Shown piece by piece: positions 1-64,000 of a stretch of DNA of 64,000 nt (positions are counted from its first letter, which is position 1; each line of letters opens with the position of its first letter). Origin of the DNA: Micromonospora sp. FIMYZ51 (GTDB taxonomy: Bacteria; Actinomycetota; Actinomycetes; Mycobacteriales; Micromonosporaceae). The DNA is taken from assembly GCF_038246755.1 (NCBI RefSeq), contig NZ_CP134706.1, positions 6,947,501 through 7,011,500 of the forward strand, given 5' to 3'. The notes beneath the pieces were generated by a model. That model saw only the letters and a program-made list of their open reading frames with translations. It ran no database searches and was not told the DNA's origin. The position numbers and the translations under genes were made by a program.

Positions 1-686
1 AGTGCGACGTCCGGCTGACCCGCGACGGGCACCTGGTCTGCGTACACGACCGCCGGTTGGACCGGACCAGCAACGGCCGGGGGCTGGTCAGCGCGCGTAC
101 CCTCGCCGAGCTGGAACAGCTCGATTTCGGCTCCTGGCACCCCGGCTGCGTGCCGCCCGACGGTGACGAGGTGCTCGACGACTCGCACACCCGGCTGCTC
201 ACCCTCGAACGGCTGCTGGAGGCGGTCCTCGCCGCCGGCCGGCCGGTCCGGCTGTTGATCGAGACCAAACACCCCTCCCGCTACCGCGGCAACGTCGAGC
301 GCCGGCTGGTCGCGCTGCTGCGCCGGTACGGCCTCGCCGAGCCGCGCCCCGACGATCCGGTACGAGTCTCGGTGATGTCCTTCTCCCCGCTGGCCGTACG
401 CCGGATCCGGGCCCTGGCTCCCGCGCTGCCCACGGTGCTGCTGCTGGAGCTGCTGCCCCGCTGGCCGCACCTGGGTCGGCTGCCCTTCGGTGCCGGCATC
501 GCCGGTCCGGGCATCGGGCTGGTCCGGGCCCGCCCCACGCTGGTGCCGGCGCTGCGGGCGGCCGGTCACCAGGTCTACGTCTGGACCGTGAACGAGCCGG
601 CCGATCTCGATCTGGTGCTGACCGCCGGGGTGGACGGCGTGATCACCGACCGTCCGGCGCAGATGCTCGCCCGGTTACCTCGGTGA
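1..686 (+). CDS. Glycerophosphodiester phosphodiesterase family protein, 5' truncated
   Basis: The reading frame is open from base 3 and the true start lies left of the window. The visible N-terminal part has the family's DVRLTRDGHLVCVHD stretch followed by RLDRTSNG. The middle holds LIETKHPSRY, with a metal-binding Glu and the Lys, and the end has VYVWTVNEPADLD then GVDGVITDRP. This order is typical of GDPD TIM barrels, which hydrolyse glycerophosphodiesters to glycerol-3-phosphate and an alcohol. No signal peptide can be judged because the start is missing. Only the beginning of the barrel, including the first catalytic His, is absent. The substrate is inferred from the family and not shown. 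Confidence 0.88.
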   Translation, partial: CDVRLTRDGHLVCVHDRRLDRTSNGRGLVSARTLAELEQLDFGSWHPGCVPPDGDEVLDDSHTRLLTLERLLEAVLAAGRPVRLLIETKHPSRYRGNVERRLVALLRRYGLAEPRPDDPVRVSVMSFSPLAVRRIRALAPALPTVLLLELLPRWPHLGRLPFGAGIAGPGIGLVRARPTLVPALRAAGHQVYVWTVNEPADLDLVLTAGVDGVITDRPAQMLARLPR

Positions 687-735
687 GCCACTCGGGGGTG
701 CCCAACCACGCGAGCGGCGGTGCACACTCGGGGAC

Positions 736-2193
736 ATGCCGGACCGCACCGACTACCCCGCGCTCATCGCCGGACACACCGTCATCATCGAGATGATCAA
801 CTCAGGCGACGCGGGCCTGCCGGTCCTGAACCAGTTACTCCAGGTGGCCCAGCCGGCGGTCGGTGCCGCAGGCATGGCGTTCGTCGAGTTCGCGCCCAGC
901 GGCGGCCGGGTGATCGCCGCCACCGGCGCCGCCGAGTGGACCATGGGCCGGCCGTTGCCGGCCACCGACCCGGTCACCATCTGCCTGCTCACCGGCCCCC
1001 GCGTGCAGTGCGTACGGACCGACCGGTTCGACAACCAGCTCGCCGTCGAGCTGGCCGAACGTGGTCTGCACCGGATGGTGGTCTGCCGTGCGGAGATCGC
1101 CGGGCACACCGTCGGCAGCCTGCACGCCCTCTATCCGGCCGGGGCCGACGAGCCCAGCGCCGAGCAGCACGGGGTGGTCGGCTACCTCAGCTCGTGCATC
1201 GCCCACATGTACGGCGATCAGAGCGGCCTGCCGGTGCACGGCGACGGTCCGGTGGTGGCGGCGCTCGCCGACGGGCTGGCCGTCGTCGACCGGGACGCCT
1301 ACGTCCGGCTCTGGAATCCGGCCGCCGCCCAGGTGACCGGTCGGTCCTCCGCCGACGCCCTCAACCAGCCGCTGCCGTTCCCGCTGCCGCCGTCCGGGCA
1401 GGTCCTCGACCATCAGCTACCGGACGGGCGCTGGCTGCGGATCACCTCCGGCGAGCTGCCCGGCCCGGGCACCCTGCGGGTGGTCACCTTCCGGGACATC
1501 AGCGACCAGCAACGCCACGACGACGAGCGGGACCTCTTCGTGGCGGTCACCAGCCACGAGCTCCGGACCCCGGTGACGGTCATCAAGGGGTACGCGGACA
1601 CTCTCACCGACCATTGGGAGTCGCTGAGCGAGACCGACCGGCGGCAGGCGGCCCGGGTGATCGGGCAGCGCGCGAACGAGCTGGCCCGGCTGCTCGACCG
1701 GCTGCTCTCCTCCGCCGCCGAGGCATGGCCTGGTGACGGGCCGCCGGCACCGTTCGACCTCGCCGAGACGCTCCGGATCGCGGTCGCCGACCTGCCTGCG
1801 GACCTGCGCCGCCGGGCCACCCTTCAGCTACCGCGTGACCTGCCCCGCGCGGTGGGGCACCGGCAGAACCTGGGCACCGTGCTCACCGAGCTGGTCACCA
1901 ACGCCGCCAAGTACTCACCGCCCGGGTCGACGATCGAGATCAGTGCGGGCGCGGACGCCCGTACCGTCTGCTTCCGGGTCAGCGACCGGGGCATCGGCGT
2001 ACGCCCGGAGCACGTCGAACGGGCCTTCGACCGGTTCTGGCAGGGCGACTCCGGCGACCGGCGGCGCTATCCCGGCACCGGTCTCGGCCTCTATCTCGTC
2101 CGCCGGATCGTTGAACAGCAGAATGGGTGGGTATTCCTCCGACCGAGAACAGGTGGCGGTACGGTCGCAGAGGTGCGGCTGCCCCGCAGGTGA
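736..2193 (+). CDS. Sensor histidine kinase with GAF-like and PAS domains
   Basis: The 485-residue protein lacks obvious transmembrane segments and so is probably a soluble sensor. Residues about 15-165 look GAF-like and about 170-260 PAS-like (DGLAVVDRDAYVRLWN). The phosphoacceptor motif VTSHELRTPV places the phosphorylated His near residue 274. The C-terminal ATPase domain has the N box NAAKYS, G1 DRGIGV and G2 GTGLGLYL. No response regulator gene is adjacent; instead a small ATP-binding protein follows 34 bases downstream. ATG at 736 is the first start after the stop of the upstream gene. The signal sensed is unknown. Confidence 0.9.
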   Translation: MPDRTDYPALIAGHTVIIEMINSGDAGLPVLNQLLQVAQPAVGAAGMAFVEFAPSGGRVIAATGAAEWTMGRPLPATDPVTICLLTGPRVQCVRTDRFDNQLAVELAERGLHRMVVCRAEIAGHTVGSLHALYPAGADEPSAEQHGVVGYLSSCIAHMYGDQSGLPVHGDGPVVAALADGLAVVDRDAYVRLWNPAAAQVTGRSSADALNQPLPFPLPPSGQVLDHQLPDGRWLRITSGELPGPGTLRVVTFRDISDQQRHDDERDLFVAVTSHELRTPVTVIKGYADTLTDHWESLSETDRRQAARVIGQRANELARLLDRLLSSAAEAWPGDGPPAPFDLAETLRIAVADLPADLRRRATLQLPRDLPRAVGHRQNLGTVLTELVTNAAKYSPPGSTIEISAGADARTVCFRVSDRGIGVRPEHVERAFDRFWQGDSGDRRRYPGTGLGLYLVRRIVEQQNGWVFLRPRTGGGTVAEVRLPRR

Positions 2194-2227
2194 ACCGGCG
2201 GGAGCACAGCCCGGAAGAGGGGCGGAA

Positions 2228-2674
2228 GTGTCGACGGGAGCGGTCGAACGAGCGTGGTGCGTGGTGGTGCCGCACCACGCCACAGGAGCCCGGTTGGCCC
2301 GGCACCGGCTCGCCGCCGAGCTGGCCGAGGTGGTGTCCCCGACGGTGCTTGCCGATCTGGTGGCGGTCCTGGCCGAACTGGTGGGCAACGCCGTCCGGCA
2401 CGCCGATCCACTGCCCGGCGGCGTGGTCCGGGTGGCCTGGCGGCTACGCACCACGCCCGACGGGGCACAACTGCGGCTGCGGGTGACCGACGGGGGTGCC
2501 GCGGCCGGCCCCCGGATGCGGCCGGCGGACCCGGACGCGGCCGACGGCCGTGGTCTGCACATCGTCTCCGGCCTGGCGAGCCGGTGGGGGGTGGAACGCG
2601 ACGGTCTCGGCCAGAGTGTCTGGGCCGACTTCGATCCCGTCCCCGACCGGTCGGGCCTGGTAGCCGCCGGCTGA
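2228..2674 (+). CDS. ATP-binding protein of the RsbW/SpoIIAB-like (HATPase_c_2) type
   Basis: A 148-residue single-domain GHKL ATPase. It has an N box (ELVGNAVRHADP), a G1-like VTDGG and a G2-like GRGLHIVSGL. This is the architecture of actinomycete anti-sigma-factor/serine kinase-like regulators. The GTG at 2228 was chosen because GGAAGAGG lies just upstream, and the longer open frame would overlap the kinase gene. It is probably co-transcribed with the histidine kinase, which suggests a shared regulatory role, but no partner sigma factor or antagonist is in view. Its 3' end (encoding LVAAG) resembles the degenerate repeats that follow. Confidence 0.8.
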   Translation: MSTGAVERAWCVVVPHHATGARLARHRLAAELAEVVSPTVLADLVAVLAELVGNAVRHADPLPGGVVRVAWRLRTTPDGAQLRLRVTDGGAAAGPRMRPADPDAADGRGLHIVSGLASRWGVERDGLGQSVWADFDPVPDRSGLVAAG

Positions 2675-2775
2675 CCGAGCCTGGTGACCCCGACCCGGCC
2701 GGACCCGGTCGTCGCCGGCTGACCGGACCTGGTGACCCGACCGACCGGGCCTGTTCGTCGCCGGCTGGCCGGGGC
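2655..2775. repeat. Degenerate ~47-bp tandem repeat after the RsbW-like gene
   Basis: The heptamer GCCGGCT with its flanks recurs at 2666, 2714 and 2760. The sequence GCCGGCTGACCG followed by CCTGGTGACCC is shared by the first two units. The first unit contains the stop codon region of the upstream gene, so the array looks like duplication of a gene 3' end. Nothing else is recognised in the gap before the DUF5926 gene. Confidence 0.6.
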
Positions 2776-2849
2776 GAGCGGGCCGCTGAGCGGCTCCGCA
2801 GGTGGGTCGTGACCCCACCGGGTCGTGCCGGCCTCTAGGCTGTGTCGCC

Positions 2850-3734
2850 GTGAGCAAGCGTCGAAGGAACCAGCGGTCGGCCGCGCCGAGCGGAAAGCGG
2901 GAGCGGGTACGGGACGTCTTCGTCCCCCGCCCCTTCGAGGGGCTCGCCGACGAGCCGGAGTGGATCGCCCTGCGGGAGCTGGTCCCCGCCGCCTCCGCGC
3001 CACTGCGGCTCACGCCGACGCTTGTCGAGGAGTACGGCGACCGGCCGGTCACCCTGGCCACCGTGCTGCCGATGGCCGCGCCCGCGATGAGCCGGACGGA
3101 CGGGCACGTCTTCGTCGGGCTCCAGCGACACCTCCAGTCCGGCGATGTCTCCCGGGACCTGGCCGAGTCGCTGCTCTGCGCGCTGCGGGCCGAACCGGGT
3201 GCCCCGGTCTCAGTGCCGCCGCTGCCCGGCCCCGGCCCTCGGCTCCAGGACATCCTGATCGACGGCCCGCTGGAGATCACCCTGCACGAGGGCTTCGACT
3301 TCTGGCTCGCCCCGGAGGCCGCCAACGACCCGACCGTGCAGGCGTCCCTGGAGCGGGCCAACGCGGCGATCTACCCCACCGTACGGCTGGCTGCCGCTCG
3401 CGCCGCGTACTGGTGCAAGGTGCCGGAGAAGGCACACGTCCGTTGGGTGCTGCCCGAGGCCGAGGAGCCTGCCCTGGATGCGCTGGCCCGGCTGGGCGCG
3501 GCCGGTTCGCTGAGCCTCGGCGAGGGGACCAGGTTCGCCGGCATGTTCCGGGCGCACGGACGGCTGGTGCCGGTCTGGGATCTGCCCGAGGAGGTGCCGG
3601 CGGCCGACTGGGAGGGCCCGGTGGCCGACTTCGCGAAGCGCTACGCGGACGCGCTGACCGACGCCGGTCCGCTGGACGCCGCCGCCCGGCGGTCCCGGCA
3701 GGGCCTGCTCGGCCGCCAGCTAACCCTGCGCTGA
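2850..3734 (+). CDS. DUF5926 family protein
   Basis: A 294-residue protein with a basic N terminus (SKRRRNQRSA) and a soluble, acidic-rich body (DVFVPRPFEGLADEPEW, TLATVLPMA). It matches what I recall of the actinobacterial DUF5926 family, which has no established function and is sometimes mislabelled SecA or topoisomerase-like. GTG at 2850 was chosen because translation from the earlier start at 2802 would run into the repeat region. It converges on the arginine deiminase gene, with an intergenic repeat between them. The C terminus ends in RQGLLGRQLTLR. Confidence 0.7.
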   Translation: MSKRRRNQRSAAPSGKRERVRDVFVPRPFEGLADEPEWIALRELVPAASAPLRLTPTLVEEYGDRPVTLATVLPMAAPAMSRTDGHVFVGLQRHLQSGDVSRDLAESLLCALRAEPGAPVSVPPLPGPGPRLQDILIDGPLEITLHEGFDFWLAPEAANDPTVQASLERANAAIYPTVRLAAARAAYWCKVPEKAHVRWVLPEAEEPALDALARLGAAGSLSLGEGTRFAGMFRAHGRLVPVWDLPEEVPAADWEGPVADFAKRYADALTDAGPLDAAARRSRQGLLGRQLTLR

Positions 3735-3746
3735 GTCTCCACCGGT

Positions 3747-3799
3747 GTTAAAAAGGGGCCCTTCCTATGCCGTAGGCGTTAGGAAGGGGCCCTTCCTTA
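3747..3799 (+). repeat. Micromonosporaceae-type GGGGCCCTTCCT intergenic repeat, copy 1
   Basis: Two half-units, AAGGGGCCCTTCCT and GGAAGGGGCCCTTCCTTA, are separated by GCCGTAGGCGTT. The same ~51-bp element occurs at 14760-14812 (opposite orientation) and 28740-28791. Each half is nearly palindromic, so RNA from either strand could fold. It sits between convergent genes, and its last bases supply the arginine deiminase stop codon (TTA at 3797-3799 on this strand). Confidence 0.85.
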
Positions 3800-4996
3800 C
3801 TCCCGGAGCAGGGGGCAGGACATGCAGCGGGGGCCGCCTCGGCCCGAGCCGAGTTCGGAGCTGGCGATCGGGATGACCTCGATGCCGGCCCGTTCCAGCT
3901 GCGCGTTGGTCTCGACGTTGCGTTCGTAGCCGACGCAGAGCCGGGGCGCCAGCGCCAGGGTGTTGTTGCCGTCGTCCCACTGCTCGCGCTCGGCGGTGAC
4001 CGGGTCCAGGCCGGTGTCGATCACCTGGAGCCGGTCCAGGTCCATCGCGTCGGCGGCGGCCCGCAGGAAGGGTGCCGGGCCGTCCACCCGGGGGGCGTCG
4101 TCGTCCGTGCCGGCGATCACGGTGTACGCCGACAGCGTGCTCGCCACGTTCGGGTACATCAGCACCGCGTCCACGTCGACCATCGTGCAGACGGTGTCCA
4201 GGTGCATGGTCGCCCGTTCCTGGGCGATCGGGACCACGAGGATGGTGTGTGCCAGACCGGCCGCGAAGACCTGGCGGGCCAGCCGCTCGGCGCCGGCCGG
4301 GGTGGTCCGCTCGCCGACCCCGACGGCCAGTACCCCGGGAGCCAGCAGCAGCACGTCGCCGCCCTCCAACGGCTCCAGCGTCGGCCGGTAGACGAACTCG
4401 GTACCGGCGAAGCGCGGATGGTGCCGGTAGATCGCATCGGTGATCGTGCTCTCCCGCCGCCGGGCCGGCATGGCCAGGCTGGTCACGCCCACCCGGTCAC
4501 CGATCCAGATGGATGAATCCCGGGTGAACAGCAGGTTCGGCAGCGGGTCGATGACGAAGTCATGCCGGTCCATCAGGGTGTAGACCAGGCCACCGCGCCG
4601 GTCCGGGCCGGGCCGCAGTTCTTCGTGGGCCAGGCCGGCGACCAGGACTCCGGCGAGCGCGGCCGGATCGAGGTACGACAGGTGCGCGGCGACCCGGGCG
4701 CGTAGGGTGTCGCCGAGCCGGGGCGAGCTGAGCACCTGCTCAGTCAGGTCGGTTCGGGCGTCCGGCACGGCCAACGTCTCGGTGAGCAGGTCGGTCAGGT
4801 ATAGCACCTCGACACCACGCTGCCGCAGCGCGGCGGCGAAGGCGTCGTGCTCCTCCTGTGCGCGCCCCACCCAGGGGATGGCGTCGAACAGCAGGGAGTC
4901 GTTGTTGCGCGGGGTGAGCCGAGCGAGTTCCGGCCCCGGGCGGTGCAACAGGACGGTGCCGAGCCGACCGACCTCGTTGTCGACGTGATGGGTCAC
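3797..4996 (-). CDS. arcA: Arginine deiminase
   Basis: Catalyses L-arginine to citrulline plus ammonia. The 399-residue protein starts with [17 protein letters not shown] and has [19 protein letters not shown] and the C-terminal [10 protein letters not shown], which carries the catalytic Cys. GTG at 4996 was chosen. A longer reading would begin at ATG 5059, but that codon lies inside an operator-like palindrome (5045-5065) and gives a non-conserved N terminus. No arcB or arcC is nearby, so a complete ATP-generating deiminase pathway is not encoded here. The stop codon is formed by the adjacent repeat. Confidence 0.93.
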
Positions 4997-5044
4997 TCTT
5001 GGCAGCGTAGGGCAGGGTTTGGCGGTATCCGGCAAAAAGACTGT

Positions 5045-5065
5045 GGATGAATATGGCATTCATCC
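5045..5065 (-). promoter_or_regulatory. ARG-box-like operator upstream of arcA
   Basis: A perfect 8-bp inverted repeat, GGATGAAT-ATGGC-ATTCATCC, lies 49 bases upstream of the arcA start. Its core TGAAT-N5-ATTCA resembles the ArgR/AhrC ARG box (TGAAT-N4-ATTCA), with one extra spacer base. Arginine-responsive control of arcA is therefore a reasonable inference. No ArgR gene is in the window. Confidence 0.5.
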
Positions 5066-5160
5066 GTACTCATTCCGGCGCTCCGGCTTGCCGACCACCC
5101 GGACCGTCAACGTAGGGTAGTGAGTAAGTAACTTCGAGGGACCTTTTGCCGGAGGTCGCG

Positions 5161-5901
5161 ATGACTGTCTTCTCCGCTCGTCGAGCCGTACCGTCCGCCC
5201 GGGCACTGCCGCCCGTGGCGGTACCGCATCCCCGGGTGGAGGCGCCAGGGGTGACCGCGGCCCCTCGTCCGTCCCCGTTGGAGTGGGCTCGCCGGCGCCG
5301 GGCCGAGCGAGGCGCCCGGCGGCTGGAGGCGGCCGGTGCCCGCGCGCTCGGCCAACTCGACCATCTCGGACCGGCCTGGCATGTCATCGACTGGCCCCGC
5401 ACCGACGCCGCCGACGCCCTGCTCGACGACAGCGAGGACAACCGGGCCGGGTTCCTCGCCATCGGACCGAGCGGGCTCTTCGCCGTCACCATCGCCGACC
5501 ATGGTCGGGCCCGCGTGCTGGTCGCCGGCGACGTGGTCCAGATCAACGGCAAGCGACCGCCGTACGTGACCGAGGCCCGGCGCGACGCCCGGCGGGCCAG
5601 CAAGGCACTCACCGCCGCGGTCGGCCATCCGATCCCGGTGACGCCGGTGCTCACCTTCGTCGGCTCCGGCGTGATCAGCGTCTACGGCCTGCCCAAGGAC
5701 TGCCTCATGGCGACGCACCGGGAACTCGACCGGCTGCTCGTCGCGGGCGGCAACCGGATCAGCCCGGCCACCGCCGAGAAGCTCTCCCGGGTGGCGCAGC
5801 ACCCCGGCACCTGGATGAACGGCACGTACTCACCGGCGGCGGACTACCGGTGGTACGAGGACGGCCGAATGGCCGCTGACAAGCGGGCCACCCACCGGTA
5901 A
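5161..5901 (+). CDS. NERD-like domain protein of unknown function
   Basis: The protein has 246 residues with a low-complexity N terminus. Around residues 60-190 is an alpha/beta region (WHVIDWPRTDAADAL, NRAGFLAIGPSGLFAVTI) that resembles nuclease-related NERD domains, including a GxFAVT-type strand and TEARRDARRAS. No complete nuclease active site can be assigned by eye. ATG 5161 was chosen over the TTG at 5146 because GGAGG lies at 5151-5155. It is divergent from arcA across a ~160-bp intergenic region. The C terminus contains NGTYSPAADYRWYEDGR. Confidence 0.6.
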   Translation: MTVFSARRAVPSARALPPVAVPHPRVEAPGVTAAPRPSPLEWARRRRAERGARRLEAAGARALGQLDHLGPAWHVIDWPRTDAADALLDDSEDNRAGFLAIGPSGLFAVTIADHGRARVLVAGDVVQINGKRPPYVTEARRDARRASKALTAAVGHPIPVTPVLTFVGSGVISVYGLPKDCLMATHRELDRLLVAGGNRISPATAEKLSRVAQHPGTWMNGTYSPAADYRWYEDGRMAADKRATHR

Positions 5902-6065
5902 CGTCTGCGGCGACGCCACGCGACCGGGCCGGCCCAGCATCTGCTGGCCCGCGCCGTCGCCAACTCGGCACCGATCAACACCGACGGCCCGGTACCAGGC
6001 ACGGTCGTCGATCGCCGCGACGACCGGCTAGCGTGGACGTACCGTCGGTGTACATAGGAGGCGCG

Positions 6066-6524
6066 GTGGCCCACGTCGAACTCTCGCTCTCGGAAGTGTT
6101 CGCGCCCGCGACGAGGACACCGACAGAGCCGGAGTGCGACAACATCGGCCGCTGGTCAGCGACGGTCTCCAAGGCCGACGAGCCCTGCCTGCTGATCGAT
6201 GCCGAGACCCGGGTGTTGGCCGTCTCCGCCGCCGGCTGCGAGCTGCTCTGTCTGGGCGCGCCGGAGGATCTGGTCGGGCTGCCACTGCTCGACGGCGGCC
6301 TGCGGCTACTCGACTTCACCGCCAACCGCAATGAGCTGACCGAGCCCGAGCTCGACAAGATTCCACCGCTGCTCGCGCTCTCCTCCGGTCGGCTGGCCCG
6401 GGGCCTGCTGCGGATCGAGGCGGCTGCGGAGGGCGGATCCGACGCGACCGTCGACGCCATCTCCACGCCGGTACTCGCCGACGGCGCGGTCGCCGGCACG
6501 CTTACCTTCTTCTCGGAGGTCTGA
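6066..6524 (+). CDS. PAS-like domain protein
   Basis: A 152-residue soluble protein. Residues about 25-110 read as a PAS-like fold (KADEPCLLIDAETRVLAVSAAGCELLCLG). No output domain follows. The GTG at 6066 is preceded by AGGAGG at 6056-6061, which decides the start over the GTG at 6033. It may act as a stand-alone sensor or regulator partner, but the sequence shows no ligand-binding residues that I can name. The C terminus ends AGTLTFFSEV. The 164 bases before it hold only a short GC-rich palindrome. Confidence 0.6.
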   Translation: MAHVELSLSEVFAPATRTPTEPECDNIGRWSATVSKADEPCLLIDAETRVLAVSAAGCELLCLGAPEDLVGLPLLDGGLRLLDFTANRNELTEPELDKIPPLLALSSGRLARGLLRIEAAAEGGSDATVDAISTPVLADGAVAGTLTFFSEV

Positions 6525-6624
6525 TCGCCTCAGCGCCGGCGCAGGCAGGCGAGAATCCGGCAGGGATGCCCTAGCATGGGCTCGGCCATCCACGACTGCT
6601 CTCCGCTGCCCTGAGGACCGCCAC

Positions 6625-7260
6625 GTGCCGCCGATGACCGCCCGCCGTGCCGCTGGCCGCCCGTCGTACGGTTCCGGCCGGCGTCACCGCTGGCTTCCCG
6701 CCGCGCTGGTGATGACCGCGCTGCTGCTGGCCGGCTGTGGCGAACCTCCGGAACTGCGGGAGAGCGGCAGTGGCCTACCGACCCGGGCGGCCACCCCGAG
6801 CGGGCCCGATCCGACGCCGTCGACGCCGCCGCCCACCGCTGGGGCACCGGTCACGATCACGCCCAGCCCGACCGCCGATCCGGGCCTGGTGGCGGTGGCC
6901 TGCCCGAACGAACCGACCCAGCAGCGCATCGTCGACCTGGTCCGCGGTCGCGGCGGCCTGCTGCCCCGGGACGCGCGGGTGCGCGTACGGACCGGCCCGC
7001 TCTGCGCCGCCGGCTGGCAGTTCACCGCCCTTGAGGTGACCGGGTACGAGCCGCTCCAGGTGGTCACCCGCGACCAGGCCGGGAAACTGCGCCTGGTGAC
7101 CGCCGGCACCGACGTCTGCTCGGTCGAGGTACGGGTCACCAGCCCACCCGGGATCCGCACGCTTGCCTGCGGCGAGGAGGCCCCCGGCGGGGTGCCGCCG
7201 GCCGCGCCGCCGAGCGGGCTGCCCACCGCGACGCCAAGCACCACCGCGTCGGCGCGATAG
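6625..7260 (+). CDS. Secreted lipoprotein, unknown function
   Basis: Of 211 residues, the first ~35 form a signal peptide (RHRWLPAALVMTALLLAGC) ending in the lipobox LAGC, so the mature protein should be lipid-anchored outside the membrane. A Thr/Pro/Ser-rich linker (TPSGPDPTPSTPPPT) follows. The body contains four Cys residues (VACPNEP, PLCAAG, DVCSVE, TLACGE) that could form disulfides. The tail is again Pro/Thr/Ser-rich. GTG 6625 follows a GAGG-containing site; ATG 6634 is an alternative. I do not recognise a named family. Confidence 0.75.
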   Translation: MPPMTARRAAGRPSYGSGRRHRWLPAALVMTALLLAGCGEPPELRESGSGLPTRAATPSGPDPTPSTPPPTAGAPVTITPSPTADPGLVAVACPNEPTQQRIVDLVRGRGGLLPRDARVRVRTGPLCAAGWQFTALEVTGYEPLQVVTRDQAGKLRLVTAGTDVCSVEVRVTSPPGIRTLACGEEAPGGVPPAAPPSGLPTATPSTTASAR

Positions 7261-7298
7261 ACGTCCTCGGCCATTGCCGGATGCGTAGGCTGGGCGCC

Positions 7299-8255
7299 AT
7301 GCCAGGAACGCCGCCACCACGTTTCGTCTACCTCGGGCCCGAGGGCACCTTCGCCGACCAGGCGCTGCGCACCGTGCCCGCCGCCGAGCACGGCATCCGC
7401 ACGCCGGCCCGCAGCGTCGGCGAGGCCCTGGAGGCGGTTCGCGCGGGGGACGCCGACGCCGCACTGGTGCCGTTGGAAAACTCGATCGGCGGCGCGGTCG
7501 GGGTGACCCTGGACGAGTTGGCCGAGGGGGAGCCGCTGGTGATCACCCGCGAGGTGATCCTGCCGGTGGAGTTCGTCCTTGGCGCGCGTACGGGCACGCT
7601 CCTGCCGGCTGTACGCTCCGTCGCCGCCCATCCCCAGGCGTCCACCCAGTGCCGTGGCTGGCTACGTACGCACCTGCCGGACGCGGTCGTGATCGACGTG
7701 CTCTCCAACGGCGCGGCGGCGGCCGGCGCGGCCACCGGCGAGTACGACGCGGCGATCTGCGCTCCGATCGGCGCGACCCGGCACCGGCTCACCGTGCTGG
7801 CCGACAAGATCGCCGACCATCCCGACGCGGTGACCCGGTTCGCGCTGCTCTCCCGGCCGGCGCCCGCACCGCCGCCCACCGGCGACGACGTCACGTCGCT
7901 CGCGGTGTACATCGCGCACGACCGGGTGGGTGCGCTGTTGTCGGTGCTGATGGAACTGGCCGTCCGTGGGGTCAACCTGAGCCGGATCGAGTCCCGGCCC
8001 ACCGGCGAGGCGCTCGGGCGGTACGTCTTCTTCCTCGACTGCACCGGTCACGTGGCCGACGCCCGGCTCGGTGAGGCGTTGCAGGGGTTGCGCCGGGTCT
8101 GCGCCGACCTGCGCTTCCTCGGCTCGTACCCCCGGCACCGGTGGAATCCGACGATGGCCGAGCGCCCGGTCTCCGCCCCCGCTGGCCTCTCCGACGCCGA
8201 CTACGCGGACGCCGCCGCCTGGCTCGCCCGGCTGCGCGCCGGTGAGCTGACCTAG
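7299..8255 (+). CDS. pheA: Prephenate dehydratase
   Basis: Converts prephenate to phenylpyruvate in phenylalanine synthesis. The 318-residue protein opens with FVYLGPEGTFADQAL and has VPLENSIGGAV, the conserved Thr-Arg-Phe motif in AVTRFALLSR, and a C-terminal ACT domain. The ACT domain includes GALLSVLMELAVRGVNLSRIESRP, typical of the Phe-binding regulatory site. ATG 7299 gives the expected N terminus; an in-frame ATG at 7281 would add six residues. Feedback inhibition by phenylalanine is inferred from the intact ESRP motif. It is monofunctional, with no chorismate mutase domain. Confidence 0.95.
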   Translation: MPGTPPPRFVYLGPEGTFADQALRTVPAAEHGIRTPARSVGEALEAVRAGDADAALVPLENSIGGAVGVTLDELAEGEPLVITREVILPVEFVLGARTGTLLPAVRSVAAHPQASTQCRGWLRTHLPDAVVIDVLSNGAAAAGAATGEYDAAICAPIGATRHRLTVLADKIADHPDAVTRFALLSRPAPAPPPTGDDVTSLAVYIAHDRVGALLSVLMELAVRGVNLSRIESRPTGEALGRYVFFLDCTGHVADARLGEALQGLRRVCADLRFLGSYPRHRWNPTMAERPVSAPAGLSDADYADAAAWLARLRAGELT

Positions 8256-8325
8256 CAGCACCTTCGCTCCCCGAGGTGCGGTGCCTGCTCGCCCGCCAGG
8301 CGGATCGTTGCCGAAAGCGGCGGGC

Positions 8326-8685
8326 TCAGCCCCAGCCGAGTTCGTGCAGGCGCTCGTCGTCGATGCCGAAGTGGTGGGCGATCTCGTGCACCACGGTCAC
8401 CGCCACCTCGTCGATGACGTCCTCGTCGGTGTCGCAGATGCGCAGGATCGGGTTGCGGTAGATCAGGATGCGGTCCGGCAGGACACCGGCGTAGTCCCAG
8501 CCCCGGTCGGTCAACGCGTGCCCCTCGTAGAGGCCGAGCAGATCCTCGCCGGGAGGCGGATCGTCCTCCACCAGGATCACCACGTTGCTCATCAGCGCCA
8601 GCAGTTCCTCCGGAACCTCGTCCAGCGCCTCTCCCACCAACTCCTCGAACCGCTCACGCTCCATCTCCACCGCCACGAACACCAT
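8326..8685 (-). CDS. Minimal zincin metallopeptidase family protein
   Basis: The 119-residue protein has the zinc-binding HEIAHHFGIDDERLHELG near its C terminus, matching the HExxHxxGxxxxxxxxxxG pattern of the small actinobacterial metallopeptidase family (PF06262 type). The N-terminal half has VVILVEDDPPPGEDLLGLYEG, also characteristic. It lacks a signal peptide. ATG 8685 is preceded by GGGGGAGA. The physiological substrate of this family is not established. It is convergent with pheA. Confidence 0.88.
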   Translation of the reverse strand: MVFVAVEMERERFEELVGEALDEVPEELLALMSNVVILVEDDPPPGEDLLGLYEGHALTDRGWDYAGVLPDRILIYRNPILRICDTDEDVIDEVAVTVVHEIAHHFGIDDERLHELGWG

Positions 8686-8700
8686 TCTCCCCCACCCTCG

Positions 8701-8780
8701 CGCGCCGATCTTGCACTACCGGTCGGGACATATGGTCACCAATGCCGCGTTACGGCGACCAAGAGTGCAAGATCGGCGCG
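8701..8780. repeat. Long-spaced perfect inverted repeat (17-bp arms)
   Basis: Arm 8701-8717 (CGCGCCGATCTTGCACT) is the exact reverse complement of 8764-8780, with 46 bases between. It lies between two minus-strand genes, upstream of the metallopeptidase gene. It may be a REP/MITE-like element or a large hairpin. There is no T-tract, so a simple terminator is less likely. Confidence 0.8.
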
Positions 8781-8792
8781 GATGAGGTCGGG

Positions 8793-9224
8793 TCAGGAGG
8801 TCAGGCGGGTGGTCAGGGTGATTTCGGCGGCAGGGGAGAGCAGGCGGGAGATCGGGCAGTTCTGCTTGGCTGTCTCGGCCAGCTTGGCGAACTCCGCCTC
8901 GTCGATGCCGGGCACCTCACCGACGGTGTCCAACTCGATCCGGGTCACGGTGAAGCCGGCGTCGGTCTTGTCCAGGTGCACCTTCGCGGTGGTCTCCACC
9001 GAGGTCGGCGTCGCGCCAGCGTCGGCGAGCGCCTTGGAGAAGGCCATCGAGAAGCAGCCGGCGTGCGCGGCGCCGATCAACTCCTCGGGGTTGGTGCCCT
9101 CGCCCTCCTCGAAGCGGGACTTGAAGGAGTAGTTCCCCTGCAACCCCCCCTTGCCGGTGCGGATGGTGCCGGACCCCTCGGGAAGGTTGCCCTGCCAGCG
9201 TGCGGAAGCGGTACGGATAGGCAT
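8793..9224 (-). CDS. OsmC-type organic hydroperoxide reductase
   Basis: The 143-residue length matches the family. Conserved catalytic Cys residues are in AAHAGCFSMA (residue 57) and KQNCPISRLL (residue 123), with the fold's Glu in EELIG. OsmC/Ohr enzymes reduce organic hydroperoxides through these thiols in the cytoplasm. TNPEELIGAAHAGCFS and the YSFKSRFEEGEG region point to OsmC rather than Ohr. ATG 9224 is the family-consistent start; the longer frame upstream is low-quality. No MarR/OhrR-type regulator is adjacent. Confidence 0.9.
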   Translation of the reverse strand: MPIRTASARWQGNLPEGSGTIRTGKGGLQGNYSFKSRFEEGEGTNPEELIGAAHAGCFSMAFSKALADAGATPTSVETTAKVHLDKTDAGFTVTRIELDTVGEVPGIDEAEFAKLAETAKQNCPISRLLSPAAEITLTTRLTS

Positions 9225-9393
9225 GCACCCGACGCTAGTGCACCGAGCGCCGCCCGGCGACCGACCGGCGCGGCTTGCCCGTCCGCGTTCCCGGGTGGGA
9301 CGCGCGGATTGTGGAATCATTCGATGCGGACGGCGTACCGGCGGCATGCGGCGCGGGCGGGGTGCCCGGTGCCATGTCACGAGAGGTTGAGTG

Positions 9394-10125
9394 ATGACCC
9401 ACGACCTCCCCATCCCCCGTCAGGACGACCGACCAGAGGGCACCAGCGTGGTCGAGTGGGGCACGCAGGACGACGATTCGCCGGCCACCGGACGACTCGG
9501 CCGGGCCTTCGCCGGACTCGGCAGCGATCACCGGTTGCCACTGTTGCTGGCCGGGCTCGGTGCCGTGGCCGCCCTGCTCTCGCTGATCGGCGAATGGGTG
9601 ACCATCACCCTCCCCTCCGGCGAGGGCGAGGGGGTCACGCCGGTCGAGATGGCCAGCGGCGTGACCGAGATCGGCGGGCTGGGGGTCGGCTACGTGGTGG
9701 GCATCCTCCTGCTCGGCTCCGTGGTCGCGCTCGCGCTGCGCGGCACCACCGCGGTACGGGTCAACGCGCGGGTGGGCGGCCTGGCCCTGGCCACAGGTCT
9801 GCTCGCGGTGCTGGCGGCGACTGCGGTCACGTTCGACGAGAACCGGCAGATTCCGTTCTACTCCGCCGAGGACGGCTTCAAGATCGAGCACGGCCGAGGG
9901 CTGGTGATGGCCTTCGGCGCCGTGCTGCTCTTCGCCGCCGCACTCGCCCGGGCCGTCCCGCGGTCGGCCGACGCATCCGCCGAGCCGGCCAAGCAGCCGC
10001 GTCGGACCAGGTCGCGGCAGGACGACGCAGAGCCGGACGACGACCGTCCACCGGTCGACCTCACCGTCACGCCGACCGTTCCCTTCGCCCGGGAGGCACC
10101 CCCGCCCCGAGGTCTGCTGGGCTGA
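9394..10125 (+). CDS. Four-helix membrane protein, unknown function
   Basis: The protein has 243 residues. A soluble N terminus of ~45 residues precedes about four hydrophobic segments (LPLLLAGLGAVAALLSLIG, GYVVGILLLGSVVALAL, LALATGLLAVLAATAV, LVMAFGAVLLFAAALA). A charged, disordered tail follows (KQPRRTRSRQDDAEPDDD). ATG 9394 is preceded by GAGAGG, with GTG 9391 immediately before it. I do not recognise a specific family. It is divergent from the OsmC gene and precedes two HAD hydrolases by 160 bases. Confidence 0.7.
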   Translation: MTHDLPIPRQDDRPEGTSVVEWGTQDDDSPATGRLGRAFAGLGSDHRLPLLLAGLGAVAALLSLIGEWVTITLPSGEGEGVTPVEMASGVTEIGGLGVGYVVGILLLGSVVALALRGTTAVRVNARVGGLALATGLLAVLAATAVTFDENRQIPFYSAEDGFKIEHGRGLVMAFGAVLLFAAALARAVPRSADASAEPAKQPRRTRSRQDDAEPDDDRPPVDLTVTPTVPFAREAPPPRGLLG

Positions 10126-10286
10126 TCGCCTGGTCACTTGGGCGCCGCCGTCCGTTGGCACCCGATTCGCCGGGAAGTCATGGTTGCGGCCGGATCCGCG
10201 AGGTACGGTTGCTGCCCGCCGTCACGCCGGGTCGCCTACCGGGGACCGTACGGCTGGCCGCGACGGCGGCGGGCGAAGGAGGAACC

Positions 10287-11108
10287 ATGACCCGCCCTGG
10301 CCTGCCCAAGCTGATCGCCACCGACCTTGACGGCACGCTCGTCCGCAGCGACGACACTGTCTCGGCGTACACCCATGAGGTTCTCGACCGGGTCCGCGCC
10401 GCCGGCATCCCGGTGGTCGGCGCCACCGGTCGCGGTCCCCGGCTGACCGAGCTGACCCGCAACGACATCCGTGCCGCGGACTTCCTGGTGATGGCCGGCG
10501 GTGGCCAGGTGGTCGACCAGAGCGATCCGGCCGGCCCGGTGGTGCTCCGCGACGAGCGTCTCTCCAGCGAGGTGCTGGCCACCCTGCTGGCCGAACTGGA
10601 GGTGGCGGTAGGCCCGCTCACCGTGATGGTCGAGGCGTCCGACGAGCACGATGCCCCGCTCTGGGGTGATTACCATCCGGCCTGGCCCTACCAGGACCGG
10701 TTCGAGGTACGCAGCCGGGCCGAGTGCCTCGCCGGTGACGTGATCAAGGCGTTCGCCCGGACCGCCGACCATCACGTCGACGAGTTGCTGGCGGTCGCCC
10801 GGGAAATCGTGCCGCCGCACCTCGCCACGCTCACCCAGGCCGGGTTGGGGTTCATCGAGATCTGCCCGCCCGGCGCGGACAAGGCGACCGGCTTGACCGT
10901 GGTGGCGCAGCGCCTCGGTGTGGACCCGGCCGAGGTGCTGGTCTTCGGGGACATGCCCAACGACCTGCCGATGTTCGAGTGGGCCGGGTGGAGTCGGGTG
11001 GCGGTCGCGAACGCCCATCCGACGCTGCGGGCCGCCGCCGACGAGATCACCTTGCGCAACGACGACGACGGCGTGGCGCTCTACCTCGACCGGCTACTGT
11101 CCAGGTGA
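10287..11108 (+). CDS. HAD family hydrolase (Cof/YidA-like), first of a tandem pair
   Basis: A 273-residue HAD phosphatase of the C2-capped Cof subfamily. Motif I is LIATDLDGTLVR (nucleophile Asp and acid/base Asp), motif II is VVGATGRG, and the terminal motif is VLVFGDMPNDLPMF. The Lys of motif III is in ADKATGL. These enzymes usually dephosphorylate sugar phosphates or FMN-like compounds; the substrate here is unknown. ATG 10287 has GGAGGAA upstream. The stop TGA overlaps the next gene's ATG by one base (TGATG), so the pair is translationally coupled. Confidence 0.9.
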   Translation: MTRPGLPKLIATDLDGTLVRSDDTVSAYTHEVLDRVRAAGIPVVGATGRGPRLTELTRNDIRAADFLVMAGGGQVVDQSDPAGPVVLRDERLSSEVLATLLAELEVAVGPLTVMVEASDEHDAPLWGDYHPAWPYQDRFEVRSRAECLAGDVIKAFARTADHHVDELLAVAREIVPPHLATLTQAGLGFIEICPPGADKATGLTVVAQRLGVDPAEVLVFGDMPNDLPMFEWAGWSRVAVANAHPTLRAAADEITLRNDDDGVALYLDRLLSR

Positions 11109-11923
11109 TGGAGGCAACGCCACGCCTGATCGCCAGTGACATCGACGGCACCCTGCTCCGCGACGACCGTACGCTCAGCGCCCACACCGCAGCCGTGCTG
11201 GCCCGGATCTCCGCCGGGGGCACGCCTGTGGTGCTGGTCACCGGCCGCCCGATCCGCTGGCTCCGACTCGTGTACGACCAGCTCGCCGAGCCGCTGCCCG
11301 CGGTCTGTGCCAACGGTGCAGTGGTCTACGACCCGGTCAACGACGAGGTGCTGCGGGCCGACCCGCTCGCCCCCGAGTTGCTCGCCGAGGTGGCCCGCCG
11401 GCTGCGGGCCGAGGTGCCCGGGGTGAGCCTGGCGGTGGAGATCGTCGACGGTCGGCAGATGCGCCACGAGGCGCACTACCCGCTGCGCTGGGACGCCGAC
11501 GAAGCCGCGATCCGGGTGGTCGAGCACCCCGACGAACTGCATTCGCTGCCGGCGGTGAAGCTGCTGGCCCGGGCCGAGGCACACCCGGACCCGGACCGGT
11601 TCACCCAGTTGGTCGCCGAGGCCCTCACCGGATTGGCCGAGGCCACCCACTCCTCGCGCTCCGGCCTGGTGGAGATCTCCGCGGTCGGCGTGACCAAGGC
11701 GGCCGGGCTGGCCTGGTACTGCCACCGGATCGGGGTCGAGGCGGCCGACGTGCTGGCCTTCGGCGACATGCCGAACGACGTACCGATGCTGACCTGGGCC
11801 GGGCGGGCGGTGGCGGTGGCCAACGCACACCCCGCCGTGCGGGCCGTCGCCGACGACGTCACCTCGGCGAACTCCACCGACGGGGTCGCGACGTACCTGG
11901 AGAAGGTTTTCGGGGTGGACTGA
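11108..11923 (+). CDS. HAD family hydrolase (Cof/YidA-like), second of a tandem pair
   Basis: A 271-residue paralogue of the preceding gene. Motif I is LIASDIDGTLLRDD, motif II is VLVTGRPIRW, and the C-terminal metal-binding motif is VLAFGDMPNDVPML. The two proteins share the HPTLRA/HPAVRA-type ending before the C terminus, suggesting local duplication. Start ATG 11108 shares one base with the upstream stop. The gene is followed by a strong hairpin (11939-11974) that separates it from the convergent bpa gene. Confidence 0.9.
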   Translation: MEATPRLIASDIDGTLLRDDRTLSAHTAAVLARISAGGTPVVLVTGRPIRWLRLVYDQLAEPLPAVCANGAVVYDPVNDEVLRADPLAPELLAEVARRLRAEVPGVSLAVEIVDGRQMRHEAHYPLRWDADEAAIRVVEHPDELHSLPAVKLLARAEAHPDPDRFTQLVAEALTGLAEATHSSRSGLVEISAVGVTKAAGLAWYCHRIGVEAADVLAFGDMPNDVPMLTWAGRAVAVANAHPAVRAVADDVTSANSTDGVATYLEKVFGVD

Positions 11924-11938
11924 GGGCACGGGCGAGCC

Positions 11939-11974
11939 GACCGCGCGGCCCGCCCGATGGCGGGCCGCGCGGTC
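11939..11974. terminator. Bidirectional hairpin terminator between HAD and bpa genes
   Basis: A perfect 16-bp stem (GACCGCGCGGCCCGCC and its complement) closes a CGAT loop between convergent genes. It has no T-tract, which is normal for this GC content, and can serve both strands. Confidence 0.75.
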
Positions 11975-11978
11975 ACGG

Positions 11979-12581
11979 TCAGAGGTACTGGCCGGTGCTG
12001 TGACCCTCGCCACCGGGCTGCCCCAGGCCGGGCATTCCCGGCAGCACCGCCCCGGCCGGCCCGCTGGGCAGCGCCTGCCGACCGGAACGCATCTGCTCCA
12101 GTTGCACCCGGGCCGCCATCTGCTGCGCGACGAGGGCGGCCTGGATGCCGTGGAACAGCCCCTCCAACCAGCCGACGAGCTGGGCGTGGGCGATCCGCAG
12201 CTCACCTTCGCTCGGCGCCTGGTCCTCGGTGAACGGCAGGGAGAGCCGTTCGAGTTCCTCGCGCAGCTCGGGAGCCAACCCTTCCTTCAGCTCGACGATC
12301 GAGCGCTGGTGGATCTCGCGCATCCGGTGCCGGCTGGCGTCGTCCAGGGGGGCGGCCTTGACCTCCTCCAGCAGTTGCTTGATCATGCTGCCGATCCGCA
12401 TGACCTTGGCCGGTTGCTCGACCAGGCGGGACGGATCCTCCCCCGGTCCGTCGTCGGTCTGTACCGTGCCGACCGGTCGGCCGTCCGGCCCGACCACCAC
12501 CACCGTGCCGGGGTGCCCGGTGCCGTCCCGGCCAGGCTCGTCGTTCTGTCCAGCGGAGCGTCCTTCGGTCATGCCCTCCAT
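11979..12581 (-). CDS. bpa: Bacterial proteasome activator Bpa
   Basis: The 200-residue helical protein of the former DUF2587 family has RLVEQPAKVMRIGSMIKQLL and a four-helix core (LREELERLSLPF, QLVGWLEGLFHGIQAAL). It ends exactly in GQYL, the C-terminal motif that docks Bpa rings onto the 20S proteasome. Known members form ATP-independent dodecameric rings that open the gate and degrade unfolded proteins such as HspR. The N terminus is disordered. This implies the organism has a 20S proteasome, though its genes are outside the window. Confidence 0.95.
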   Translation of the reverse strand: MEGMTEGRSAGQNDEPGRDGTGHPGTVVVVGPDGRPVGTVQTDDGPGEDPSRLVEQPAKVMRIGSMIKQLLEEVKAAPLDDASRHRMREIHQRSIVELKEGLAPELREELERLSLPFTEDQAPSEGELRIAHAQLVGWLEGLFHGIQAALVAQQMAARVQLEQMRSGRQALPSGPAGAVLPGMPGLGQPGGEGHSTGQYL

Positions 12582-12672
12582 CTTTACCCAGCCGGGTTGC
12601 CCAATGCCCGCCGGCCCGAGCGGGAGGGGACCCCTTTTCCTGGTCCGTGGTGATTCACGCTACCGTCGGCCG

Positions 12673-13470
12673 ATGCCGCTCGACCCGCGCGCCGTGCTGA
12701 CCCGGCCGGCCCCCGATCCGGAGCTGACCGTCGCCTACGGCGAGCATCCCGATCAGATCGCCGACCTGCGGCAGCCGGCCGGCGACGGCCCGCCCCGGCC
12801 CCTGTTGATCGTGGTGCACGGTGGATTCTGGCGGGCGGAGTACGACCGGCGGCACACCGGCCCGCTGGCCGCTGCGCTGGCGGCCCTCGGGTACCCGGTC
12901 GCCCAGCTGGAATATCGCCGGACCGGGCAGCCCGGTGGCGGCTGGCCGGGAACGCTCACCGACGTGCTGGCCGGGGTGTCCGCGCTGCCACGGCTGGCCG
13001 CCGCCGCCCTGCCCGGCCGGGTCGCACCGGGGCGGGCGATCCTGGTCGGGCACTCGGCCGGTGGACACCTCGCGCTGTACGCGGCGGCGCGCACACCGGA
13101 CGCCGTCGGCGGCGTACTCGCCCTCGCTCCGGTGGCCGACCTGGCCGAGGCGTACCGGCTCGACCTGGACACCGGTGCGGTGGCCGCCCTGCTGGGCGGC
13201 GGTCCGGCCGAGGTGCCCGAGCGGTACGCGGACGCCGATCCCGGCGCGCTGACCTCACTCCCACCACGGACCGTAGTGATTCACGGCACTCTGGATCGAC
13301 AGGTTCCGGTGGAGCTGAGCCGCGCGTACGTGGCCGCAGCCCGGGCAGCGGGTGCCGATATGCACCTTGTCGAGCTGCCGGAATGCGAACATTACGGGCT
13401 CATCGACCCGGAGTCGCCGGCCTGGCCCAAGGTAACCAGCACGTTGCGGTCGTTTTCGGAAGATCAATAG
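12673..13470 (+). CDS. Alpha/beta hydrolase, kynurenine formamidase/esterase-like
   Basis: A 265-residue alpha/beta hydrolase. The oxyanion-hole motif is VVHGGFWRAEY, the nucleophile elbow is LVGHSAGGH, the acidic residue is probably in HGTLDRQVP, and the catalytic His is in ECEHYGLID. The HGGFW plus GHSAGG combination is typical of kynurenine formamidases and BD-FAE-type esterases. No other tryptophan catabolic gene is nearby, so substrate assignment is open. ATG 12673 begins the conserved region. The next gene starts 80 bases downstream. Confidence 0.85.
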   Translation: MPLDPRAVLTRPAPDPELTVAYGEHPDQIADLRQPAGDGPPRPLLIVVHGGFWRAEYDRRHTGPLAAALAALGYPVAQLEYRRTGQPGGGWPGTLTDVLAGVSALPRLAAAALPGRVAPGRAILVGHSAGGHLALYAAARTPDAVGGVLALAPVADLAEAYRLDLDTGAVAALLGGGPAEVPERYADADPGALTSLPPRTVVIHGTLDRQVPVELSRAYVAAARAAGADMHLVELPECEHYGLIDPESPAWPKVTSTLRSFSEDQ

Positions 13471-13550
13471 CCATTGACGCAGCGTCGTCGAGCGGGTAGA
13501 ACGCCGAGGGGGCGGACGGCCGCTCCGGCAAGGTAATTGAAGGGAACCCG

Positions 13551-14753
13551 GTGTCGCAGATGAACCGCAGGCGGGCACTCCAGCTGCTCGCCGCACTCGG
13601 TACGGGGGCAGTCGTCACCGGATGTGGCTCTGATGCCGAGGAAAGCGGCACCGAGGAGAGCCTGACACCGGTCAAGATCGGCTTGATCGCGCCGCAGGCC
13701 GGCCCGGGCAAGCCCATCGGCGACGAACTCAACAACGGCTTCCAGCTCTACCTGGAACTCAACGACAACCGGCTCGGCGGTCGCCCGGTCGACCTGCTCG
13801 TGGCCGACGAGGGAGACAACGCCAAGAGCGGCCAGGCCGCCGTGGACGGGCTGCTCAAGCAGGGCGTACTCGCCCTGACCGGGGTCGCCAGCTCGGCGGT
13901 CATGTTCGGCATCCGGGACGCCATCGAGCAGGCCCGGGTCCCACTGATCGGCTCGAACGCCTCGCCGACCAGCCTCCAGAGCGTCGTGTACATCTGGCGT
14001 ACCTCGTACGTGCTCGACGAGGCCGGCCGGGCGCTCGGCCGTTACCTCAAGGACGAACTGGGCCGCAACGACCGGGTCGCGATCATCCTGCCGGAGGCGG
14101 GCGTCGGCGTCGAGGACGTGCTGCGCGGCTTCCGCCAGGAGTTCGGCGAGTCCGACCCGCGCATCGCCGACCCGGTGATCTGGACGTCCAACAGCCCGAG
14201 CCCGAGCAAGACCGCCTACGTCTCCGACATCGCCCGGGCACTCGACCGCAACCCCTCGGTGGTCTTCTGCTTCTACTCCGGCACCGCGGCGGCAGAATTC
14301 ATCATGCAGCTGCGCGACGGCGGGTTCAAAGGCGCGATCTACGCGCCCGGCTTCCTCACCGAGGGCTCGGTGCTGGAGAGCATCCGGCCGGCGGGCGACG
14401 CGCTCGGCATCCGCACGGCGTTGAACTACTCCGCAGACCTGAACAACGCCGCCAACCGGCGGTTCGCCTCGGCGTACCGCAAGAAGCACAACGCCTCGCC
14501 GACGACCTACGCGATGGCCTCGTACGACGCGGCGAAGGTGCTCGACCAGGCGATCCGTCTCGCCGGCTCGACGCCCACCCCGCAGGAGGTGAACCTCGCG
14601 CTCGGCCGGATCGGTCAGATTGACAGCCCGCGCGGCGCGTGGCAGTTCAACCAGCCGCGCACCCCGCAGCAGAAGTGGTACCTGCGCGAGGTGCAGCGCG
14701 ACGGTCAGGTGCTGTCGAACGTGCTGGTGAACGAACTGGCCACCCTCGGCTGA
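13551..14753 (+). CDS. ABC transporter substrate-binding lipoprotein (branched-chain amino-acid type)
   Basis: The protein has 400 residues. The N terminus MNRRRALQLLAALGTGAVVTGC has an arginine-rich, Tat-like start and a lipobox with the lipidated Cys at residue 25. The body is a type I periplasmic binding fold (VKIGLIAPQAGPGKPIGDEL, LLVADEGDNAKSGQAAVDGLL), of the Leu/Ile/Val or amide-binding kind. GTG 13551 has AAGGGAA upstream; ATG 13560 is an alternative. No permease or ATPase genes are adjacent, so it is an orphan receptor or serves a distant transporter. The ligand is unknown. Confidence 0.88.
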   Translation: MSQMNRRRALQLLAALGTGAVVTGCGSDAEESGTEESLTPVKIGLIAPQAGPGKPIGDELNNGFQLYLELNDNRLGGRPVDLLVADEGDNAKSGQAAVDGLLKQGVLALTGVASSAVMFGIRDAIEQARVPLIGSNASPTSLQSVVYIWRTSYVLDEAGRALGRYLKDELGRNDRVAIILPEAGVGVEDVLRGFRQEFGESDPRIADPVIWTSNSPSPSKTAYVSDIARALDRNPSVVFCFYSGTAAAEFIMQLRDGGFKGAIYAPGFLTEGSVLESIRPAGDALGIRTALNYSADLNNAANRRFASAYRKKHNASPTTYAMASYDAAKVLDQAIRLAGSTPTPQEVNLALGRIGQIDSPRGAWQFNQPRTPQQKWYLREVQRDGQVLSNVLVNELATLG

Positions 14754-14759
14754 GCATGC

Positions 14760-14812
14760 AAGGAAGGGCCCCCTATTAACGCCTCAGGTAGAGGAAGGGC
14801 CCCCTGTTAACA
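14760..14812 (-). repeat. Micromonosporaceae-type GGGGCCCTTCCT intergenic repeat, copy 2 (inverted)
   Basis: The reverse complement reads GTTAACAGGGGGCCCTTCCT, then CTACCTGAGGCGTTAATAG and GGGGCCCTTCCTT. It is nearly identical to copy 3 at 28740-28791. It lies between convergent genes, seven bases after the binding-protein stop. Confidence 0.88.
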
Positions 14813-14828
14813 CTCGACGGGCAGCGGC

Positions 14829-15659
14829 TCAGGGCCGCAGCTCGGCGATACAGCACTTCACGCTGCCGCCGCCCTTCTTCAGCTCGGTCAACTCGACCGG
14901 CACGGGCGTGTAGCCGGCCGTCTTCAGCCGGCTGGCCAGCCGGGTCGCCTCGCTGTTGAGCACCACGTTGGCCCCGTCGCTGACCAGGTTCAGGCCGAAG
15001 GCGAGGGCGTCGTCGTCGTCCGCGAGCACCGCGTCCGGGAAGAGCTGGGCGAGGACCTTCTGGCTGGCGGCGGAGAACGCGCCCGGGTAGTAGACGACGT
15101 TGCCGTCGTCGATCGAGGCGAGCGCCACGTCCAGGTGGTAGAAGCGCGGGTCGACCAGCCGCAGCGAGACCACCGGCCGACCCAACGCCTCCTGCGCCTC
15201 GGCGTGCGCGGACAGTTCGGTGCGGAACCCGTACCCGGCCAGGATCAGCCCGCCGTACGCCTCCGGCAGGTACGCGAAGTCGCCTTCGCCCTCGTTTGTC
15301 TCGTTCGGCGCGATGAACCGCCAGTCCCGCGACTCGTAGAAGGCCCGGTGCGCCGCCGCCTCGGCGGTCCGCTGGTGGTGCTTGAACTGCGCCCCGTAGA
15401 CCGTCCCGTCCACCATGAAGGCACCGTTGGCGGCGTAGACCATGTCGGGCAGGCCGGGCTCGGGGACCAGCAGGTGCACGTCATGGCCGAGCCCGATGAG
15501 GGTCTCCCGCAGGCGGTCCCACTGCTTGACCGCCAACTCCGGGTCGACCGGAGCGGTCACGTCCATCCACGGGTTGATCGCGTACTCGACCGCGAAGTGC
15601 TCAGGCGAGCACATGAGATATGTCCGCTTTCGCGGCACTCGCTGCTGGTTCACGGTCAC
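14829..15659 (-). CDS. ddaH: Dimethylargininase (guanidino-group modifying hydrolase)
   Basis: Hydrolyses N-omega-methylated arginines to citrulline and methylamines, by family. The ~276-residue protein has YLMCSPEHFAVEYAINPWMD, the substrate-loop NGAFMVDGTVY, the catalytic His region DPRFYHLDVAL and the C-terminal GGGSVKCC with the nucleophilic Cys. This pattern is shared with actinobacterial DDAH rather than with the longer arginine deiminases. GTG 15659 was chosen; GTG 15653 and 15638 are alternatives. It is divergent from an Lrp/AsnC gene, a known arrangement for amino-acid catabolic genes, so Lrp control is likely. Confidence 0.88.
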   Translation of the reverse strand: MTVNQQRVPRKRTYLMCSPEHFAVEYAINPWMDVTAPVDPELAVKQWDRLRETLIGLGHDVHLLVPEPGLPDMVYAANGAFMVDGTVYGAQFKHHQRTAEAAAHRAFYESRDWRFIAPNETNEGEGDFAYLPEAYGGLILAGYGFRTELSAHAEAQEALGRPVVSLRLVDPRFYHLDVALASIDDGNVVYYPGAFSAASQKVLAQLFPDAVLADDDDALAFGLNLVSDGANVVLNSEATRLASRLKTAGYTPVPVELTELKKGGGSVKCCIAELRP

Positions 15660-15674
15660 CAAGAGTAGGTAGGG

Positions 15675-15700
15675 TAGAACTTCCGGAACAGCCAGAACCG
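15675..15700. promoter_or_regulatory. Candidate operator between ddaH and Lrp genes
   Basis: The 63-bp divergent gap contains the palindrome TTCCGGAA (15681-15688) flanked by GAAC and CAGCC. It is the only clear dyad there and is a plausible Lrp site, but one short palindrome is weak evidence. Confidence 0.3.
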
Positions 15701-15721
15701 TTGCTTCTCAGAGGCGGAACA

Positions 15722-16180
15722 TTGCAGATCGACGCCGTTGACCAGCGAATCATTGCGTTGCTCGTCGCAGACGCTCGGGCGTCGTACGCGGACATCGGCA
15801 ACCGGGTGTCACTCTCCGCTCCGGCGGTGAAGCGTCGGGTCGACCGGCTGCGTGCGGCCGGGGTGATCCGGGGATTCACCACGGTCGTGGATCCCGCCGC
15901 GGTCGGTTGGACCACCGAGGCGTTCGTCGAACTGTTCTGTGCCGGCCGGACCACCCCGGCCCAGATCGGTGCCGCCGTCCGGCGCCACCCGGAGGTGGTC
16001 GGGGCGTACACCGTCTCCGGGGAGGCCGACGCGCTCGTGCACCTGCGCGCCGCCGACATCGCCCACCTTGAGGAGGCGTTGGAGCGGCTGCGGGCGGAGA
16101 CGTTCGTGACCTCCTCCCGGAGCACAATCGTGCTGTCCCGGCTGGTCGAGTCCCCCGGCGTCGGCCCGTCCACCCGCTGA
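15722..16180 (+). CDS. Lrp/AsnC family transcriptional regulator
   Basis: A 152-residue regulator. The N-terminal winged helix reads IDAVDQRIIALLVADARASYADIG, with recognition region SAPAVKRRVDRL. The C-terminal RAM/ACT-like ligand domain contains HPEVVGAYTVSGEADALVHL. The TTG at 15722 is chosen because GAGGCGG lies five bases upstream and the longer reading frame adds an unconserved N terminus. By position it probably controls the divergent dimethylargininase gene in response to arginine derivatives or another amino acid. It has no other obvious targets nearby. Confidence 0.9.
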   Translation: MQIDAVDQRIIALLVADARASYADIGNRVSLSAPAVKRRVDRLRAAGVIRGFTTVVDPAAVGWTTEAFVELFCAGRTTPAQIGAAVRRHPEVVGAYTVSGEADALVHLRAADIAHLEEALERLRAETFVTSSRSTIVLSRLVESPGVGPSTR

Positions 16181-16341
16181 CCGCCGGCACCCGGCATCGG
16201 CCGGGCTGGCCGTGGCGGAGCGCGTGGCGAACTCGTTCACCAGCGCCGTCGGCGTCCAGCGGTAGCCACGACCGTCCGGCGGACATCGACAAACATGCTG
16301 CCGACAGGAACCGCACATGCCCCGGGCGCGTCTAAGGCGCC

Positions 16342-18207
16342 ATGTTTCGGGGGATCCGTACCTGCCTCGCCGGCACACTCGTCACCGCACTGATCGTGCT
16401 CGCCGGATGCACCGACTCACCGGACGAGCGGAAGGACCACGGGCGGCCCGTACCCGGTCCGCCCCTGGTCGGCTACGACTCCTGCGACCAGGCCCTGGCC
16501 GGGCTCCGGACGGCGGCAGCGGCCTACATCGGGCCGGACGGCTTCCTCGACGAGGATGACGAGTACAGCGCGGACTACCTGCGGTCGTACCTGAGCGCCG
16601 ACGGACCGGCCCCCACCGGCACCGAGCCCGAGTCCGGCGGGGAACTGCCGGACGTGGTCAAGACCGACGGCCGGCGGATCGTCCTGATCGACCAGGGATT
16701 TCTGCGGGTCGTCGACACGACGAGTCGGCAGGAGACCGGGAAGCTGAAGTTGCACGGCGACGGCGACGCCAACTCGGTGCGGTACGAGTTGCTGCTCCGC
16801 GGCGACCGGGCGCTTGTGGTGACCCACTGGTTGTTGCTCGGCGACCTGCCCCCGGACGCCAACGCGCCCCGGCCGAAGGACAGGCACAACACTCGGCTGC
16901 CACCGGGCGCCATCGCCAGGATGCTCCTGATCGACCTCTCCAAGACGCCACGGATTCTCAGCAAATACCAGATCCAGGGCTACCCCGAGGCCGCCCGGCT
17001 CACCGGCGACACCGTCCGGGTGATGATCCGGACGAACGCGAAGTTCGACTTCCCAGCCGACGATGGGAAGGCGAGCACGCAGACCCTGCTTGAGCAGAAG
17101 CGGCAGGTGATCGCCGAGGCCGGCATCGATTCCTGGCTGCCGAAATACGAGTGGTACGACGGCAGCGAGTGGCACACCGGGCAGGTCGGCTGCGACCGGT
17201 TCAGTGGCTCGGAGCGGGCGACCGGCGCCTGGACGCTCACCGTGCTCAGCTTCGACCTGACCCGCGATCGCTTCGACGACGGCGACCCGGTGAGCATCGC
17301 CGCCCGACCCGACCTGGTCCATGTGGCCGACTCCCACCTCTACGTCGCCGAAGCATCGCTCAAGCAGGACCGGAAGACGGACATCTACCAGTTCGACATC
17401 GCCGGCCCCGGTCGCCCTCGCTATCTCGCCTCCGGTTCGGTACCCGGCTGGCCGGAGAGCCCGGACGCGCTGTCGGGGTGGCAGGGACAGCTGCGGGTGA
17501 TCACGGGTAACGCGGACGAGAATCAGTCACCTGCCTGGACGCTGCGGGTGCTGCGGGGTGTCGACGGCACGATTGTGGAGACCGGCGTGGTCGGCGTGAT
17601 CGGCCAGGAGGAGCAGCTTCAGTCCGTACGCTACCTCGATGACCAGGCATATCTGATCACCCGGCGGTACCTTGAGGACGAGGAGCGGCTGTACACACTG
17701 GATCTCAAGGATCCGGGCAGCCCTCGGGTGGCCGGCGACGCGAAGCTCGCCGGCCGGACGACATACCTGCATCCGTTGCCCGACGGACGACTGCTCGGCG
17801 TGGGACACGAGATGAGCGCTGCTGATTTCCACATTGGTCCGCGCATCTCGCTGTTCGACATGCGTGACCCGTCGGCGCCGACCACCGCCGTCCCATGGAC
17901 GCTGGACCAGAAGTCGCGGGTCAACACGTTCCGTTCCGGGTCCTTTCAGTACGAGCCGGGAACCGGGCTGCTGACGGTCACCACCGATGACGAGCTGCAC
18001 CTGCTCCGGCTGACCGACGGAAACGTGGACACAATCGGCGTGGTCGAGCACCCCGAAGACAGTCGGCGCCACCGCGAGCGGCACAACGTAATTGATAGGT
18101 CGATGCTCGCCGACGGCGCGCTCTGGACGGTTTCCCGCGTCGGCATCGCGGCCCACGACCCGACCACCGCCAAACGCATCGCCTGGCTGCCGTTGCCCAG
18201 AACGTAG
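16342..18207 (+). CDS. Beta-propeller domain lipoprotein (PF09826 type), first paralogue
   Basis: The protein has 621 residues. The N terminus GTLVTALIVLAGC is a lipoprotein signal with the lipobox LAGC. After YDSCDQALAGLRTAA comes the family hallmark PDVVKTDGRRIVLID followed by blade-like repeats ending at LHPLPDGRLLGVGHE. The family is exported and described as beta-propeller domain-containing, without a proven role. ATG 16342 has no strong ribosome site. It is paired with a closely related paralogue 64 bases downstream, so probably one operon. Confidence 0.88.
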   Translation: MFRGIRTCLAGTLVTALIVLAGCTDSPDERKDHGRPVPGPPLVGYDSCDQALAGLRTAAAAYIGPDGFLDEDDEYSADYLRSYLSADGPAPTGTEPESGGELPDVVKTDGRRIVLIDQGFLRVVDTTSRQETGKLKLHGDGDANSVRYELLLRGDRALVVTHWLLLGDLPPDANAPRPKDRHNTRLPPGAIARMLLIDLSKTPRILSKYQIQGYPEAARLTGDTVRVMIRTNAKFDFPADDGKASTQTLLEQKRQVIAEAGIDSWLPKYEWYDGSEWHTGQVGCDRFSGSERATGAWTLTVLSFDLTRDRFDDGDPVSIAARPDLVHVADSHLYVAEASLKQDRKTDIYQFDIAGPGRPRYLASGSVPGWPESPDALSGWQGQLRVITGNADENQSPAWTLRVLRGVDGTIVETGVVGVIGQEEQLQSVRYLDDQAYLITRRYLEDEERLYTLDLKDPGSPRVAGDAKLAGRTTYLHPLPDGRLLGVGHEMSAADFHIGPRISLFDMRDPSAPTTAVPWTLDQKSRVNTFRSGSFQYEPGTGLLTVTTDDELHLLRLTDGNVDTIGVVEHPEDSRRHRERHNVIDRSMLADGALWTVSRVGIAAHDPTTAKRIAWLPLPRT

Positions 18208-18271
18208 CGCGACCGGGCGGATGCACATTCGCCCGGGGAACCGGATGCGCGCGGACCGCGTCGAACCAGCC

Positions 18272-20191
18272 ATGAAACGGGGAACCAAGCTCGCCACGGC
18301 CAGCGGATCGCTGGTGGCGCTCACTCTGCTCGCCGGCAGCGTGGCCGCGCCGCCACCCGCGCCACCCGGACCTGGCGGCGTCGGATCGTCGATGGTGCCG
18401 GTAGGTCTGGTCTCCTTCGACTCCTGTGCCGACGCCCTCACCGAACTACGCGCGGCGGCCACTGCGGCGGTCGGCCCCTACGGCTTCGCCGGTGAGTCGG
18501 TCCTGCTCAGCGACGGCGCCCTCGGTGCCGCCAAGTCGTCCGCGCGCACCTTGGCCGGTGCCGCCGGCCCGGCTGCCGAGGTAGCGCACTCGACGACAAA
18601 CAACCACGAGGCCGGCGTGGACGAGCCCGATCTGGTCAAGACCGACGGCCGGCGGATCGTCACGGTCACCAACGGCGTACTGCGGGTGGTGGACCCGGTC
18701 GGCCGCCAGCTCACCGGAAAGCTCGACCTGACCGATGGCCGGGCGGAGTCGTACTGGGCCGAGCAGCGGCTCCTGCTGCTCGGTGACCGGGCGCTGGTGC
18801 TCGCGGCGGAGGTGTCGACGCCGGCCGGGAGCTTCCGGTCGACCCGGCCTGCCGGTGCCACCCGCCTGTTGCTGGTCGACCTGACCGGCGATCCCCGGCT
18901 GCTCGGCACGTACCGCATCCAGGGCCACACCGTCGACGCCCGGCTGACCGGCGCCACCGCCCGGGTGGCGGTCCGCGCGGGCGCCCAGCTGGAGTTTCCG
19001 GTCGGCGGCAAGGGCAGCGACCGGGTCCGGACCGAACGCAACCGCAAGGTGATCGCGCGGGCCGGGGTCGAGGCATGGCTGCCGGAGTACGAGTGGACGG
19101 CCGGCGGCGAGCGGCACACCGGACGGGTCGGCTGCGACCGACTCAGCCGCCCGGAGCGGATGACCGGCTCGACCACGCTCACCGTGCTCAGCTTCGACCT
19201 CACCGCCGACCGGCTCGGCGACGGCGATCCGGTCGGCGTGGTGGCCGATGCCGACACCGTCTACGGGACGGCTACCAGCCTCTACCTCGCCGGCCAGCGG
19301 CCAGCGCCGATGGCCCGCACGGCGCGCTGGCGGCCGGCACCGACCGATCAGGTCACCGAGATCTACCAGTTCGGCACCGGGACGCCGGGCCGGCCCCGTT
19401 TCCTCGCCGCCGGCTCGGTGCCGGGTTGGCTGATCAATCAGTACGCGCTCTCCGAATGGGACGGTCACCTCCGGGTGGCGACCACCACCGGTGACCTGTG
19501 GGGCGAGGGCCGGACGTCCGAGTCCGCCGTGCGGGTGCTGCGCCGGGAGGCTGGTGCGTTGGTGCCCGTCGGGATGGTCGGCGGGCTGGGTCGGGGCGAA
19601 CGCATCTACTCGGTGCGCTACCTCGGGCCGGTCGCGTACGTGGTCACCTTCCGGCAGACCGACCCGCTCTACTCGCTCGATCTGGCCGACCCAACCGCAC
19701 CCGCGGTCACCGGAGAACTCAAGATCACCGGCTACTCGGCGTACCTGCATCCGCTGCCCGACGGGCGGCTGCTCGGCGTTGGTCAGGAGGCCGACCGGGA
19801 CGGGCGGGCCGAGGGAGTCCAGGTGTCCCTCTTCGACGTCCGCGATCCGGCCCGACCGACCCGGCTGAACCAGTGGCACCTGCCCCGCACCTGGTCCAGC
19901 GTCGACCACGACCCGCACGCCTTCCTGTACCGGCCGGACACCGGCCTGCTGGCGTTGCCCGTCAACGAGGGCATCCGGCTGCTGCGCGTCACCGCCGACA
20001 CGATAAGCGAGATCGGCGCGGTGACCCACCCCGTCGTACGCCAGGGCGACGGCCGGCAGTCCTGGACCTGGAAACCGCCGGTGCGCCGGGCGCTGGTGAT
20101 CGGCGATGTGCTCTGGACCGTGTCCGAGGCGGGCCTGCGCGCCTCCGATCCGGCCACCGCGCAGAGCCTGAGCTGGATCGCCACGACCTGA
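18272..20191 (+). CDS. Beta-propeller domain secreted protein (PF09826 type), second paralogue
   Basis: A 639-residue paralogue of the preceding lipoprotein. They share VSFDSCADALTELRAAATAAVGP, DEPDLVKTDGRRIV, the blade YLHPLPDGRLLGVGQE and the C-terminal VGDVLWTVSE-type blade. The signal peptide LVALTLLAGSVAAPPP has Ser where the sister has the lipobox Cys. This copy should therefore be cleaved and released, or anchored differently, instead of lipidated. Start ATG 18272 gives the classic signal; ATG 18245, with GGGGAA upstream, would add nine residues. A 15-bp hairpin ends the operon. Confidence 0.87.
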   Translation: MKRGTKLATASGSLVALTLLAGSVAAPPPAPPGPGGVGSSMVPVGLVSFDSCADALTELRAAATAAVGPYGFAGESVLLSDGALGAAKSSARTLAGAAGPAAEVAHSTTNNHEAGVDEPDLVKTDGRRIVTVTNGVLRVVDPVGRQLTGKLDLTDGRAESYWAEQRLLLLGDRALVLAAEVSTPAGSFRSTRPAGATRLLLVDLTGDPRLLGTYRIQGHTVDARLTGATARVAVRAGAQLEFPVGGKGSDRVRTERNRKVIARAGVEAWLPEYEWTAGGERHTGRVGCDRLSRPERMTGSTTLTVLSFDLTADRLGDGDPVGVVADADTVYGTATSLYLAGQRPAPMARTARWRPAPTDQVTEIYQFGTGTPGRPRFLAAGSVPGWLINQYALSEWDGHLRVATTTGDLWGEGRTSESAVRVLRREAGALVPVGMVGGLGRGERIYSVRYLGPVAYVVTFRQTDPLYSLDLADPTAPAVTGELKITGYSAYLHPLPDGRLLGVGQEADRDGRAEGVQVSLFDVRDPARPTRLNQWHLPRTWSSVDHDPHAFLYRPDTGLLALPVNEGIRLLRVTADTISEIGAVTHPVVRQGDGRQSWTWKPPVRRALVIGDVLWTVSEAGLRASDPATAQSLSWIATT

Positions 20192-20205
20192 GCCTTCCTC
20201 CCGCA

Positions 20206-20249
20206 GCGGGTGGGGCCCGGTTTCTTCGGGGTTTCCGGGCCCCACCCGC
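20206..20249 (+). terminator. Hairpin terminator after the beta-propeller pair
   Basis: A perfect 15-bp stem (GCGGGTGGGGCCCGG and its complement) encloses a 14-base T/G-rich loop, 14 bases after the stop codon. The stem is strong and no T-tract follows. Confidence 0.8.
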
Positions 20250-20311
20250 CCTTGACCTGAACCGAGGTTGAGGTAGTCCACTGGGCTTCGGCCGATCGTG
20301 GAGGGGAAGAC

Positions 20312-21268
20312 ATGCGGGCGGTGTGGTTGCGCGAGTTCGGCGGGCCGGAGACGTTGGTACCTGGCCCGGCACCCGATCCGGTACCCGGCCCAGGTCAGGT
20401 CCTCGTCGACGTGGTGCACGCCAACATCACCTTCGTGGAGACGCAGTTTCGCGCCACCGGCTTCGGGCCGTCGACCGCCACGCTGCCGGTGATCCCCGGC
20501 AACGGGGTGGGCGGCGTGATCGGGGCGGTCGGGCCGGACGTCGACCCGGGACTTGTCGGACAGCGGGTGGTCACCAGCACCGGCGGGTCCGGCGCGTACG
20601 CCGAGCGGGTCGTGGTGGACGCTGCCGCGCCGGTCCCGGTGCCGGACGGGTTGCCGCTGGACCAGGCGGTGGCGGTGCTCGCCGACGGGCGTACCGCGCT
20701 GATGCTGGCCGAGGCGGCCGAGCTTCGCGCGAGCGACCGGGTGCTGATCGAGGCCGCCGCCGGTGGGGTGGGCAGCCTGCTGGTCCAACTCGCGGCCGCA
20801 GCCGGTACCCGGGTGGTCGGGCTCGCCGGTGGTGCCCGGAAGGTCGCGTTGCTGCCCGGGTTGGGCGCGCAGGTCGCCGTCGACTACCTGGAGCCGGGCT
20901 GGCCCGAGCAGGTCCGCTCAGCGGTCGACGGGGTCGACGTCGTCTTCGACGGGGTCGGCGGCACGGTCGGGCGCACAGCGTTCGAGCTGCTCGCCCCGGG
21001 CGGCCGGATGCTCAGCTTCGGGCTGGCCAGCGGCGAGTGGGCCGACATCGGCGACGAGACCGCCGCCGGGCGGGGCGTGACGCTGATCCGGCCGACACCG
21101 ACACCGCAGCAGCTGCGGGCGTACACCGAGCGGGCGCTCGCGCAGGCGGCGGCCGGTCGGCTGCGCGCGGTGATCGGCCAGCGGTTTCCGCTGGAACGCG
21201 CGGCCGAGGCGCACGCGGCAATCAGCTCCCGGGCGACCGTCGGCAAGACCCTGCTCGACCTGCGCTGA
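20312..21268 (+). CDS. Zinc-less MDR-family quinone oxidoreductase-like protein
   Basis: The 318-residue MDR-fold dehydrogenase starts MRAVWLREFGGPETLVPGP. The NADPH-binding Rossmann motif is EAAAGGVGSLLVQLAAAAGTRVVG, with an A-A-x-G-G-V-G-S variant typical of quinone reductases, and VDVVFDGVGG follows. The Cys cluster and catalytic zinc ligands of true alcohol dehydrogenases are absent. It probably reduces quinones or enones with NADPH. ATG 20312 follows GGAGGGG. Its stop is only six bases from the end of the convergent YbjN-like gene. Confidence 0.87.
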   Translation: MRAVWLREFGGPETLVPGPAPDPVPGPGQVLVDVVHANITFVETQFRATGFGPSTATLPVIPGNGVGGVIGAVGPDVDPGLVGQRVVTSTGGSGAYAERVVVDAAAPVPVPDGLPLDQAVAVLADGRTALMLAEAAELRASDRVLIEAAAGGVGSLLVQLAAAAGTRVVGLAGGARKVALLPGLGAQVAVDYLEPGWPEQVRSAVDGVDVVFDGVGGTVGRTAFELLAPGGRMLSFGLASGEWADIGDETAAGRGVTLIRPTPTPQQLRAYTERALAQAAAGRLRAVIGQRFPLERAAEAHAAISSRATVGKTLLDLR

Positions 21269-21274
21269 CCGGGC

Positions 21275-22357
21275 TCACAGGTACATGCCGGTGCGGTGCT
21301 CCCCGCGCCGGACCGGCGTGTCCCCCTCGCTGAAGAAGCGCTTGCCGCCGAACTCACCGTGCAGCCGGTCGTCCAACTCGTCCGCCAGCCCGGTCATCAC
21401 CTGCACCGCGAGCATCAGATGGGTGGGCTGGAAATTCCGGCCGAAGACCGGGATCGACGCCCACACCGTGTCGTCGGCGCAGTAGAGGCGGCCGATGGGC
21501 ATCCGGTTGGTCAGCTCGGAGAGCTTGACGTACAACCGCTCGGTGGGCTCGACCTCGGTCAGCACCGGAGAGAAGACGTCGACCAGCGGTGGGTTGTCGC
21601 GGACCCGGACGAAGACCATGGCCGAGCCGGCGCGGATGTTGATGTCACCGTCGGAGTCGACCTGGAGCCGGTCCAAGTCCGACTTGAGCATCGTCGAGAC
21701 GACCGTCCGGACCCGCTCGGCCAGCTCCAGCACCTCGGTCTCCGCCCCGGCCTCACCGGCGACGGCCAGCGCCTCCTCCAGGTCGGTCGCGATCTCCCGC
21801 AGCAGAAGGGAGCCACCGCGCGCGGTGCCCAGCGGCGGTCCGGGCAGCGCCTCACCCTCGGCGTCCTCGATCACATAGACCAGGAAGGCCGGGTGTGGGG
21901 CACCGTAGATGTCGCGGAGCGTACGCGAGAGCAGGGCGGCCAGCCGACCGCTCTCTCCGGCCGCCGCATGCAACCCGAACTGGTCCCCGGAGCCCTCCAC
22001 CACGCCCGGCGGTGACCAGCCCAACGCGACCATGTCGGCAACCGCCGCCCGGTCCAGTCGGTGTCCCTGCGGCAGCGCCGCGTTGCCCACCGCCCGCGCC
22101 TCGAAGCGGCCGTCAGCGCCGATCTCGACGCCCACCGAGTAGACGGCATCATCGGTGCCGGAGGCGGTCGGGTCCAGGGTCAGCTCGACGTGTGCTCCCG
22201 GCGGCAGGGCGCCCAACCGGTCGGCCAGTGCCCGGGCGAACTCCTGCCACGCCTGCGTCACCTTCGCCCGCAGGTCGGCAGTGCTCGGCTCGTCGAGCAG
22301 GATCGACTCGTGGTGTGCCGTGGCGCCGGGCGGCACCGAGGGGTGGTCTGCCGTCAT
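21275..22357 (-). CDS. YbjN/TY-Chap-like domain protein
   Basis: The protein has 360 residues and two recognisable halves. The N-terminal region (residues ~10-160) looks like an actinobacterial accessory domain with VELTLDPTASGTDDAVYSVGVEI. The C-terminal region reads like a YbjN/type-III-chaperone fold: LDRLQVDSDGDINIRAGSAMVFVRV, PPLVDVFSPVL and the LYVKLSELTNRMPIGRLY segment typical of this fold. Such proteins are thought to bind peptides, but no client is known. ATG 22357 has no close competitor. It converges with the oxidoreductase gene. Confidence 0.65.
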   Translation of the reverse strand: MTADHPSVPPGATAHHESILLDEPSTADLRAKVTQAWQEFARALADRLGALPPGAHVELTLDPTASGTDDAVYSVGVEIGADGRFEARAVGNAALPQGHRLDRAAVADMVALGWSPPGVVEGSGDQFGLHAAAGESGRLAALLSRTLRDIYGAPHPAFLVYVIEDAEGEALPGPPLGTARGGSLLLREIATDLEEALAVAGEAGAETEVLELAERVRTVVSTMLKSDLDRLQVDSDGDINIRAGSAMVFVRVRDNPPLVDVFSPVLTEVEPTERLYVKLSELTNRMPIGRLYCADDTVWASIPVFGRNFQPTHLMLAVQVMTGLADELDDRLHGEFGGKRFFSEGDTPVRRGEHRTGMYL

Positions 22358-22444
22358 GATCGCCTCCGTCCGTTCCGGTCACCCTACCCAGCCGCCCGCC
22401 GGAGGGCTCGACCCGGACGGTGATCGGACACGGTCGATACACCG

Positions 22445-22646
22445 GTGTGGTCGCGGCACAGCCCGACTCGGTCCCTGGTGTGGTCGCGGCACAGCCCGAC
22501 TCGGTCCGTGCGTGGTGCGGTCGCGGCGCAGCCCGGCTCGGTCCGTGCGTGGTGCGGTCGCGGCGCAGCCCGGCTCGGTCCGTGCGTGGTGCGGTCGCGG
22601 CGCAGCCCGGCTCGGTCCGTGCGTGGTGCGGTCGCGGCGCAGCCGG
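22445..22646. repeat. Non-coding direct tandem repeat, units 33 and 37 bp
   Basis: About 5.5 head-to-tail units start at 22445, 22478, 22515, 22552, 22589 and 22626. The core GTGCGGTCGCGGCGCAGCCC is followed by GGCTCGGTCCGTGCGTG. The first unit is 33 bp and the others 37 bp. On the minus strand the core reads like the last codons of the adjacent DUF6457 gene (GRDRT), so the array looks like an amplified gene 3' end. There are no spacers, so it is not CRISPR. Confidence 0.9.
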
Positions 22647-22913
22647 TCACTCGGCGGTGCGGTCGCGGCCCAGTTCGACCGGCCAGGTGCCGGCCAGGTC
22701 GGCGAGGCGGGCGGCCGTCGCGGCGGGATCGGCACCGCGGCCGACGGCCAGGCCGAGCAGGTACGCGGTGACCGGGGCGCCTGGTCGCAGCACCTGATGG
22801 GCCACGTCCCGAGCGAGGTCGAGCACGGTGGGCACCGGTACCTGCGCCGGATCGAGACCCAACTCCGCACAGGCCGCCGTGACCCAGTCGTCCATCACGG
22901 TCACCGCATCCAC
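22647..22913 (-). CDS. DUF6457 family small protein linked to molybdenum cofactor guanylyltransferase
   Basis: The 88-residue helical protein has MDDWVTAACAELGL, VLDLARDVAHQVLRP and the family's PVTAYLLGLAVGRG. In actinobacteria this domain is found beside or fused to MobA, so a role in molybdopterin dinucleotide formation or delivery is inferred. Its ATG overlaps the mobA 3' end by 13 bases, implying translational coupling. Its own 3' end grades directly into the tandem array at 22445-22646. Confidence 0.78.
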   Translation of the reverse strand: MDAVTVMDDWVTAACAELGLDPAQVPVPTVLDLARDVAHQVLRPGAPVTAYLLGLAVGRGADPAATAARLADLAGTWPVELGRDRTAE

Positions 22914-23707
22914 TCCTCCGCTCGGCGTACGTCGCGCTCAGTGTCGCAGTCGAACCACGGCGGCGGGCCCGCACCGGACCAGGTCACCTCGTGCACGACG
23001 AGTCCGGCGAGCAATTCCCGAAGCGGCGCACCGGCCAGTTCTCCGCCGCGCTCGACGGCGAGCCGATGGAGGCCGGCGCGCAGAGCATCCGGGCGCCACA
23101 CCCCGCAGAGCGTCTGCCGCCGCCCATCCCTGTCCACGAAGCACACCCCGTCGAGAGCACCGACCGCGCCGGTCGGTGGCCCGCCGAGCGCGTCGGCCGG
23201 TGGCCCGCCGAGCGCGTCGGTCGGTGGCTCACCGAGCGCGTCGGCCGGTGGCTCACCGAGCGCGTCAGCCGAGGGCTCGATTGGCGTGCCGGCCGATGAG
23301 TCGCCGAGGGCACCGGTCGGTGGCTCGCCGAGCGTGCCGGTTTGTCGCTCACCGAGCGTGCCGGTTGATCGCTTACCGAGGTGGTGCAGCAGCTTGCCGA
23401 CGGCGGAGCGGGTGAGCAGCGGCAGGTCGGCCGCGAGCAGGGCGACGGCCGGCACGTCGGCGTCGAGCAGGGCCAGGCCGGCGGCGATGGCGGCCACCGG
23501 TCCACCACCCGCCGGCACCTCCCGGGTCAGGCGTACCCCTGGCGGTGCCGGCCCGGGTCCGACCAGGATCCGAGGCGACGCGTCGGCCACCTCGGCGAGT
23601 ACCCGCTCGCGCATCGGCACCCCGCCGACCGGCAGCGCCGCCTTGTCCAGCCCGCCCATCCGGCGTCCCGCACCCCCCGCGAGCACCACCGCCGCGTACA
23701 CCCCCAC
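22901..23707 (-). CDS. mobA: Molybdenum cofactor guanylyltransferase with an octapeptide-repeat insertion
   Basis: It transfers GMP (or a related nucleotide) to molybdopterin. The nucleotidyltransferase signature VVLAGGAGRRMGGLDKAAL, then PAGGGPVAAIAAGL and ALLAADLPLL, identify the family. The usual length is about 190-200 residues, but this protein has 268. Residues 116-179 are eight octapeptides of consensus (D/G)ALGEPPT inserted between LLHHLGK and the second half (DRDGRRQTLCGVWRPDAL). GTG 23707 is the start. It is co-transcribed with DUF6457 and divergent from fdhD. Whether the insert impairs activity is unknown. Confidence 0.85.
   Translation of the reverse strand: MGVYAAVVLAGGAGRRMGGLDKAALPVGGVPMRERVLAEVADASPRILVGPGPAPPGVRLTREVPAGGGPVAAIAAGLALLDADVPAVALLAADLPLLTRSAVGKLLHHLGKRSTGTLGERQTGTLGEPPTGALGDSSAGTPIEPSADALGEPPADALGEPPTDALGGPPADALGGPPTGAVGALDGVCFVDRDGRRQTLCGVWRPDALRAGLHRLAVERGGELAGAPLRELLAGLVVHEVTWSGAGPPPWFDCDTERDVRRAEEWMR
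23171..23362 (-). repeat. 24-nt in-frame minisatellite within mobA
   Basis: Eight 24-nt units encode GTLGERQT, GTLGEPPT, GALGDSSA, GTPIEPSA, DALGEPPA, DALGEPPT, DALGGPPA and DALGGPPT. The most uniform copies are at 23171-23266. All keep the mobA frame open. Confidence 0.9.
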
Positions 23708-23869
23708 GCCCCCACGCTACCCGCGCCCCCTTCTCCTTCTCCTGCCCCGAACGGGCTCAGTCGAGCTTGCACGTCTTGCCTCGACAAATGCCGCAGAAGC
23801 CGCCGGCAAGCGAGCACAAGCGCAAGATCGGCAGGGCAGGAGGGCAGGGCGAAGGGGCAGGATGAGGGG

Positions 23870-24721
23870 ATGGGACGGGTTACTGATCGGCGAGGTGTGC
23901 TTCGTGTCGATCTTGATGCTGGCGACGTTGGGCGCGGTCGGGTGCGGCGGCCGGACAGTCTCGCGGTGGAGGAGCCACTGGAGATCCGGGTGGGTGCGGC
24001 CGGACCGGCGCGACGACCACTCGCGGTCACCATGCGTACCCCCGGTGCGGATCTTGACCTGGCCATCGGCTTCCTGCTCACCGAGGGGCTGATCCGGTCG
24101 GCGGACGACATCTCCACCGCGCAGCTCTGCTCGGGGACGGAGACGCCGAACACCTACAACGTCGTGGACGTGACGCTGGCACCCGGTGTGCCGGAGCCGG
24201 CCGCCGAGGCGAGTCGCCACTTCCACACCACCAGCGCCTGCGGGGTGTGCGGCAAGGAGAGCATCGACGCGGTGCGTACCCGGTCCCTCTTCGCGGTGGC
24301 CGACGACCCGCTGGCCGTACCGGCCGAGGTGTTGGCCGAGTTGCCGCAGCGGCTGCGCGCCGGGCAGCGGGGCTTCGACCGCACCGGCGGGCTGCACGCG
24401 GCGGGCCTGTTCACCGCCGACGGTGAACTGGTGGTGCTGCGCGAGGACGTCGGGCGGCACAACGCGGTGGACAAGGTGGTCGGCTGGGCGGTACGCGAGC
24501 GCCGGCTGCCGCTGGCCGGGCACCTTCTGCTCGTCTCGGGCCGGGCCAGCTTCGAACTGACCCAGAAGGCGTGGATGGCCGGGCTGCCCCTGCTCGCGGC
24601 GGTCTCGGCACCGAGCACGCTCGCGGTCGACCTGGCCGCCGAGGCGGGGCTGACCCTTGTCGGTTTCCTGCGTGGCCGGACGATGAACATCTACACCGGC
24701 CCGCACCGGGTGACCGGTTGA
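23870..24721 (+). CDS. fdhD: Formate dehydrogenase accessory sulfurtransferase FdhD
   Basis: FdhD passes sulfur from a cysteine desulfurase to bis-MGD cofactor before its insertion into formate dehydrogenase. The 283-residue protein has LAVEEPLEIRV, TPGADLDLAIGFLLTEGLI, the catalytic CxxC in TSACGVCGKES, the motif REDVGRHNAVDKVVG and GRTMNIYTG near the end. ATG 23870 is preceded by AAGGGGCAGG and starts the conserved region; the longer open frame upstream overlaps mobA and is not coding-like. No formate dehydrogenase is in the window. Its stop is immediately followed by the convergent GAP gene's stop (TGATCA). Confidence 0.95.
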   Translation: MGRVTDRRGVLRVDLDAGDVGRGRVRRPDSLAVEEPLEIRVGAAGPARRPLAVTMRTPGADLDLAIGFLLTEGLIRSADDISTAQLCSGTETPNTYNVVDVTLAPGVPEPAAEASRHFHTTSACGVCGKESIDAVRTRSLFAVADDPLAVPAEVLAELPQRLRAGQRGFDRTGGLHAAGLFTADGELVVLREDVGRHNAVDKVVGWAVRERRLPLAGHLLLVSGRASFELTQKAWMAGLPLLAAVSAPSTLAVDLAAEAGLTLVGFLRGRTMNIYTGPHRVTG

Positions 24722-25432
24722 TCAGCGGTTCGCGAGCATCTCGAACAGTTCCAGCCGCACGGCGGCGTCCCGGGCGATCAGGAAACCGGCGATGCCCAGC
24801 ACCCAGCCGAGCATGCTTCCGGACGACCGGACGATCCACGCGTTGAGGCGGGCGAGCACCGGCTCGATCCGGCTCGGCCAGGCCACCCGTCCGCCCAGTA
24901 GCAGCATCGCCGGCAGGACCATGACCAGGCAGTACGCCCCCAGCAGCGCCACCGCGGTCGAAACCGCCAGACCCGAGGTGGTCAACAAGCCCAGCGCACC
25001 GAGGTACGGCAGCATCGTCGCCACCTCGGCGAGCGCGGCGAACACCGCCAACCCGACCAGCCACCGGGGCGAGGAATTACCGGCGGTGACCCGGTCCCGC
25101 CACCGCAGCACCCGGCCGGTGCCGCCATTGCGCTTGCCGTCGTAGCGGAAGCTGAGCACAAACAACCCGATCCCGAGCGCCAACTGGCCCCAGAGCACCG
25201 GCCGGTTGTCCAGCGCCCCACCCAGCGCCTCGGCCAGGCCGGTGCCGCCGAAGTAGAGCAGCACCCCGACCACGAAGTAGAAGCCGGCGATCGTGCCGAG
25301 ATAGGTCAACATCCGCCGGACGCTGACCGGGCCGGGAGCGAGCAGCAGCCAGACCGGAATGAACAGGGTGCCGATGCTGGTGCTGTCGATCAGGGCGAGA
25401 CCGGCGAGGGAGAGCAGCAGGACGACGCTCAT
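24722..25432 (-). CDS. GAP family (LysE-like) integral membrane protein
   Basis: The 236-residue protein has about six hydrophobic segments (MSVVLLLSLAGLALIDSTSIG, YLGTIAGFYFVVGVLLYFGG, GQLALGIGLFVLSF, LVGLAVFAALAEVATMLPYLG, ALLGAYCLVMVLPAMLLL). The DSTS near the first helix and the topology fit the GAP/sulfolipid-addressing family of LysE-fold transporters in actinobacteria. Its ATG overlaps the MFS stop by four bases (ATGA). It therefore forms the third gene of an ArsR-MFS-GAP unit. The substrate is unknown; small-molecule or lipid export is inferred. Confidence 0.82.
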   Translation of the reverse strand: MSVVLLLSLAGLALIDSTSIGTLFIPVWLLLAPGPVSVRRMLTYLGTIAGFYFVVGVLLYFGGTGLAEALGGALDNRPVLWGQLALGIGLFVLSFRYDGKRNGGTGRVLRWRDRVTAGNSSPRWLVGLAVFAALAEVATMLPYLGALGLLTTSGLAVSTAVALLGAYCLVMVLPAMLLLGGRVAWPSRIEPVLARLNAWIVRSSGSMLGWVLGIAGFLIARDAAVRLELFEMLANR

Positions 25433-26961
25433 GCGGTTTCCGGTAACTGGTCGGACATCCCGCGATTATCCGGTACCCCCGCCACCCTGACGGCCACGCC
25501 AGCGGCCGAGCCGGTGCTCGCATCCCCGGCCGAGCCGGCGCTCGCATCGACATCCGGGCCGGCGCCCACGGCCGGGCCGGCACCCGCATTCACGGCCGGG
25601 CCGGCACCCGCATTCACGGCCGGGCCGGCACCCGCATTCACGGCCGGGCCGGCACTCGCATTCACGGCCGGGCCGGGCGAGGCTGCGGAGAAGTCCGATC
25701 GATCGGCGCGGGGCGGCGACGGTACCTGGTGCAGTGGCCGGTTCATCGTCCGCCATGGGCCGCCGAGCAGCGGAGTGAGGACGACCAGGAGGTAACCGAC
25801 GCCGACCACGACCAGGGTGGGCGTGGTACCGGCGTGCTCGCTGGCGAAGCCGGCGCTGAGTGCACCGAGCGGGATGGCCGCCCAGGCGCCGGCACCGATC
25901 ACGCCGTAGACCCGGGCTCGCATCCGGACCGGCACCCGTTCGAGCTTGATGGCGCCGATCATCGGATTGATCGCGCCGGCGGCGAAGCCCGCGACGACGA
26001 AGATGGTCATCAGCACGGGTAGTGGCAGCCCGGCGGCCAGGCCCAGGAACGGCGGCGGTCCGCACACGGCGAAGGCGACCACGAAGGTCACCCGGCGCGG
26101 CAGTCGGTGGCCGATCGCGCTGAACACCAGCGAGCCGGCGACGGCGCCGCCCGCCATCGCACCGACAAGCAGCCCGAGCGCGGTCGCCCCACCGAGTTCC
26201 CGGTGCGCGACGACGGGCAGCAGCACATTTGTCTTCGTGGCGTCGAAGAAGTTCGTGACCAGCACGAGCAGGACCATGGCGCGGAGCAGCGGTTCGCTGA
26301 TCAGGAAGCGCACCCCGGCGGCGAACTGCCGCCAGTAACCTCCGCTGTCATCGACGGCTGCGGGCTGGTCGGCGCCGGGTTGCAGGCGGGCTGGGACCAG
26401 TACGGCGACGACCACGGCCGACAGCACGAAGGTCGCCGCGTCGAGGGCCAGGACGGGCAGCGCACCCAGGGTGGCGACCAGCAGACCGGCCACCGGCGCG
26501 CCGAGCAGGCGGGCGCCCCGCTCGGTGGCCTCGAACCAGCCGATCGCCCGCTCGGTCGGCAGGCCGGCGGCAGCCGCCGCCTCGGGCAGCAGGGCGATGC
26601 GGGCGGTATGCCCTGGCGTGTCGAGCAGATTGGTCAGGAACACGAGCACCAGCAGGGCCCAGAAGGGCAGCCCCACGGTGACGTGCAGCAGCGGGATCGC
26701 GGCTACCGTCAGGCAGGAGATCAGGTCGGCCAGCACGCTGGCCCGCCGGTATCCGATCCGGTCGACCAGGACCCCACCCAGTGCCCCGCCGAGCACGATC
26801 GGAACGGTGGCCACCGCTCCGGTGAGGCCGGTGGCGGCCGGTGAGCCAGTTTCGGCGAGGACATAGAGCGGCAACGCGATGATCGTCAGCATGTTGCCGG
26901 TCAGCGAGACCGCGTGCCCGATCAGCAGACCGGCCAGTGGGGCGCGCGACCGACTGTTCAC
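25429..26961 (-). CDS. MFS transporter with a low-complexity repeat tail
   Basis: A 510-residue major facilitator protein with about 12 transmembrane segments, starting APLAGLLIGHAVSLTGNMLTI. The A-loop motif is GVLVDRIGYRRASVLADL. The last ~100 residues are an Ala/Gly/Pro/Asn-rich tail with four GPAVNAGA-like octapeptides, encoded by a 24-nt minisatellite, which is unusual for MFS exporters. GTG 26961 overlaps the ArsR stop by four bases (GTGA). Cotranscription with a winged-helix regulator suggests a drug or metabolite exporter induced by its substrate. Confidence 0.88.
   Translation of the reverse strand: MNSRSRAPLAGLLIGHAVSLTGNMLTIIALPLYVLAETGSPAATGLTGAVATVPIVLGGALGGVLVDRIGYRRASVLADLISCLTVAAIPLLHVTVGLPFWALLVLVFLTNLLDTPGHTARIALLPEAAAAAGLPTERAIGWFEATERGARLLGAPVAGLLVATLGALPVLALDAATFVLSAVVVAVLVPARLQPGADQPAAVDDSGGYWRQFAAGVRFLISEPLLRAMVLLVLVTNFFDATKTNVLLPVVAHRELGGATALGLLVGAMAGGAVAGSLVFSAIGHRLPRRVTFVVAFAVCGPPPFLGLAAGLPLPVLMTIFVVAGFAAGAINPMIGAIKLERVPVRMRARVYGVIGAGAWAAIPLGALSAGFASEHAGTTPTLVVVGVGYLLVVLTPLLGGPWRTMNRPLHQVPSPPRADRSDFSAASPGPAVNASAGPAVNAGAGPAVNAGAGPAVNAGAGPAVGAGPDVDASAGSAGDASTGSAAGVAVRVAGVPDNRGMSDQLPETA
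25567..25676 (-). repeat. 24-nt in-frame minisatellite in the MFS gene tail
   Basis: Units of CACGGCCGGGCCGGCACCCG followed by CATT start at 25567, 25591, 25615 and 25639, with a fifth partial copy. Three are identical. They encode the Gly-Pro-Ala-Val-Asn-Ala-Gly-Ala octapeptide. The unit length equals that of the mobA array but the sequence is different. Confidence 0.92.
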
Positions 26962-27536
26962 TCCGGCCGCCGGAACGCGTGGTAGATCAGCGTGACCAGG
27001 CGGGCGTCGGCCCGGTCGGCGTTGCTGCGCTGCTGCCAGCGGGCCGCCAACGCCTCCAACTCGGCGCGCAGTTCGCCGAGTTCCTCGGCGGTGAGGTGGT
27101 AACCCCGGTCGCTGTTGGCGGTGCCGCGTACCCACTCCGGCTCGAACGTCGCCTCCGCGTCCAGGTAGCTCTGCAACGCCTTCTGGTACCGGTCGAGAAT
27201 CGCCCGGCGCAGCAGATCGGAGGCGGCCTTGCGCTCCGGGTCGCCGAGCGCCTCCAGTGGTTCCCAGGCGGTCAGGGTGTGCGACGCCCGCCACCAGCGT
27301 TCCCGACGGCTGCGCGCATGCTCGGGCGCCTCCTGCACGAAGCCGTGCTCGGCGAGCTTGCTCAGGTGGTAACTGACCGAGCCGACCGCCTCGTCGAGGA
27401 CCTCGCTGAGCATGCCGACGCTCTGCGGCCCCCGCGACCGCAACTCGCCGAGCAGCCGTAGCCGGGTGGCGTGCGCCAGGGCACGCATGGCACGGGGATC
27501 GGTCAGGTGCATCCGCACCGGTTCTTCGTTCGACAC
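26958..27536 (-). CDS. ArsR-type winged-helix transcriptional regulator
   Basis: The 192-residue regulator has an N-terminal HTH (MRALAHATRLRLLGELRSRG, then SVGMLSEVLDEAVGSVSYHLSKLAEHGFVQEA) followed by a ~100-residue helical domain that may bind an effector or mediate dimerisation. The VSYHLSKL recognition helix matches the ArsR superfamily, but metal-binding Cys pairs are missing, so it is not a metal sensor of the classical kind. GTG 27536 is the start. It is the first gene of the operon with MFS and GAP. Autoregulation is suggested by the palindrome just upstream. Confidence 0.88.
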   Translation of the reverse strand: MSNEEPVRMHLTDPRAMRALAHATRLRLLGELRSRGPQSVGMLSEVLDEAVGSVSYHLSKLAEHGFVQEAPEHARSRRERWWRASHTLTAWEPLEALGDPERKAASDLLRRAILDRYQKALQSYLDAEATFEPEWVRGTANSDRGYHLTAEELGELRAELEALAARWQQRSNADRADARLVTLIYHAFRRPE

Positions 27537-27551
27537 GCGGCCAGCCTAAAT

Positions 27552-27583
27552 TAACAAGGAATGACGTACAAGACATCTTGTTA
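27552..27583 (-). promoter_or_regulatory. Candidate ArsR-family operator (AACAAG/CTTGTT dyad)
   Basis: TAACAAG (27552-27558) and CTTGTTA (27577-27583) form a 7-bp inverted repeat with an 18-base spacer containing a third ACAAG-like half-site. This AT-rich patch sits 16 bases upstream of the regulator start and overlaps the DUF4192 stop codon. It fits an autoregulatory site. Confidence 0.5.
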
Positions 27584-28633
27584 TTGGTCCCGGCGGCGCG
27601 GTTGGCGACGACGAGGGCGACGTTTCCCCCGCTTTGATCCCGTCGCCGACCCGTCGATGGGCCATCCGTCGAGCCGGGACGGCGGTACGCCACGACGGAG
27701 CAGGTCGTCCATCAGCAGCGCGAGCGAGTAATCCGGATGCTCGGCCAGCACGCGCTCCAGCGCCACCGCCGCCAGCGCCCCCTGCCCGTCCCGCCAGGCG
27801 GCGAAGGCCAGCAACGCGCCAGGTGCGGCGATGAGCTCCGGCTCGGCCCGACGCAGCAGCTCACTCCAGAACGCCACGTCCTCGACCCGGCCGTCGGTGC
27901 GCTCCCAGGCGTGGTCGCGTACCGGAAGGTGGGTCAGCAGCAGGCACAGCCAGGCCACCTCGTCGTCGGTCAGGCGCTCACCGTCGCGGTGCCGGCGGCG
28001 AGCGGCACGGTACGCGGCCACTCCGGCCACCCGCAGCGCCCGCCTGCCGAGCAGGTCACTTGCCGGTGCCCCCGCCAGCAGTGCGGTCAACCGCTGTTCC
28101 GCCCGCTCGATCGCGGGCCGCATCGTCGCCTCGCCGATCGGGGCCACCTGCCGGGCGAGGGTGGCCCGGTCGGGCAGCGCCACCTGGCCGGCGAAGACGG
28201 CCGCCGCCGGGACCGAACTGGCCCGTGGGTCGTACGCGTTGCCCTCGGGCGGACAGCAATCAGGCTCGGTGCAGAGGTACGACCACCAGCGCCCGTCGGT
28301 GACCCGCAAGGCGTCCAGCACCGCGAGACCGGCGTCGGCCAGCACGTCCCGGAGCGCGTCGAGCGCTGGGGTCACCTGGGCGGCCGGGCCGTACCCGATC
28401 ACGGTTGCCGAGTCGGCGCCCTGCCGGGCGGTCACCGCGGCGATGTGCCCCGCCGCCTCGCGGGGATCGGCGTCGCCGGGCAGGTCGCTGCGGGCGGCGA
28501 AGACGATCCGCGAACCGGACATCGCCACCACCACGATGCTCTCGGCCGGGTGGAAGCCGAGCAGGTACGGCACCGCGGCGATCAGGTCGGCAGGTGAGCG
28601 GACGGTCAGCCGGGGGAGATCGGTGGAATTCAT
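27581..28633 (-). CDS. DUF4192 domain-containing protein
   Basis: A 350-residue actinobacterial protein. The family opening is LTVRSPADLIAAVPYLLGFHPAESIVVVAM, and the middle holds RWWSYLCTEPDCCPPEG, a recurrent DUF4192 motif. The C-terminal tail is strongly basic (GKRRPRRRQPRRRDQ). The family has no known function. ATG 28633 begins the conserved block; a longer open frame upstream is not needed. The stop codon falls in the operator region of the downstream ArsR gene, so the genes may be transcribed separately. Confidence 0.82.
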   Translation of the reverse strand: MNSTDLPRLTVRSPADLIAAVPYLLGFHPAESIVVVAMSGSRIVFAARSDLPGDADPREAAGHIAAVTARQGADSATVIGYGPAAQVTPALDALRDVLADAGLAVLDALRVTDGRWWSYLCTEPDCCPPEGNAYDPRASSVPAAAVFAGQVALPDRATLARQVAPIGEATMRPAIERAEQRLTALLAGAPASDLLGRRALRVAGVAAYRAARRRHRDGERLTDDEVAWLCLLLTHLPVRDHAWERTDGRVEDVAFWSELLRRAEPELIAAPGALLAFAAWRDGQGALAAVALERVLAEHPDYSLALLMDDLLRRGVPPSRLDGWPIDGSATGSKRGKRRPRRRQPRRRDQ

Positions 28634-28739
28634 GGACGTCAGCCTGCGAGCCGGCCGACAGCCGCCGCTGTCCCTGTGGAGGACACGCATGTTTTCCACA
28701 GCTACTCTTCGTATTTTGCCTGCTCACGGCCGATCGCGA

Positions 28740-28791
28740 GTTAATAAGGGGCCCTTCCTCTACCGGAGGCGTTAATAGGGGGCCCTTCCTT
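28740..28791 (+). repeat. Micromonosporaceae-type GGGGCCCTTCCT intergenic repeat, copy 3
   Basis: GTTAATAAGGGGCCCTTCCT, CTACCGGAGGCGTTAATAG and GGGGCCCTTCCTT, in the same orientation as copy 1. Here it lies between divergent genes, 18 bases before the fructosamine-kinase-like start, so it cannot be only a terminator for convergent transcription. Confidence 0.88.
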
Positions 28792-28809
28792 GCTGCGAAG
28801 CTGGCGGGT

Positions 28810-29724
28810 ATGGATCTGGCGTATCTGCGGGAGCATCCGGAGCACCTGCCGACCTTTCTGACCCACCAGCGGATCCGGGAGACGCCGGTGAGCGGCGGTG
28901 ACATCTGCGCGGCGGCCCGGCTGACCCTGGACGACGGGTACTCGATCTTCGCCAAGACCTGGCCGGAGCGGGCCGGACGGCCGGTGCCGGAGGGGTTCTT
29001 CGCCACCGAGGCGGCCGGGCTGCGCTGGCTGCGCGAGGCCGGTTCGGTGGCGGTACCGGAGGTGCTGGTGGCGCTCCCCGATCTGCTCGCGCTGGAGTGG
29101 GTCGAGCCGGGCGAGCCCGCCCCGGCGGCGGCCGAGCGTTTCGGGCGCGAGCTGGCCGGGTTGCACCGGGCTGGCGCGTCGGAGTTCGGGGCACCGTGGA
29201 CCGGGTTCATCGGTGCGCTGCCGGCGGAGAACACGCCGTGCCCGGGCCCGTGGGGGGAGTGGTTCGCGCAGGCGCGGCTGCTGCCGTACCTGCGCGCCTC
29301 GGTCGACAATGGAGCCCTGGACCGCGCCGATGTCGCGCTCGTCGAGCAGGTGGTGGCTCGGATCGGCGAGTTCGGTGGGGAGGAGCCGCCGGCCCGGATC
29401 CATGGTGACCTTTGGCCCGGCAACCTGCTCTGGGGCGCCGACGGCCGGGTCTGGCTGGTCGACCCGGCCGCGCACGGCGGGCATCGGGAAACCGACCTCG
29501 CCCAACTGGCGCTCTTCGGCGGCCCGCCACACGCCGACCGCATCCTGGCCGCGTACCAGGAGAGCTGGCCGTTGGCCGCCGGCTGGCCGCAGCGGGTGCC
29601 GCTGCACCAGCTGCACCTGCTGCTGGTGCACACCGCGCTGTTCGGCGGGGCGTATCGCGATTCGGTCCGCGACCGCGCCCGCGCTGCCCTGAGCGGGCTC
29701 GGGCGCGCTACGGTCGACGGGTGA
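28810..29724 (+). CDS. Fructosamine kinase/aminoglycoside phosphotransferase-like protein
   Basis: A 304-residue protein of the phosphotransferase (APH/FN3K) fold. The catalytic loop is RIHGDLWPGNLLW, with the metal-binding motif WLVDPAAHGGHRETDLAQL, both diagnostic of fructosamine kinases. The N-lobe Lys is in DGYSIFAKTW. These enzymes phosphorylate ketoamines on glycated proteins or small molecules for repair. ATG 28810 begins the conserved part. Its stop overlaps moaA GTG by four bases (GTGA), so it is co-translated with molybdenum cofactor genes, an unexpected partnership. Antibiotic resistance is not supported. Confidence 0.85.
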   Translation: MDLAYLREHPEHLPTFLTHQRIRETPVSGGDICAAARLTLDDGYSIFAKTWPERAGRPVPEGFFATEAAGLRWLREAGSVAVPEVLVALPDLLALEWVEPGEPAPAAAERFGRELAGLHRAGASEFGAPWTGFIGALPAENTPCPGPWGEWFAQARLLPYLRASVDNGALDRADVALVEQVVARIGEFGGEEPPARIHGDLWPGNLLWGADGRVWLVDPAAHGGHRETDLAQLALFGGPPHADRILAAYQESWPLAAGWPQRVPLHQLHLLLVHTALFGGAYRDSVRDRARAALSGLGRATVDG

Positions 29725-30734
29725 GTGTGGCCCCGCCGACCGGTGGCGTCCTCGTCGACCGGTACGGCCGTGTCGCCCGGGACCTGCGAGTCTCCTTGAC
29801 CGACAAGTGCAATCTGCGCTGTACGTACTGTATGCCCGCCGAGGGGCTGCCCTGGCTGGCCGGGCCGCAGCTGCTCACCGACGACGAGGTGGTCCGGCTG
29901 ATCCGCGTCGCGGTGTGCCGACTCGGCGTGGCCGAGGTGCGGTTCACCGGCGGTGAGCCGCTGATCCGGCCCGGCCTGGTCGGCATCCTGACTGCCGTCG
30001 CCGCGCTCGACCCCCGTCCTCGGCTCTCGTTGACCACCAACGGCATCGGCCTGGAGCGACTCGCCCCGGCGCTGCGCGCCGCCGGTCTGGACCGGGTCAA
30101 CGTCTCGCTGGACACCCTGGACCGGGAGCGCTTCGCCCGGCTCACCCGGCGGGACCGGCTGGCCGACGTGCTGGCTGGCCTGGCCGGCGCGGCGGCCGCC
30201 GGCCTCACCCCGGTCAAGGTCAACAGCGTGCTGATGCGCGGCGTCAACGACGACGAGGCACCTGCGTTGCTCCGCTTCGCTCTGGAACACGGCTATGAGC
30301 TGCGCTTCATCGAGCAGATGCCGCTGGACGCCCAGCATGGCTGGGACCGCGCGGCCATGGTCACCGCCGAGGAGATCCTGACCGGGCTGCGTACCGCGTA
30401 CCAACTGAGCCCGGACCCGACCGCGCGCGGCGCGGCGCCGGCCGAGACCTGGTTGGTCGACGGCGGCCCGGCCCGGGTCGGTGTGATCGGCACCGTCACC
30501 CGGCCCTTCTGCGGCGACTGCGACCGGACCCGGCTCACCGCCGACGGGCAGATACGCAACTGCCTGTTCGCCACCGAGGAGTCGGATCTGCGCAGCGCCC
30601 TGCGCGCCGGTGCCGACGACGACGAACTGGCCCGGCGCTGGTCGGCGGCGACCTGGGGCAAGCGGGCCGGACACGGCATCGACGACCCGACCTTCCTGCA
30701 ACCGGCCCGGCCGATGTCGGCCATCGGGGGTTGA
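29721..30734 (+). CDS. moaA: GTP 3',8-cyclase MoaA
   Basis: This radical SAM enzyme turns GTP into 3',8-cyclo-GTP, the first step of molybdenum cofactor synthesis. The 337-residue protein has the N-terminal 4Fe-4S motif DKCNLRCTYCMPAEG (CxxxCxxC), RFTGGEPLIRPGL, and the C-terminal cluster FCGDCDRTRLTADGQIRNCLF. It ends in SAIGG, the Gly-Gly tail required for activity. GTG 29721 overlaps the upstream stop. It is followed two bases downstream by moaD. Confidence 0.97.
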   Translation: MSVAPPTGGVLVDRYGRVARDLRVSLTDKCNLRCTYCMPAEGLPWLAGPQLLTDDEVVRLIRVAVCRLGVAEVRFTGGEPLIRPGLVGILTAVAALDPRPRLSLTTNGIGLERLAPALRAAGLDRVNVSLDTLDRERFARLTRRDRLADVLAGLAGAAAAGLTPVKVNSVLMRGVNDDEAPALLRFALEHGYELRFIEQMPLDAQHGWDRAAMVTAEEILTGLRTAYQLSPDPTARGAAPAETWLVDGGPARVGVIGTVTRPFCGDCDRTRLTADGQIRNCLFATEESDLRSALRAGADDDELARRWSAATWGKRAGHGIDDPTFLQPARPMSAIGG

Positions 30735-30736
30735 CC

Positions 30737-30985
30737 ATGCCGACCGTCACCGTCCGCTACTTCGCCGGTGCGCGGGCCGCCGCAGGCCGCGCCGAGGAGG
30801 TCGTTCCCGCCGGCCGGTCGCTGGACGACCTGGTCGCGGAGTTGACCGAGCGGCACGGCGGGCGGCTGGCGCCGGTGCTGGCCGTATCGAGTTATCTGGT
30901 CGACGGAGTGACCTGTCATGATCGCAAAAAGCCGCTGCCGGCCGGGGTGACGATCGACGTCCTGCCTCCCTTCGCCGGCGGCTGA
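30737..30985 (+). CDS. moaD: Molybdopterin synthase sulfur carrier subunit MoaD
   Basis: An 82-residue beta-grasp protein that ends in PPFAGG, the C-terminal Gly-Gly that is thiocarboxylated and inserted into MoaE. The start TVTVRYFAGARAAAGRAEEV and VDGVTCHDRKKPL are typical. ATG 30737 lies two bases after the moaA stop. The adenylyltransferase MoeB/MoeZ that activates it is not in the window. MoaE is encoded 12 kb away. Confidence 0.93.
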   Translation: MPTVTVRYFAGARAAAGRAEEVVPAGRSLDDLVAELTERHGGRLAPVLAVSSYLVDGVTCHDRKKPLPAGVTIDVLPPFAGG

Positions 30986-30998
30986 GGGGGAACCACAC

Positions 30999-32342
30999 GT
31001 GTTCGCGGTAATCGGCTTCGTGGCCACCCTTGCCCTGGTCACCGGGCTGATCCATCTCTATCTGTGGAAGCGGCTGGTCAAGGACACCACCATGGCGGGC
31101 CGCTGGCGGCGGGCCGGCACGATCGCGGCGGTCGGGCTGGCGGTGCTGGTGCCGGCGACCCTGATCGGCACCAATGCCGGGCTGTACTGGCTCGCCTGGC
31201 CGGGCTACCTCTGGCTCGCCCTGATGTTCTATCTGATGGTGCTGCTCGCCGCCCTGGAGATTCCGCTGCTGGTGACCCGGCTGGTGCTGCGCCGCCGGGC
31301 GGCCGGTTCCGCACCGGAACCGGTCCTGGCCGGCCCGGCCGCACCCGCGTCGGTCAGTCCGGCCGCATCCGGTTCGGCCGCGCCCGGTTCGGTCGGCCCG
31401 GACAACTCGACCACGGCGTCCGGCGACCCGGTCTCGACCAGCACGCCGCCGAGCGACCAGCCGGCCGGTGCTGCGGACGCCGGAGCCGCCGGGCCGGACC
31501 ACGATCCGAGCCGACGGCTGCTGCTCGCCCGGGGTGCCGCGATCTTCGCCGGGCTCACCGCCGCCAGCCTGGTCGGCCACGGCGTACGCACCGCCTTTGG
31601 CCCGCCGCAGCTGGACCGGGTGCAGATCCCGCTGGCCAAGCTGCCCCGGAGCATGGACGGTCTACGCATCGCCACCGTCTCCGACATCCACATCGGACCG
31701 CTGCGCGGCCGGGTACACACCGAGCAGATCGTCGACGCCATCAACCGCCTGGACGCCGATATCGTCGCCGTGGTCGGTGACCTGGTCGACGGCACGGTGG
31801 CCGAACTGGGTGAGGCGGCGGCTCCGCTGCGTGGGCTGCGCGCCCGGTACGGCAGCTACTTCGTCACCGGCAACCACGAGTACTACTCGGGCGTCGAGGA
31901 ATGGGTGGCCGAAGTCGACCGGCTCGGGCTGCGGGTGCTCCAGAACCAGCGGCTGGAGATCGCCGCCCGGGGCGGCGTACTCGACCTGGCCGGGGTCAAC
32001 GACGTCAGCGCGGCGGGCACCGGCGTGTCCGCGCCGGCCGACTACGCCGCCGCCCTCGCCGACCGGGACCCGTCCCGGCCGGTGGTGCTCCTGGCCCACC
32101 AGCCGGTGGCCGCGATCGAGGCGGCCAAGTACGGGGTCGACCTGCAACTGTCCGGCCACACCCATGGTGGTCAGATGGTGCCCTTCAACCTGCTGGTCGC
32201 GCTCGAACAGCCGGTGGTCGCCGGGCTGGGCGAGGTGGACGGCACGAAGGTCTACGTCACAAACGGCGCCGGTTTCTGGGGGCCGCCGGTGCGGGTCGGC
32301 GCGGAGCCTCAGGTCACCCTCGTCGAGCTTCGCGCGCAGTAG
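30999..32342 (+). CDS. Membrane-anchored metallophosphoesterase
   Basis: The protein has 447 residues. The N-terminal part has about four transmembrane helices (MFAVIGFVATLALVTGLIH, AAVGLAVLVPATLIG, LWLALMFYLMVLLAALE), then a Ala/Pro/Ser-rich linker (residues ~100-165). Another hydrophobic stretch (LLLARGAAIFAGLTAASLVG) precedes the calcineurin-like domain. Metal ligands are visible in VSDIHIGP, VVGDLVDG, TGNHEYY and SGHTHGGQ. It acts presumably outside the cytoplasm. The nearest relatives are YkuE-like phosphodiesterases. GTG 30999 follows GAGGGGGA, 13 bases after moaD. Confidence 0.88.
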   Translation: MFAVIGFVATLALVTGLIHLYLWKRLVKDTTMAGRWRRAGTIAAVGLAVLVPATLIGTNAGLYWLAWPGYLWLALMFYLMVLLAALEIPLLVTRLVLRRRAAGSAPEPVLAGPAAPASVSPAASGSAAPGSVGPDNSTTASGDPVSTSTPPSDQPAGAADAGAAGPDHDPSRRLLLARGAAIFAGLTAASLVGHGVRTAFGPPQLDRVQIPLAKLPRSMDGLRIATVSDIHIGPLRGRVHTEQIVDAINRLDADIVAVVGDLVDGTVAELGEAAAPLRGLRARYGSYFVTGNHEYYSGVEEWVAEVDRLGLRVLQNQRLEIAARGGVLDLAGVNDVSAAGTGVSAPADYAAALADRDPSRPVVLLAHQPVAAIEAAKYGVDLQLSGHTHGGQMVPFNLLVALEQPVVAGLGEVDGTKVYVTNGAGFWGPPVRVGAEPQVTLVELRAQ

Positions 32343-32445
32343 CGCACCGCAGCGCGGAGATACCGGCGACGCCACCGCGTGTCGTCGGGATCTCTCAAGC
32401 GCGTGGCGCCGAGCGCAAGCGTGGCCGGTCATGACAGGATGCGGC

Positions 32446-35400
32446 GTGCCCCCGTTCAACGTCATACCCCCCGGTGGCCGCCCGCCCTTCGTCGCGGACC
32501 TGCACATCCACTCGAAGTACTCGCGGGCCTGTAGCCGTGACCTGACCCTGCCGAACCTCGGCTGGTGGGCCAGACGCAAGGGCATCGCAGTGCTCGGCAC
32601 CGGCGACTTCACCCACCCCGCCTGGTACGACCACCTGTGCGAGACGCTGCGTCCGGCCGAGCCCGGTCTCTACCGGCTGGGTCCGGAGGCGGAGCGGGAC
32701 ATCGCCCGCCGACTACCGCCGAGGCTGGCCAGCGAGGCGGAGAGCGACCAGGTCCGGTTCATGCTCAGCGTGGAGATCTCTACGATCTACAAGCGGGACG
32801 ACCGGACGCGCAAGGTGCACCACCTGATCTATCTGCCGGATCTGGACGCGGTGGGCCGCTTCAACACCGCACTGGGTCGGATCGGCAACCTCGGCTCCGA
32901 CGGCCGGCCGATTCTCGGTCTGGATTCGCGCGACCTGCTGGAGATCACGCTTGAGGCGAGCGCCGACGGCTATCTCGTGCCGGCGCACATCTGGACCCCG
33001 TGGTTCTCCGCGCTGGGCTCGAAGTCCGGCTTCGACGCGATCGCCGACTGCTACGCCGACCTGGCCGAGCACATCTTCGCGGTGGAGACCGGGCTCTCCT
33101 CCGATCCGGAGATGAACTGGCGGGTCGGCAGCCTGGACAACTACCGGCTGGTCTCCAACTCGGACGCGCACTCACCACCCGCGCTGGCCCGTGAGGCCAC
33201 GGTCTTCGCCTCGCCCCGGGACTACTTCGGCATCCGCGAGGCGTTGCGCACCGGCGACGGGCTGGCCGGCACTGTCGAGTTCTTCCCCGAGGAGGGCAAG
33301 TACCACGCGGACGGCCACCGGCTGTGCGGGGTGAACTGGTCGCCCGAGCAGACCAGGAAGGCCGGCGGACGGTGCCCGGAATGCGGCAAGCCGCTGACGG
33401 TGGGCGTACTGAGCCGGGTCGAGGACCTGGCCGACCGGCCGGAGGGGTACCGGCCGGAACACCGGCCCGAGGTGACGCACCTGATTCAGCTCGCCGAGAT
33501 CCTCGGCGAGATCAACAAGGTCGGCCCGCGCTCGAAGAAGGTCGAGGGGAAGCTCACCGAGTTGGTCGCCGCGCTCGGCCCCGAGCTGGAGATCCTCACC
33601 CGTACGCCGCTTGACGACATCGGTCGGGTCGGTGGGGAACTGCTCGCCGAGGGCATCGGCCGGCTGCGCCGTGGCGAGGTCCGCCGGGTGCCGGGCTACG
33701 ACGGCGAGTACGGCGTGATCACCCTCTTCGACCCGGCCGAGCTGGGCGCTGCCGGTGGCTCGGCGGGACAGGAGACACTCTTCGACGTACCGGTGCCGGC
33801 ACCGCGACGGCCCACGGAGCCGGCGGCGAAACCGGAGGCCAGGGCGAAGCGGCCGGCGGCGAAGGCCGAACCGAAGCGCAAGCCGGCGGCACCGGCACCG
33901 CCGATCGCGCCGCCGCCCTCGCCACACGAGCCGTTCGAGCCGATGCTCGCCGGGATGGAGGAGGTCGGCACCGGCCTGCTCGACCGGCTGGACGCGATGC
34001 AGCGGGTGGCCGCCTCGGCACCCGGCGGCCCGCTGCTGATCGTGGCGGGACCGGGCACCGGCAAGACCCGTACGCTGACCCACCGGATCGCGTACCTCTG
34101 CGCGGAGCTGAACGTCTTTCCCGAGCGTTGCCTGGCGATCACCTTCACCCGGCGGGCCGCCGAGGAGCTGCGGCACCGGCTCGACGGCCTGCTCGGCCCG
34201 GTCGCCGAGGACGTCACGGTGGGCACCTTCCACTCGCTCGGGCTGACCATCCTGCGGGAGAACGCCGACGCCGCCGGCCTGCCGGAGAACTTCCGGATCG
34301 CCGACGACGCCGACCGGACGGCGGCGCGGGCCGAGGCCGGCGACGATCCGGCCCGCTACCTGGCGTTGCTGCGCAAGCAGGGCATGGTCGACCTGGACGA
34401 GCTGCTCACCCTGCCGGTGATGCTGCTGCGGGACGACCACAGGCTGGTGGAGCGATACCGGGATCGCTGGCAGTGGATTTTCGTCGACGAGTACCAGGAC
34501 GTGGACGCGGTGCAGTACGAGCTGCTGCGGCTGCTCAGCCCCGCCGACGGCAACCTGTGTGCGATCGGCGACCCCGACCAGGCCATCTACTCGTTCCGGG
34601 GTGCCGATGTCGGATACTTCCTGCGCTTCTCGCAGGACTTCACCGACGCCCGGCTGGTCCGGCTCAACCGGAACTACCGCTCCTCGGCGCCGATCCTGGC
34701 CGCCGCGGCACAGGCCATCGCGCCGTCGTCGCTGGTCCGGGGCCGGCGGCTGGACCCGGCCCGGCTCGACCCGGAGGCCCCGCTGGTCGGCCGGTACGCC
34801 GCAGCCTCCGTCGCCGACGAGGCCGACTTCGTGGTACGCACCGTCGACGAGTTGGTCGGCGGCCTCTCCCACCGGTCGCTCGACTCGGGCCGTATCGACG
34901 GCCGGTCGACCACGCTCTCCTTCTCGGACATCGCCGTGCTCTACCGGACCGACTCGCAGGCCGCGCCGATCGTGGACGCCCTGTCCCGGGCCAACGTGCC
35001 GGTGCAGAAGCGTTCGCACGACCGGCTGCGGGACCGCCCGGGGGTGGCCGCCATCGCCCGCGAGCTACGGCACGCCTCGGGTCTGGACGGTGCCCTGCCG
35101 GCCCGGGTACGCCTCGCCGGCCAGGTGCTCGCCGAGCGGTTCGCCGTGCCCACCCTGGACGGCTCCGGCGGGGTCCGCCCGTCCGACATCCGCACCGCGG
35201 TCGAGCTGCTGACCCCGTTGGCCCGTCGCTGCGGCGATGACCTGGAGATGTTCCTTTCCCAGCTCGCCACCGGCGCCGAGGTGGACGCACTGGACCCACG
35301 CGCCGAGGCGGTCACCCTGCTGACCCTGCACGCCGCAAAGGGCCTGGAGTTCCCGGTCGTCTTCCTGGTCGGTGCCGAGGACGGGCTGCTGCCGCTGCGC

Positions 35401-35643
35401 TGGCCCGGCAGCACGCCCGACGAGGAGGCGGTGGCCGAGGAACGGCGGTTGTTCTTCGTCGGGTTGACCCGCGCGCAGGACCGCCTCTACGTCAGCCACG
35501 CCGCCCGCCGGAGCAGGCACGGCGCGGAGCGCGACTGCCGACCGTCGCCGTTCCTCGACGTGATCGACCCGGGCCTGTTCGAGCGGATCGGCGACGGTGG
35601 CGGGACCCGGCGGCCGAAGGACCACCAGTTGCGGCTCATCTGA
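32446..35643 (+). CDS. Endonuclease Q-like PHP/zinc nuclease fused to a UvrD-type DNA helicase
   Basis: A 1,065-residue two-part protein. The N-terminal ~410 residues match the endonuclease Q family: PHP metal motifs DLHIHSKYSRA (~residue 18) and SNSDAHSP (~238), the VPAHIWTPWFS segment, and a zinc site GKYHxxxxxxxC...CPECGK (~285-315). Endonuclease Q nicks DNA 5' of deaminated bases. After a Pro/Ala/Lys linker, a superfamily 1 helicase has Walker A GPGTGKT (~535), GTFHSLGL, VDEYQDVD (~680), GDPDQAIYSFRGAD, NRNYRSS and LLTLHAAKGLEFPVV. The helicase half is slightly shorter than UvrD. GTG 32446 has AGGA upstream; ATG 32431 is possible. Joint repair function is inferred. Confidence 0.88.
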   Translation: MPPFNVIPPGGRPPFVADLHIHSKYSRACSRDLTLPNLGWWARRKGIAVLGTGDFTHPAWYDHLCETLRPAEPGLYRLGPEAERDIARRLPPRLASEAESDQVRFMLSVEISTIYKRDDRTRKVHHLIYLPDLDAVGRFNTALGRIGNLGSDGRPILGLDSRDLLEITLEASADGYLVPAHIWTPWFSALGSKSGFDAIADCYADLAEHIFAVETGLSSDPEMNWRVGSLDNYRLVSNSDAHSPPALAREATVFASPRDYFGIREALRTGDGLAGTVEFFPEEGKYHADGHRLCGVNWSPEQTRKAGGRCPECGKPLTVGVLSRVEDLADRPEGYRPEHRPEVTHLIQLAEILGEINKVGPRSKKVEGKLTELVAALGPELEILTRTPLDDIGRVGGELLAEGIGRLRRGEVRRVPGYDGEYGVITLFDPAELGAAGGSAGQETLFDVPVPAPRRPTEPAAKPEARAKRPAAKAEPKRKPAAPAPPIAPPPSPHEPFEPMLAGMEEVGTGLLDRLDAMQRVAASAPGGPLLIVAGPGTGKTRTLTHRIAYLCAELNVFPERCLAITFTRRAAEELRHRLDGLLGPVAEDVTVGTFHSLGLTILRENADAAGLPENFRIADDADRTAARAEAGDDPARYLALLRKQGMVDLDELLTLPVMLLRDDHRLVERYRDRWQWIFVDEYQDVDAVQYELLRLLSPADGNLCAIGDPDQAIYSFRGADVGYFLRFSQDFTDARLVRLNRNYRSSAPILAAAAQAIAPSSLVRGRRLDPARLDPEAPLVGRYAAASVADEADFVVRTVDELVGGLSHRSLDSGRIDGRSTTLSFSDIAVLYRTDSQAAPIVDALSRANVPVQKRSHDRLRDRPGVAAIARELRHASGLDGALPARVRLAGQVLAERFAVPTLDGSGGVRPSDIRTAVELLTPLARRCGDDLEMFLSQLATGAEVDALDPRAEAVTLLTLHAAKGLEFPVVFLVGAEDGLLPLRWPGSTPDEEAVAEERRLFFVGLTRAQDRLYVSHAARRSRHGAERDCRPSPFLDVIDPGLFERIGDGGGTRRPKDHQLRLI

Positions 35644-35748
35644 CCTGCGGTCTGTCGCCTCAGCGGCGTGGTCGGGCAGGTTACGGTGACGTGGGCGACG
35701 GTCTTCGATAAGCCGCCGATCTTCCATCGTTGGCGCAGGAGGGTGTGC

Positions 35749-36585
35749 ATGGCGAACTACGGCTCCCCGGGCGGTGGCCCACACCCGTGGCACGATCCGC
35801 GTCCCGGTGAGGCCCACGACCCGCGCCAGAGCTACCGCCCGGAGCAGAGCTACGGACCCGAACAGGGTTACCGCCCGGAGCAGGGCTACGGCTCAGAGCA
35901 GGGCTACGGACCCGAACAGGGTTACCGCCCGGAGCAGGGCTACGGCTCAGAGCAGGGCTACGGTCGGGGCCAGGTCTACGGTGGCGGGCCGCATGGCTCC
36001 GCCGGGCCGCCGTACGGCAGCGGCCCGCCGGGGTCCGCGTACCCCGGCGGGCAGCAGGGGCCTGGCCGGCCCGGGCCGGAGTACGACGCGGCGAGCGCGT
36101 ACGCGGGCCAGCCGACGCCACCGGGGCGCAGGCGCGGACGCGGCCTGGTGCTGGCCGCGGTGGGGGCGGCCCTGGTGTTGATCCTCGCCGGTGGTACCGC
36201 GTTCTACCTGTTCGCCGGGGACGATGAGCCGCCGACGACGGTGGCCGCGCCAACCGAGGTGCCGGTGCCGACGACCGGCACCCTGGAGGAGGACGAGGAG
36301 GTTGGGCCGAGCGACCCGGCCGCCAGTTCATCGGCCGATCCCCGGTTCGTGGAACCCGGCCAGTGCGTCCGCAACGACGCGCCAGCCGGCGCCAAGCCCA
36401 GGCTGTTGATCAGCGACTGTGCCCCGAAATCGTACGAGGTACTGCGCCGCTTCGACGGCAAGACCAGCGGTGAGAAGGACGCCGAGGCGAAGTGCAGCCG
36501 GGTGGACGGTTACACGAACTGGTACTTCTACGACAGCGAGCTGGACTCGCTGGACTTCGTGCTCTGCCTCAAGCAGCGCGACTGA
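35749..36585 (+). CDS. LppU/SCO3897-like protein with Y(G/R)PEQG repeats
   Basis: The 278-residue protein begins with a disordered segment (residues ~1-120) rich in hexapeptides such as GYRPEQ, GYGSEQ and GYGPEQ. One transmembrane helix follows (GLVLAAVGAALVLILAGGTAFYLF). The extracellular ~80 residues have four Cys (GQCVRNDA, ISDCAPKS, AKCSRV, VLCLKQRD), the pattern of the LppU/SCO3897 family. ATG 35749 has a strong AGGAGGG site, which decides it over upstream starts. A strong terminator follows. Its function is unknown; localisation at the cell surface is inferred. Confidence 0.82.
   Translation: MANYGSPGGGPHPWHDPRPGEAHDPRQSYRPEQSYGPEQGYRPEQGYGSEQGYGPEQGYRPEQGYGSEQGYGRGQVYGGGPHGSAGPPYGSGPPGSAYPGGQQGPGRPGPEYDAASAYAGQPTPPGRRRGRGLVLAAVGAALVLILAGGTAFYLFAGDDEPPTTVAAPTEVPVPTTGTLEEDEEVGPSDPAASSSADPRFVEPGQCVRNDAPAGAKPRLLISDCAPKSYEVLRRFDGKTSGEKDAEAKCSRVDGYTNWYFYDSELDSLDFVLCLKQRD
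35825..35966 (+). repeat. 18-nt in-frame repeat encoding (G/S)Y(R/G)(P/S)EQ hexapeptides
   Basis: About eight 18-nt units occur in the N-terminal coding part of the LppU-like gene. A higher-order 54-nt block (GYGSEQ-GYGPEQ-GYRPEQ) is partly duplicated, indicating recent expansion by slippage or unequal exchange. Confidence 0.85.
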
Positions 36586-36599
36586 CCGCTCGATTGATG

Positions 36600-36643
36600 A
36601 AACTAGTGCTGTCTAGCGTCCAGGCTAGACAGCACTAGTTTTT
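36600..36643 (+). terminator. Strong rho-independent terminator after the LppU-like gene
   Basis: A perfect 17-bp stem, AACTAGTGCTGTCTAGC at 36601-36617 and its complement at 36624-36640, has a 6-base loop and is followed by TTT. It is unusually AT-rich for this genome and contains four CTAG tetramers. Confidence 0.9.
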
Positions 36644-36677
36644 GGTCGAGGGCCGACACGCCGATAGCCCCGTCTAT

Positions 36678-36703
36678 CCATCTCTAGCCCCTCGGCTAGA
36701 TGG
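36678..36703 (+). promoter_or_regulatory. Imperfect palindrome upstream of the AAA ATPase gene
   Basis: CCATCTCTAGCC and GGCTAGATGG face each other across CCTC, ending 18 bases before the ATPase start. With GATACTCT just after it, this could be an operator over a leaderless promoter. It is again CTAG-containing, like the preceding terminator. Confidence 0.4.
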
Positions 36704-36721
36704 CCCGATACTCTGCGATTC

Positions 36722-37957
36722 GTGGATCCGGTCCGCAACCCGTACGCCCCGGGCGCCGGCCAGCGCCCGCCCGAACTGGCCGGGCGGGGGCGTGAGCTGG
36801 ACGTCTTCGACATCGTGCTGGAACGGATCGCCCGAGGCCGCCCAGAGCGGAGCCTGATGCTCACCGGGTTACGCGGAGTCGGCAAGACCGTCCTGCTCAA
36901 CACCCTGCGCTCGCAGGCGATCAACCGTCTCTGGGGCAGCGGCAAGATCGAAGCGCGGCCCGAGCAGTCGCTACGCCGGCCGATCGCCGCCGCCCTGCAC
37001 ATGGCCGTCCGGGAACTCGCCCCCCGGCATCGCGCACCGGATCGGATCGACGCGTTCCTCGGTGTGCTCAAGGCGTTCGCTCAACGGGACACCCCGGCCG
37101 GACGCGGCGTACCGAAGCTGCGCGACCGGTGGCAGCCCGGCATCGACGTACCGGCCGCCTCCGGACGCGCCGACTCCGGCGACATCGAGATCGACCTGGT
37201 GGAACTGCTCACCGACGCCGCCTCGGTCGCCAGCGACGTGGGCACCGGCGTGGCCATCTTCATCGACGAGATGCAGGATCTCGGGCCGGAGGACGTCTCG
37301 GCGCTCTGCGCCGCGTGTCACGAACTCTCCCAACTCGGCGCACCGCTGATCGTGGTCGGTGCCGGCCTGCCGCATTTGCCGGCCGTGCTGAGCGCGGCCA
37401 AGTCGTACTCCGAGCGGTTGTTCCGCTACCAGCGCATCGACCGGCTCGACCGGCTCGCCGCCGACCAGGCACTCTGCGCGCCGGCCGAGCGCGAGGACGT
37501 GGCGTACGAGGCCAAGGCACTCGACCTGCTCTACGAGAAGTCCGGCGGGTATCCGTACTTCGTCCAGGCGTACGGGAAGGCCACCTGGGACCATGCCCCG
37601 CGCTCGCCGATCACCGTGGCCGACGTCCGGGTCGCCGCACCGGAGGCCGAGGCCGAGTTGGCCGTCGGCTTCTTCGGCTCCCGATTCGAGCGGGCCACCC
37701 CGGCCGAACGCGAGTACATGCGGGCGATGGCCACACTTTCGCGTGTCGAGGCGGCGACCGACGGCGGTGGCCGGGACGACATGGACGCGGCGGTACCGAC
37801 CGCCGAGATCGCCCGGGCCCTGGGCCGCAAGCCGGCCAGCCTCTCCCCGGCCCGGGACGCGCTGATCAAGAAAGGGCTGATCTACTCCGGGGAGCGCGGC
37901 ACGGTCGCCTTCACCGTCCCGCACTTCGGCCGCTACCTGCGTACCCAGCCGGCCTGA
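36722..37957 (+). CDS. AAA ATPase (ORC/STAND-like), unknown function
   Basis: A 411-residue soluble ATPase. A short N terminus (RNPYAPGAGQRPPELAGRGREL) is followed by Walker A LTGLRGVGKTVLL and Walker B GVAIFIDEMQDL. Sensor-like segments IVVGAGLPHLP and YFVQAYG follow, and the C terminus has a winged-helix-like region (EIARALGRKPASLSPARDALIKKGLIYS). This is the general plan of AAA_16/ORC-like NTPases. GTG 36722 lies close to a possible -10 (GATACT), so the mRNA may be leaderless. No partner gene is obvious; a DNA-linked or signalling role would be guesswork. Confidence 0.8.
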   Translation: MDPVRNPYAPGAGQRPPELAGRGRELDVFDIVLERIARGRPERSLMLTGLRGVGKTVLLNTLRSQAINRLWGSGKIEARPEQSLRRPIAAALHMAVRELAPRHRAPDRIDAFLGVLKAFAQRDTPAGRGVPKLRDRWQPGIDVPAASGRADSGDIEIDLVELLTDAASVASDVGTGVAIFIDEMQDLGPEDVSALCAACHELSQLGAPLIVVGAGLPHLPAVLSAAKSYSERLFRYQRIDRLDRLAADQALCAPAEREDVAYEAKALDLLYEKSGGYPYFVQAYGKATWDHAPRSPITVADVRVAAPEAEAELAVGFFGSRFERATPAEREYMRAMATLSRVEAATDGGGRDDMDAAVPTAEIARALGRKPASLSPARDALIKKGLIYSGERGTVAFTVPHFGRYLRTQPA

Positions 37958-38053
37958 ACGCAGGTGGCCGGGCGCGGCGGGTGCTGCGCCACCGGCACGG
38001 CGGGATCAGCCGCCCGAGTCGGCCAACTCGGCACCGTCCCGCCCGGGTCTGGC

Positions 38054-39508
38054 TCAGGGCTGGCGGCTGAGTCGCCGGGCGAGCGCGCGGCTGCGCCGCA
38101 GCGCGGACTGCACGGGTACGGGCAGCCGCCGTACGGCGGACGGAACCGGGGGACGCTCGCCGGCCGCCAGGCCCTCGCGCGGCGCGGTGGTGTGCGGGAA
38201 CGGGAACTCCGGCTTGTGCTTCTTGCGCAGCGCACGGACACCGCCAAGCGAGTAGAGCTCCGCCATCCGGGCGCTGATCCGCTCCCGCGCCTCGGGGTCG
38301 CTGGTCATCAGCGTGGTGACGGCCGGCGGGAGCCCGGCGGCGTCCAGCCGCGCGTCGTAACCGGGGTTGGCCTTGCCCGGTTGGAAGATGTGCTCGATGC
38401 CGTTGCGCTCCAGGAAGCTGGCGAAGCGGTCCCAGCGCTCCGCCTGCCCGGCGTTGAAAGCGGTGTAGTCGGCCTCGGCGTACAGCTCGGCGGCGTCCAC
38501 GTCCGGGCTCACGTCGGGGAGCAGGCGGTGCGGGATGTCGTGGTACCGGGCCAGCTCCAGGGTCCGGCTGTCGTGCGCCAGGACGAACGCGGGCGTGCCG
38601 GCGGCCAGCGCCGCGATGTTGCCGTGGATCCGGGTGCCGAAGGAGAACTCCTGCTCGGCGAGGTAGCGCATCCAGGTCCAGCCGTCGACGAAGAACCGGA
38701 TGCGGTCCTCCCGGTAGAGCTGGTGACCGCGGTGGTGCGGCAGCCCCGCCCGGACCTTCTCCGGGTGGCTGCCCCACAGCAGCAGTTCGAGAACCTCGTC
38801 GCCCTGCGGCACGTAGACCATGTTCGGGTAGCGCTCGGCGTGCCGGGTGCCGATCTTGTCCATCAGGTAGACGTACGGCGAGATGTTGATCGTGAAGCGG
38901 CTCTCCCGTGTGATCCCGGCCACCCGCTTGGTGATTTGCAGGTCCGGGCCGTCGCGGAACAGCGACGGGCAGCCGACCACGTCGACCACGTCGTCACCGA
39001 AGCCCAGCTCGGCGAGGTAGTTGCGGGTGAACTCGCCGCGCACGCCGATCGTCGCCGACCGTTCGAGCACCGCGCGCACGAACCGCCGCACTGCCACCCG
39101 CAGCTCGTCGGTGGGCGGCGGGAACGGATCGGCGAGGCTCCGTGGCCCGCCCGCGACGCCCACACCGACCACCACGACCGGGATCCGCAGCCTCTCGATC
39201 ACCCAGGTGAGACGCTTGAGATTCTCCAGGAAGCTCATCCGGAACGCGTTGGCCAGCGGCACCACGAACAGGTCGAACTGCTCGTTGATGCGGTCCACGT
39301 ACGCCTGGTCCACGCCAGGCCGTTCGCTCAGGAAAGAGTTGGAGACGATCTCGTTCCCGGGCACGCTGATCAGCTTGTGCACCGCCTCGGTGAAGACGAG
39401 GTTGCCCACGTTGCGCCCGAAGATGCCGTGCTTGTAGAGCGCGAGGGAGAGCTCCGGGCTGACCGGGGTGAACGGGTCCTTGGCAGAGCGCAGCAGGACG
39501 CGGGTCAT
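38054..39508 (-). CDS. Polysaccharide pyruvyl transferase family protein
   Basis: The 484-residue protein reads as a PF04230-type enzyme: N-terminal FGRNVGNLVFTEAV, VVVVGVGVAGGPRSL, VRGEFTRNYLAELG, and the C-terminal ligand region EFSFGTRIHGNIAALAAGTPAFVLAHDSRTLELARYH, whose GxRxHG motif is diagnostic. Family members add pyruvate ketals to cell-surface glycans. The basic C-terminal tail (SALRRSRALARRLSRQP) is extra. No glycan gene cluster surrounds it, so the acceptor cannot be named. ATG 39508 is unambiguous. Confidence 0.87.
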   Translation of the reverse strand: MTRVLLRSAKDPFTPVSPELSLALYKHGIFGRNVGNLVFTEAVHKLISVPGNEIVSNSFLSERPGVDQAYVDRINEQFDLFVVPLANAFRMSFLENLKRLTWVIERLRIPVVVVGVGVAGGPRSLADPFPPPTDELRVAVRRFVRAVLERSATIGVRGEFTRNYLAELGFGDDVVDVVGCPSLFRDGPDLQITKRVAGITRESRFTINISPYVYLMDKIGTRHAERYPNMVYVPQGDEVLELLLWGSHPEKVRAGLPHHRGHQLYREDRIRFFVDGWTWMRYLAEQEFSFGTRIHGNIAALAAGTPAFVLAHDSRTLELARYHDIPHRLLPDVSPDVDAAELYAEADYTAFNAGQAERWDRFASFLERNGIEHIFQPGKANPGYDARLDAAGLPPAVTTLMTSDPEARERISARMAELYSLGGVRALRKKHKPEFPFPHTTAPREGLAAGERPPVPSAVRRLPVPVQSALRRSRALARRLSRQP

Positions 39509-39630
39509 CGGCTCGGAGCCTCCAGGCTGGGAATGGTGCGTCAGCGTGAGTTTTCGATGCTAGCGCCCGCGCCGCCGGTGCCGCCAGCTACGCGCAGAGT
39601 GCCGGTCCGCAACCGGTCGGTGATCGTTGA

Positions 39631-40176
39631 TCAGACCTTCGACCAGGGCGGCGGGAAGATCACGTCGCCCTGGGGTGGGGCCGGCTCGCCGCTGGTCGAC
39701 GGCGGCAGCGCCAGGGCCTGCCACGGCTCGCCCAGGCCCGACCAGGGACTGGTCAGGCCCATCCGATCGGCCCGGCTGAAGCCGAACCGCCGGTAGTAGC
39801 CGGGATCACCGAGCACCACGATCAACTGCTCGCCCAGTTCCGTGGCCGCCTCCAGGGCGGCCTGCACCACGGCGGCGCCGAGCCCGATCCGCTGCCGATG
39901 CGGAGCCACCGCCACCGGGCCGAGGGCGAGTGCCGGGCGGCTGCCCCCGTCCGAGCGGACCAGCACCCGGGTGAGCAGGGCGTAGCCGACGATCTCACCG
40001 CCGTACTCGGCGACCATCGCCAGCTCCGGCAGCCAGGCGTCGCTGCCGCGCAACTCGTCGACGAGCCGCACCTCGGGCGGCGTGGCCACGTCGGGGCGGG
40101 CGAACGCGGCGGCCAGCACCCGGCGGATCGCGCCGGTGTCGGCCGGATCCTCGGGGCGCAGTCGCAGCGTCGTCAC
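39631..40176 (-). CDS. GNAT family N-acetyltransferase
   Basis: The 181-residue protein has LRPEDPADTGAIRRVL at the start. The acetyl-CoA-binding segment is LGPVAVAPHRQRIGLGAAVVQAAL (a Q/RxxGxG/A-type site), and VVLGDPGYYRRFGFSRA is the signature of the YhbS-like subfamily. The substrate is unknown. GTG 40176 is the start. It is divergent from the DoxX gene, with a 135-base intergenic region that holds no recognisable element. Confidence 0.88.
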   Translation of the reverse strand: MTTLRLRPEDPADTGAIRRVLAAAFARPDVATPPEVRLVDELRGSDAWLPELAMVAEYGGEIVGYALLTRVLVRSDGGSRPALALGPVAVAPHRQRIGLGAAVVQAALEAATELGEQLIVVLGDPGYYRRFGFSRADRMGLTSPWSGLGEPWQALALPPSTSGEPAPPQGDVIFPPPWSKV

Positions 40177-40311
40177 GCGCCGAGGTTACTCCCTGTGGCG
40201 CGTCCATCCGAGACGGTCCCGGCAGCCCGGCGTGGCGCTGCACCCCACTCGATCGATCGACCTCGGCCATTGCAGGGTATAGCGCGGCCCTGGACAGGGT
40301 ATGACTGGTCC

Positions 40312-40857
40312 ATGAAGCCCGTACGGTCCCTAGCCCGCGCCATGTTGAGCGGCATCTTCGTGGTCAGCGGTGCCCGCAACTTCGCCAACCCCGGCCGCCT
40401 GGTGCCCGCCGCGAAGCCGATCACCGATCGGGTGACGCCGCTGCTGGAGCGGACGGACCGGCGCATTCCCACCGACACCGAGACGCTGATCCGGGCCAAC
40501 TCCGCAGTTCAGGTCGGTGCCGGGCTGATGTTGGCCACCGGCAGGTTCAGCCGGCCGGCGGCCCTGGCCCTCGCCGGCACGCTGATCCCGGTGACCCTTG
40601 CCGGGCATCCCTTCTGGAACAACGACGACCCGGTACAGCGGAGCAACAACCAGGTCCACTTCCTGAAGAACCTCGGTCTCCTTGGTGGGTTGTTGCTGGC
40701 TGCGGCGGACACCGAGGGCAAGCCGGGGCTACGCTGGCGGGCCGGACATCGCATCGGCCACTCGCGACGGTCCGTGCGGCGTGCCGTCCGAACCGCCCGC
40801 CGCGAGGCCCGCATCGCCGTCCGGTCGGCCTCCACCGCTCGTCGCATCCCAGGCTGA
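40312..40857 (+). CDS. DoxX family membrane protein
   Basis: The 181-residue protein has three to four hydrophobic segments (LARAMLSGIFVVSGARNFA, VQVGAGLMLATGRF, ALALAGTLIPVTLAGH, LKNLGLLGGLLLAAA). The WNNDDPVQRSNNQVHFLKNL region before the last helix is typical of actinobacterial DoxX proteins. A basic tail of ~45 residues follows (RSVRRAVRTARREAR). The ATG at 40312 was chosen as the family start. DoxX proteins are linked to redox or thiol stress in mycobacteria, but no such role is shown here. Confidence 0.85.
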   Translation: MKPVRSLARAMLSGIFVVSGARNFANPGRLVPAAKPITDRVTPLLERTDRRIPTDTETLIRANSAVQVGAGLMLATGRFSRPAALALAGTLIPVTLAGHPFWNNDDPVQRSNNQVHFLKNLGLLGGLLLAAADTEGKPGLRWRAGHRIGHSRRSVRRAVRTARREARIAVRSASTARRIPG

Positions 40858-41060
40858 GCTGGGATTATCCACCCCTGCCCCCCGCTAAGGCCGCGAATTA
40901 CCTGAACCGCCCGCTAGGCGTTAACGCGGTGGAAATGTCAAAAGAGTGTGTGGGATCGGACACGGTCGCATAACGCGGGAGGCATGACGTGAGGCGCCGT
41001 TCTAGGCTCCCTACCGGACCTGGACGGGTAGGACGACCTTGGTACGGGGGTGGCCACGCC

Positions 41061-42503
41061 ATGCCGGCGAGCGTCGGTGAAAGGCTGGACCGCCTCGCCA
41101 CAGTCCGCCGCGTAACGCGTGGGATCGATCGAAGAACAGTCGTACGGGTCGGCATCGTGGCCGCCGTCGCCTACGCCGCATGGCTTGCCATCGGCGCTTT
41201 CGGGCGGCCGTACAACTTCTTCGACATGAAGATCTACCACGGTGCGGTGGTCTGGTGGGCGAGCGGCCATGAGCTGTACGAGTTCGTCGCGCCCGACACC
41301 ACCCTGGGATTCACCTACCCGCCCTTCGCCGGGCTGGCGATGCTGCCCATGGCGCACCTCCCGGTGGCGGCGGCCGGCCTGGTGAACGCCGTGGTCAGCA
41401 TCGCCGTCCTGGCCGTGGTGCTGGCCGCGCTGCTGCGCCCGATCGTCGACCGGATGGGCTGGCCGCTGTGGTACACGGTGGCCATCGCCACGCCGCTGGC
41501 CGTGGCGATCGAGCCGACCCGGGAGACCCTCGGCTACGGGCAGGTCAACCTGCTGCTCTTCGCTCTGGTGATAGCCGACCTGGTCGCCCTGCGCTGGCGC
41601 TCCCGGCGCGGCACCCACAGCTGCGAGAGCGACGGCCCACTGCTGCGGTTCATCTACAGCGGCGCCTGGGCCGGCGTCGGCATCGGTCTGGCCACCGCGG
41701 TCAAGCTGACGCCCGCCCTGTTCATCTTCTACCTGATGATCACCCGGCAGTGGCGGGTCGCGATGACCGCGATCGGCACCACCATCGGCGTCACGCTCGG
41801 CAGCTTCGGCATCGTCGGCGCCGAGTCCCGCGCCTACTTCGGTAGCGTGCTCTGGCAGACCGAGCGGGTGGGCGCCGCCGACATGACGCCCAACCAGTCA
41901 CTTGCCGGGTTGCTCGCCCGGCTCTACGACTCGATCGAGACGCCCGGGCTGCTCTGGCTCGCGTTCTCCGTGCTGGTGCTGGCGCTCGGCCTGTCCCGGG
42001 CCGCCGACGCCCACTCCGACGGCGACGAGCTGACCGCCTTCACCCTGGTCGGCCTGACCGCCAACGTGATCAGTCCGATCTCCTGGACGCATCACCTCGT
42101 CTGGGTGATCCCGGCCGTCATCGTGCTTGTCGACCACGCGATACGCCGCCATGACGCCAGCCGTGGGCCGGTTCCGCGGACCGCACCGGGCCCGCAGGGC
42201 GGACCACCGGCGCTCTCCGCGCTCCGCCCGCCGATCTGGTACCCGACGCTCACCGGGCTCCGGCACGGTGTCGCGGCCCTCGGGCTCTACCTGCTTTTCC
42301 TGATCTCCCCGATCTGGCCCTACGAACACCAGCTCCCGGAGGTCTCGCATTACCACGACGGCCTGTTCGGCGCGCTTATGGAGAACTCCCTGGCGCTGGC
42401 CCTGATCGTGCTGGTGGCCGCGCTGCCCTGGCGGCCCGGTGCCGAACCGGCCTTCCACACCGACCGGATGGCGCGCACCGCAATGCGGTACGCCCGCCGG
42501 TGA
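41061..42503 (+). CDS. GT87-type polyprenyl-phosphate-dependent mannosyltransferase-like protein
   Basis: A 480-residue GT-C membrane glycosyltransferase. It has about ten hydrophobic helices and the luminal-loop motif NFFDMKIYHGAVVWWASG, followed by LYEFVAPDTTLGFTYPPFAG. The Asp in the first loop is the predicted catalytic residue. The YGQVNLLLFALVIADL and the ISWTHHLVWVIPA segments are conserved in the GT87/DUF2029 family, which includes PimE. It probably uses decaprenyl-phosphate-mannose on a cell-envelope acceptor. ATG 41061 lies just after GGGGGTGG. A second member is at 51528. Confidence 0.87.
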   Translation: MPASVGERLDRLATVRRVTRGIDRRTVVRVGIVAAVAYAAWLAIGAFGRPYNFFDMKIYHGAVVWWASGHELYEFVAPDTTLGFTYPPFAGLAMLPMAHLPVAAAGLVNAVVSIAVLAVVLAALLRPIVDRMGWPLWYTVAIATPLAVAIEPTRETLGYGQVNLLLFALVIADLVALRWRSRRGTHSCESDGPLLRFIYSGAWAGVGIGLATAVKLTPALFIFYLMITRQWRVAMTAIGTTIGVTLGSFGIVGAESRAYFGSVLWQTERVGAADMTPNQSLAGLLARLYDSIETPGLLWLAFSVLVLALGLSRAADAHSDGDELTAFTLVGLTANVISPISWTHHLVWVIPAVIVLVDHAIRRHDASRGPVPRTAPGPQGGPPALSALRPPIWYPTLTGLRHGVAALGLYLLFLISPIWPYEHQLPEVSHYHDGLFGALMENSLALALIVLVAALPWRPGAEPAFHTDRMARTAMRYARR

Positions 42504-42512
42504 ACGCCTCGT

Positions 42513-42536
42513 CCGGCATCGCGGCGGCGGTGCCGG
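42513..42536. terminator. Hairpin between GT87 and moaE genes
   Basis: CCGGCATCGC and GCGGTGCCGG pair over 10 bp (one G-U) around a GGCG loop between convergent genes, nine bases after the GT87 stop. Confidence 0.55.
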
Positions 42537-42557
42537 GCATCGCCGGGCCGGGCACCC

Positions 42558-42977
42558 TCAGGGACAGTTGACCCATTCCTCGGTGCCGTCGGCGAACACC
42601 TGTCGTTTCCAGATCGGCAGCCGTGCCTTCACCTCGTCGACCAGGCGTGCGCAGGCGGCGAACGCGGCCGCCCGGTGCGCGGTGCTGACCGCCGCCACCA
42701 GGGCGATCTCGCCGATGGCGAGCGGGCCGATCCGGTGTGACACGGCCACGGCGTACACCTGGGGGTCGGCGGCGATCTCGTCGGCGACCTCGCGCAGCAC
42801 CTGCTCGGCGCTGGGATGGCCCTCGTACTCCAGGCTGGTCACCGGGCGGCCGTGGTCGTGGTCGCGGACCACACCGGCGAACGAGACCACCGCGCCGGCC
42901 CGGTGGTCGGCGACCGCCGCCTCGTGCGCGGCGAGATCCAGCGGCTGGTCGGTGACCCCACCGAGCACGATCACCAT
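42558..42977 (-). CDS. moaE: Molybdopterin synthase catalytic subunit MoaE
   Basis: This subunit adds two sulfurs from MoaD thiocarboxylate to precursor Z (cPMP). The 139-residue protein has GAVVSFAGVVRDHDHGRPV, LEYEGHPSAEQVL, the AVSHRIGPLAIGEIALV core and the catalytic KARLPIWKRQ. It is the last gene of a minus-strand moaC-mogA-moeA-moaE operon, and its ATG overlaps the moeA stop by seven bases. Its partner moaD lies 12 kb to the left. Confidence 0.95.
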   Translation of the reverse strand: MVIVLGGVTDQPLDLAAHEAAVADHRAGAVVSFAGVVRDHDHGRPVTSLEYEGHPSAEQVLREVADEIAADPQVYAVAVSHRIGPLAIGEIALVAAVSTAHRAAAFAACARLVDEVKARLPIWKRQVFADGTEEWVNCP

Positions 42978-44236
42978 GCCCGCTCCCCGGGCAGCAGTGG
43001 CAGCGGTACGACCGGCACCTGGTCACCGGCTCGGCCCGTGGTGCCGGGTCGGATCACCGCGAACCCGTCGGCGAGGGAGAGCCCGCGCAGCATCGCCGAG
43101 CCGACATGCCGGACCGGTCGGGCCGTGCCGGTCACCGGATCGCGGCGGACCAGAGCCAGGTGGGTGTAGTCACCCCGGCCCGCGATGGGCTCGGCGAGCG
43201 TGGTGTGCGGCAGGACCGGCATCGCCCGGCCGGCGAGCCCGGCCAGCAGCGGGGCGACAAGCGAGACCAGAGCGACGATTGCGGACTGCGGGTTGCCGGG
43301 CAGGCCGGCGACGAATCGGACCCGATTGTCGGTGCCGACCAGCCGGGCCAGCAGCATGGGAAAGCCGGGCCGAACCGCGACCGTGTTGACCACGTAGTCC
43401 GCACCCAGCGCCGCCAGCGCGGGGTGCAGATGGTCGACCGGGCCGTGCATCGTGCCACCGGTGGTGCAGACCAGGTCGGCGCCGGCCAACGCGGTGCGCA
43501 GGGCGGCCACGTGGGCGGGCAGCGTGTCGGCGACCGGACCCACCACGTCGGTCGGGCGGACCTGGCAGCCGTACCGGCGCAGCCAGGCCGGCAGCGCCGG
43601 GCCGAGCGCGTCGCGGACCCGGCCGGCTCCGGGCGGACCGGCGGTCAGCAACTCGTCGCCGAAGACCAGCAGCGCGGCGCGGGGTTGCCGACGTACCCGT
43701 AGCGTGTCGTGGCCGCAGGAGGCGGCCAGACCGATCATCGCCGGGTCCACCGGGGCACCGGCGGGCAGCAGTTCCTCACCGGCGGACGCCTCCTCGCCGG
43801 GCTGCCGCCAGTCCGGCGTGGCACGCGGCGCACCCTCGACCAGACCATCCGGGGTACGCGTCGACTCCTCCACCCGCAGCACGCCGGAGGTGCCCTCCGG
43901 CACCATCGCGCCAGTGGCGATCTCGACAGTCGTGCCGTCCTCGGTCAGCGGGGCCGGTGCCGAGCCGGCCAGCACCCGGCCGACGATCCGCCACGGACCG
44001 GCGCCCCGGACCGCCCAACCGTCCACGCTGGAGGTCGGGAAGGCGGGCAGGTCGGTGCGGGTGGTAAGCGGTTCGGCGAGGGTGTGCCCGTCGGCCTCGG
44101 CGAGCGGGCGCTCGACGATCGGCAGTGCGGCGGCCAGGCCGACCGCGTACACCCGGGACCGCGCCTCCTGCCAACCGGCCGGCGGTGGCGCGACCGGGTC
44201 GGCGGCGGATGCCATGTCCGTTCTCATCGAGCCCAC
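42971..44236 (-). CDS. moeA: Molybdopterin molybdotransferase MoeA
   Basis: Inserts molybdate into adenylylated molybdopterin. The 421-residue protein has LPAFPTSSVDGWAVRG, with the catalytic Asp region, then EIATGAMVPEGTSGVLRVEE and VCTTGGTMHGPVDHL. GLPGNPQSAIVALVSLVAPLL marks the MoCF domain. The final domain IV ends near LPGERAW. GTG 44236 is nine bases from the upstream gene; ATG 44227 and 44215 are alternatives. The GGTMHGP reading, where typical MoeA has GGxSxGxxD, is slightly atypical. Confidence 0.93.
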   Translation of the reverse strand: MGSMRTDMASAADPVAPPPAGWQEARSRVYAVGLAAALPIVERPLAEADGHTLAEPLTTRTDLPAFPTSSVDGWAVRGAGPWRIVGRVLAGSAPAPLTEDGTTVEIATGAMVPEGTSGVLRVEESTRTPDGLVEGAPRATPDWRQPGEEASAGEELLPAGAPVDPAMIGLAASCGHDTLRVRRQPRAALLVFGDELLTAGPPGAGRVRDALGPALPAWLRRYGCQVRPTDVVGPVADTLPAHVAALRTALAGADLVCTTGGTMHGPVDHLHPALAALGADYVVNTVAVRPGFPMLLARLVGTDNRVRFVAGLPGNPQSAIVALVSLVAPLLAGLAGRAMPVLPHTTLAEPIAGRGDYTHLALVRRDPVTGTARPVRHVGSAMLRGLSLADGFAVIRPGTTGRAGDQVPVVPLPLLPGERAW

Positions 44237-44245
44237 CGGGCGAGC

Positions 44246-44728
44246 CTAACCGCTGCGCCGGTGGTCGCCACCGCGCAACTGGTCGACGGCGTGGGCGAGA
44301 ATCGGCCCCAGCACGGCGAGGCCGTCGCGGGCCCCACCTGACGAGCCGGGCAGGTTCACCACAAGCGTGCGGCCGGCCACGCCGGCCACTCCCCGGGACA
44401 GCACCGCGGTGGGCACCTTGTCGCGGCTGCGGGCCCGGATCGCCTCCGCGATGCCGGGGACCTCGTAGTCGAGCAGGTCGCGCGTCACGTCAGGGGTGCG
44501 GTCGGTAGGGGTGATCCCGGTGCCGCCGCTGGTCAGCACCACGTCCACGGCGTCCGCCACAGCCGCGCGGATCGCCTGGCCGACCGGCTCGCCGTCGGGC
44601 ACCACCACCGGCTCGTCCACCGAGCAGCCCAGCTCACGCAGGCCGGCGACGAGCAATGGACCGCTGGTGTCGGCGTAGACGCCGGCGGCGGCCCGGTTGG
44701 ACGCCACCACCACCCGGGCGCGGATCAC
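44246..44728 (-). CDS. mogA: Molybdopterin adenylyltransferase MogA/MoaB
   Basis: The 160-residue MoCF-fold protein activates molybdopterin with ATP before metal insertion. It contains RAAAGVYADTSGPLLVAGLREL, the nucleotide motif VVLTSGGTGITPTDRTPD, and VNLPGSSGGARDGLAVL. GTG 44728 is chosen because it overlaps the moaC stop by four bases (GTGA). A longer start at GTG 44752 would overlap moaC by 28 bases. Confidence 0.92.
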   Translation of the reverse strand: MIRARVVVASNRAAAGVYADTSGPLLVAGLRELGCSVDEPVVVPDGEPVGQAIRAAVADAVDVVLTSGGTGITPTDRTPDVTRDLLDYEVPGIAEAIRARSRDKVPTAVLSRGVAGVAGRTLVVNLPGSSGGARDGLAVLGPILAHAVDQLRGGDHRRSG

Positions 44729-45216
44729 GGCCGGTTCGCCGGGCGCTCCCACCGGCCCGTCTTGCCGCCCTCCTTGGACAGCACCCGGACCGCGTCGACG
44801 CTGGCCGCCGGATCGACCGCCTTGACCATGTCGACCAGGGTCAGCCCGGCGACCGCGACGGCGGTCAACGCCTCCATCTCCACGCCGGTGCGATCGGCGG
44901 TCCGAGCGGTCGCGGTGATCTCGACGGTGTCGGTGGTCAGCGACAGGTCGACCGTCACACCGTGCAGCGCGATCGGGTGACAGAGCGGAATCAGGTCGGG
45001 GGTGCGCTTGGCGCCCATGATGCCGGCGATCCGCCCGACCGCGAGCGCGTCGCCCTTGGGTAGCCCGTCGCGGCGCAGCAACTCGACCACCTCGGAGGTG
45101 GTGCGCAGCCGGCCGGCGGCGATCGCCGAGCGGCCGGTGACCTGCTTGGCGGAGACATCGACCATGCGCGCCGCGCCGGTCTGATCGACGTGGGTGAGCT
45201 GGGCGGGTTCGGTCAC
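44725..45216 (-). CDS. moaC: Cyclic pyranopterin monophosphate synthase MoaC
   Basis: Converts 3',8-cyclo-GTP from MoaA into cPMP. The 163-residue protein begins LTHVDQTGAARMVDVSAKQVT and contains KGDALAVGRIAGIMGAKRTPDLIPLCHPIAL, which includes the active-site His, and GVEMEALTAVAVAGLTLVDMVKA. GTG 45216 starts the family-like N terminus; the longer frame upstream is not conserved-looking. It is the first gene of the four-gene molybdenum cofactor operon. A terminator-like hairpin at 45267-45292 separates it from the AfsR gene. Confidence 0.95.
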   Translation of the reverse strand: MTEPAQLTHVDQTGAARMVDVSAKQVTGRSAIAAGRLRTTSEVVELLRRDGLPKGDALAVGRIAGIMGAKRTPDLIPLCHPIALHGVTVDLSLTTDTVEITATARTADRTGVEMEALTAVAVAGLTLVDMVKAVDPAASVDAVRVLSKEGGKTGRWERPANRP

Positions 45217-45266
45217 GGTCGGGAGCCTACCCGCCGGGTCCGACGAAGCCCGTCGAAGCGTTCGGA

Positions 45267-45292
45267 GGGGCGGCACCGGACCGTGCCGCCCC
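45267..45292 (-). terminator. Terminator-like hairpin between the AfsR gene and moaC
   Basis: GGGGCGGCAC and its complement form a 10-bp stem with a CGGACC loop, 180 bases after the AfsR stop and 50 bases before moaC, on the same strand. It could end AfsR transcription or lie in the moaC leader. Nothing else is seen in 45217-45474. Confidence 0.55.
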
Positions 45293-45474
45293 CTGCCGAT
45301 TACCGACCCGCTGTCCGGTGGCTGGGGGACACCAGACGGCGGGGGCCGCCCATGAGATCCGGCAGCAGCCGGATCTCCCCCGTAGGCGAACAGACGGACG
45401 CTAGCCACCCCGGCGATAAGAAATCGATAAGGAGCACCGCCGGCCCCGCATTTGTGGCAACGCGGCCCGTCCGG

Positions 45475-48400
45475 TCAGGAGTTGCCGGGTCCGGTGGTAA
45501 CTGTTTCGGCCAGCCGGCGCTCGACCTCGAACCGCTCCGGTACCCCCATTCGGCGGAAGATCGCCAGCGCCCGCTCCCAATGACGGCGGGCCTGTCCGGG
45601 ATCGATGGCGAGAAAGTGCTCGGCCAGCCCGGCCAGGGCGCGGCCCTGCTCGTACGCGCTGTCGATCTGAATCGCCAGGGCGAGCGCCCGCTGATGCACC
45701 TGCATCGCCGCGTCCCGGTCGCCGCTGGCCGCCAGCGTCAGGCCGAGTTCGTTCAGGACACCGCATTCCGCCTGCCGTTCGGCGGAGTCCGCGATCACCG
45801 CCAGGGCGAGTTCGTGCTGCCGCCGCGCCTGCGCCAACAGGCCCGCGTGCCGGTACGCGACACCCATCATGTTGCGCGCGTCGGCCTCGCCGTAGCGGTG
45901 GCCGGTCCGATCGTAGAGGACCAGGGCGGACCCCAGCAGGCGCAGCGCCTGCCGGTGGTCGCCCTGCCGCACCCGCACCGCAGCTATGTGACTGAGCGCG
46001 TTGGCGATCTGGTAGCGGTCCCCCTCCACCCGGGCCCAGAACAGGTGCGACCGATGGGCCCGCAGCGCCTGCCGGTAACGCCCCATCGAGGCCATGGCGA
46101 GCCCGATGTTCGGCAGATGTATCCGGACCCGGTTCATGTACTTCAACGGCAGGTCGCGCAACGCCTCCGTGCCGAGCGCCGCGGCGCGCTCCAGATCACC
46201 CATCGCCCAGTAGACGACACTGAGGTTGCCACGGACCTTCGCGATCGCGAGCTTGTCGTTGGACTTCTGACCGATGATCAGGGCAGCCTCGAGACACTTG
46301 ATCGCCCGACGATACGAACCCGTCTTGGTCAACGCCGAAGCCAGATAATTGTTCATCGAAGCCATCGCCGGAAGATTTCCGGACCGCTCCGCAGCGGCGA
46401 GCCCAAATTCGTGGGTACGGAGAATGTCCTCGAAATAGCCGCGCACATAAAAGAAGCGCCACAGCACCCGGGCCATTCTCCAGGCGTAACCTTCGAATCC
46501 GTACTCGCTCGCCATCTCGATCAGCAGGATCAGATTGCTGCGTTCCCGTTCGAGCCAACCGACGTCGACGGTGCCGGGAGCGGGCAACAGATCCGGGCGC
46601 TCCGGCGCTGCGCTACCGACGTCCTCCCGGACGTCCACGATCCGGTTCAGCGTCTCCCCAGCCGCGATCGAGAGGTGCAGCACGACATCGAAGAGGCTGG
46701 CCAGAGCCGCCCGCCGCAGCTCGGCGGAATCGGTCTCCAGGCACCGCTGCCGGGCGTACTGGCGGACCAGATCGTGCATCCGGTGGCGACCGCTCTCCGA
46801 CTCCTCCACCAGGTGCCGATCAACCAGGTCGTCGAGGATCTGGCCGGCCTTCGCGTGGGACAGCCCGGCCATCGCGGCGACCATCGTCACGTCGAAGTAG
46901 CCGGCATGCAGCCCGAGTAGCCGGAACACCCGCTTGGTCACCTCGTGCAGCGGCTCGTACGAGGCACCGAACGCCGAGGCGACGCTGCGGTCCCCCATGC
47001 CGAAGGTCGCCAGGTTCGGCTCCGCCACGGTCAACTGGCGCACCAGGTCGGCCAGCCGACGGGTGCGCCGATGGGCCAGGCGTGACCCGACCAGCCGGAT
47101 CGCCAGCGGCAGATGCCCGCAACGGCGAACGATCTCCGCCGCCGCCTCGGGTTCGGCCCGCACCCGGTCCGCCCCGGCACTGGCGGTCAGCAGCCGCAAC
47201 CCCTCCTCGGGCGAGAGCACGGGCAGCGACTCGGGTGGCCCCACGTCCAGGTCGACAAGCCGTCGCCGGGAGGTGACCAGCACGACCGAGCCGGAGGCCA
47301 CGGGTAGCAGCGGAACCACCTGCCTGCTGTCCGCCGCGTTGTCGAGCACGATGACGACCCGCCGGGAGGAGAGCTCACGCCGCCAGAGCGCCCGACGTTC
47401 CTCCGGATCGATCGGAATCCGGCCGGCCGGTACGCCCAACTGGCGCAGCAGGGCCACCAGGGCGCTGGCCGGCTCGACCAGGTTGTCGTCCTGGTGACCG
47501 CGCAGATCGATGTAGAGCTGGCCGTCCGGGCACCACTCCAGCAACTGGCGGGCCACATGCACGGCGAGGGTGGTCTTGCCGCTGCCCGGCATCCCGTCGA
47601 TCAGGTGGATCACCGGCTGCGTCCCACCGGCGGCCCGGGTCTTGGCCACCATCCGATCCACCACCTCGGCCCGGCCGACGAAGTCGGCCACCGGCCTGGG
47701 CAGCCAGTCCCACTCATGCCGGTCGGGCCGGTGCGCACCGGTCGCCGACGGCCCGGCTGCCGGCGCCTCCTGCCGGCCGCCGCCGATCGGCTGGGGTGGG
47801 TGCGCGACCAACTCCTGATACAGCTGCCGAAGATCCGCTCCCGGCGCCACGCCGAGTTCGGTGGCGATGGCGCGAGCGGCCGAGCGGTAGACGGAGATCG
47901 CGCCGGCAACGTCGCCACGGCGACGCAGCGCCCGCATCAGCAGCAGCAGCACCGGTTCCCGGAACGGCTGGGCCGCCACCGCGCTGCGCAGCAGCGGGAT
48001 CGCCTCGTCGACCTGGTCCGCCTCGAGGGCCATCCCGGCGGACAACTCGACCGCAAGCAGGTACTGCTCCTGCACGGCGGCCACCTGGGCCCGCAGATTC
48101 GGACCGAGCGGAATCCCGGCGAGGGGTGGCCCGATCCACCGGGACATCGCCTGCCCCAGGAGCGACCGCACCGGCTCCACCTGCCCGCCAGCGGCCAGCC
48201 GGCGGGCCTGTTCGAGCTGATCGAGGAAACCGAGCAGGTCCACCTCCTGCGCGGTGACGTCCAGGCGGTAGCCGTTGCCCTGCCGGACGAGGACACCCTT
48301 GCCGGTGTCGTACGCCTCGAAGGCACGCCGCAGGTTTGCGGCGTACGTCCGGACGTTGGGTACCGCCGAGCGGGGCGGACCGGTCGGCCAGATCTCGTCG

Positions 48401-48537
48401 ACCAACTCCTCCAAGGCAACCGTCCGCCCAGGTCGCATCGCCAGCATGGCCAGCACGGTGCGCTGCTTCGGCGTGCCCAGGTCGACCCTCGATCCATCGA
48501 ACGCCACTCGAAGGCCGCCAAGCATCTCAATCTTCAC
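45475..48537 (-). CDS. AfsR/SARP-type transcriptional regulator with NB-ARC and TPR domains
   Basis: The protein has 1,020 residues. The N-terminal OmpR-like DNA-binding domain (IEMLGGLRVAFDGSRVDLGTPKQ ... ALEELVDEIWP) is followed by a bacterial transcriptional activation domain to ~245. An NB-ARC ATPase has Walker A GMPGSGKT (~312) and VVIVLDNAADSRQV. The C-terminal ~350 residues are TPR-like repeats (GDHRQALRLLGSALVLYDRTG, GRALAGLAEHFL). This is the AfsR layout, which in actinomycetes activates secondary-metabolite or developmental genes. No biosynthetic cluster is adjacent. GTG 48537 is preceded by GGGGAA and chosen over upstream starts. Confidence 0.92.
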   Translation of the reverse strand: MKIEMLGGLRVAFDGSRVDLGTPKQRTVLAMLAMRPGRTVALEELVDEIWPTGPPRSAVPNVRTYAANLRRAFEAYDTGKGVLVRQGNGYRLDVTAQEVDLLGFLDQLEQARRLAAGGQVEPVRSLLGQAMSRWIGPPLAGIPLGPNLRAQVAAVQEQYLLAVELSAGMALEADQVDEAIPLLRSAVAAQPFREPVLLLLMRALRRRGDVAGAISVYRSAARAIATELGVAPGADLRQLYQELVAHPPQPIGGGRQEAPAAGPSATGAHRPDRHEWDWLPRPVADFVGRAEVVDRMVAKTRAAGGTQPVIHLIDGMPGSGKTTLAVHVARQLLEWCPDGQLYIDLRGHQDDNLVEPASALVALLRQLGVPAGRIPIDPEERRALWRRELSSRRVVIVLDNAADSRQVVPLLPVASGSVVLVTSRRRLVDLDVGPPESLPVLSPEEGLRLLTASAGADRVRAEPEAAAEIVRRCGHLPLAIRLVGSRLAHRRTRRLADLVRQLTVAEPNLATFGMGDRSVASAFGASYEPLHEVTKRVFRLLGLHAGYFDVTMVAAMAGLSHAKAGQILDDLVDRHLVEESESGRHRMHDLVRQYARQRCLETDSAELRRAALASLFDVVLHLSIAAGETLNRIVDVREDVGSAAPERPDLLPAPGTVDVGWLERERSNLILLIEMASEYGFEGYAWRMARVLWRFFYVRGYFEDILRTHEFGLAAAERSGNLPAMASMNNYLASALTKTGSYRRAIKCLEAALIIGQKSNDKLAIAKVRGNLSVVYWAMGDLERAAALGTEALRDLPLKYMNRVRIHLPNIGLAMASMGRYRQALRAHRSHLFWARVEGDRYQIANALSHIAAVRVRQGDHRQALRLLGSALVLYDRTGHRYGEADARNMMGVAYRHAGLLAQARRQHELALAVIADSAERQAECGVLNELGLTLAASGDRDAAMQVHQRALALAIQIDSAYEQGRALAGLAEHFLAIDPGQARRHWERALAIFRRMGVPERFEVERRLAETVTTGPGNS

Positions 48538-49003
48538 ATTCCCCGGGCTCCTGTCGGGAGAGCATTTCGCGTGGTCGAACCTTAACAATGCGCAGCCAAC
48601 CCGGCAGCTGACAACAAACACTCCCCCGGGGGAGTGGCGTCACCCCGCCTTTCAGTACGAGAATCCGCGGTGACGGTGGCGTGAATTACCTGCACGGGTA
48701 CCACCCAGGAAGGCACCGGAGGACCCGTATCTCCGATGCGCTCCGCATATCTCGCTATGACGGAACGTTATGGATAGTCATGCTATTGGCTAATTCTGCG
48801 TATTGTCACATTTATTCTGGCTTGACCGACCTGCCACGACTTAACGTCTTTCTCGTCACCGCAGGAAATCTCCTCGGAGAGCTGGGGCTTGAGATTCAAG
48901 GAGGCTGGCATGCGCGGCAACGACTGGGGATGATCTGTTTCTCGGGACTTCGGACCGCTGACGGTAGGCTGTCACCACGGTGGAGTCGGCCGTCAGGAGT
49001 GGC
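48538..49003. other. Intergenic region between the divergent AfsR and GGDEF-EAL genes
   Basis: This 466-base region includes a markedly AT-richer patch at about 48721-48860 (for example TTATGGATAGTCATGCTATT), which fits divergent promoters or operators. A 108-codon open frame at 48681-49007 has atypical codon use and overlaps the GGDEF-EAL start, so I do not call it a gene. No convincing -35/-10 pair can be fixed by eye. Confidence 0.5.
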
Positions 49004-51514
49004 ATGATCCATCTCTTGAAACGAGACAATGAGACCGATCGGCGGCTCACGCTGCTAGTCGGTCTCGTCGTCGTGGCCGCTGCGGCGGCGGTGGTGGTCT
49101 CAAGCCTGGTGGCGTCCGCCGCACCCCTGACCACCCCCCTCAACGAGCTCTCCGCGCTGGCGATGTTGATCTTCTTGAGTGCCGTCGGCACCCTGGCCAA
49201 CACGCCCATCCGGATCCGGTCGACCAAGCACCTGATCAGCTGGAACGAGACCGCACTGGTCATCGCCCTGGCGCTCGCGCCGACCTCCTGGGTGGTGCTC
49301 TGCACCGCTGCCGGCGTGGCCCTGGCCTCCCTGCAACTGCCGCCGATCAAGCTCGCCTTCGGCGTCGGGAAGAACATCCTGATGGCCGTCGGCGCCGGTG
49401 CTGCCCTCAACGCCACCGGCTGGGAGGGCCTCGCCGGCGACCCATGGCGACTGATCGCACCACTCGCGGTGGCCTACCTCGTCGCTGTCCTGCTCGACGA
49501 GATCCTCGCGATCCCCGTGATCGCCCTGGCCTCCGGCACGCCCATCTTCCAGAGCTTCCGCAACAACCTCGACCTCAGAGTCGCGGGTTACGTCGTACGC
49601 TTCTTCGTCGCCGTCGGCAGCCTGCTCATCCTCCACGCCGACCCCCGGCTCCTGCTCGCCGTACCACCGCTCGTGCTCAGCCTGCACCTCGCCTACTCCA
49701 CCCGGGTCCGCGGCCGCACCGAGCAGCAGGCATGGCAGCGACTCGCCCAGACCACCGACGCACTCAACGTCGTCGAACTGGACGCGGTGCTCACCACCGC
49801 GGTCACCCGGGCCGCCGAACTGTTCTCCGCCGACGAGGTGGAGGTGGAACTCCGCGACGGCGCCCGCCTCGTACGCGGCGGCTCCGACCGCGTCGACTAC
49901 GACGGACCAGCCGGCGAGGCACCCGCAGCGCCCGGCGCGGTCGTCTCCGCCCGCCTCGAAGGACACGACAGGTCCGTCGATGTGGGCGTGCTGCGGCTGC
50001 GCTTCCACAGCCCGGTGCAACTCAACGAACGAGAGCGCTACACCCTGCACACCTTCGCCTCGGCACTCTGCACGGCGGTACGCAACGCCCAGGCGTACGC
50101 CGAACTCGCCCGGGTGGCCCAGGCCCACGCGCACGCCGCGGCACACGACGCCCTCACCGGCCTGGCCAACCGACGCCACCTGCTCGACGAGGGCAACGAA
50201 CAACTACACAACCGGCACGCCGACGGAGTCACCGCGCTGGTGCTGATCGACCTCAACCACTTCAAGGAGGTCAACGACACCCTCGGGCACGCCGCCGGTG
50301 ACCAGACGCTGATCCAGGTCGCCGAGCGGCTACGCGCCGCCGCCCGCGCCGGTGACCTGGTGGCCCGACTCGGCGGCGACGAATTCGCCGTACTCCTGCG
50401 AGCCCTGCCCGCCCCCGCGGTGGCCGCGCACCGCGCCGAGACCCTGCTGGCCGCGTTGCACGAGCCGTTCGACATCGACGGCATGCGAATCAGCGTCGAG
50501 GCCAGCGGCGGCATCGCCATCGCCCCGTCCGCAGGTGGCATGGTCGAACTGTTGCGCCGCGCCGACGTCGCGATGTACCAGGCCAAACGCGCCGGCCAAC
50601 GGATCGCCACCTACCTGCCGGCCCGAGACACCGCCGACCTCGGCCGGCTCACGCTCGGCGGCGAACTACCCCGCGCCGTCGCCGACCAGGAATTCACCGT
50701 GAACTTCCAGCCGATCGTCGACCTCGGCACCGGCGAGGTCATCGCGGCCGAGGCACTGGCCCGGTGGCGCCACCCCACCCACGGCATGATCGACCCGCTG
50801 CGCTTCCTGGAGGCGGTCGAGCGCTCCGGGCTGCTCCCCGCCTTCGCCGAGGCGATCCTCGACCAGGCGTTGATCGCCGCCGGCACCTGGCGCGACGCCG
50901 GCTTCGACGTCCCGGTGGCGGTGAACGTCTCCCCCCGCAGCCTGCTCGACGCCCGATTCCCCAGCGCGGTGCTGGCCCGCCTACGCGCCCACCACCTGCC
51001 CCCCGACCGGCTGGTGCTGGAGCTGACCGAAACCCTCACCCTCAGCCAACTCGACGTCGTCGACCAGGTGCTCACCCGGCTACGCGACTCCGGCATCCGG
51101 CTCGCCCTGGACGACTTCGGCACCGGCTACTCCTCGCTCTCCCTGCTCTCCCGGATCCCGGTGCACCAGCTGAAGATCGACCGAAGCTTCGTCACCGCGA
51201 TGGAGTCCTCCACCGAAGCCGCCGCCATCGTCCGCTCCACCCTCGATCTCGGCCGCAGCCTCGACCTGGCGGTGGTCGCCGAAGGAGTGGAACGGGAGGC
51301 CCAGCGCCGGGCCCTCTGGGAACTCGGCTGCACCGCCGGCCAAGGCCACCTCTTCGCCCGGCCTCTGGCCACCGGAACGCTGCTGGCGGCACTCCACCGG
51401 GGCGCGGGCGGCCGTCCCGGCGTCCTCGCCGCTCCGCTACACGATGCCGGGGCGGTGGTCCGGCTACCTCCCGGCCGCCGACCGGGGGCCCGCAACCGCC
51501 ATCAGCCGGCCTGA
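49004..51514 (+). CDS. Membrane-bound GGDEF-EAL protein (cyclic di-GMP turnover)
   Basis: The protein has 836 residues. About seven transmembrane helices occupy residues 1-215, then a GAF-like region to ~360. The GGDEF domain is intact (HDALTGLANR, RLGGDEFAVLL at ~455-460) and the EAL domain keeps its catalytic motifs (EALARWRHP, LELTET, LDDFGTGYSSL, KIDRSF, AEGVE), so both synthase and phosphodiesterase activities are possible. The short tail is disordered. ATG 49004 is preceded by AGGAG at 48995-48999 and chosen over GTG 48980. Its GTG/ATG upstream region is shared with the divergent AfsR gene. c-di-GMP controls development in actinomycetes. Confidence 0.92.
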   Translation: MIHLLKRDNETDRRLTLLVGLVVVAAAAAVVVSSLVASAAPLTTPLNELSALAMLIFLSAVGTLANTPIRIRSTKHLISWNETALVIALALAPTSWVVLCTAAGVALASLQLPPIKLAFGVGKNILMAVGAGAALNATGWEGLAGDPWRLIAPLAVAYLVAVLLDEILAIPVIALASGTPIFQSFRNNLDLRVAGYVVRFFVAVGSLLILHADPRLLLAVPPLVLSLHLAYSTRVRGRTEQQAWQRLAQTTDALNVVELDAVLTTAVTRAAELFSADEVEVELRDGARLVRGGSDRVDYDGPAGEAPAAPGAVVSARLEGHDRSVDVGVLRLRFHSPVQLNERERYTLHTFASALCTAVRNAQAYAELARVAQAHAHAAAHDALTGLANRRHLLDEGNEQLHNRHADGVTALVLIDLNHFKEVNDTLGHAAGDQTLIQVAERLRAAARAGDLVARLGGDEFAVLLRALPAPAVAAHRAETLLAALHEPFDIDGMRISVEASGGIAIAPSAGGMVELLRRADVAMYQAKRAGQRIATYLPARDTADLGRLTLGGELPRAVADQEFTVNFQPIVDLGTGEVIAAEALARWRHPTHGMIDPLRFLEAVERSGLLPAFAEAILDQALIAAGTWRDAGFDVPVAVNVSPRSLLDARFPSAVLARLRAHHLPPDRLVLELTETLTLSQLDVVDQVLTRLRDSGIRLALDDFGTGYSSLSLLSRIPVHQLKIDRSFVTAMESSTEAAAIVRSTLDLGRSLDLAVVAEGVEREAQRRALWELGCTAGQGHLFARPLATGTLLAALHRGAGGRPGVLAAPLHDAGAVVRLPPGRRPGARNRHQPA

Positions 51515-51527
51515 CACACTCGACCGA

Positions 51528-52850
51528 ATGCGCACCGGCACCGCGACCGATCTCCGCCCCCGCTGGTGGCACCGAATCGACTCCGCTGGCGGCGGCCTCC
51601 CGCTCGACCTCGGCCTCTACGCCGCCTCGGCCGCCTTCGCGGCGGTCACCGCCGCCACCTCCACCCTCACCCCGCACCGCGCCTGGGGCAGCATCGCCGC
51701 ACTGGGCTACCTCGCCGCCACGCTCGCCGCAGCCAGCCAGCTCCTCCTGCGTCGCCACCGGCCGGCCGCCCCGCTCGTCGGCGTACCGGCCCGCTGGCTG
51801 GTCGCCGCCCTGGCCTTCGCCGGCACCGCCGTGGCGCCCCTGATCGCACAGGCCGTCCAACGAGCCGCCGGGCGGACCGATCGGGCACAGGAGGAGGTAC
51901 TCGTCGTCGAGGACTCCGGACGACGACTGTGGGAAAGCGGCACGCCCTACCTCGGGCCGGACGCGATCGCCGCGCTGCACCCCGACGACCAGCTCCTCGG
52001 CTACACCCCGTACCAGCCGGGCATGGCACTGTTCGGGCTACCCCGCGCGCTGGCCGACACCTGGTGGACCGACGCCCGGGTCTGGTTCGCCATCGGCACC
52101 ACGCTGTTCCTCCTCCTCGCCGTGCGCCTCCTCCGGCGACCCCGCACCGCCGGCCCGACCCGGCACGACGCACTCCTGCTCCGCGCCGTGCAGGCCGCCA
52201 CCGTCCTGCCGATCTGCGCGCTCACCCTGGCCACCGGGGGCGACGACCTACCCGTACTCGCGCTCTGCCTGCTCGCCCTCGGCTACGCCGCCGCCGCACG
52301 TCCCGGCCGCGCCGGCATCGCCGTCGGACTGGCCGGTGCCCTCAAGCTCTTCGCCTGGCCGGTCGGCCTGGTGCTGATCATCTGGGGCATCACCCGCCGA
52401 GCTGGCCTGCGGGTCGCGGTCGGCGCGCTGGGGCTACCCGCCGCCGCACTGCTGCCCACCCTGCTGGTCGACGCGGAGGCACTGGTGGAGAACGTGCTGC
52501 GGTTTCCACTCGGGCACGGCCTGGTCGCCAGCCCAGCCCAGTCACCCTTCCCCGGGCACCTGATCGCCAGCACGCTGCCGGCCGGCCGGACGATTGCCGG
52601 GGCGCTGCTGATCGGCACCGGGCTGATGATCGCCGTCCGGCTCGCCCGCCGTCCGCCCCGCACCGCCCACGCCGCAGCGCTGATCTGCGGGTACGGGCTC
52701 CTCGCGGCCATCCTGCTGATGCCCACCACCCGCTTCGGCTACCTGCTGTACCCGATCGCGTTCCTACTCTGGGCACCCGCGCTGGCACCTCCCGAGATCC
52801 GGCAACCGGCGAGCGAAGAGGGCCGGCGGAGCGTAGACCTGAAGGCATGA
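51528..52850 (+). CDS. GT87/DUF2029-like membrane protein, possible glycosyltransferase
   Basis: A 440-residue polytopic protein with about ten helices. The extracellular loop after the second helix has ESGTPYLGPDAIAAL and YTPYQPGMALFGLP, resembling the aspartate-containing loops and TPYQP motifs of GT-C glycosyltransferases of the DUF2029 type. LAGALKLFAWPVGLVLI and TRFGYLLYPIAFLLWAP are also family-like. ATG 51528 was chosen as the first start after the upstream stop. It overlaps the next gene by four bases (ATGA), so the two are coupled. Substrate unknown. Confidence 0.78.
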   Translation: MRTGTATDLRPRWWHRIDSAGGGLPLDLGLYAASAAFAAVTAATSTLTPHRAWGSIAALGYLAATLAAASQLLLRRHRPAAPLVGVPARWLVAALAFAGTAVAPLIAQAVQRAAGRTDRAQEEVLVVEDSGRRLWESGTPYLGPDAIAALHPDDQLLGYTPYQPGMALFGLPRALADTWWTDARVWFAIGTTLFLLLAVRLLRRPRTAGPTRHDALLLRAVQAATVLPICALTLATGGDDLPVLALCLLALGYAAAARPGRAGIAVGLAGALKLFAWPVGLVLIIWGITRRAGLRVAVGALGLPAAALLPTLLVDAEALVENVLRFPLGHGLVASPAQSPFPGHLIASTLPAGRTIAGALLIGTGLMIAVRLARRPPRTAHAAALICGYGLLAAILLMPTTRFGYLLYPIAFLLWAPALAPPEIRQPASEEGRRSVDLKA

Positions 52851-53479
52851 CCACTTACCGCGACCGCGCCGAGGCCGGCCGGGCACTTGCCGACCGGCTG
52901 GCCGCACTGATCGGCGAACCCGATGTCGTCGTGCTCGGACTGGTACGCGGCGGCGTGCCGGTGGCCCGAGTCGTCGCCGAACGGCTCGGCGTACCACTGG
53001 ACGTGCTGGTGGTACGCAAGCTCGGCATGCCACTGGCCCCGGAGGTCGCCTTCGGGGCACTTGGCCCCGGCGGCGTACGCGTCCTCAACGACACCGTCGC
53101 CGCCCAGGTCGACCCGGCGGACATCGCCGAGGTCCAGCATCGCGAGCAGGCAGAGCTGGACCGGCGGGAGCGGCTCTACCGAGCCGGCCGCCCACCGCTG
53201 GACCTGGCCGGTCGCACCGCAGTCATCGTCGACGACGGGCTCGCCACCGGCGCGACCGCCCGCGCAGCCGTTCAGGTCGCCCGCCAACTCGGCGCGCACC
53301 GCGTGGTGGTCGCCGTTCCGGTCGGCTCCGACGAGGCGTACGAGATGCTCGCCGCCGAGGCCGACCAGGTGATCTGCGCCCAACGACCACCCGACTTCGG
53401 CGCGGTCGGGGCATACTACGACGACTTCCACGAGGTCTCCGACGAGGAGGTGACGGCCGCGCTGGCCGCTGCCGGATGA
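52847..53479 (+). CDS. Phosphoribosyltransferase-fold protein
   Basis: The 210-residue protein has the type I phosphoribosyltransferase PRPP loop AVIVDDGLATGATARAAV and the opening VVVLGLVRGGVPVARVVAERL. PLDVLVVRKLGMPLAPEVAFGAL is characteristic of the actinobacterial subset often found next to dienelactone hydrolases. The base specificity is not known and it may act on non-purine substrates. ATG 52847 overlaps the upstream stop in ATGA. Confidence 0.88.
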   Translation: MTTYRDRAEAGRALADRLAALIGEPDVVVLGLVRGGVPVARVVAERLGVPLDVLVVRKLGMPLAPEVAFGALGPGGVRVLNDTVAAQVDPADIAEVQHREQAELDRRERLYRAGRPPLDLAGRTAVIVDDGLATGATARAAVQVARQLGAHRVVVAVPVGSDEAYEMLAAEADQVICAQRPPDFGAVGAYYDDFHEVSDEEVTAALAAAG

Positions 53480-53501
53480 ACCGACCAGGTACCTTCGGAT
53501 A

Positions 53502-53873
53502 ATGAGCCTGACCTGTCCCAAGTGTCACGGAGAAATGCGCCAGTACGAGCGCAGCGGCGTCGTCATCGACCAGTGCGGCGAGTGCCGGGGCATCTTCCTC
53601 GACCGTGGCGAGCTGGAGAAGCTGTTCGAGGCGGAGGCCAACTGGAGCGCCCAGCAGGCCCCGCCGCCCCCACCCCAGCCCGCCGCACCGCGCGGCGGCT
53701 ACCAGCCGCCGCCCGCACCCGCGCCGCACCAGCCCGGCTACGGCGCCGTGCCGCCGCCCCCACCGCCCGGCTACCCGGCCCCGGCTCCGGCGTACGGCCA
53801 TCAGCACTACGGCTACCACGGCCACTACCGTCGGAAGAAGCGCAAGAGCTTCCTGGACGACATGTTCGGCTGA
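53502..53873 (+). CDS. zf-TFIIB domain protein with a Pro-rich linker
   Basis: The 123-residue protein starts with a zinc ribbon: CPKCHGEM and CGECRGIFLDRGELEKLFE, matching the PF13453 zf-TFIIB family. A long Pro/Tyr/Gly/His-rich disordered region follows (QQAPPPPPQPAAP, GYGAVPPPPPPGYP, GHQHYGYHGHY). The basic tail RRKKRKSFLDDMFG is conserved in many actinobacterial members. ATG 53502 is 22 bases after the preceding gene. Function unknown; a nucleic-acid or protein-binding role is inferred. Confidence 0.85.
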   Translation: MSLTCPKCHGEMRQYERSGVVIDQCGECRGIFLDRGELEKLFEAEANWSAQQAPPPPPQPAAPRGGYQPPPAPAPHQPGYGAVPPPPPPGYPAPAPAYGHQHYGYHGHYRRKKRKSFLDDMFG

Positions 53874-53909
53874 GCCTGGACAGCCGGCACCCCAGCTGAC
53901 ACGTCCCCC

Positions 53910-53945
53910 GGTGACCGGGCCGCCACCCTGGCCGGCCCGGTCACC
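53910..53945 (+). terminator. Hairpin terminator after the zf-TFIIB gene
   Basis: GGTGACCGGGCCG and its exact complement form a 13-bp stem with a 10-base loop, 36 bases after the stop codon. Confidence 0.75.
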
Positions 53946-54004
53946 CGGCCCCACCGCCGTGCGTGGCCCGAGCCGACCGGCCCCAGATGTGGGACGCTGC
54001 CGGT

Positions 54005-54357
54005 ATGGGGTCCCGAGGTTCGCACATCGCCCTGGCCAACGCCTACCACGGCGTCACCGAGGCGGTCGCCGACCTCGACGACGCCGACCTGCAACGGATC
54101 ACCCGGTGCCACGGCTGGCTCGTCGCCGACCTGCTCTTCCACCTGGTCTGCGACGCGCAGCGGGCGCTCGTCGCACTGGCCAGCCCCGCCGACGCACCGG
54201 CTACCGTGGACGCGGTCAGCTCGGTGTGGCACCCCGCCGACCGCCCTATTGGGACGACCACGAGTACCTCCTCAAGGCCACCGGGTCTCACGCACTCAGC
54301 GACCTGGAACGCCGGCAACTCGGCCACCTGACCGACCGCTTCCCGGTGCTCGGCTGA
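54005..54357 (+). pseudogene. Remnant of a maleylpyruvate isomerase family (DinB-like) gene
   Basis: From ATG 54005 about 75 residues match the N-terminal helical domain of the mycothiol-dependent maleylpyruvate isomerase family (YHGVTEAVADLDDADLQRITRCHGWLVADLLFHL). After codon ~78 the homology jumps to another frame: PPYWDDHEYLLKATGSHALS and ERRQLGHLTDRFPVLG end at the stop 54355-54357, which reads like the family's C terminus. The central ~100 residues are missing and the frame is shifted, so the gene is a deletion remnant. It runs into the convergent homing endonuclease remnant. Confidence 0.7.
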
Positions 54358-55303
54358 GGACTCGCTGAGGCTTAGCGCATGCCGTATTGGCGAGAATCTC
54401 CTGAGCGATCGCCGCTTTGCGCGGCAGGGCGACACTTGCGCCGACGTAGAGCAAGGAGACTATTTTCTCAGCCGGATTGCACGTCGTCCCTACTGTATAA
54501 ATTGTCTTGTGGGAACGTACCGTGAGGTTGCGAATCTCGTGATCCTTGAGAAAGTCCACGAAGGAAGAAAGTAAGCGCCGACTCCCCACGAGCCTGAACT
54601 GGGGAAACTTCAAGCTGCTCGACCTGCTTCTCGGGTACAAACCAAGCGACCCATCCCCATCGACTACTCCACGCCAGAAATCTCGGGAGGCACACAATTG
54701 ATTATCGATCTCACCTTGGTACCTGCCGAGCGTAATCACGCGCTCCGCTAGTTGCTAAGAGCGCACCGAGAATTGGCATGATCCGTGGGTCGGACTTGGC
54801 GCCGAGATGCTGCTAGTTGATCCAAGGAAGGACCACAGCGAACGCAAATGATCACTATCTTTCACTGCCAGCCCGACGGATATCTGCGGTAGATGACCAG
54901 CACGGTAGGCTACGCAGCCGTCCGCAAAGAGGAAACCAAGCCAGTAACTCGCCTCGGGTGTCAAGTCATCGAATGCGTCATGGTTCAACGTGTGCACCGT
55001 TTTTCGCAGGGTTACTCCCCGACGCAGCAACAATCCACGCATGCCCGGTTCCGTGAAGCCGAATCTCCTCGCCAACTCCGCAAGAGGCAGCCCTTGCAGA
55101 TACAACCGGACGGCTTCGGCGCGTTGCGGCTCGGCCAGCTTAGCCCTCGTTCGAGCCGGGATCCCGCGTCTACGAAGGAGCCCTCGGATCGCCTGCCTGG
55201 TTACGCCGTATGACGTTGCGATCGCTGTGAGGCTTTCGCCACCAGCCGCACGATGAACCGCCGCTATCTGGTCCGGCGACAACCGGTTTTCGAATCGGCT
55301 CAC
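54296..55303 (-). pseudogene. LAGLIDADG homing endonuclease gene interrupted by one in-frame TAG
   Basis: Read from 55303 leftwards, an N-terminal HTH region (LSPDQIAAVHRAAGGESLTA, TRQAIRGLLRRRGI) and a second HTH-like repeat (AELARRFGFTEPGMRGLLLR) precede a LAGLIDADG helix (ASYWLGFLFADGCV). The frame is stopped by TAG at 54755-54757, then continues in the same frame with a second LAGLIDADG helix (DFWRGVVDGDGSLGLY) to 54296. One nonsense change thus separates two halves. The GTG start at 55303 overlaps the dnaB stop by four bases. The lower GC of 54360-55300 suggests acquisition. The end reads through the isomerase remnant. Confidence 0.82.
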
Positions 55304-57837
55304 ACGATTGCCATGTCCACGAATCTCGACAGGTGTAGCTGGGCTGCCACGGTCACCGTATCGGTCGGACCATTCCTGTGTTTGGCGATTATAAAATCCG
55401 CTTCCCCGGCCCGCGGCGACTCTTTGTCATAATAGTCGTCACGGTGCAGAAGGATGACAACGTCGGCATCCTGTTCTATAGACCCCGATTCGCGCAGATC
55501 GGACAATTGGGGGCGTTTGTCGGTACGCTGCTCGGGGCCACGATTCAGCTGACTTACCGCGATGACCGGGCACTCGACCTCCTTGGCCAGCAGTTTGAGG
55601 CCCCGGGACAGGTCCGCGACCTCCTGCTGCCGGCTCTCGGTGCGCTTCGGCGAGGTCATCAGCTGGAGGTAGTCGACCACGATCAATTTGAGGTCGTGCC
55701 GCTGCTTGAGCCGGCGGGCCTTGGCCCGGATCTCCATCAGGTTCATGCTCGGCGTGTCATCGACGAAGAGCGGGGCCTCGCTGATCTCGCCCATGCACCG
55801 GGCGAGCTTGGTCCAGTCGTCGTCGGAGAGCTGCCCGCTGCGCAGCACGTGCAGGGGCACCCGCGCCTCGGCGGAGAGCAACCGCATGACGATCTCGACC
55901 TTGCTCATCTCCAGCGAGAAGATCGCCGCCGCCTGGTTCGCTCTGATAGCGGCGTTGCGCGCGAAATCCATGCTCGCGGTGCTGTTGTGAGTCGGGATCA
56001 TCGACCGACCGGCCAGGTACAGGTGGTCCTCGTTGTCGACGGTCACGCAGCGGACCGGGACGCTCGGTACCGGACGAACATCAACGATGTACCGGCTGCC
56101 GGTCCGGGCGCTGCTGTCACCGCGCCGACGCGCCAGGTGCACCTCACGCTTCCGCGACAGGCCGAACACCTCGTCCGTTGTCGTGAAGTTCAGGGTGTAT
56201 GCGATGGAGGACTCGCAGGTTCGGCCCTGCACAACCTTCCGGGTTACCGAACAGCGATATCCCAGGCTGACAACCAGCTCGTAGACGTCGTCTGCCAGCC
56301 GCAGCGCCGTCGTGGTGAACTGCACGTCGCCCGACGCGCCGACGGTGCCGTCGGTGTCCAGCAGTCCAGCGAGAAGTGCGCGGCGCTGTCGCTCACTGGC
56401 GCGAAGGTACTGGCGGGGAATGTGCTTGTTGTTCAGCACTCCGGCTGACCGCAGTAGCTCCGCGTCGGCGGTCGTTATCCGGCTTCCCGCACTGTGCCCG
56501 TCCGCGAGCCACGCACCCAGGGTGTACGGCGCGACCGGAAGGAGCCGTTCCGGCAACTGGATGGGCTTGGCGTTCACCACGGCGTGGTTCAGTCGGCGGT
56601 CAGTGCTCTGCGTCCTGAGCGTGGCCATGATCTGCTCAGTGGTCACCACCTGGGACTGCCGTGCAGCCACTATGGCTGCGTCCCAACCCGCTACTCGGTT
56701 CAGCAGCGCGCCATACCGGTCGCGCACCGGGTGGACGCGGGGAGCAGGGGTGGTTACCGCTGTCCGGTACCCCCGGACAGCGGTGACCATGTCGCCGGCA
56801 GCCGGACCAGCCGCAAGGCGACGCAGTTGATGCCCGGCTTCCGGTGACCGGTTGAAGGTGCGGGGGGCTGCGGCAACACCCCGCCGCATGGCCCTGGTTG
56901 TCGTCTTCCACAGGTGCTCGGCATCAGCGACGATTGTCGACCCGTCAGAGAACTCAACTTCATAGCAGGGGCGGTCATAGCGTGTCTCGAAGGCATCGGT
57001 GACGGTCGTGGGCAGGCCATCAGCGCCGAGAAGCTGATCGCCCACCTGCACGTCACCCATGGTGGTCCAGCCGGTCGGGGTCGGCAGCGGTGTGTCGAGC
57101 GCCAGCGCCTTGCCGAGGCCAGGCCGCCCCGCCACGATGATCAACTGACCGGCGTGCAGGCCGTTGAGCAGGCGGTCCAGGTCGGTGAAGCCGGTCGGTA
57201 CGCCGGTCATCACGCCGCCCTGGGCACCGACCGCCTCGATCTCGTCGAGGGTCGGTTGGAGCATGTCGGCGAGGACGGCGAAGTCCTCGCTGACCCGGCG
57301 CTCGGTCACGTCGTAGACGGCCTGCTGGGCCAGGTCGACGATGTCGTCGACGTCGCGGCTGCCTCCGCCGCCCCCGGTGCCGTAGCCGAGCTGCACGATC
57401 CGGGTGCCGGCCTCGACCAGCCGCCGCAGCACGGCCCGCTCGCTGACGATGCGCGCGTAGTAGGCCGCGTTAGCGGCGGTCGGCACGCTCGCGATAAGCG
57501 TGTGCAGGTAGGGCGCGCCGCCGATCCGGGCCAGGTCGCCGGAGTCCGCCAGGGCTGCCGCGACGGTGATCGCGTCGGCTGGTTCACCCCGGCCGTAGAT
57601 CTCCAGGATGGTGTCGAAGATGGTGGCGTGCACCGGCCGGTAGAAGTCGTTGGTCTTGAGGATCTCGACGACGTCGGCGATGGCGTCTTTGGACAGCAGC
57701 ATGCCCCCGAGGACGCACTGCTCGGCGGCGACGTCCTGGGGTGGCGTCTTGTCGAACTGGCCATCGCGGGGTGGCGGGCCGGAGGGTGGTCCACCGCCAG
57801 GGAACGACTCCGTCCGCATGTCGTCGGTGACCGACAC
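55300..57837 (-). CDS. dnaB: Replicative DNA helicase DnaB containing an intein
   Basis: The 845-residue precursor includes a 375-residue intein; the spliced helicase is about 470 residues. The N-terminal domain has PPQDVAAEQCVLGGML. The P-loop GRPGLGK-ST is split by the intein after Lys. The C-terminal domain has FSLEMSKVEIVMRLL, LIVVDYLQLM and SDLRESGSIEQDADVV. DnaB unwinds DNA at the replication fork. GTG 57837 is chosen for the GGAGGGGGG just upstream; the longer frame to 57924 adds an unlikely leader. Splicing is presumably essential because the ATP site is interrupted. The stop overlaps a homing-endonuclease gene start. Confidence 0.95.
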   Translation of the reverse strand: MSVTDDMRTESFPGGGPPSGPPPRDGQFDKTPPQDVAAEQCVLGGMLLSKDAIADVVEILKTNDFYRPVHATIFDTILEIYGRGEPADAITVAAALADSGDLARIGGAPYLHTLIASVPTAANAAYYARIVSERAVLRRLVEAGTRIVQLGYGTGGGGGSRDVDDIVDLAQQAVYDVTERRVSEDFAVLADMLQPTLDEIEAVGAQGGVMTGVPTGFTDLDRLLNGLHAGQLIIVAGRPGLGKALALDTPLPTPTGWTTMGDVQVGDQLLGADGLPTTVTDAFETRYDRPCYEVEFSDGSTIVADAEHLWKTTTRAMRRGVAAAPRTFNRSPEAGHQLRRLAAGPAAGDMVTAVRGYRTAVTTPAPRVHPVRDRYGALLNRVAGWDAAIVAARQSQVVTTEQIMATLRTQSTDRRLNHAVVNAKPIQLPERLLPVAPYTLGAWLADGHSAGSRITTADAELLRSAGVLNNKHIPRQYLRASERQRRALLAGLLDTDGTVGASGDVQFTTTALRLADDVYELVVSLGYRCSVTRKVVQGRTCESSIAYTLNFTTTDEVFGLSRKREVHLARRRGDSSARTGSRYIVDVRPVPSVPVRCVTVDNEDHLYLAGRSMIPTHNSTASMDFARNAAIRANQAAAIFSLEMSKVEIVMRLLSAEARVPLHVLRSGQLSDDDWTKLARCMGEISEAPLFVDDTPSMNLMEIRAKARRLKQRHDLKLIVVDYLQLMTSPKRTESRQQEVADLSRGLKLLAKEVECPVIAVSQLNRGPEQRTDKRPQLSDLRESGSIEQDADVVILLHRDDYYDKESPRAGEADFIIAKHRNGPTDTVTVAAQLHLSRFVDMAIV
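55984..57108 (-). mobile_element. Class 3-type intein with LAGLIDADG endonuclease in DnaB
   Basis: The 375-residue insert starts Ala-Leu-Ala-Leu-Asp (no Cys or Ser at position 1) and ends PTHN before Ser+1. Hallmarks of class 3 inteins are present: Trp67 in block B (EHLWKT), Cys354 in block F (PVRCVTVDN) and Thr373 in block G (PTHN). Endonuclease motifs are LGAWLADGHSAG (~197-208) and LLAGLLDTDGTVG (~245-257), both with acidic residues, so it may still be an active homing endonuclease. Boundaries are set by the P-loop sequence GRPGLGK|STASMDF. Confidence 0.9.
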
Positions 57838-58229
57838 TCGGGCCCCCCTCCACTGCGTCGGATCGGTTCCAGGCTTATCGCCCGGGTGCGACAACGTCGA
57901 CCGTCCGCGTCGATCGGGGGCCATCGGGCGGCCGGTCGGGGGCTAACCATACGGAACCCGAGGTCAGCCACTCAACCAGGGCGGTGGACGAGCCTCGGGA
58001 CAACCTGTGGATGCCGGTGGGTGAAGGTGTGTGCAGGCTGTGCACAGGATGTGGATAACCGATGGGGAATCTGGCCCCTCACGTCGCTGACCTGGGCAGG
58101 TACTATCCCCATGCTGTGGACGTAACTTTCGAGTAGGGCTTTGTCCTGATAGTCCCGTAGGATCTGTGCTCTACGGCTACACCTGGACAGCGGATTGCGC
58201 TTTCGGTTGAGAAGGGTCACGCTCCGGCC
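57838..58229. promoter_or_regulatory. Divergent dnaB/membrane-protein region with DnaA-box-like sites
   Basis: No gene fits this 392-base gap. It contains a perfect DnaA box TGTGGATAA (58050-58058), partial ones at 58006 and ~58115 (TGTGGATGC, TGTGGACGT), and the palindrome CTGTGCACAG (58038-58047). A role in dnaB control by DnaA, or simply box-like chance matches, are both possible. Confidence 0.45.
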
Positions 58230-59984
58230 GTGAGTTACCGGGACTGGGCACGCGGGGAGGATGGCCCGCTCGAACGACGGTGGGCCGATCCCGTCGACCA
58301 GTCCCCGGCCGAGCGTTACGAGTCATCCGCCGAGCGATACCGCACCCCGAGCCGGCGCCGCGCCATCGAGCGTGGTCAGGATGAGCCGGAGGAGTCGTAC
58401 CTGCCGCGCTGGGCGTTGGAGTCGGGCGTACGCAGTGTCGACGGTGGCGGCCGGCACGCCGCCCCGGACGACGACGATGACGACGACGACGCGGACCGAC
58501 GGCGTTACGCAGGCAGTTGGCGCTCCACCGAGAGCGGCCGAGGCCGGCGGGACGCCGACATCGAGAGCCCCCGCAGCCGTTGGGCGGCCGACACCGAGAC
58601 CGGCCGGAGCCGGCGGACGGCCGAGCCGAGTTGGCGCGATTCCGCTGCCGAGCCGGTGTCCGACCACACCCGGGAGTGGACCTTCGACCGCCCGTCGGAA
58701 GAGGGGTACGTCGGTAGCCGCCGGGCCGAGGAGGACGATCCGGTCTCCGGGGTGGCGCCCCGGAGCCGTCCCCGTCGGGCGCAGTCGCGCCGCCGCCAGG
58801 TGACCTGGTCGACGCTTGAAGATGAGGCGCAGCAGGCGGCTGACGCGGAGCCGGCCGCCGAGTCGCCCACGCGGCGCCGTAGACGGGCGGTCGAGCCGGC
58901 CGCCGAGCCGGCGGTGGACCCGTGGGAACGGGCGGCGGAGCCCTGGGAACGGGCGGCAGAGCCACGCAGCCGCGCAGCGCGGCCGGAGAGCCAGCCGGCG
59001 GTGGACCCGTGGGATGCTTCTGGCCTGCACGCCTGGCAGCAACCCGCAGGGGTCGACCGCCGCGCCGATGCGGAACCCACCGATCCCTGGGACGCCGACA
59101 GCACCAGCCAGTGGTTGCGGGCGGCCGACACGGACCAGTGGCTGGAGCCTGATCGGACGGGTCAGTGGCGGCAACCCGACGCGGACGCCACCGGCCAGTG
59201 GGAGCGCGATGCCGACGCCACCGGCCAGTGGGAGCGCGACGCCGAGGCGGCCGGGCAGCGCCGGCAGCCGGAGTCCTACCGGCGGTCCGGCCCGGACCGG
59301 TGGGATCGTACGGAGCCGCCGCGGTCGAGTGCGACGTCCGGCGCGGGACAGTGGTCCTGGGCGGAGTCGGCCGAACCGGAACCGGCGCGGGAGGGTTTCT
59401 GGCCGGGTACCCGGCTGGCCGGGGACGATCCACGTTGGGTTGACGCGAGTGCGTCCGCACCGCGTTCGCCGGTGGTCGGTTACACCGCGCCGCGTCCGCG
59501 CGCGGCACCACGGCGGCGGGCCGCGCCGGCTCCGCCGGTCCGGCCGGTCGGCATTGCGGCCGTACGGCGGGGAATCGAGGCGGTCGGTACCGGCAGTTGG
59601 AACCGTCGCCTGGAGGACGACCTGCTCGACCCGGATCCGGGTGGTCCGTGGCTGCCGCTGCTCTACACCGCGGCGTGCTACGTCCTGCCGGCGATGGTGA
59701 TCTTCGTCTGGCTGTTGACGCTCGACGGCTCGCCCCCGGTGGGGTGTGTGACCGACATCAGTGGCGGTGGGTGCGACTCGCAACGGGCTCGGGCGTTCGG
59801 CGCGATGGTGGCGGGGATACCGCGCTTCGGGTTGGCGTTGGCGAGCAGTTTGGTGGTCGCGATGCTGCTGCGGCGAGTGGGTACCACCTGGAAGTCGACC
59901 ACGATCGCGCTCGCCGCCGCGGTGGTCGGTGGCGGTCTGTCCACCGTGATGATCAGTGCGGTGACCGGTCAGCCCATCGGCTGA
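58230..59984 (+). CDS. Long disordered, three-helix membrane protein
   Basis: The protein has 584 residues. Residues 1-~440 are highly charged and low-complexity, with runs of Asp (DDDDDDDD near residue 80) and Trp-containing repeats such as ATGQWERDAD and PWERAAE. The last ~120 residues hold three hydrophobic helices (YTAACYVLPAMVIFVWLLTL, FGLALASSLVVAMLLRRVG, TIALAAAVVGGGLSTVMISAV). The tail region resembles small membrane proteins found between dnaB and rplI in relatives. GTG 58230 follows GGGTCACGCTCC without a strong ribosome site. It is convergent to the ribosomal-protein operon. Confidence 0.75.
   Translation: MSYRDWARGEDGPLERRWADPVDQSPAERYESSAERYRTPSRRRAIERGQDEPEESYLPRWALESGVRSVDGGGRHAAPDDDDDDDDADRRRYAGSWRSTESGRGRRDADIESPRSRWAADTETGRSRRTAEPSWRDSAAEPVSDHTREWTFDRPSEEGYVGSRRAEEDDPVSGVAPRSRPRRAQSRRRQVTWSTLEDEAQQAADAEPAAESPTRRRRRAVEPAAEPAVDPWERAAEPWERAAEPRSRAARPESQPAVDPWDASGLHAWQQPAGVDRRADAEPTDPWDADSTSQWLRAADTDQWLEPDRTGQWRQPDADATGQWERDADATGQWERDAEAAGQRRQPESYRRSGPDRWDRTEPPRSSATSGAGQWSWAESAEPEPAREGFWPGTRLAGDDPRWVDASASAPRSPVVGYTAPRPRAAPRRRAAPAPPVRPVGIAAVRRGIEAVGTGSWNRRLEDDLLDPDPGGPWLPLLYTAACYVLPAMVIFVWLLTLDGSPPVGCVTDISGGGCDSQRARAFGAMVAGIPRFGLALASSLVVAMLLRRVGTTWKSTTIALAAAVVGGGLSTVMISAVTGQPIG
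58915..59252 (+). repeat. In-frame 21- and 30-nt repeats in the disordered membrane protein gene
   Basis: Two 21-nt units encode PWERAAE (~58918-58959) and two 30-nt units encode DADATGQWER (~59182-59241), with a diverged third copy. They fall in the low-complexity N-terminal half. Confidence 0.75.
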
Positions 59985-60070
59985 TCCGGGCCGTCGGCTC
60001 GTCGAGGCGCGGATGGCGTACCGGGCCGCCGGGTCCGTGCGCCACTAGCTGGGCCATGCCGGGACGCGAG

Positions 60071-60101
60071 CGGGCCCGCACCGATGGACGGTGCGGGCCC
60101 G
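60071..60101. terminator. Bidirectional hairpin terminator before rplI
   Basis: CGGGCCCGCACCG and its complement form a perfect 13-bp stem with an ATGGA loop between the convergent membrane-protein gene and rplI. Confidence 0.85.
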
Positions 60102-60123
60102 GTCACGAGCGGTCGGCGGGGTC

Positions 60124-60570
60124 TCAGCCCTGCACGACGTTGAGGTTGAAGGTGGCGGTCACCTCGGGGTGCAGCTTGATCCGCACCGGGTGCGAGCCGA
60201 CGGACTTGATGTGTCCGCCCAGCTCCAGCCGGCGCCGGTCCAGCGAAGGACCACCGGCGGCCTTGACGGCGTCGACGATCTCGGCCGAGGTGACCGAGCC
60301 GAAGAGCCGACCGCCGTCGCCGGCGCGAGCCTTCAGGTTCACCTTGAGGCCCTCGAGCTGGCCCTTCACCTCGTTGGCGTGGTCGAGGTCGCGGATCTCC
60401 CGGGCCGAGCGGGCCCGCTTGATGAGCGTGACCTGCTTTTCCGCGCCCTTGGTCCAGGCGATCGCGAAGCCCTGCGGGAGCAGGTAGTTACGGCCGTAGC
60501 CGTTCTTGACCTCCACGATGTCGCCCGGGGCACCGAGCCCGGACACCTCCTGAGTCAGGATGATCTTCAT
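60124..60570 (-). CDS. rplI: 50S ribosomal protein L9
   Basis: The 148-residue protein starts [34 protein letters not shown], the signature of L9's N-terminal domain. The connecting helix and the C-terminal domain ([39 protein letters not shown]) are complete. L9 binds 23S rRNA domain V and helps keep frame. It is the last gene of the rpsF-ssb-rpsR-rplI operon, 14 bases after rpsR. A perfect hairpin terminator lies 23 bases beyond the stop. Confidence 0.98.
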
Positions 60571-60584
60571 GTCGGTGTCTCCTG

Positions 60585-60824
60585 TCAGCGGGCCGTCGCG
60601 GTGTACGGCAGGAGCGCCATCTCACGGGCGTTCTTGACCGCACGGGCGATCTGCCGCTGCTGCTGCGAGGTGACGCCGGTCACCCGCCGAGCGCGGATCT
60701 TGCCGCGGTCGGAGATGAACTTGCGCAGCAGCGCGGTGTCCTTGTAATCAATGTAGGTGATCCCGTCCTTGTCGAGCGGGTTCACCTTCTTCTTCGGCTT
60801 GCGCAGTGCCGCAGCCTTCGCCAT
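60585..60824 (-). CDS. rpsR: 30S ribosomal protein S18
   Basis: The 79-residue protein has [39 protein letters not shown] and [23 protein letters not shown], which together are the S18 signature. ATG 60824 follows AGGAGC and is chosen over a longer in-frame start at 60866. S18 pairs with S6 in the 30S platform. No CxxC zinc-type N terminus is seen, so this looks like a C-minus type S18. Confidence 0.97.
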
Positions 60825-60865
60825 TGCTCTTGCTCCTGGTTTACGATCACGGGCGCTCGGCGCCA

Positions 60866-61378
60866 TTAGAACGGTGGCTCCTCATCGAAGTTGCCGCCAC
60901 CCGAACGGGAGGGGGCTGGTGCAGCCGAAGCCCAGGGGTCGTCGAAGTTGCCTCCGCCGCCGCCCTGACCACCACCACCGCCGCTACCGAAGCCGCCGCC
61001 ACCGCCGCCGGAGCGGGACATCTTCTGCACCTTCGCCGTGGCGTAGCGCAGCGACGGGCCGATCTCGTCGACCTCCAGCTCGATGACGGTGCGCTTCTCA
61101 CCCTCGCGCGTCTCGTAGGACCGCTGACGCAGCCGGCCCGACACGATCACGCGGGCACCGCGTTGGAGCGACTCCGCCACGTGCTCTGCGGCCTGCCGCC
61201 AGACGGTGCACGAGAGGAACAACGGCTCGCCGTCCTTCCACTCGCCGGAGGCCCGGTCCATGAACCGGGGCGTCGAGGCGACCCGGAACTTGGCGACGGC
61301 TGCCCCGGAGGGGGTGAACCGCAACTCGGGGTCATCGGTCAGGTTGCCGATGACCGTGATGGTGGTGTCTCCTGCCAT
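60866..61378 (-). CDS. ssb: Single-stranded DNA-binding protein
   Basis: The 170-residue protein has the OB fold ([60 protein letters not shown]), a long Gly-rich linker, and the acidic tail DEEPPF that recruits replication and repair partners. ATG 61378 begins the conserved domain; upstream GTG or ATG codons in the same frame are unneeded. Its place in the rpsF operon is conserved in many bacteria. Confidence 0.97.
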
Positions 61379-61474
61379 GACCATCTCCTCGCGCACTCAT
61401 CCGTACGTCGTACAGGTTCCCAGAACCCTCCGACAGCACCGATGAGGCTTGTCCGGGTGGGGCGGGTGGAATGC

Positions 61475-61765
61475 TTAGCGCATCTCCGGCCGGATGACCT
61501 TGGTGCGCAGCACGGACTCGTTGAGCCGGAGTTGGCGGTCCAGCTCAGCCACGGCCTCCGGCGTCGCCTGGAGGTCGACGACGGCGTAGATGCCCTCGGC
61601 CTTCTTGTTGATCTCGTACGCGAGGCGCCGGCGGCCCCACACGTCGGTCTTCTCCACCGAGCCACCCGCGGTCCTGATCACGTTCAGGTACGTGTCGAGC
61701 GACGGGGCGACGGTGCGCTCCTCGAGGCTGGGGTCGAGGATCACCATGATCTCGTAATGACGCAA
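61475..61765 (-). CDS. rpsF: 30S ribosomal protein S6
   Basis: The 96-residue protein has [50 protein letters not shown] and [14 protein letters not shown], all S6 hallmarks. The start is TTG at 61765, an uncommon start for a ribosomal protein. A clear GGAGGTGA lies seven bases upstream and the family N terminus (L/M-R-H-Y-E) begins there. It is the first gene of the rpsF-ssb-rpsR-rplI operon. Confidence 0.97.
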
Positions 61766-62315
61766 GACGTGCTCACCTCCTGTGGGCTAAGCGGCCACGG
61801 TCCTTCCGTGGCAGGAGGTCGTGCGTCGTGACCGTCCCGTTCCGGTGGACCCGGTCCCGGGAGCGGACAACCGGACCAGGATACCCGGCCCGGACGATCA
61901 CCAGCAGCGAGGTTGGGGGCGCAACGAATCCGGGGGCCCGGTCGACCTCGCTGTCGACCCGGACCCCCGGATGGCATGACCGCGGGGCGCCTCGTCCGCA
62001 TTCCTTGGGTGGGACCTGGGGAGGAACGACCACACCGATGAGGTTGGACCAGAGACGCCCCGCGGAGCTTTATCGCGTTGTTACCTGACGTTATCGCGGA
62101 AGCGGACGGACGATGGGGCAAATCCTGGAATTACCGACAATATTCTCGACTGGCCCAGAGTTGTCGATCCGGAGGGTTCGACCGGCCGGCTGGAAACGTC
62201 GGGCGTACCGGGTGTCGGATCCATCGGTATCAACGACTTTGGTCGCGGGCGGTAACGCGAGCCCACCCGACGGGCCTAACCCCGGCTGTCGCCCTCGCGA
62301 CGTAGGCTCGCCTGC
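61766..62315. promoter_or_regulatory. Leader/promoter region between rpsF and endonuclease IV
   Basis: This 550-base gap has no convincing gene. On the minus strand, a 7-bp hairpin (GCCACGG, loop AAGGA, CCGTGGC; 61794-61812) lies about ten bases before the rpsF ribosome site. A longer imperfect stem at 61930-61970 (CCGGGGGCCCGG... and complement) lies farther upstream. These are candidates for the S6:S18 autoregulatory leader or for promoter-proximal structure. The remainder shows only AT-rich stretches near 62085-62150, possibly promoters. Confidence 0.45.
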
Positions 62316-63107
62316 ATGCGTATCGGAGCCCACGTCGATCCCACGGACCCGCTCGCGGAGGCGACCGCCCGTGCCGCCGACGCCGTGCAGTTCTTCCTCT
62401 CCGACCCGCAGGGTTGGAAGGCGCCGCAGCCCCGCGCAGACGCGGAGCGGCTACGCACCGCGGCCGTGGACATCTACGTGCACGCGCCGTACGTGGTGAA
62501 CGTCGCCACCGGCAACAACCGCATCCGGATCCCGAGCCGGAAGCTGCTGCTCGCGCACGCCAAGGCGGCGGCGGCCATCGGCGCCAAGGGGCTGGTGGTG
62601 CATGGCGGGCACGTCAGTTCCGGCGACGACCCCGCCGCCGGGTTCGACAACTGGCGCAAGGCCCTGGCGTACGCGCAGGAGTCGGGCGGCTTCGGGTTGC
62701 CGGTGCTGATCGAGAACACCGCTGGCGGCGAGAACGCCTGCGCTCGCCGGCTGGACGCGATCGCCCGGCTGTGGGACGCCGTCGGCGACCAGCAGGTCGG
62801 CTTCTGTCTCGACACCTGCCACGCCCACGCGGGTGGAGAGGAACTCCTCGGCCTGGTCGACCGGGTGAAGGCGATCACCGGGCGGATCGACCTCATCCAC
62901 GCCAACAACTCGAAGGACGGTTTCGGGTCGGGTCGTGACCGGCACGACAACCTGCGCGGCGGGACCATCGACCCGGAGCTGGTGGTGGCGGTGATCCGGG
63001 CGGCGGGGGCACCGGTCATCGTGGAGACGCCGGGCGGTGCAGCCGGGCAGAGTGGCGACATCGACTTCCTGCGCGGACAGCTCGGCGGGGAGACGTCGGC
63101 GCGATGA
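62316..63107 (+). CDS. nfo: Endonuclease IV (deoxyribonuclease IV)
   Basis: A 263-residue AP endonuclease of the xylose-isomerase-like fold. It cleaves DNA 5' of abasic sites and other damage during base excision repair. Metal-ligand motifs are [48 protein letters not shown] and IVETPGG, all with intact His/Glu/Asp. ATG 62316 begins [13 protein letters not shown]. It overlaps the next gene by four bases (ATGA). Abasic-site repair is functionally close to the endonuclease Q-like fusion at 32446, but the two are far apart. Confidence 0.93.
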
Positions 63108-64000
63108 GGAAGGGCACGACCGGCGGCGACCGGGACAGCGCGGGCGCGGTCAGCGAGGACAGGTCCGACAAGAGCGGCGACCCCGACGGCGACGCCGGGA
63201 ACGGGCGAGCAGCCAGCCAGGACGGACCGAAGAACGCCACCGCCGACAGCGGCACGACCACCCCGGCCGACAAGACCGGCGGGAACGGCGAGAGCGAGAC
63301 CGGCGAGGGCGGAACCACCCCGGCCGGCAAGCCCGAGGCCGACAAGCCCAAGGCCGGCAAGCCCAAGGCCGGCAAGAGCGAAGCCGGCGGAAGCGGGGCT
63401 GACAAAAGCGGGCCCGGCGCAGCCGACAAGAGCGAGGGCGGGCCCGGCGCAGCCGGCAAGAGTGCGGCCGACAAGAACGAGACCGACAAGAGCGAGGGCG
63501 GGCCCGGCGCAGCCGGCAAGAGTGCGGCCGGCAAGAGCGAGGCCGACAAGGATGGGGCCGGCAAGAGCGAGGTGGGCGAGGACGGGGCCGCGGCGGACAC
63601 CGTCGACAAGGACAAGGCTGGGCGATGGTGGCGGCGCTGGCCTGGCCGGCGTGGCAGCAAGGCCGACCAGGCCGGGTCCGGCGGGGACAAGGATCCGGCG
63701 GACGACGCCGAGAAGGATCCCTGGGCTTCCTTCGGGCCAGCTCCCGAGCCGGTACCGACCTGGTACGGACGGACGGGCCGGCGGATCGGCCGATTCCTGA
63801 TCCACGAGTGGACCCTGGCCGCCCTCGGCTCGCTCGCGCTGGCCGTGCTGATGACCTGGCCGACGCTGCGCTATGCCCGGCACACGCTGCCGCAGGACTA
63901 CTGGGACCCGAGCCTCCAGGCGTGGCAGATGGCCTGGTCCGGGCATATCCTGCTGACCGATCCCAGCCAACTGTGGCACGCGAACGCGTTCTTCCCGGAA
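63104..64000 (+). CDS. Membrane protein with long K/D/G-rich N terminus, 3' truncated
   Basis: The frame is open from ATG 63104 to the window end (299 codons). The first ~205 residues are low-complexity, with recurring ADKSEG, AGKSEA and PGAAGKSA blocks. Then come [23 protein letters not shown], a hydrophobic segment ([16 protein letters not shown]), and a loop with [34 protein letters not shown]. The DPxLQAW-WxxH-L...NAFFP pattern resembles GT-C/YfhO-like membrane glycosyltransferases. The rest is outside the window. It is translationally coupled to nfo by ATGA, an odd pairing. Confidence 0.7.
63333..63567 (+). repeat. In-frame Gly-Lys-Ser/Ala-Asp-Lys low-complexity repeats
   Basis: Degenerate 9-bp and larger units (GCC-GGC-AAG, GCC-GAC-AAG) recur. 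A 57-bp-scale block ([15 protein letters not shown]) is duplicated at about 63424-63463 and 63484-63523. All remain in frame. Confidence 0.75.

Follow-up and report, generated by a model that had tools for sequence, protein, structure and literature searches.

Introduction

The described systems closest to the gene reported here are endonuclease Q (EndoQ), the UvrD/PcrA/Rep SF1A DNA helicases, NucS/EndoMS of Actinobacteria and the Gabija pair GajA–GajB. Endonuclease Q nicks 5′ of dU, dI, dX and AP sites. NucS/EndoMS is a clamp-linked repair nuclease with a hydrophobic C-terminal peptide, a link that is predicted for the present protein too, but it has an unrelated nuclease fold, carries no helicase and acts on mismatches. 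Gabija also pairs a nuclease with a UvrD-type motor, yet in two proteins, with a different nuclease and in a defence context. The consensus for binding the β clamp is QL[SD]LF.

In PfuEndoQ (PDB 5zb8, 7k30–7k33), E76A, H84A and H139A each inactivate the enzyme, H139, G169 and S171 bar T and A from the pocket, and AP sites and oxidised pyrimidines are also cut, according to PMC8307549. Archaeal EndoQ is reported to bind PCNA via a C-terminal peptide with a KD of 55 nM, and its bacterial homologues to carry β-clamp motifs in their C-terminal region (PMC4858679). The EndoMS/NucS of C. glutamicum is reported to be fully clamp-dependent (PMC7343888). In the accessible parts of the literature, PMC4357722, PMC4858679 and PMC8307549 among the sources, bacterial EndoQ is described as limited in occurrence, and no helicase fusion is mentioned. 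The accessible text of PMC4357722 does not mention UvrD, and that of the literature covering both EndoQ and UvrD (PMC8307549 among it) treats them apart. No earlier description of an EndoQ–helicase fusion was found in the accessible EndoQ and UvrD literature, from which subscription papers are largely missing.

The protein described here resembles EndoQ in fold, in the catalytic and T/A-excluding residues and in having a C-terminal clamp-type peptide. Unlike EndoQ, it has an H-C-C-C zinc site and a helicase, with the clamp-type peptide placed behind that helicase, and its linker contains an xLF motif.

Results

The fusion gene

The window is the whole 64,000-nucleotide stretch analysed, from the 7.05-Mb, single-contig genome of Micromonospora sp. 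FIMYZ51. The gene is one uninterrupted frame of 1,065 codons that runs from an EndoQ-like nuclease through a disordered linker into a UvrD-type helicase. The natural fusion claimed in the original prediction is thus borne out, both halves lying in the one frame. An in-frame ATG at 32431 is an alternative start.

32446..35643, plus strand: whole fusion gene, 1,065 amino acids plus stop, GTG start
32488..33753, plus strand: EndoQ-like PHP nuclease module with zinc-binding domain, residues 15–436
33754..33969, plus strand: disordered Pro/Ala/Lys-rich linker, residues 437–508, pLDDT below 50
33970..35598, plus strand: UvrD/PcrA-type SF1 helicase, residues 509–1051 (Pfam PF00580 and PF13361; motifs I–VI)

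The best 120 of 7,995 scored homologues are 1,060–1,085 residues long, with query coverage of 99–100% and identity of 87–95%, and nearly all the named ones among these 120 are from Micromonospora. The homologues listed are mostly called "UvrD-helicase domain-containing protein" and a few "TIGR00375 family", so databases already contain the fusion under automatic names.

The nuclease module

Residues 13–436 carry the fold of PfuEndoQ, and the likeness spans 380 residues. The nuclease half matches 5zb8 by phmmer with an E-value of 1.2e-44 and about 30% identity. A profile of 22 EndoQ-like modules, two helicase-less members among the sequences used, matches 5zb8 over residues 5–382 in one stretch (E = 4e-60). 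The positions below were located by alignment to 5zb8, and their conservation was read from 25 aligned fusions, namely the window's own and 24 chosen from 72 full-length fusions.

32773..32775, plus strand: E110, equivalent to catalytic E76 of PfuEndoQ by profile alignment, 25/25 fusions
32818..32820, plus strand: H125, equivalent to catalytic H84, 25/25
32986..32988, plus strand: H181, equivalent to H139, catalytic and steric gate, 25/25
33091..33099, plus strand: G216-L217-S218, equivalent to G169 to S171; G216 and S218 in 25/25
33163..33171, plus strand: D240-A-H242 of SNSDAHSP; D240 aligns with an Asp replaced by Asn in chain 7k31
33316..33384, plus strand: candidate zinc site H291-x2-C294 ... 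C310-x2-C313, 25/25

The catalytic residues E76, H84 and H139 are found as E110, H125 and H181. The residues that exclude T and A (H139, G169 and S171) are found as H181, G216 and S218, a correspondence of residue identity only. E110, H125, H181, G216, S218, D54, D240 and H242 are identical in all 25 fusions; H20 is the sole tested ligand position that varies, being Gln in one. The zinc ligands are His-Cys-Cys-Cys in 25/25 fusions versus four Cys in PfuEndoQ, the first Cys having become His, and a zinc site is plausible despite the His ligand.

The whole protein scores 155.6 bits with TIGR00375, an NCBIfam hypothetical equivalog whose cut-off is 326.6, and a Pfam scan of the nuclease half gave no family above cut-off. 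PF27218 shows up only in the precomputed homologue rows of the fusion protein. Because the TIGR00375 score falls short and the zinc ligands differ, we name the nuclease EndoQ-like rather than assigning it to EndoQ itself. The identity first proposed holds for the fold and the catalytic and steric-gate residues, but not for the TIGR00375 cut-off or the zinc ligands. Absence of the PHP metal ligands had been named as grounds for giving it up; the structure-aligned ligands are present. By analogy with EndoQ, a similar lesion specificity may be expected.

The helicase half

The helicase half exceeds the Pfam gathering cut-offs of PF00580 (217.2 bits) and PF13361 (109.8 bits) and has all of the UvrD-type motifs I–VI, in keeping with the full-motif SF1 helicase read from the sequence originally. 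It scores below every listed NCBIfam equivalog cut-off, the best being PcrA with 374.5 versus 911.2 bits, and is not an orthologue of PcrA, UvrD or Rep by that measure. Residues 124–179 and 407–530 of PcrA (1pjr), which we take to be parts of subdomains 1B and 2B, shrink to about 11 and about 51 residues in the fusion helicase. Fusion helicases are at most 41% identical to each of three UvrD-type paralogues in this genome. One locus, L086, has a variant Walker A and was counted as fused by its visible helicase.

Linker and C-terminus

Two short peptides flank the motor.

33769..33783, plus strand: linker motif QETLF, residues 442–446
35626..35640, plus strand: QLRLI, residues 1061–1065, predicted β-sliding-clamp-binding peptide

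An xLF comes directly after the module in 72 of 77 loci (all 80 from the scan described below, L038 included, except L043 and two helicase-less ones), and F446 is present in 23 of the 25 aligned fusions. The amino-acid conservation of linker residues 441–480 is 0.69 among 31 Micromonosporaceae sequences. QETLF is likely the former C-terminus of the nuclease and may possibly act as a second clamp-type peptide.

The fusion protein terminates in DHQLRLI at a disordered C-terminus, and Q1061 and L1064 are kept in 25/25 fusions. QLRLI resembles QL[SD]LF and lies in a flexible tail, though the match is degenerate and without the final Phe. The exact ending Q[LM]x[LM][FLIVMW] is found in 67 of the 73 fusions recovered at full length from the loci of the scan, versus 1 of 2,126 background frames. 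These 73 are related sequences (42 from Micromonosporaceae) and not independent events. The background was drawn from the same loci and the window, spurious frames included; its single match is a 444-residue frame in L080. Q..L lies within the last eight residues in 72 of the 73. Outside Micromonosporaceae, 25 of 31 full-length fusions have the exact ending and 30 of 31 have Q..L. From the 80 loci this count leaves out L038, L070 and L082, whose frames reach a contig or locus edge, L023 and L087 with shortened frames, and the helicase-less L074 and L083; L043 is a full fusion terminating in QLRLL. Other endings include QLELF, QLDLF, QLTLF, QLSLF and QLSLL. The tails of two UvrD-type paralogues of this genome were inspected and have no such ending, and its NucS terminates in DELTLF. 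The C-terminal tag probably ties the fusion protein to the DNA-copying clamp.

Distribution

A scan with the nuclease half, one genome per species, gave at least 587 relatives, of which the best 80 loci were retained. In 77 of 79 assessable loci (L038 excluded) the nuclease frame continues into a helicase. The fusion, whose frequency the original prediction had wished to see surveyed, is therefore widespread, with members in at least seven named phyla; the phylum labels include Actinomycetota, Acidobacteriota, Pseudomonadota, Myxococcota, Planctomycetota, Candidatus Binatota, Candidatus Melainabacteria and Elusimicrobiota.

With the TIGR00375 profile, 88 of 101 genomes of the window's own family match. 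In 81 of these 88 the match lies in a frame of 979 codons or more, and none of the 101 exceeds the cut-off. In the wider phylum 148 genomes were sampled and only 3 match, the window's own included; fusions score only about 109–148 bits with this profile, so distant members may be missed in both surveys. Searches of 50,697 phage and 72,556 plasmid records brought no match to the nuclease half, and viral contigs gave four pattern matches, none of them a relative.

Four helicase-less versions were found (L083, L074, L094 and L095). They retain the nuclease signature, and since they carry the nuclease alone, the helicase is dispensable in these relatives. L096 leaves its fetched stretch inside the linker and was treated as cut off, not as stand-alone. 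In an unrooted quick tree the helicase-less members take two positions among the fusions, which suggests helicase loss and not an ancestral state. Three changes were counted on this tree with L096 as stand-alone, probably one too many. PfuEndoQ as root of the nuclease tree gave a branch of 10 changes per column, a root that is uninformative. Between species, identity in one half tracks identity in the other with a correlation of 0.94 (2,556 pairs). Joint inheritance of the halves would give such a value, although shared descent alone would raise the figure too.

Genome setting

This genome has one TIGR00375 match, four UDG-superfamily loci, one NucS and three β-clamp-type loci, with the β clamp near base 3,041 of the contig. 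No EndoV match was found in it by a search that finds EndoV in 6 of 14 control genomes. Around the fusion gene lie genes for MoaA, a MoaD-like protein, a metallophosphoesterase, an LppU/SCO3897-family protein and an AAA_16 ATPase, and none of the scanned neighbours could be recognised as a repair gene. A scan for promoters and terminators was empty. The gene order is largely kept in Micromonosporaceae loci, with exceptions that include L040 and L036, and none of these five neighbours occurs in the loci of other groups. Around 21 loci outside Micromonosporaceae, 83 flanking frames were picked by script, some perhaps false, and 73 were scanned; no Pfam family occurs in more than 3 of the 73. No defence gene recurs there, each of the 25 most frequent of 35 PADLOC families matching 1 of the 73. 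Beside the helicase of the window no GajA was found among eight proteins, the fusion included, compared with Pfam and three compared with PADLOC.

The original prediction had overlooked the clamp-like C-terminus, the linker xLF, the absent EndoV match and how widely the fusion is distributed.

Discussion

We propose, at about even confidence, that the fusion is a clamp-tethered excision enzyme that would combine lesion nicking and strand peeling in a single polypeptide. The tail, perhaps also the linker peptide, would tether the protein to the β clamp. The PHP module would flip the lesion, be it hypoxanthine, uracil (both deaminated bases) or an AP site, into the PHP/zinc pocket and nick 5′ of it, leaving a 3′-OH. 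The helicase would then travel 3′ to 5′ on the intact strand, peeling the damaged strand from the new 5′ end. A clamp-bound polymerase would extend the 3′-OH, and other enzymes would trim and seal the flap. The lesion specificity, clamp binding, loading direction and hand-off in this scheme are what we infer from the families named above. The EndoQ-like nuclease specificity is more secure than the coupling of nick and peel. Hypoxanthine is likely to be a main substrate because the genome is without an EndoV match. More tentatively, and a little short of even confidence, there may be a widespread bacterial family of one-protein enzymes that join EndoQ-type nicking, peeling and hand-off to the β clamp, with two clamp-type peptides flanking the motor, for excision of a deaminated base without a glycosylase or a separate helicase.

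The enzyme was initially pictured as self-contained. This is unsupported or overstated: no gap-filling or sealing domain was found, and the tail looks made for borrowing the replication clamp. The rationale drawn from the high GC content is weak, as fusions occur in loci of 35–36% GC (L086 and L088), only 3/148 phylum genomes match and four UDG-superfamily loci are present.

Several observations were counted against the excision reading. In the nuclease, these are the roughly 30% identity to PfuEndoQ, the TIGR00375 score under the cut-off and the His zinc ligand. QLRLI is without the usual final Phe, and uracil repair is covered by the UDG loci. No scanned neighbour was recognised as a repair gene, no flanking family beside relatives outside Micromonosporaceae recurs in more than 3 of 73 proteins, and only 3/148 sampled phylum genomes match. 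Four relatives are nuclease-only, one of them without an xLF end.

Other functions of the same protein have to be weighed against this. The nuclease could serve mainly abasic, oxidised or mismatched bases, with the helicase removing the strand as in nucleotide excision or mismatch repair. PfuEndoQ does cut AP sites and oxidised pyrimidines (PMC8307549), uracil is already served by the four UDG-superfamily loci, and the zinc domain, a contributor to the base pocket, differs in one ligand. But the T/A-excluding residues are identical in 25/25 fusions and the clamp-linked mismatch enzyme NucS is present as a separate gene, and we regard this role as unlikely, though worth keeping in view. It is improbable that the PHP module is degenerate or repurposed and does no more than place the helicase on damaged DNA or the clamp. 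Its score lies far under the TIGR00375 cut-off, yet the tested ligands are identical in 25/25 fusions except for H20 (Gln in one), and the natural nuclease-only versions retain the signature. A very slight chance is given to an internal start or to processing that would let each half act on its own, with the fusion a mere genetic convenience. A long, disordered linker and natural helicase-less versions would fit such an arrangement, whereas the frame runs into the helicase in 77/79 assessable loci and 81/88 matching family genomes have the match in a frame of 979 codons or more. Wobble variability at residues 481–520 (0.255) equals the mean (0.255; 31 sequences), showing no extra constraint, and inspection by eye showed no Shine-Dalgarno-like stretch at a normal distance ahead of the ATG at 33943 or the one at 33997. 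An internal start of the helicase half, which the original prediction had named as a possible refutation, is unsupported by the wobble comparison, the Shine-Dalgarno inspection and the empty promoter and terminator scan.

An anti-phage system on a Gabija-like plan, in which the nuclease and the UvrD-type motor attack uracil-containing or modified-base phage DNA, would fit the patchy presence in the phylum (3/148 sampled genomes). The helicase half matches PADLOC GajB models (best E 7e-72), and a possible antiviral role of bacterial EndoQ is mentioned in a review (PMC8307549). However, the GajB matches come from general UvrD homology, and no GajA-type neighbour stands among the scanned genes. 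The gene order is largely kept in Micromonosporaceae, where 88/101 family genomes match, the 50,697 phage and 72,556 plasmid records hold no match to the nuclease half, and no defence gene recurs among the 73 proteins scanned around 21 other loci. A tail of the clamp type speaks for replication or repair. The defence reading was lowered for the lack of phage and plasmid matches and of recurrent defence neighbours and for the kept gene order, and we hold it to be hardly probable.

In this subfamily, which reaches at least seven named phyla, an EndoQ-like module makes up one half of a helicase fusion, and a peptide at the new end seems to have preserved the clamp link. If the excision reading is true, the fusion would be a bacterial answer to what follows the EndoQ nick, and genomes without EndoV may rely on it for hypoxanthine repair. 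The step after the nick becomes testable with one purified protein, which could also supply a mesophilic nicking enzyme, specific for dI or dU, that brings its own unwinding activity.

The helicase-less relatives bear on how the two peptides arose. Three of the four terminate at the xLF position (...APTLFE, ...PELFD and ...TPPLF), and the fourth, L083, terminates in ...IHNKN without xLF. Plausibly, the C-terminal peptide that belonged to the nuclease came to lie inside the linker, while a further one was retained or acquired at the new end. Among the fusions, xLF is missing after the module in L073, L085, L086, L087 and L088, which include the Melainabacteria and Elusimicrobiota relatives of L083.

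Aligned with PcrA, the helicase of the fusion protein is reduced at two places, residues 627–637 and 882–932, both stretches being far below the PcrA length. They fall in regions that we take to be parts of subdomains 1B and 2B. The first stretch is longer in many relatives outside the Micromonosporaceae. The sequence preceding the helicase, SPHEPFEPMLAGMEEVGTG (window 33919–33975), is almost unvarying across the Micromonosporaceae loci read and was not observed in the loci read outside this family.

Two Micromonosporaceae genomes, both of one genus, harbor a helicase-less version that comprises the EndoQ-like nuclease only (L094 in genome G069 and L095 in genome G085). Both cluster with L074, a helicase-less relative from Streptosporangium, and apart from the family's own fusions. 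Three further sampled genomes of the genus gave no match. The fusion may have been lost in this genus and replaced via transfer.

A profile search of the window's own genome (contig G000:C1) for the DNA polymerase III beta-clamp identified three matching loci, L099–L101, within this one genome.

Beta-clamp-type loci in G000:C1, assigned by the beta-clamp profile
Near base 3,041: one locus of the trio
Elsewhere in the contig: the other two loci, whose frames span 402 and 365 codons

These clamp paralogues could be relevant to the choice of clamp by the fusion, a predicted clamp user.

The LppU/SCO3897-family protein encoded 3′ of the fusion gene contains an imperfect repeat of the type PEQGYRPEQGYGSEQGYG (window 35836–35964).
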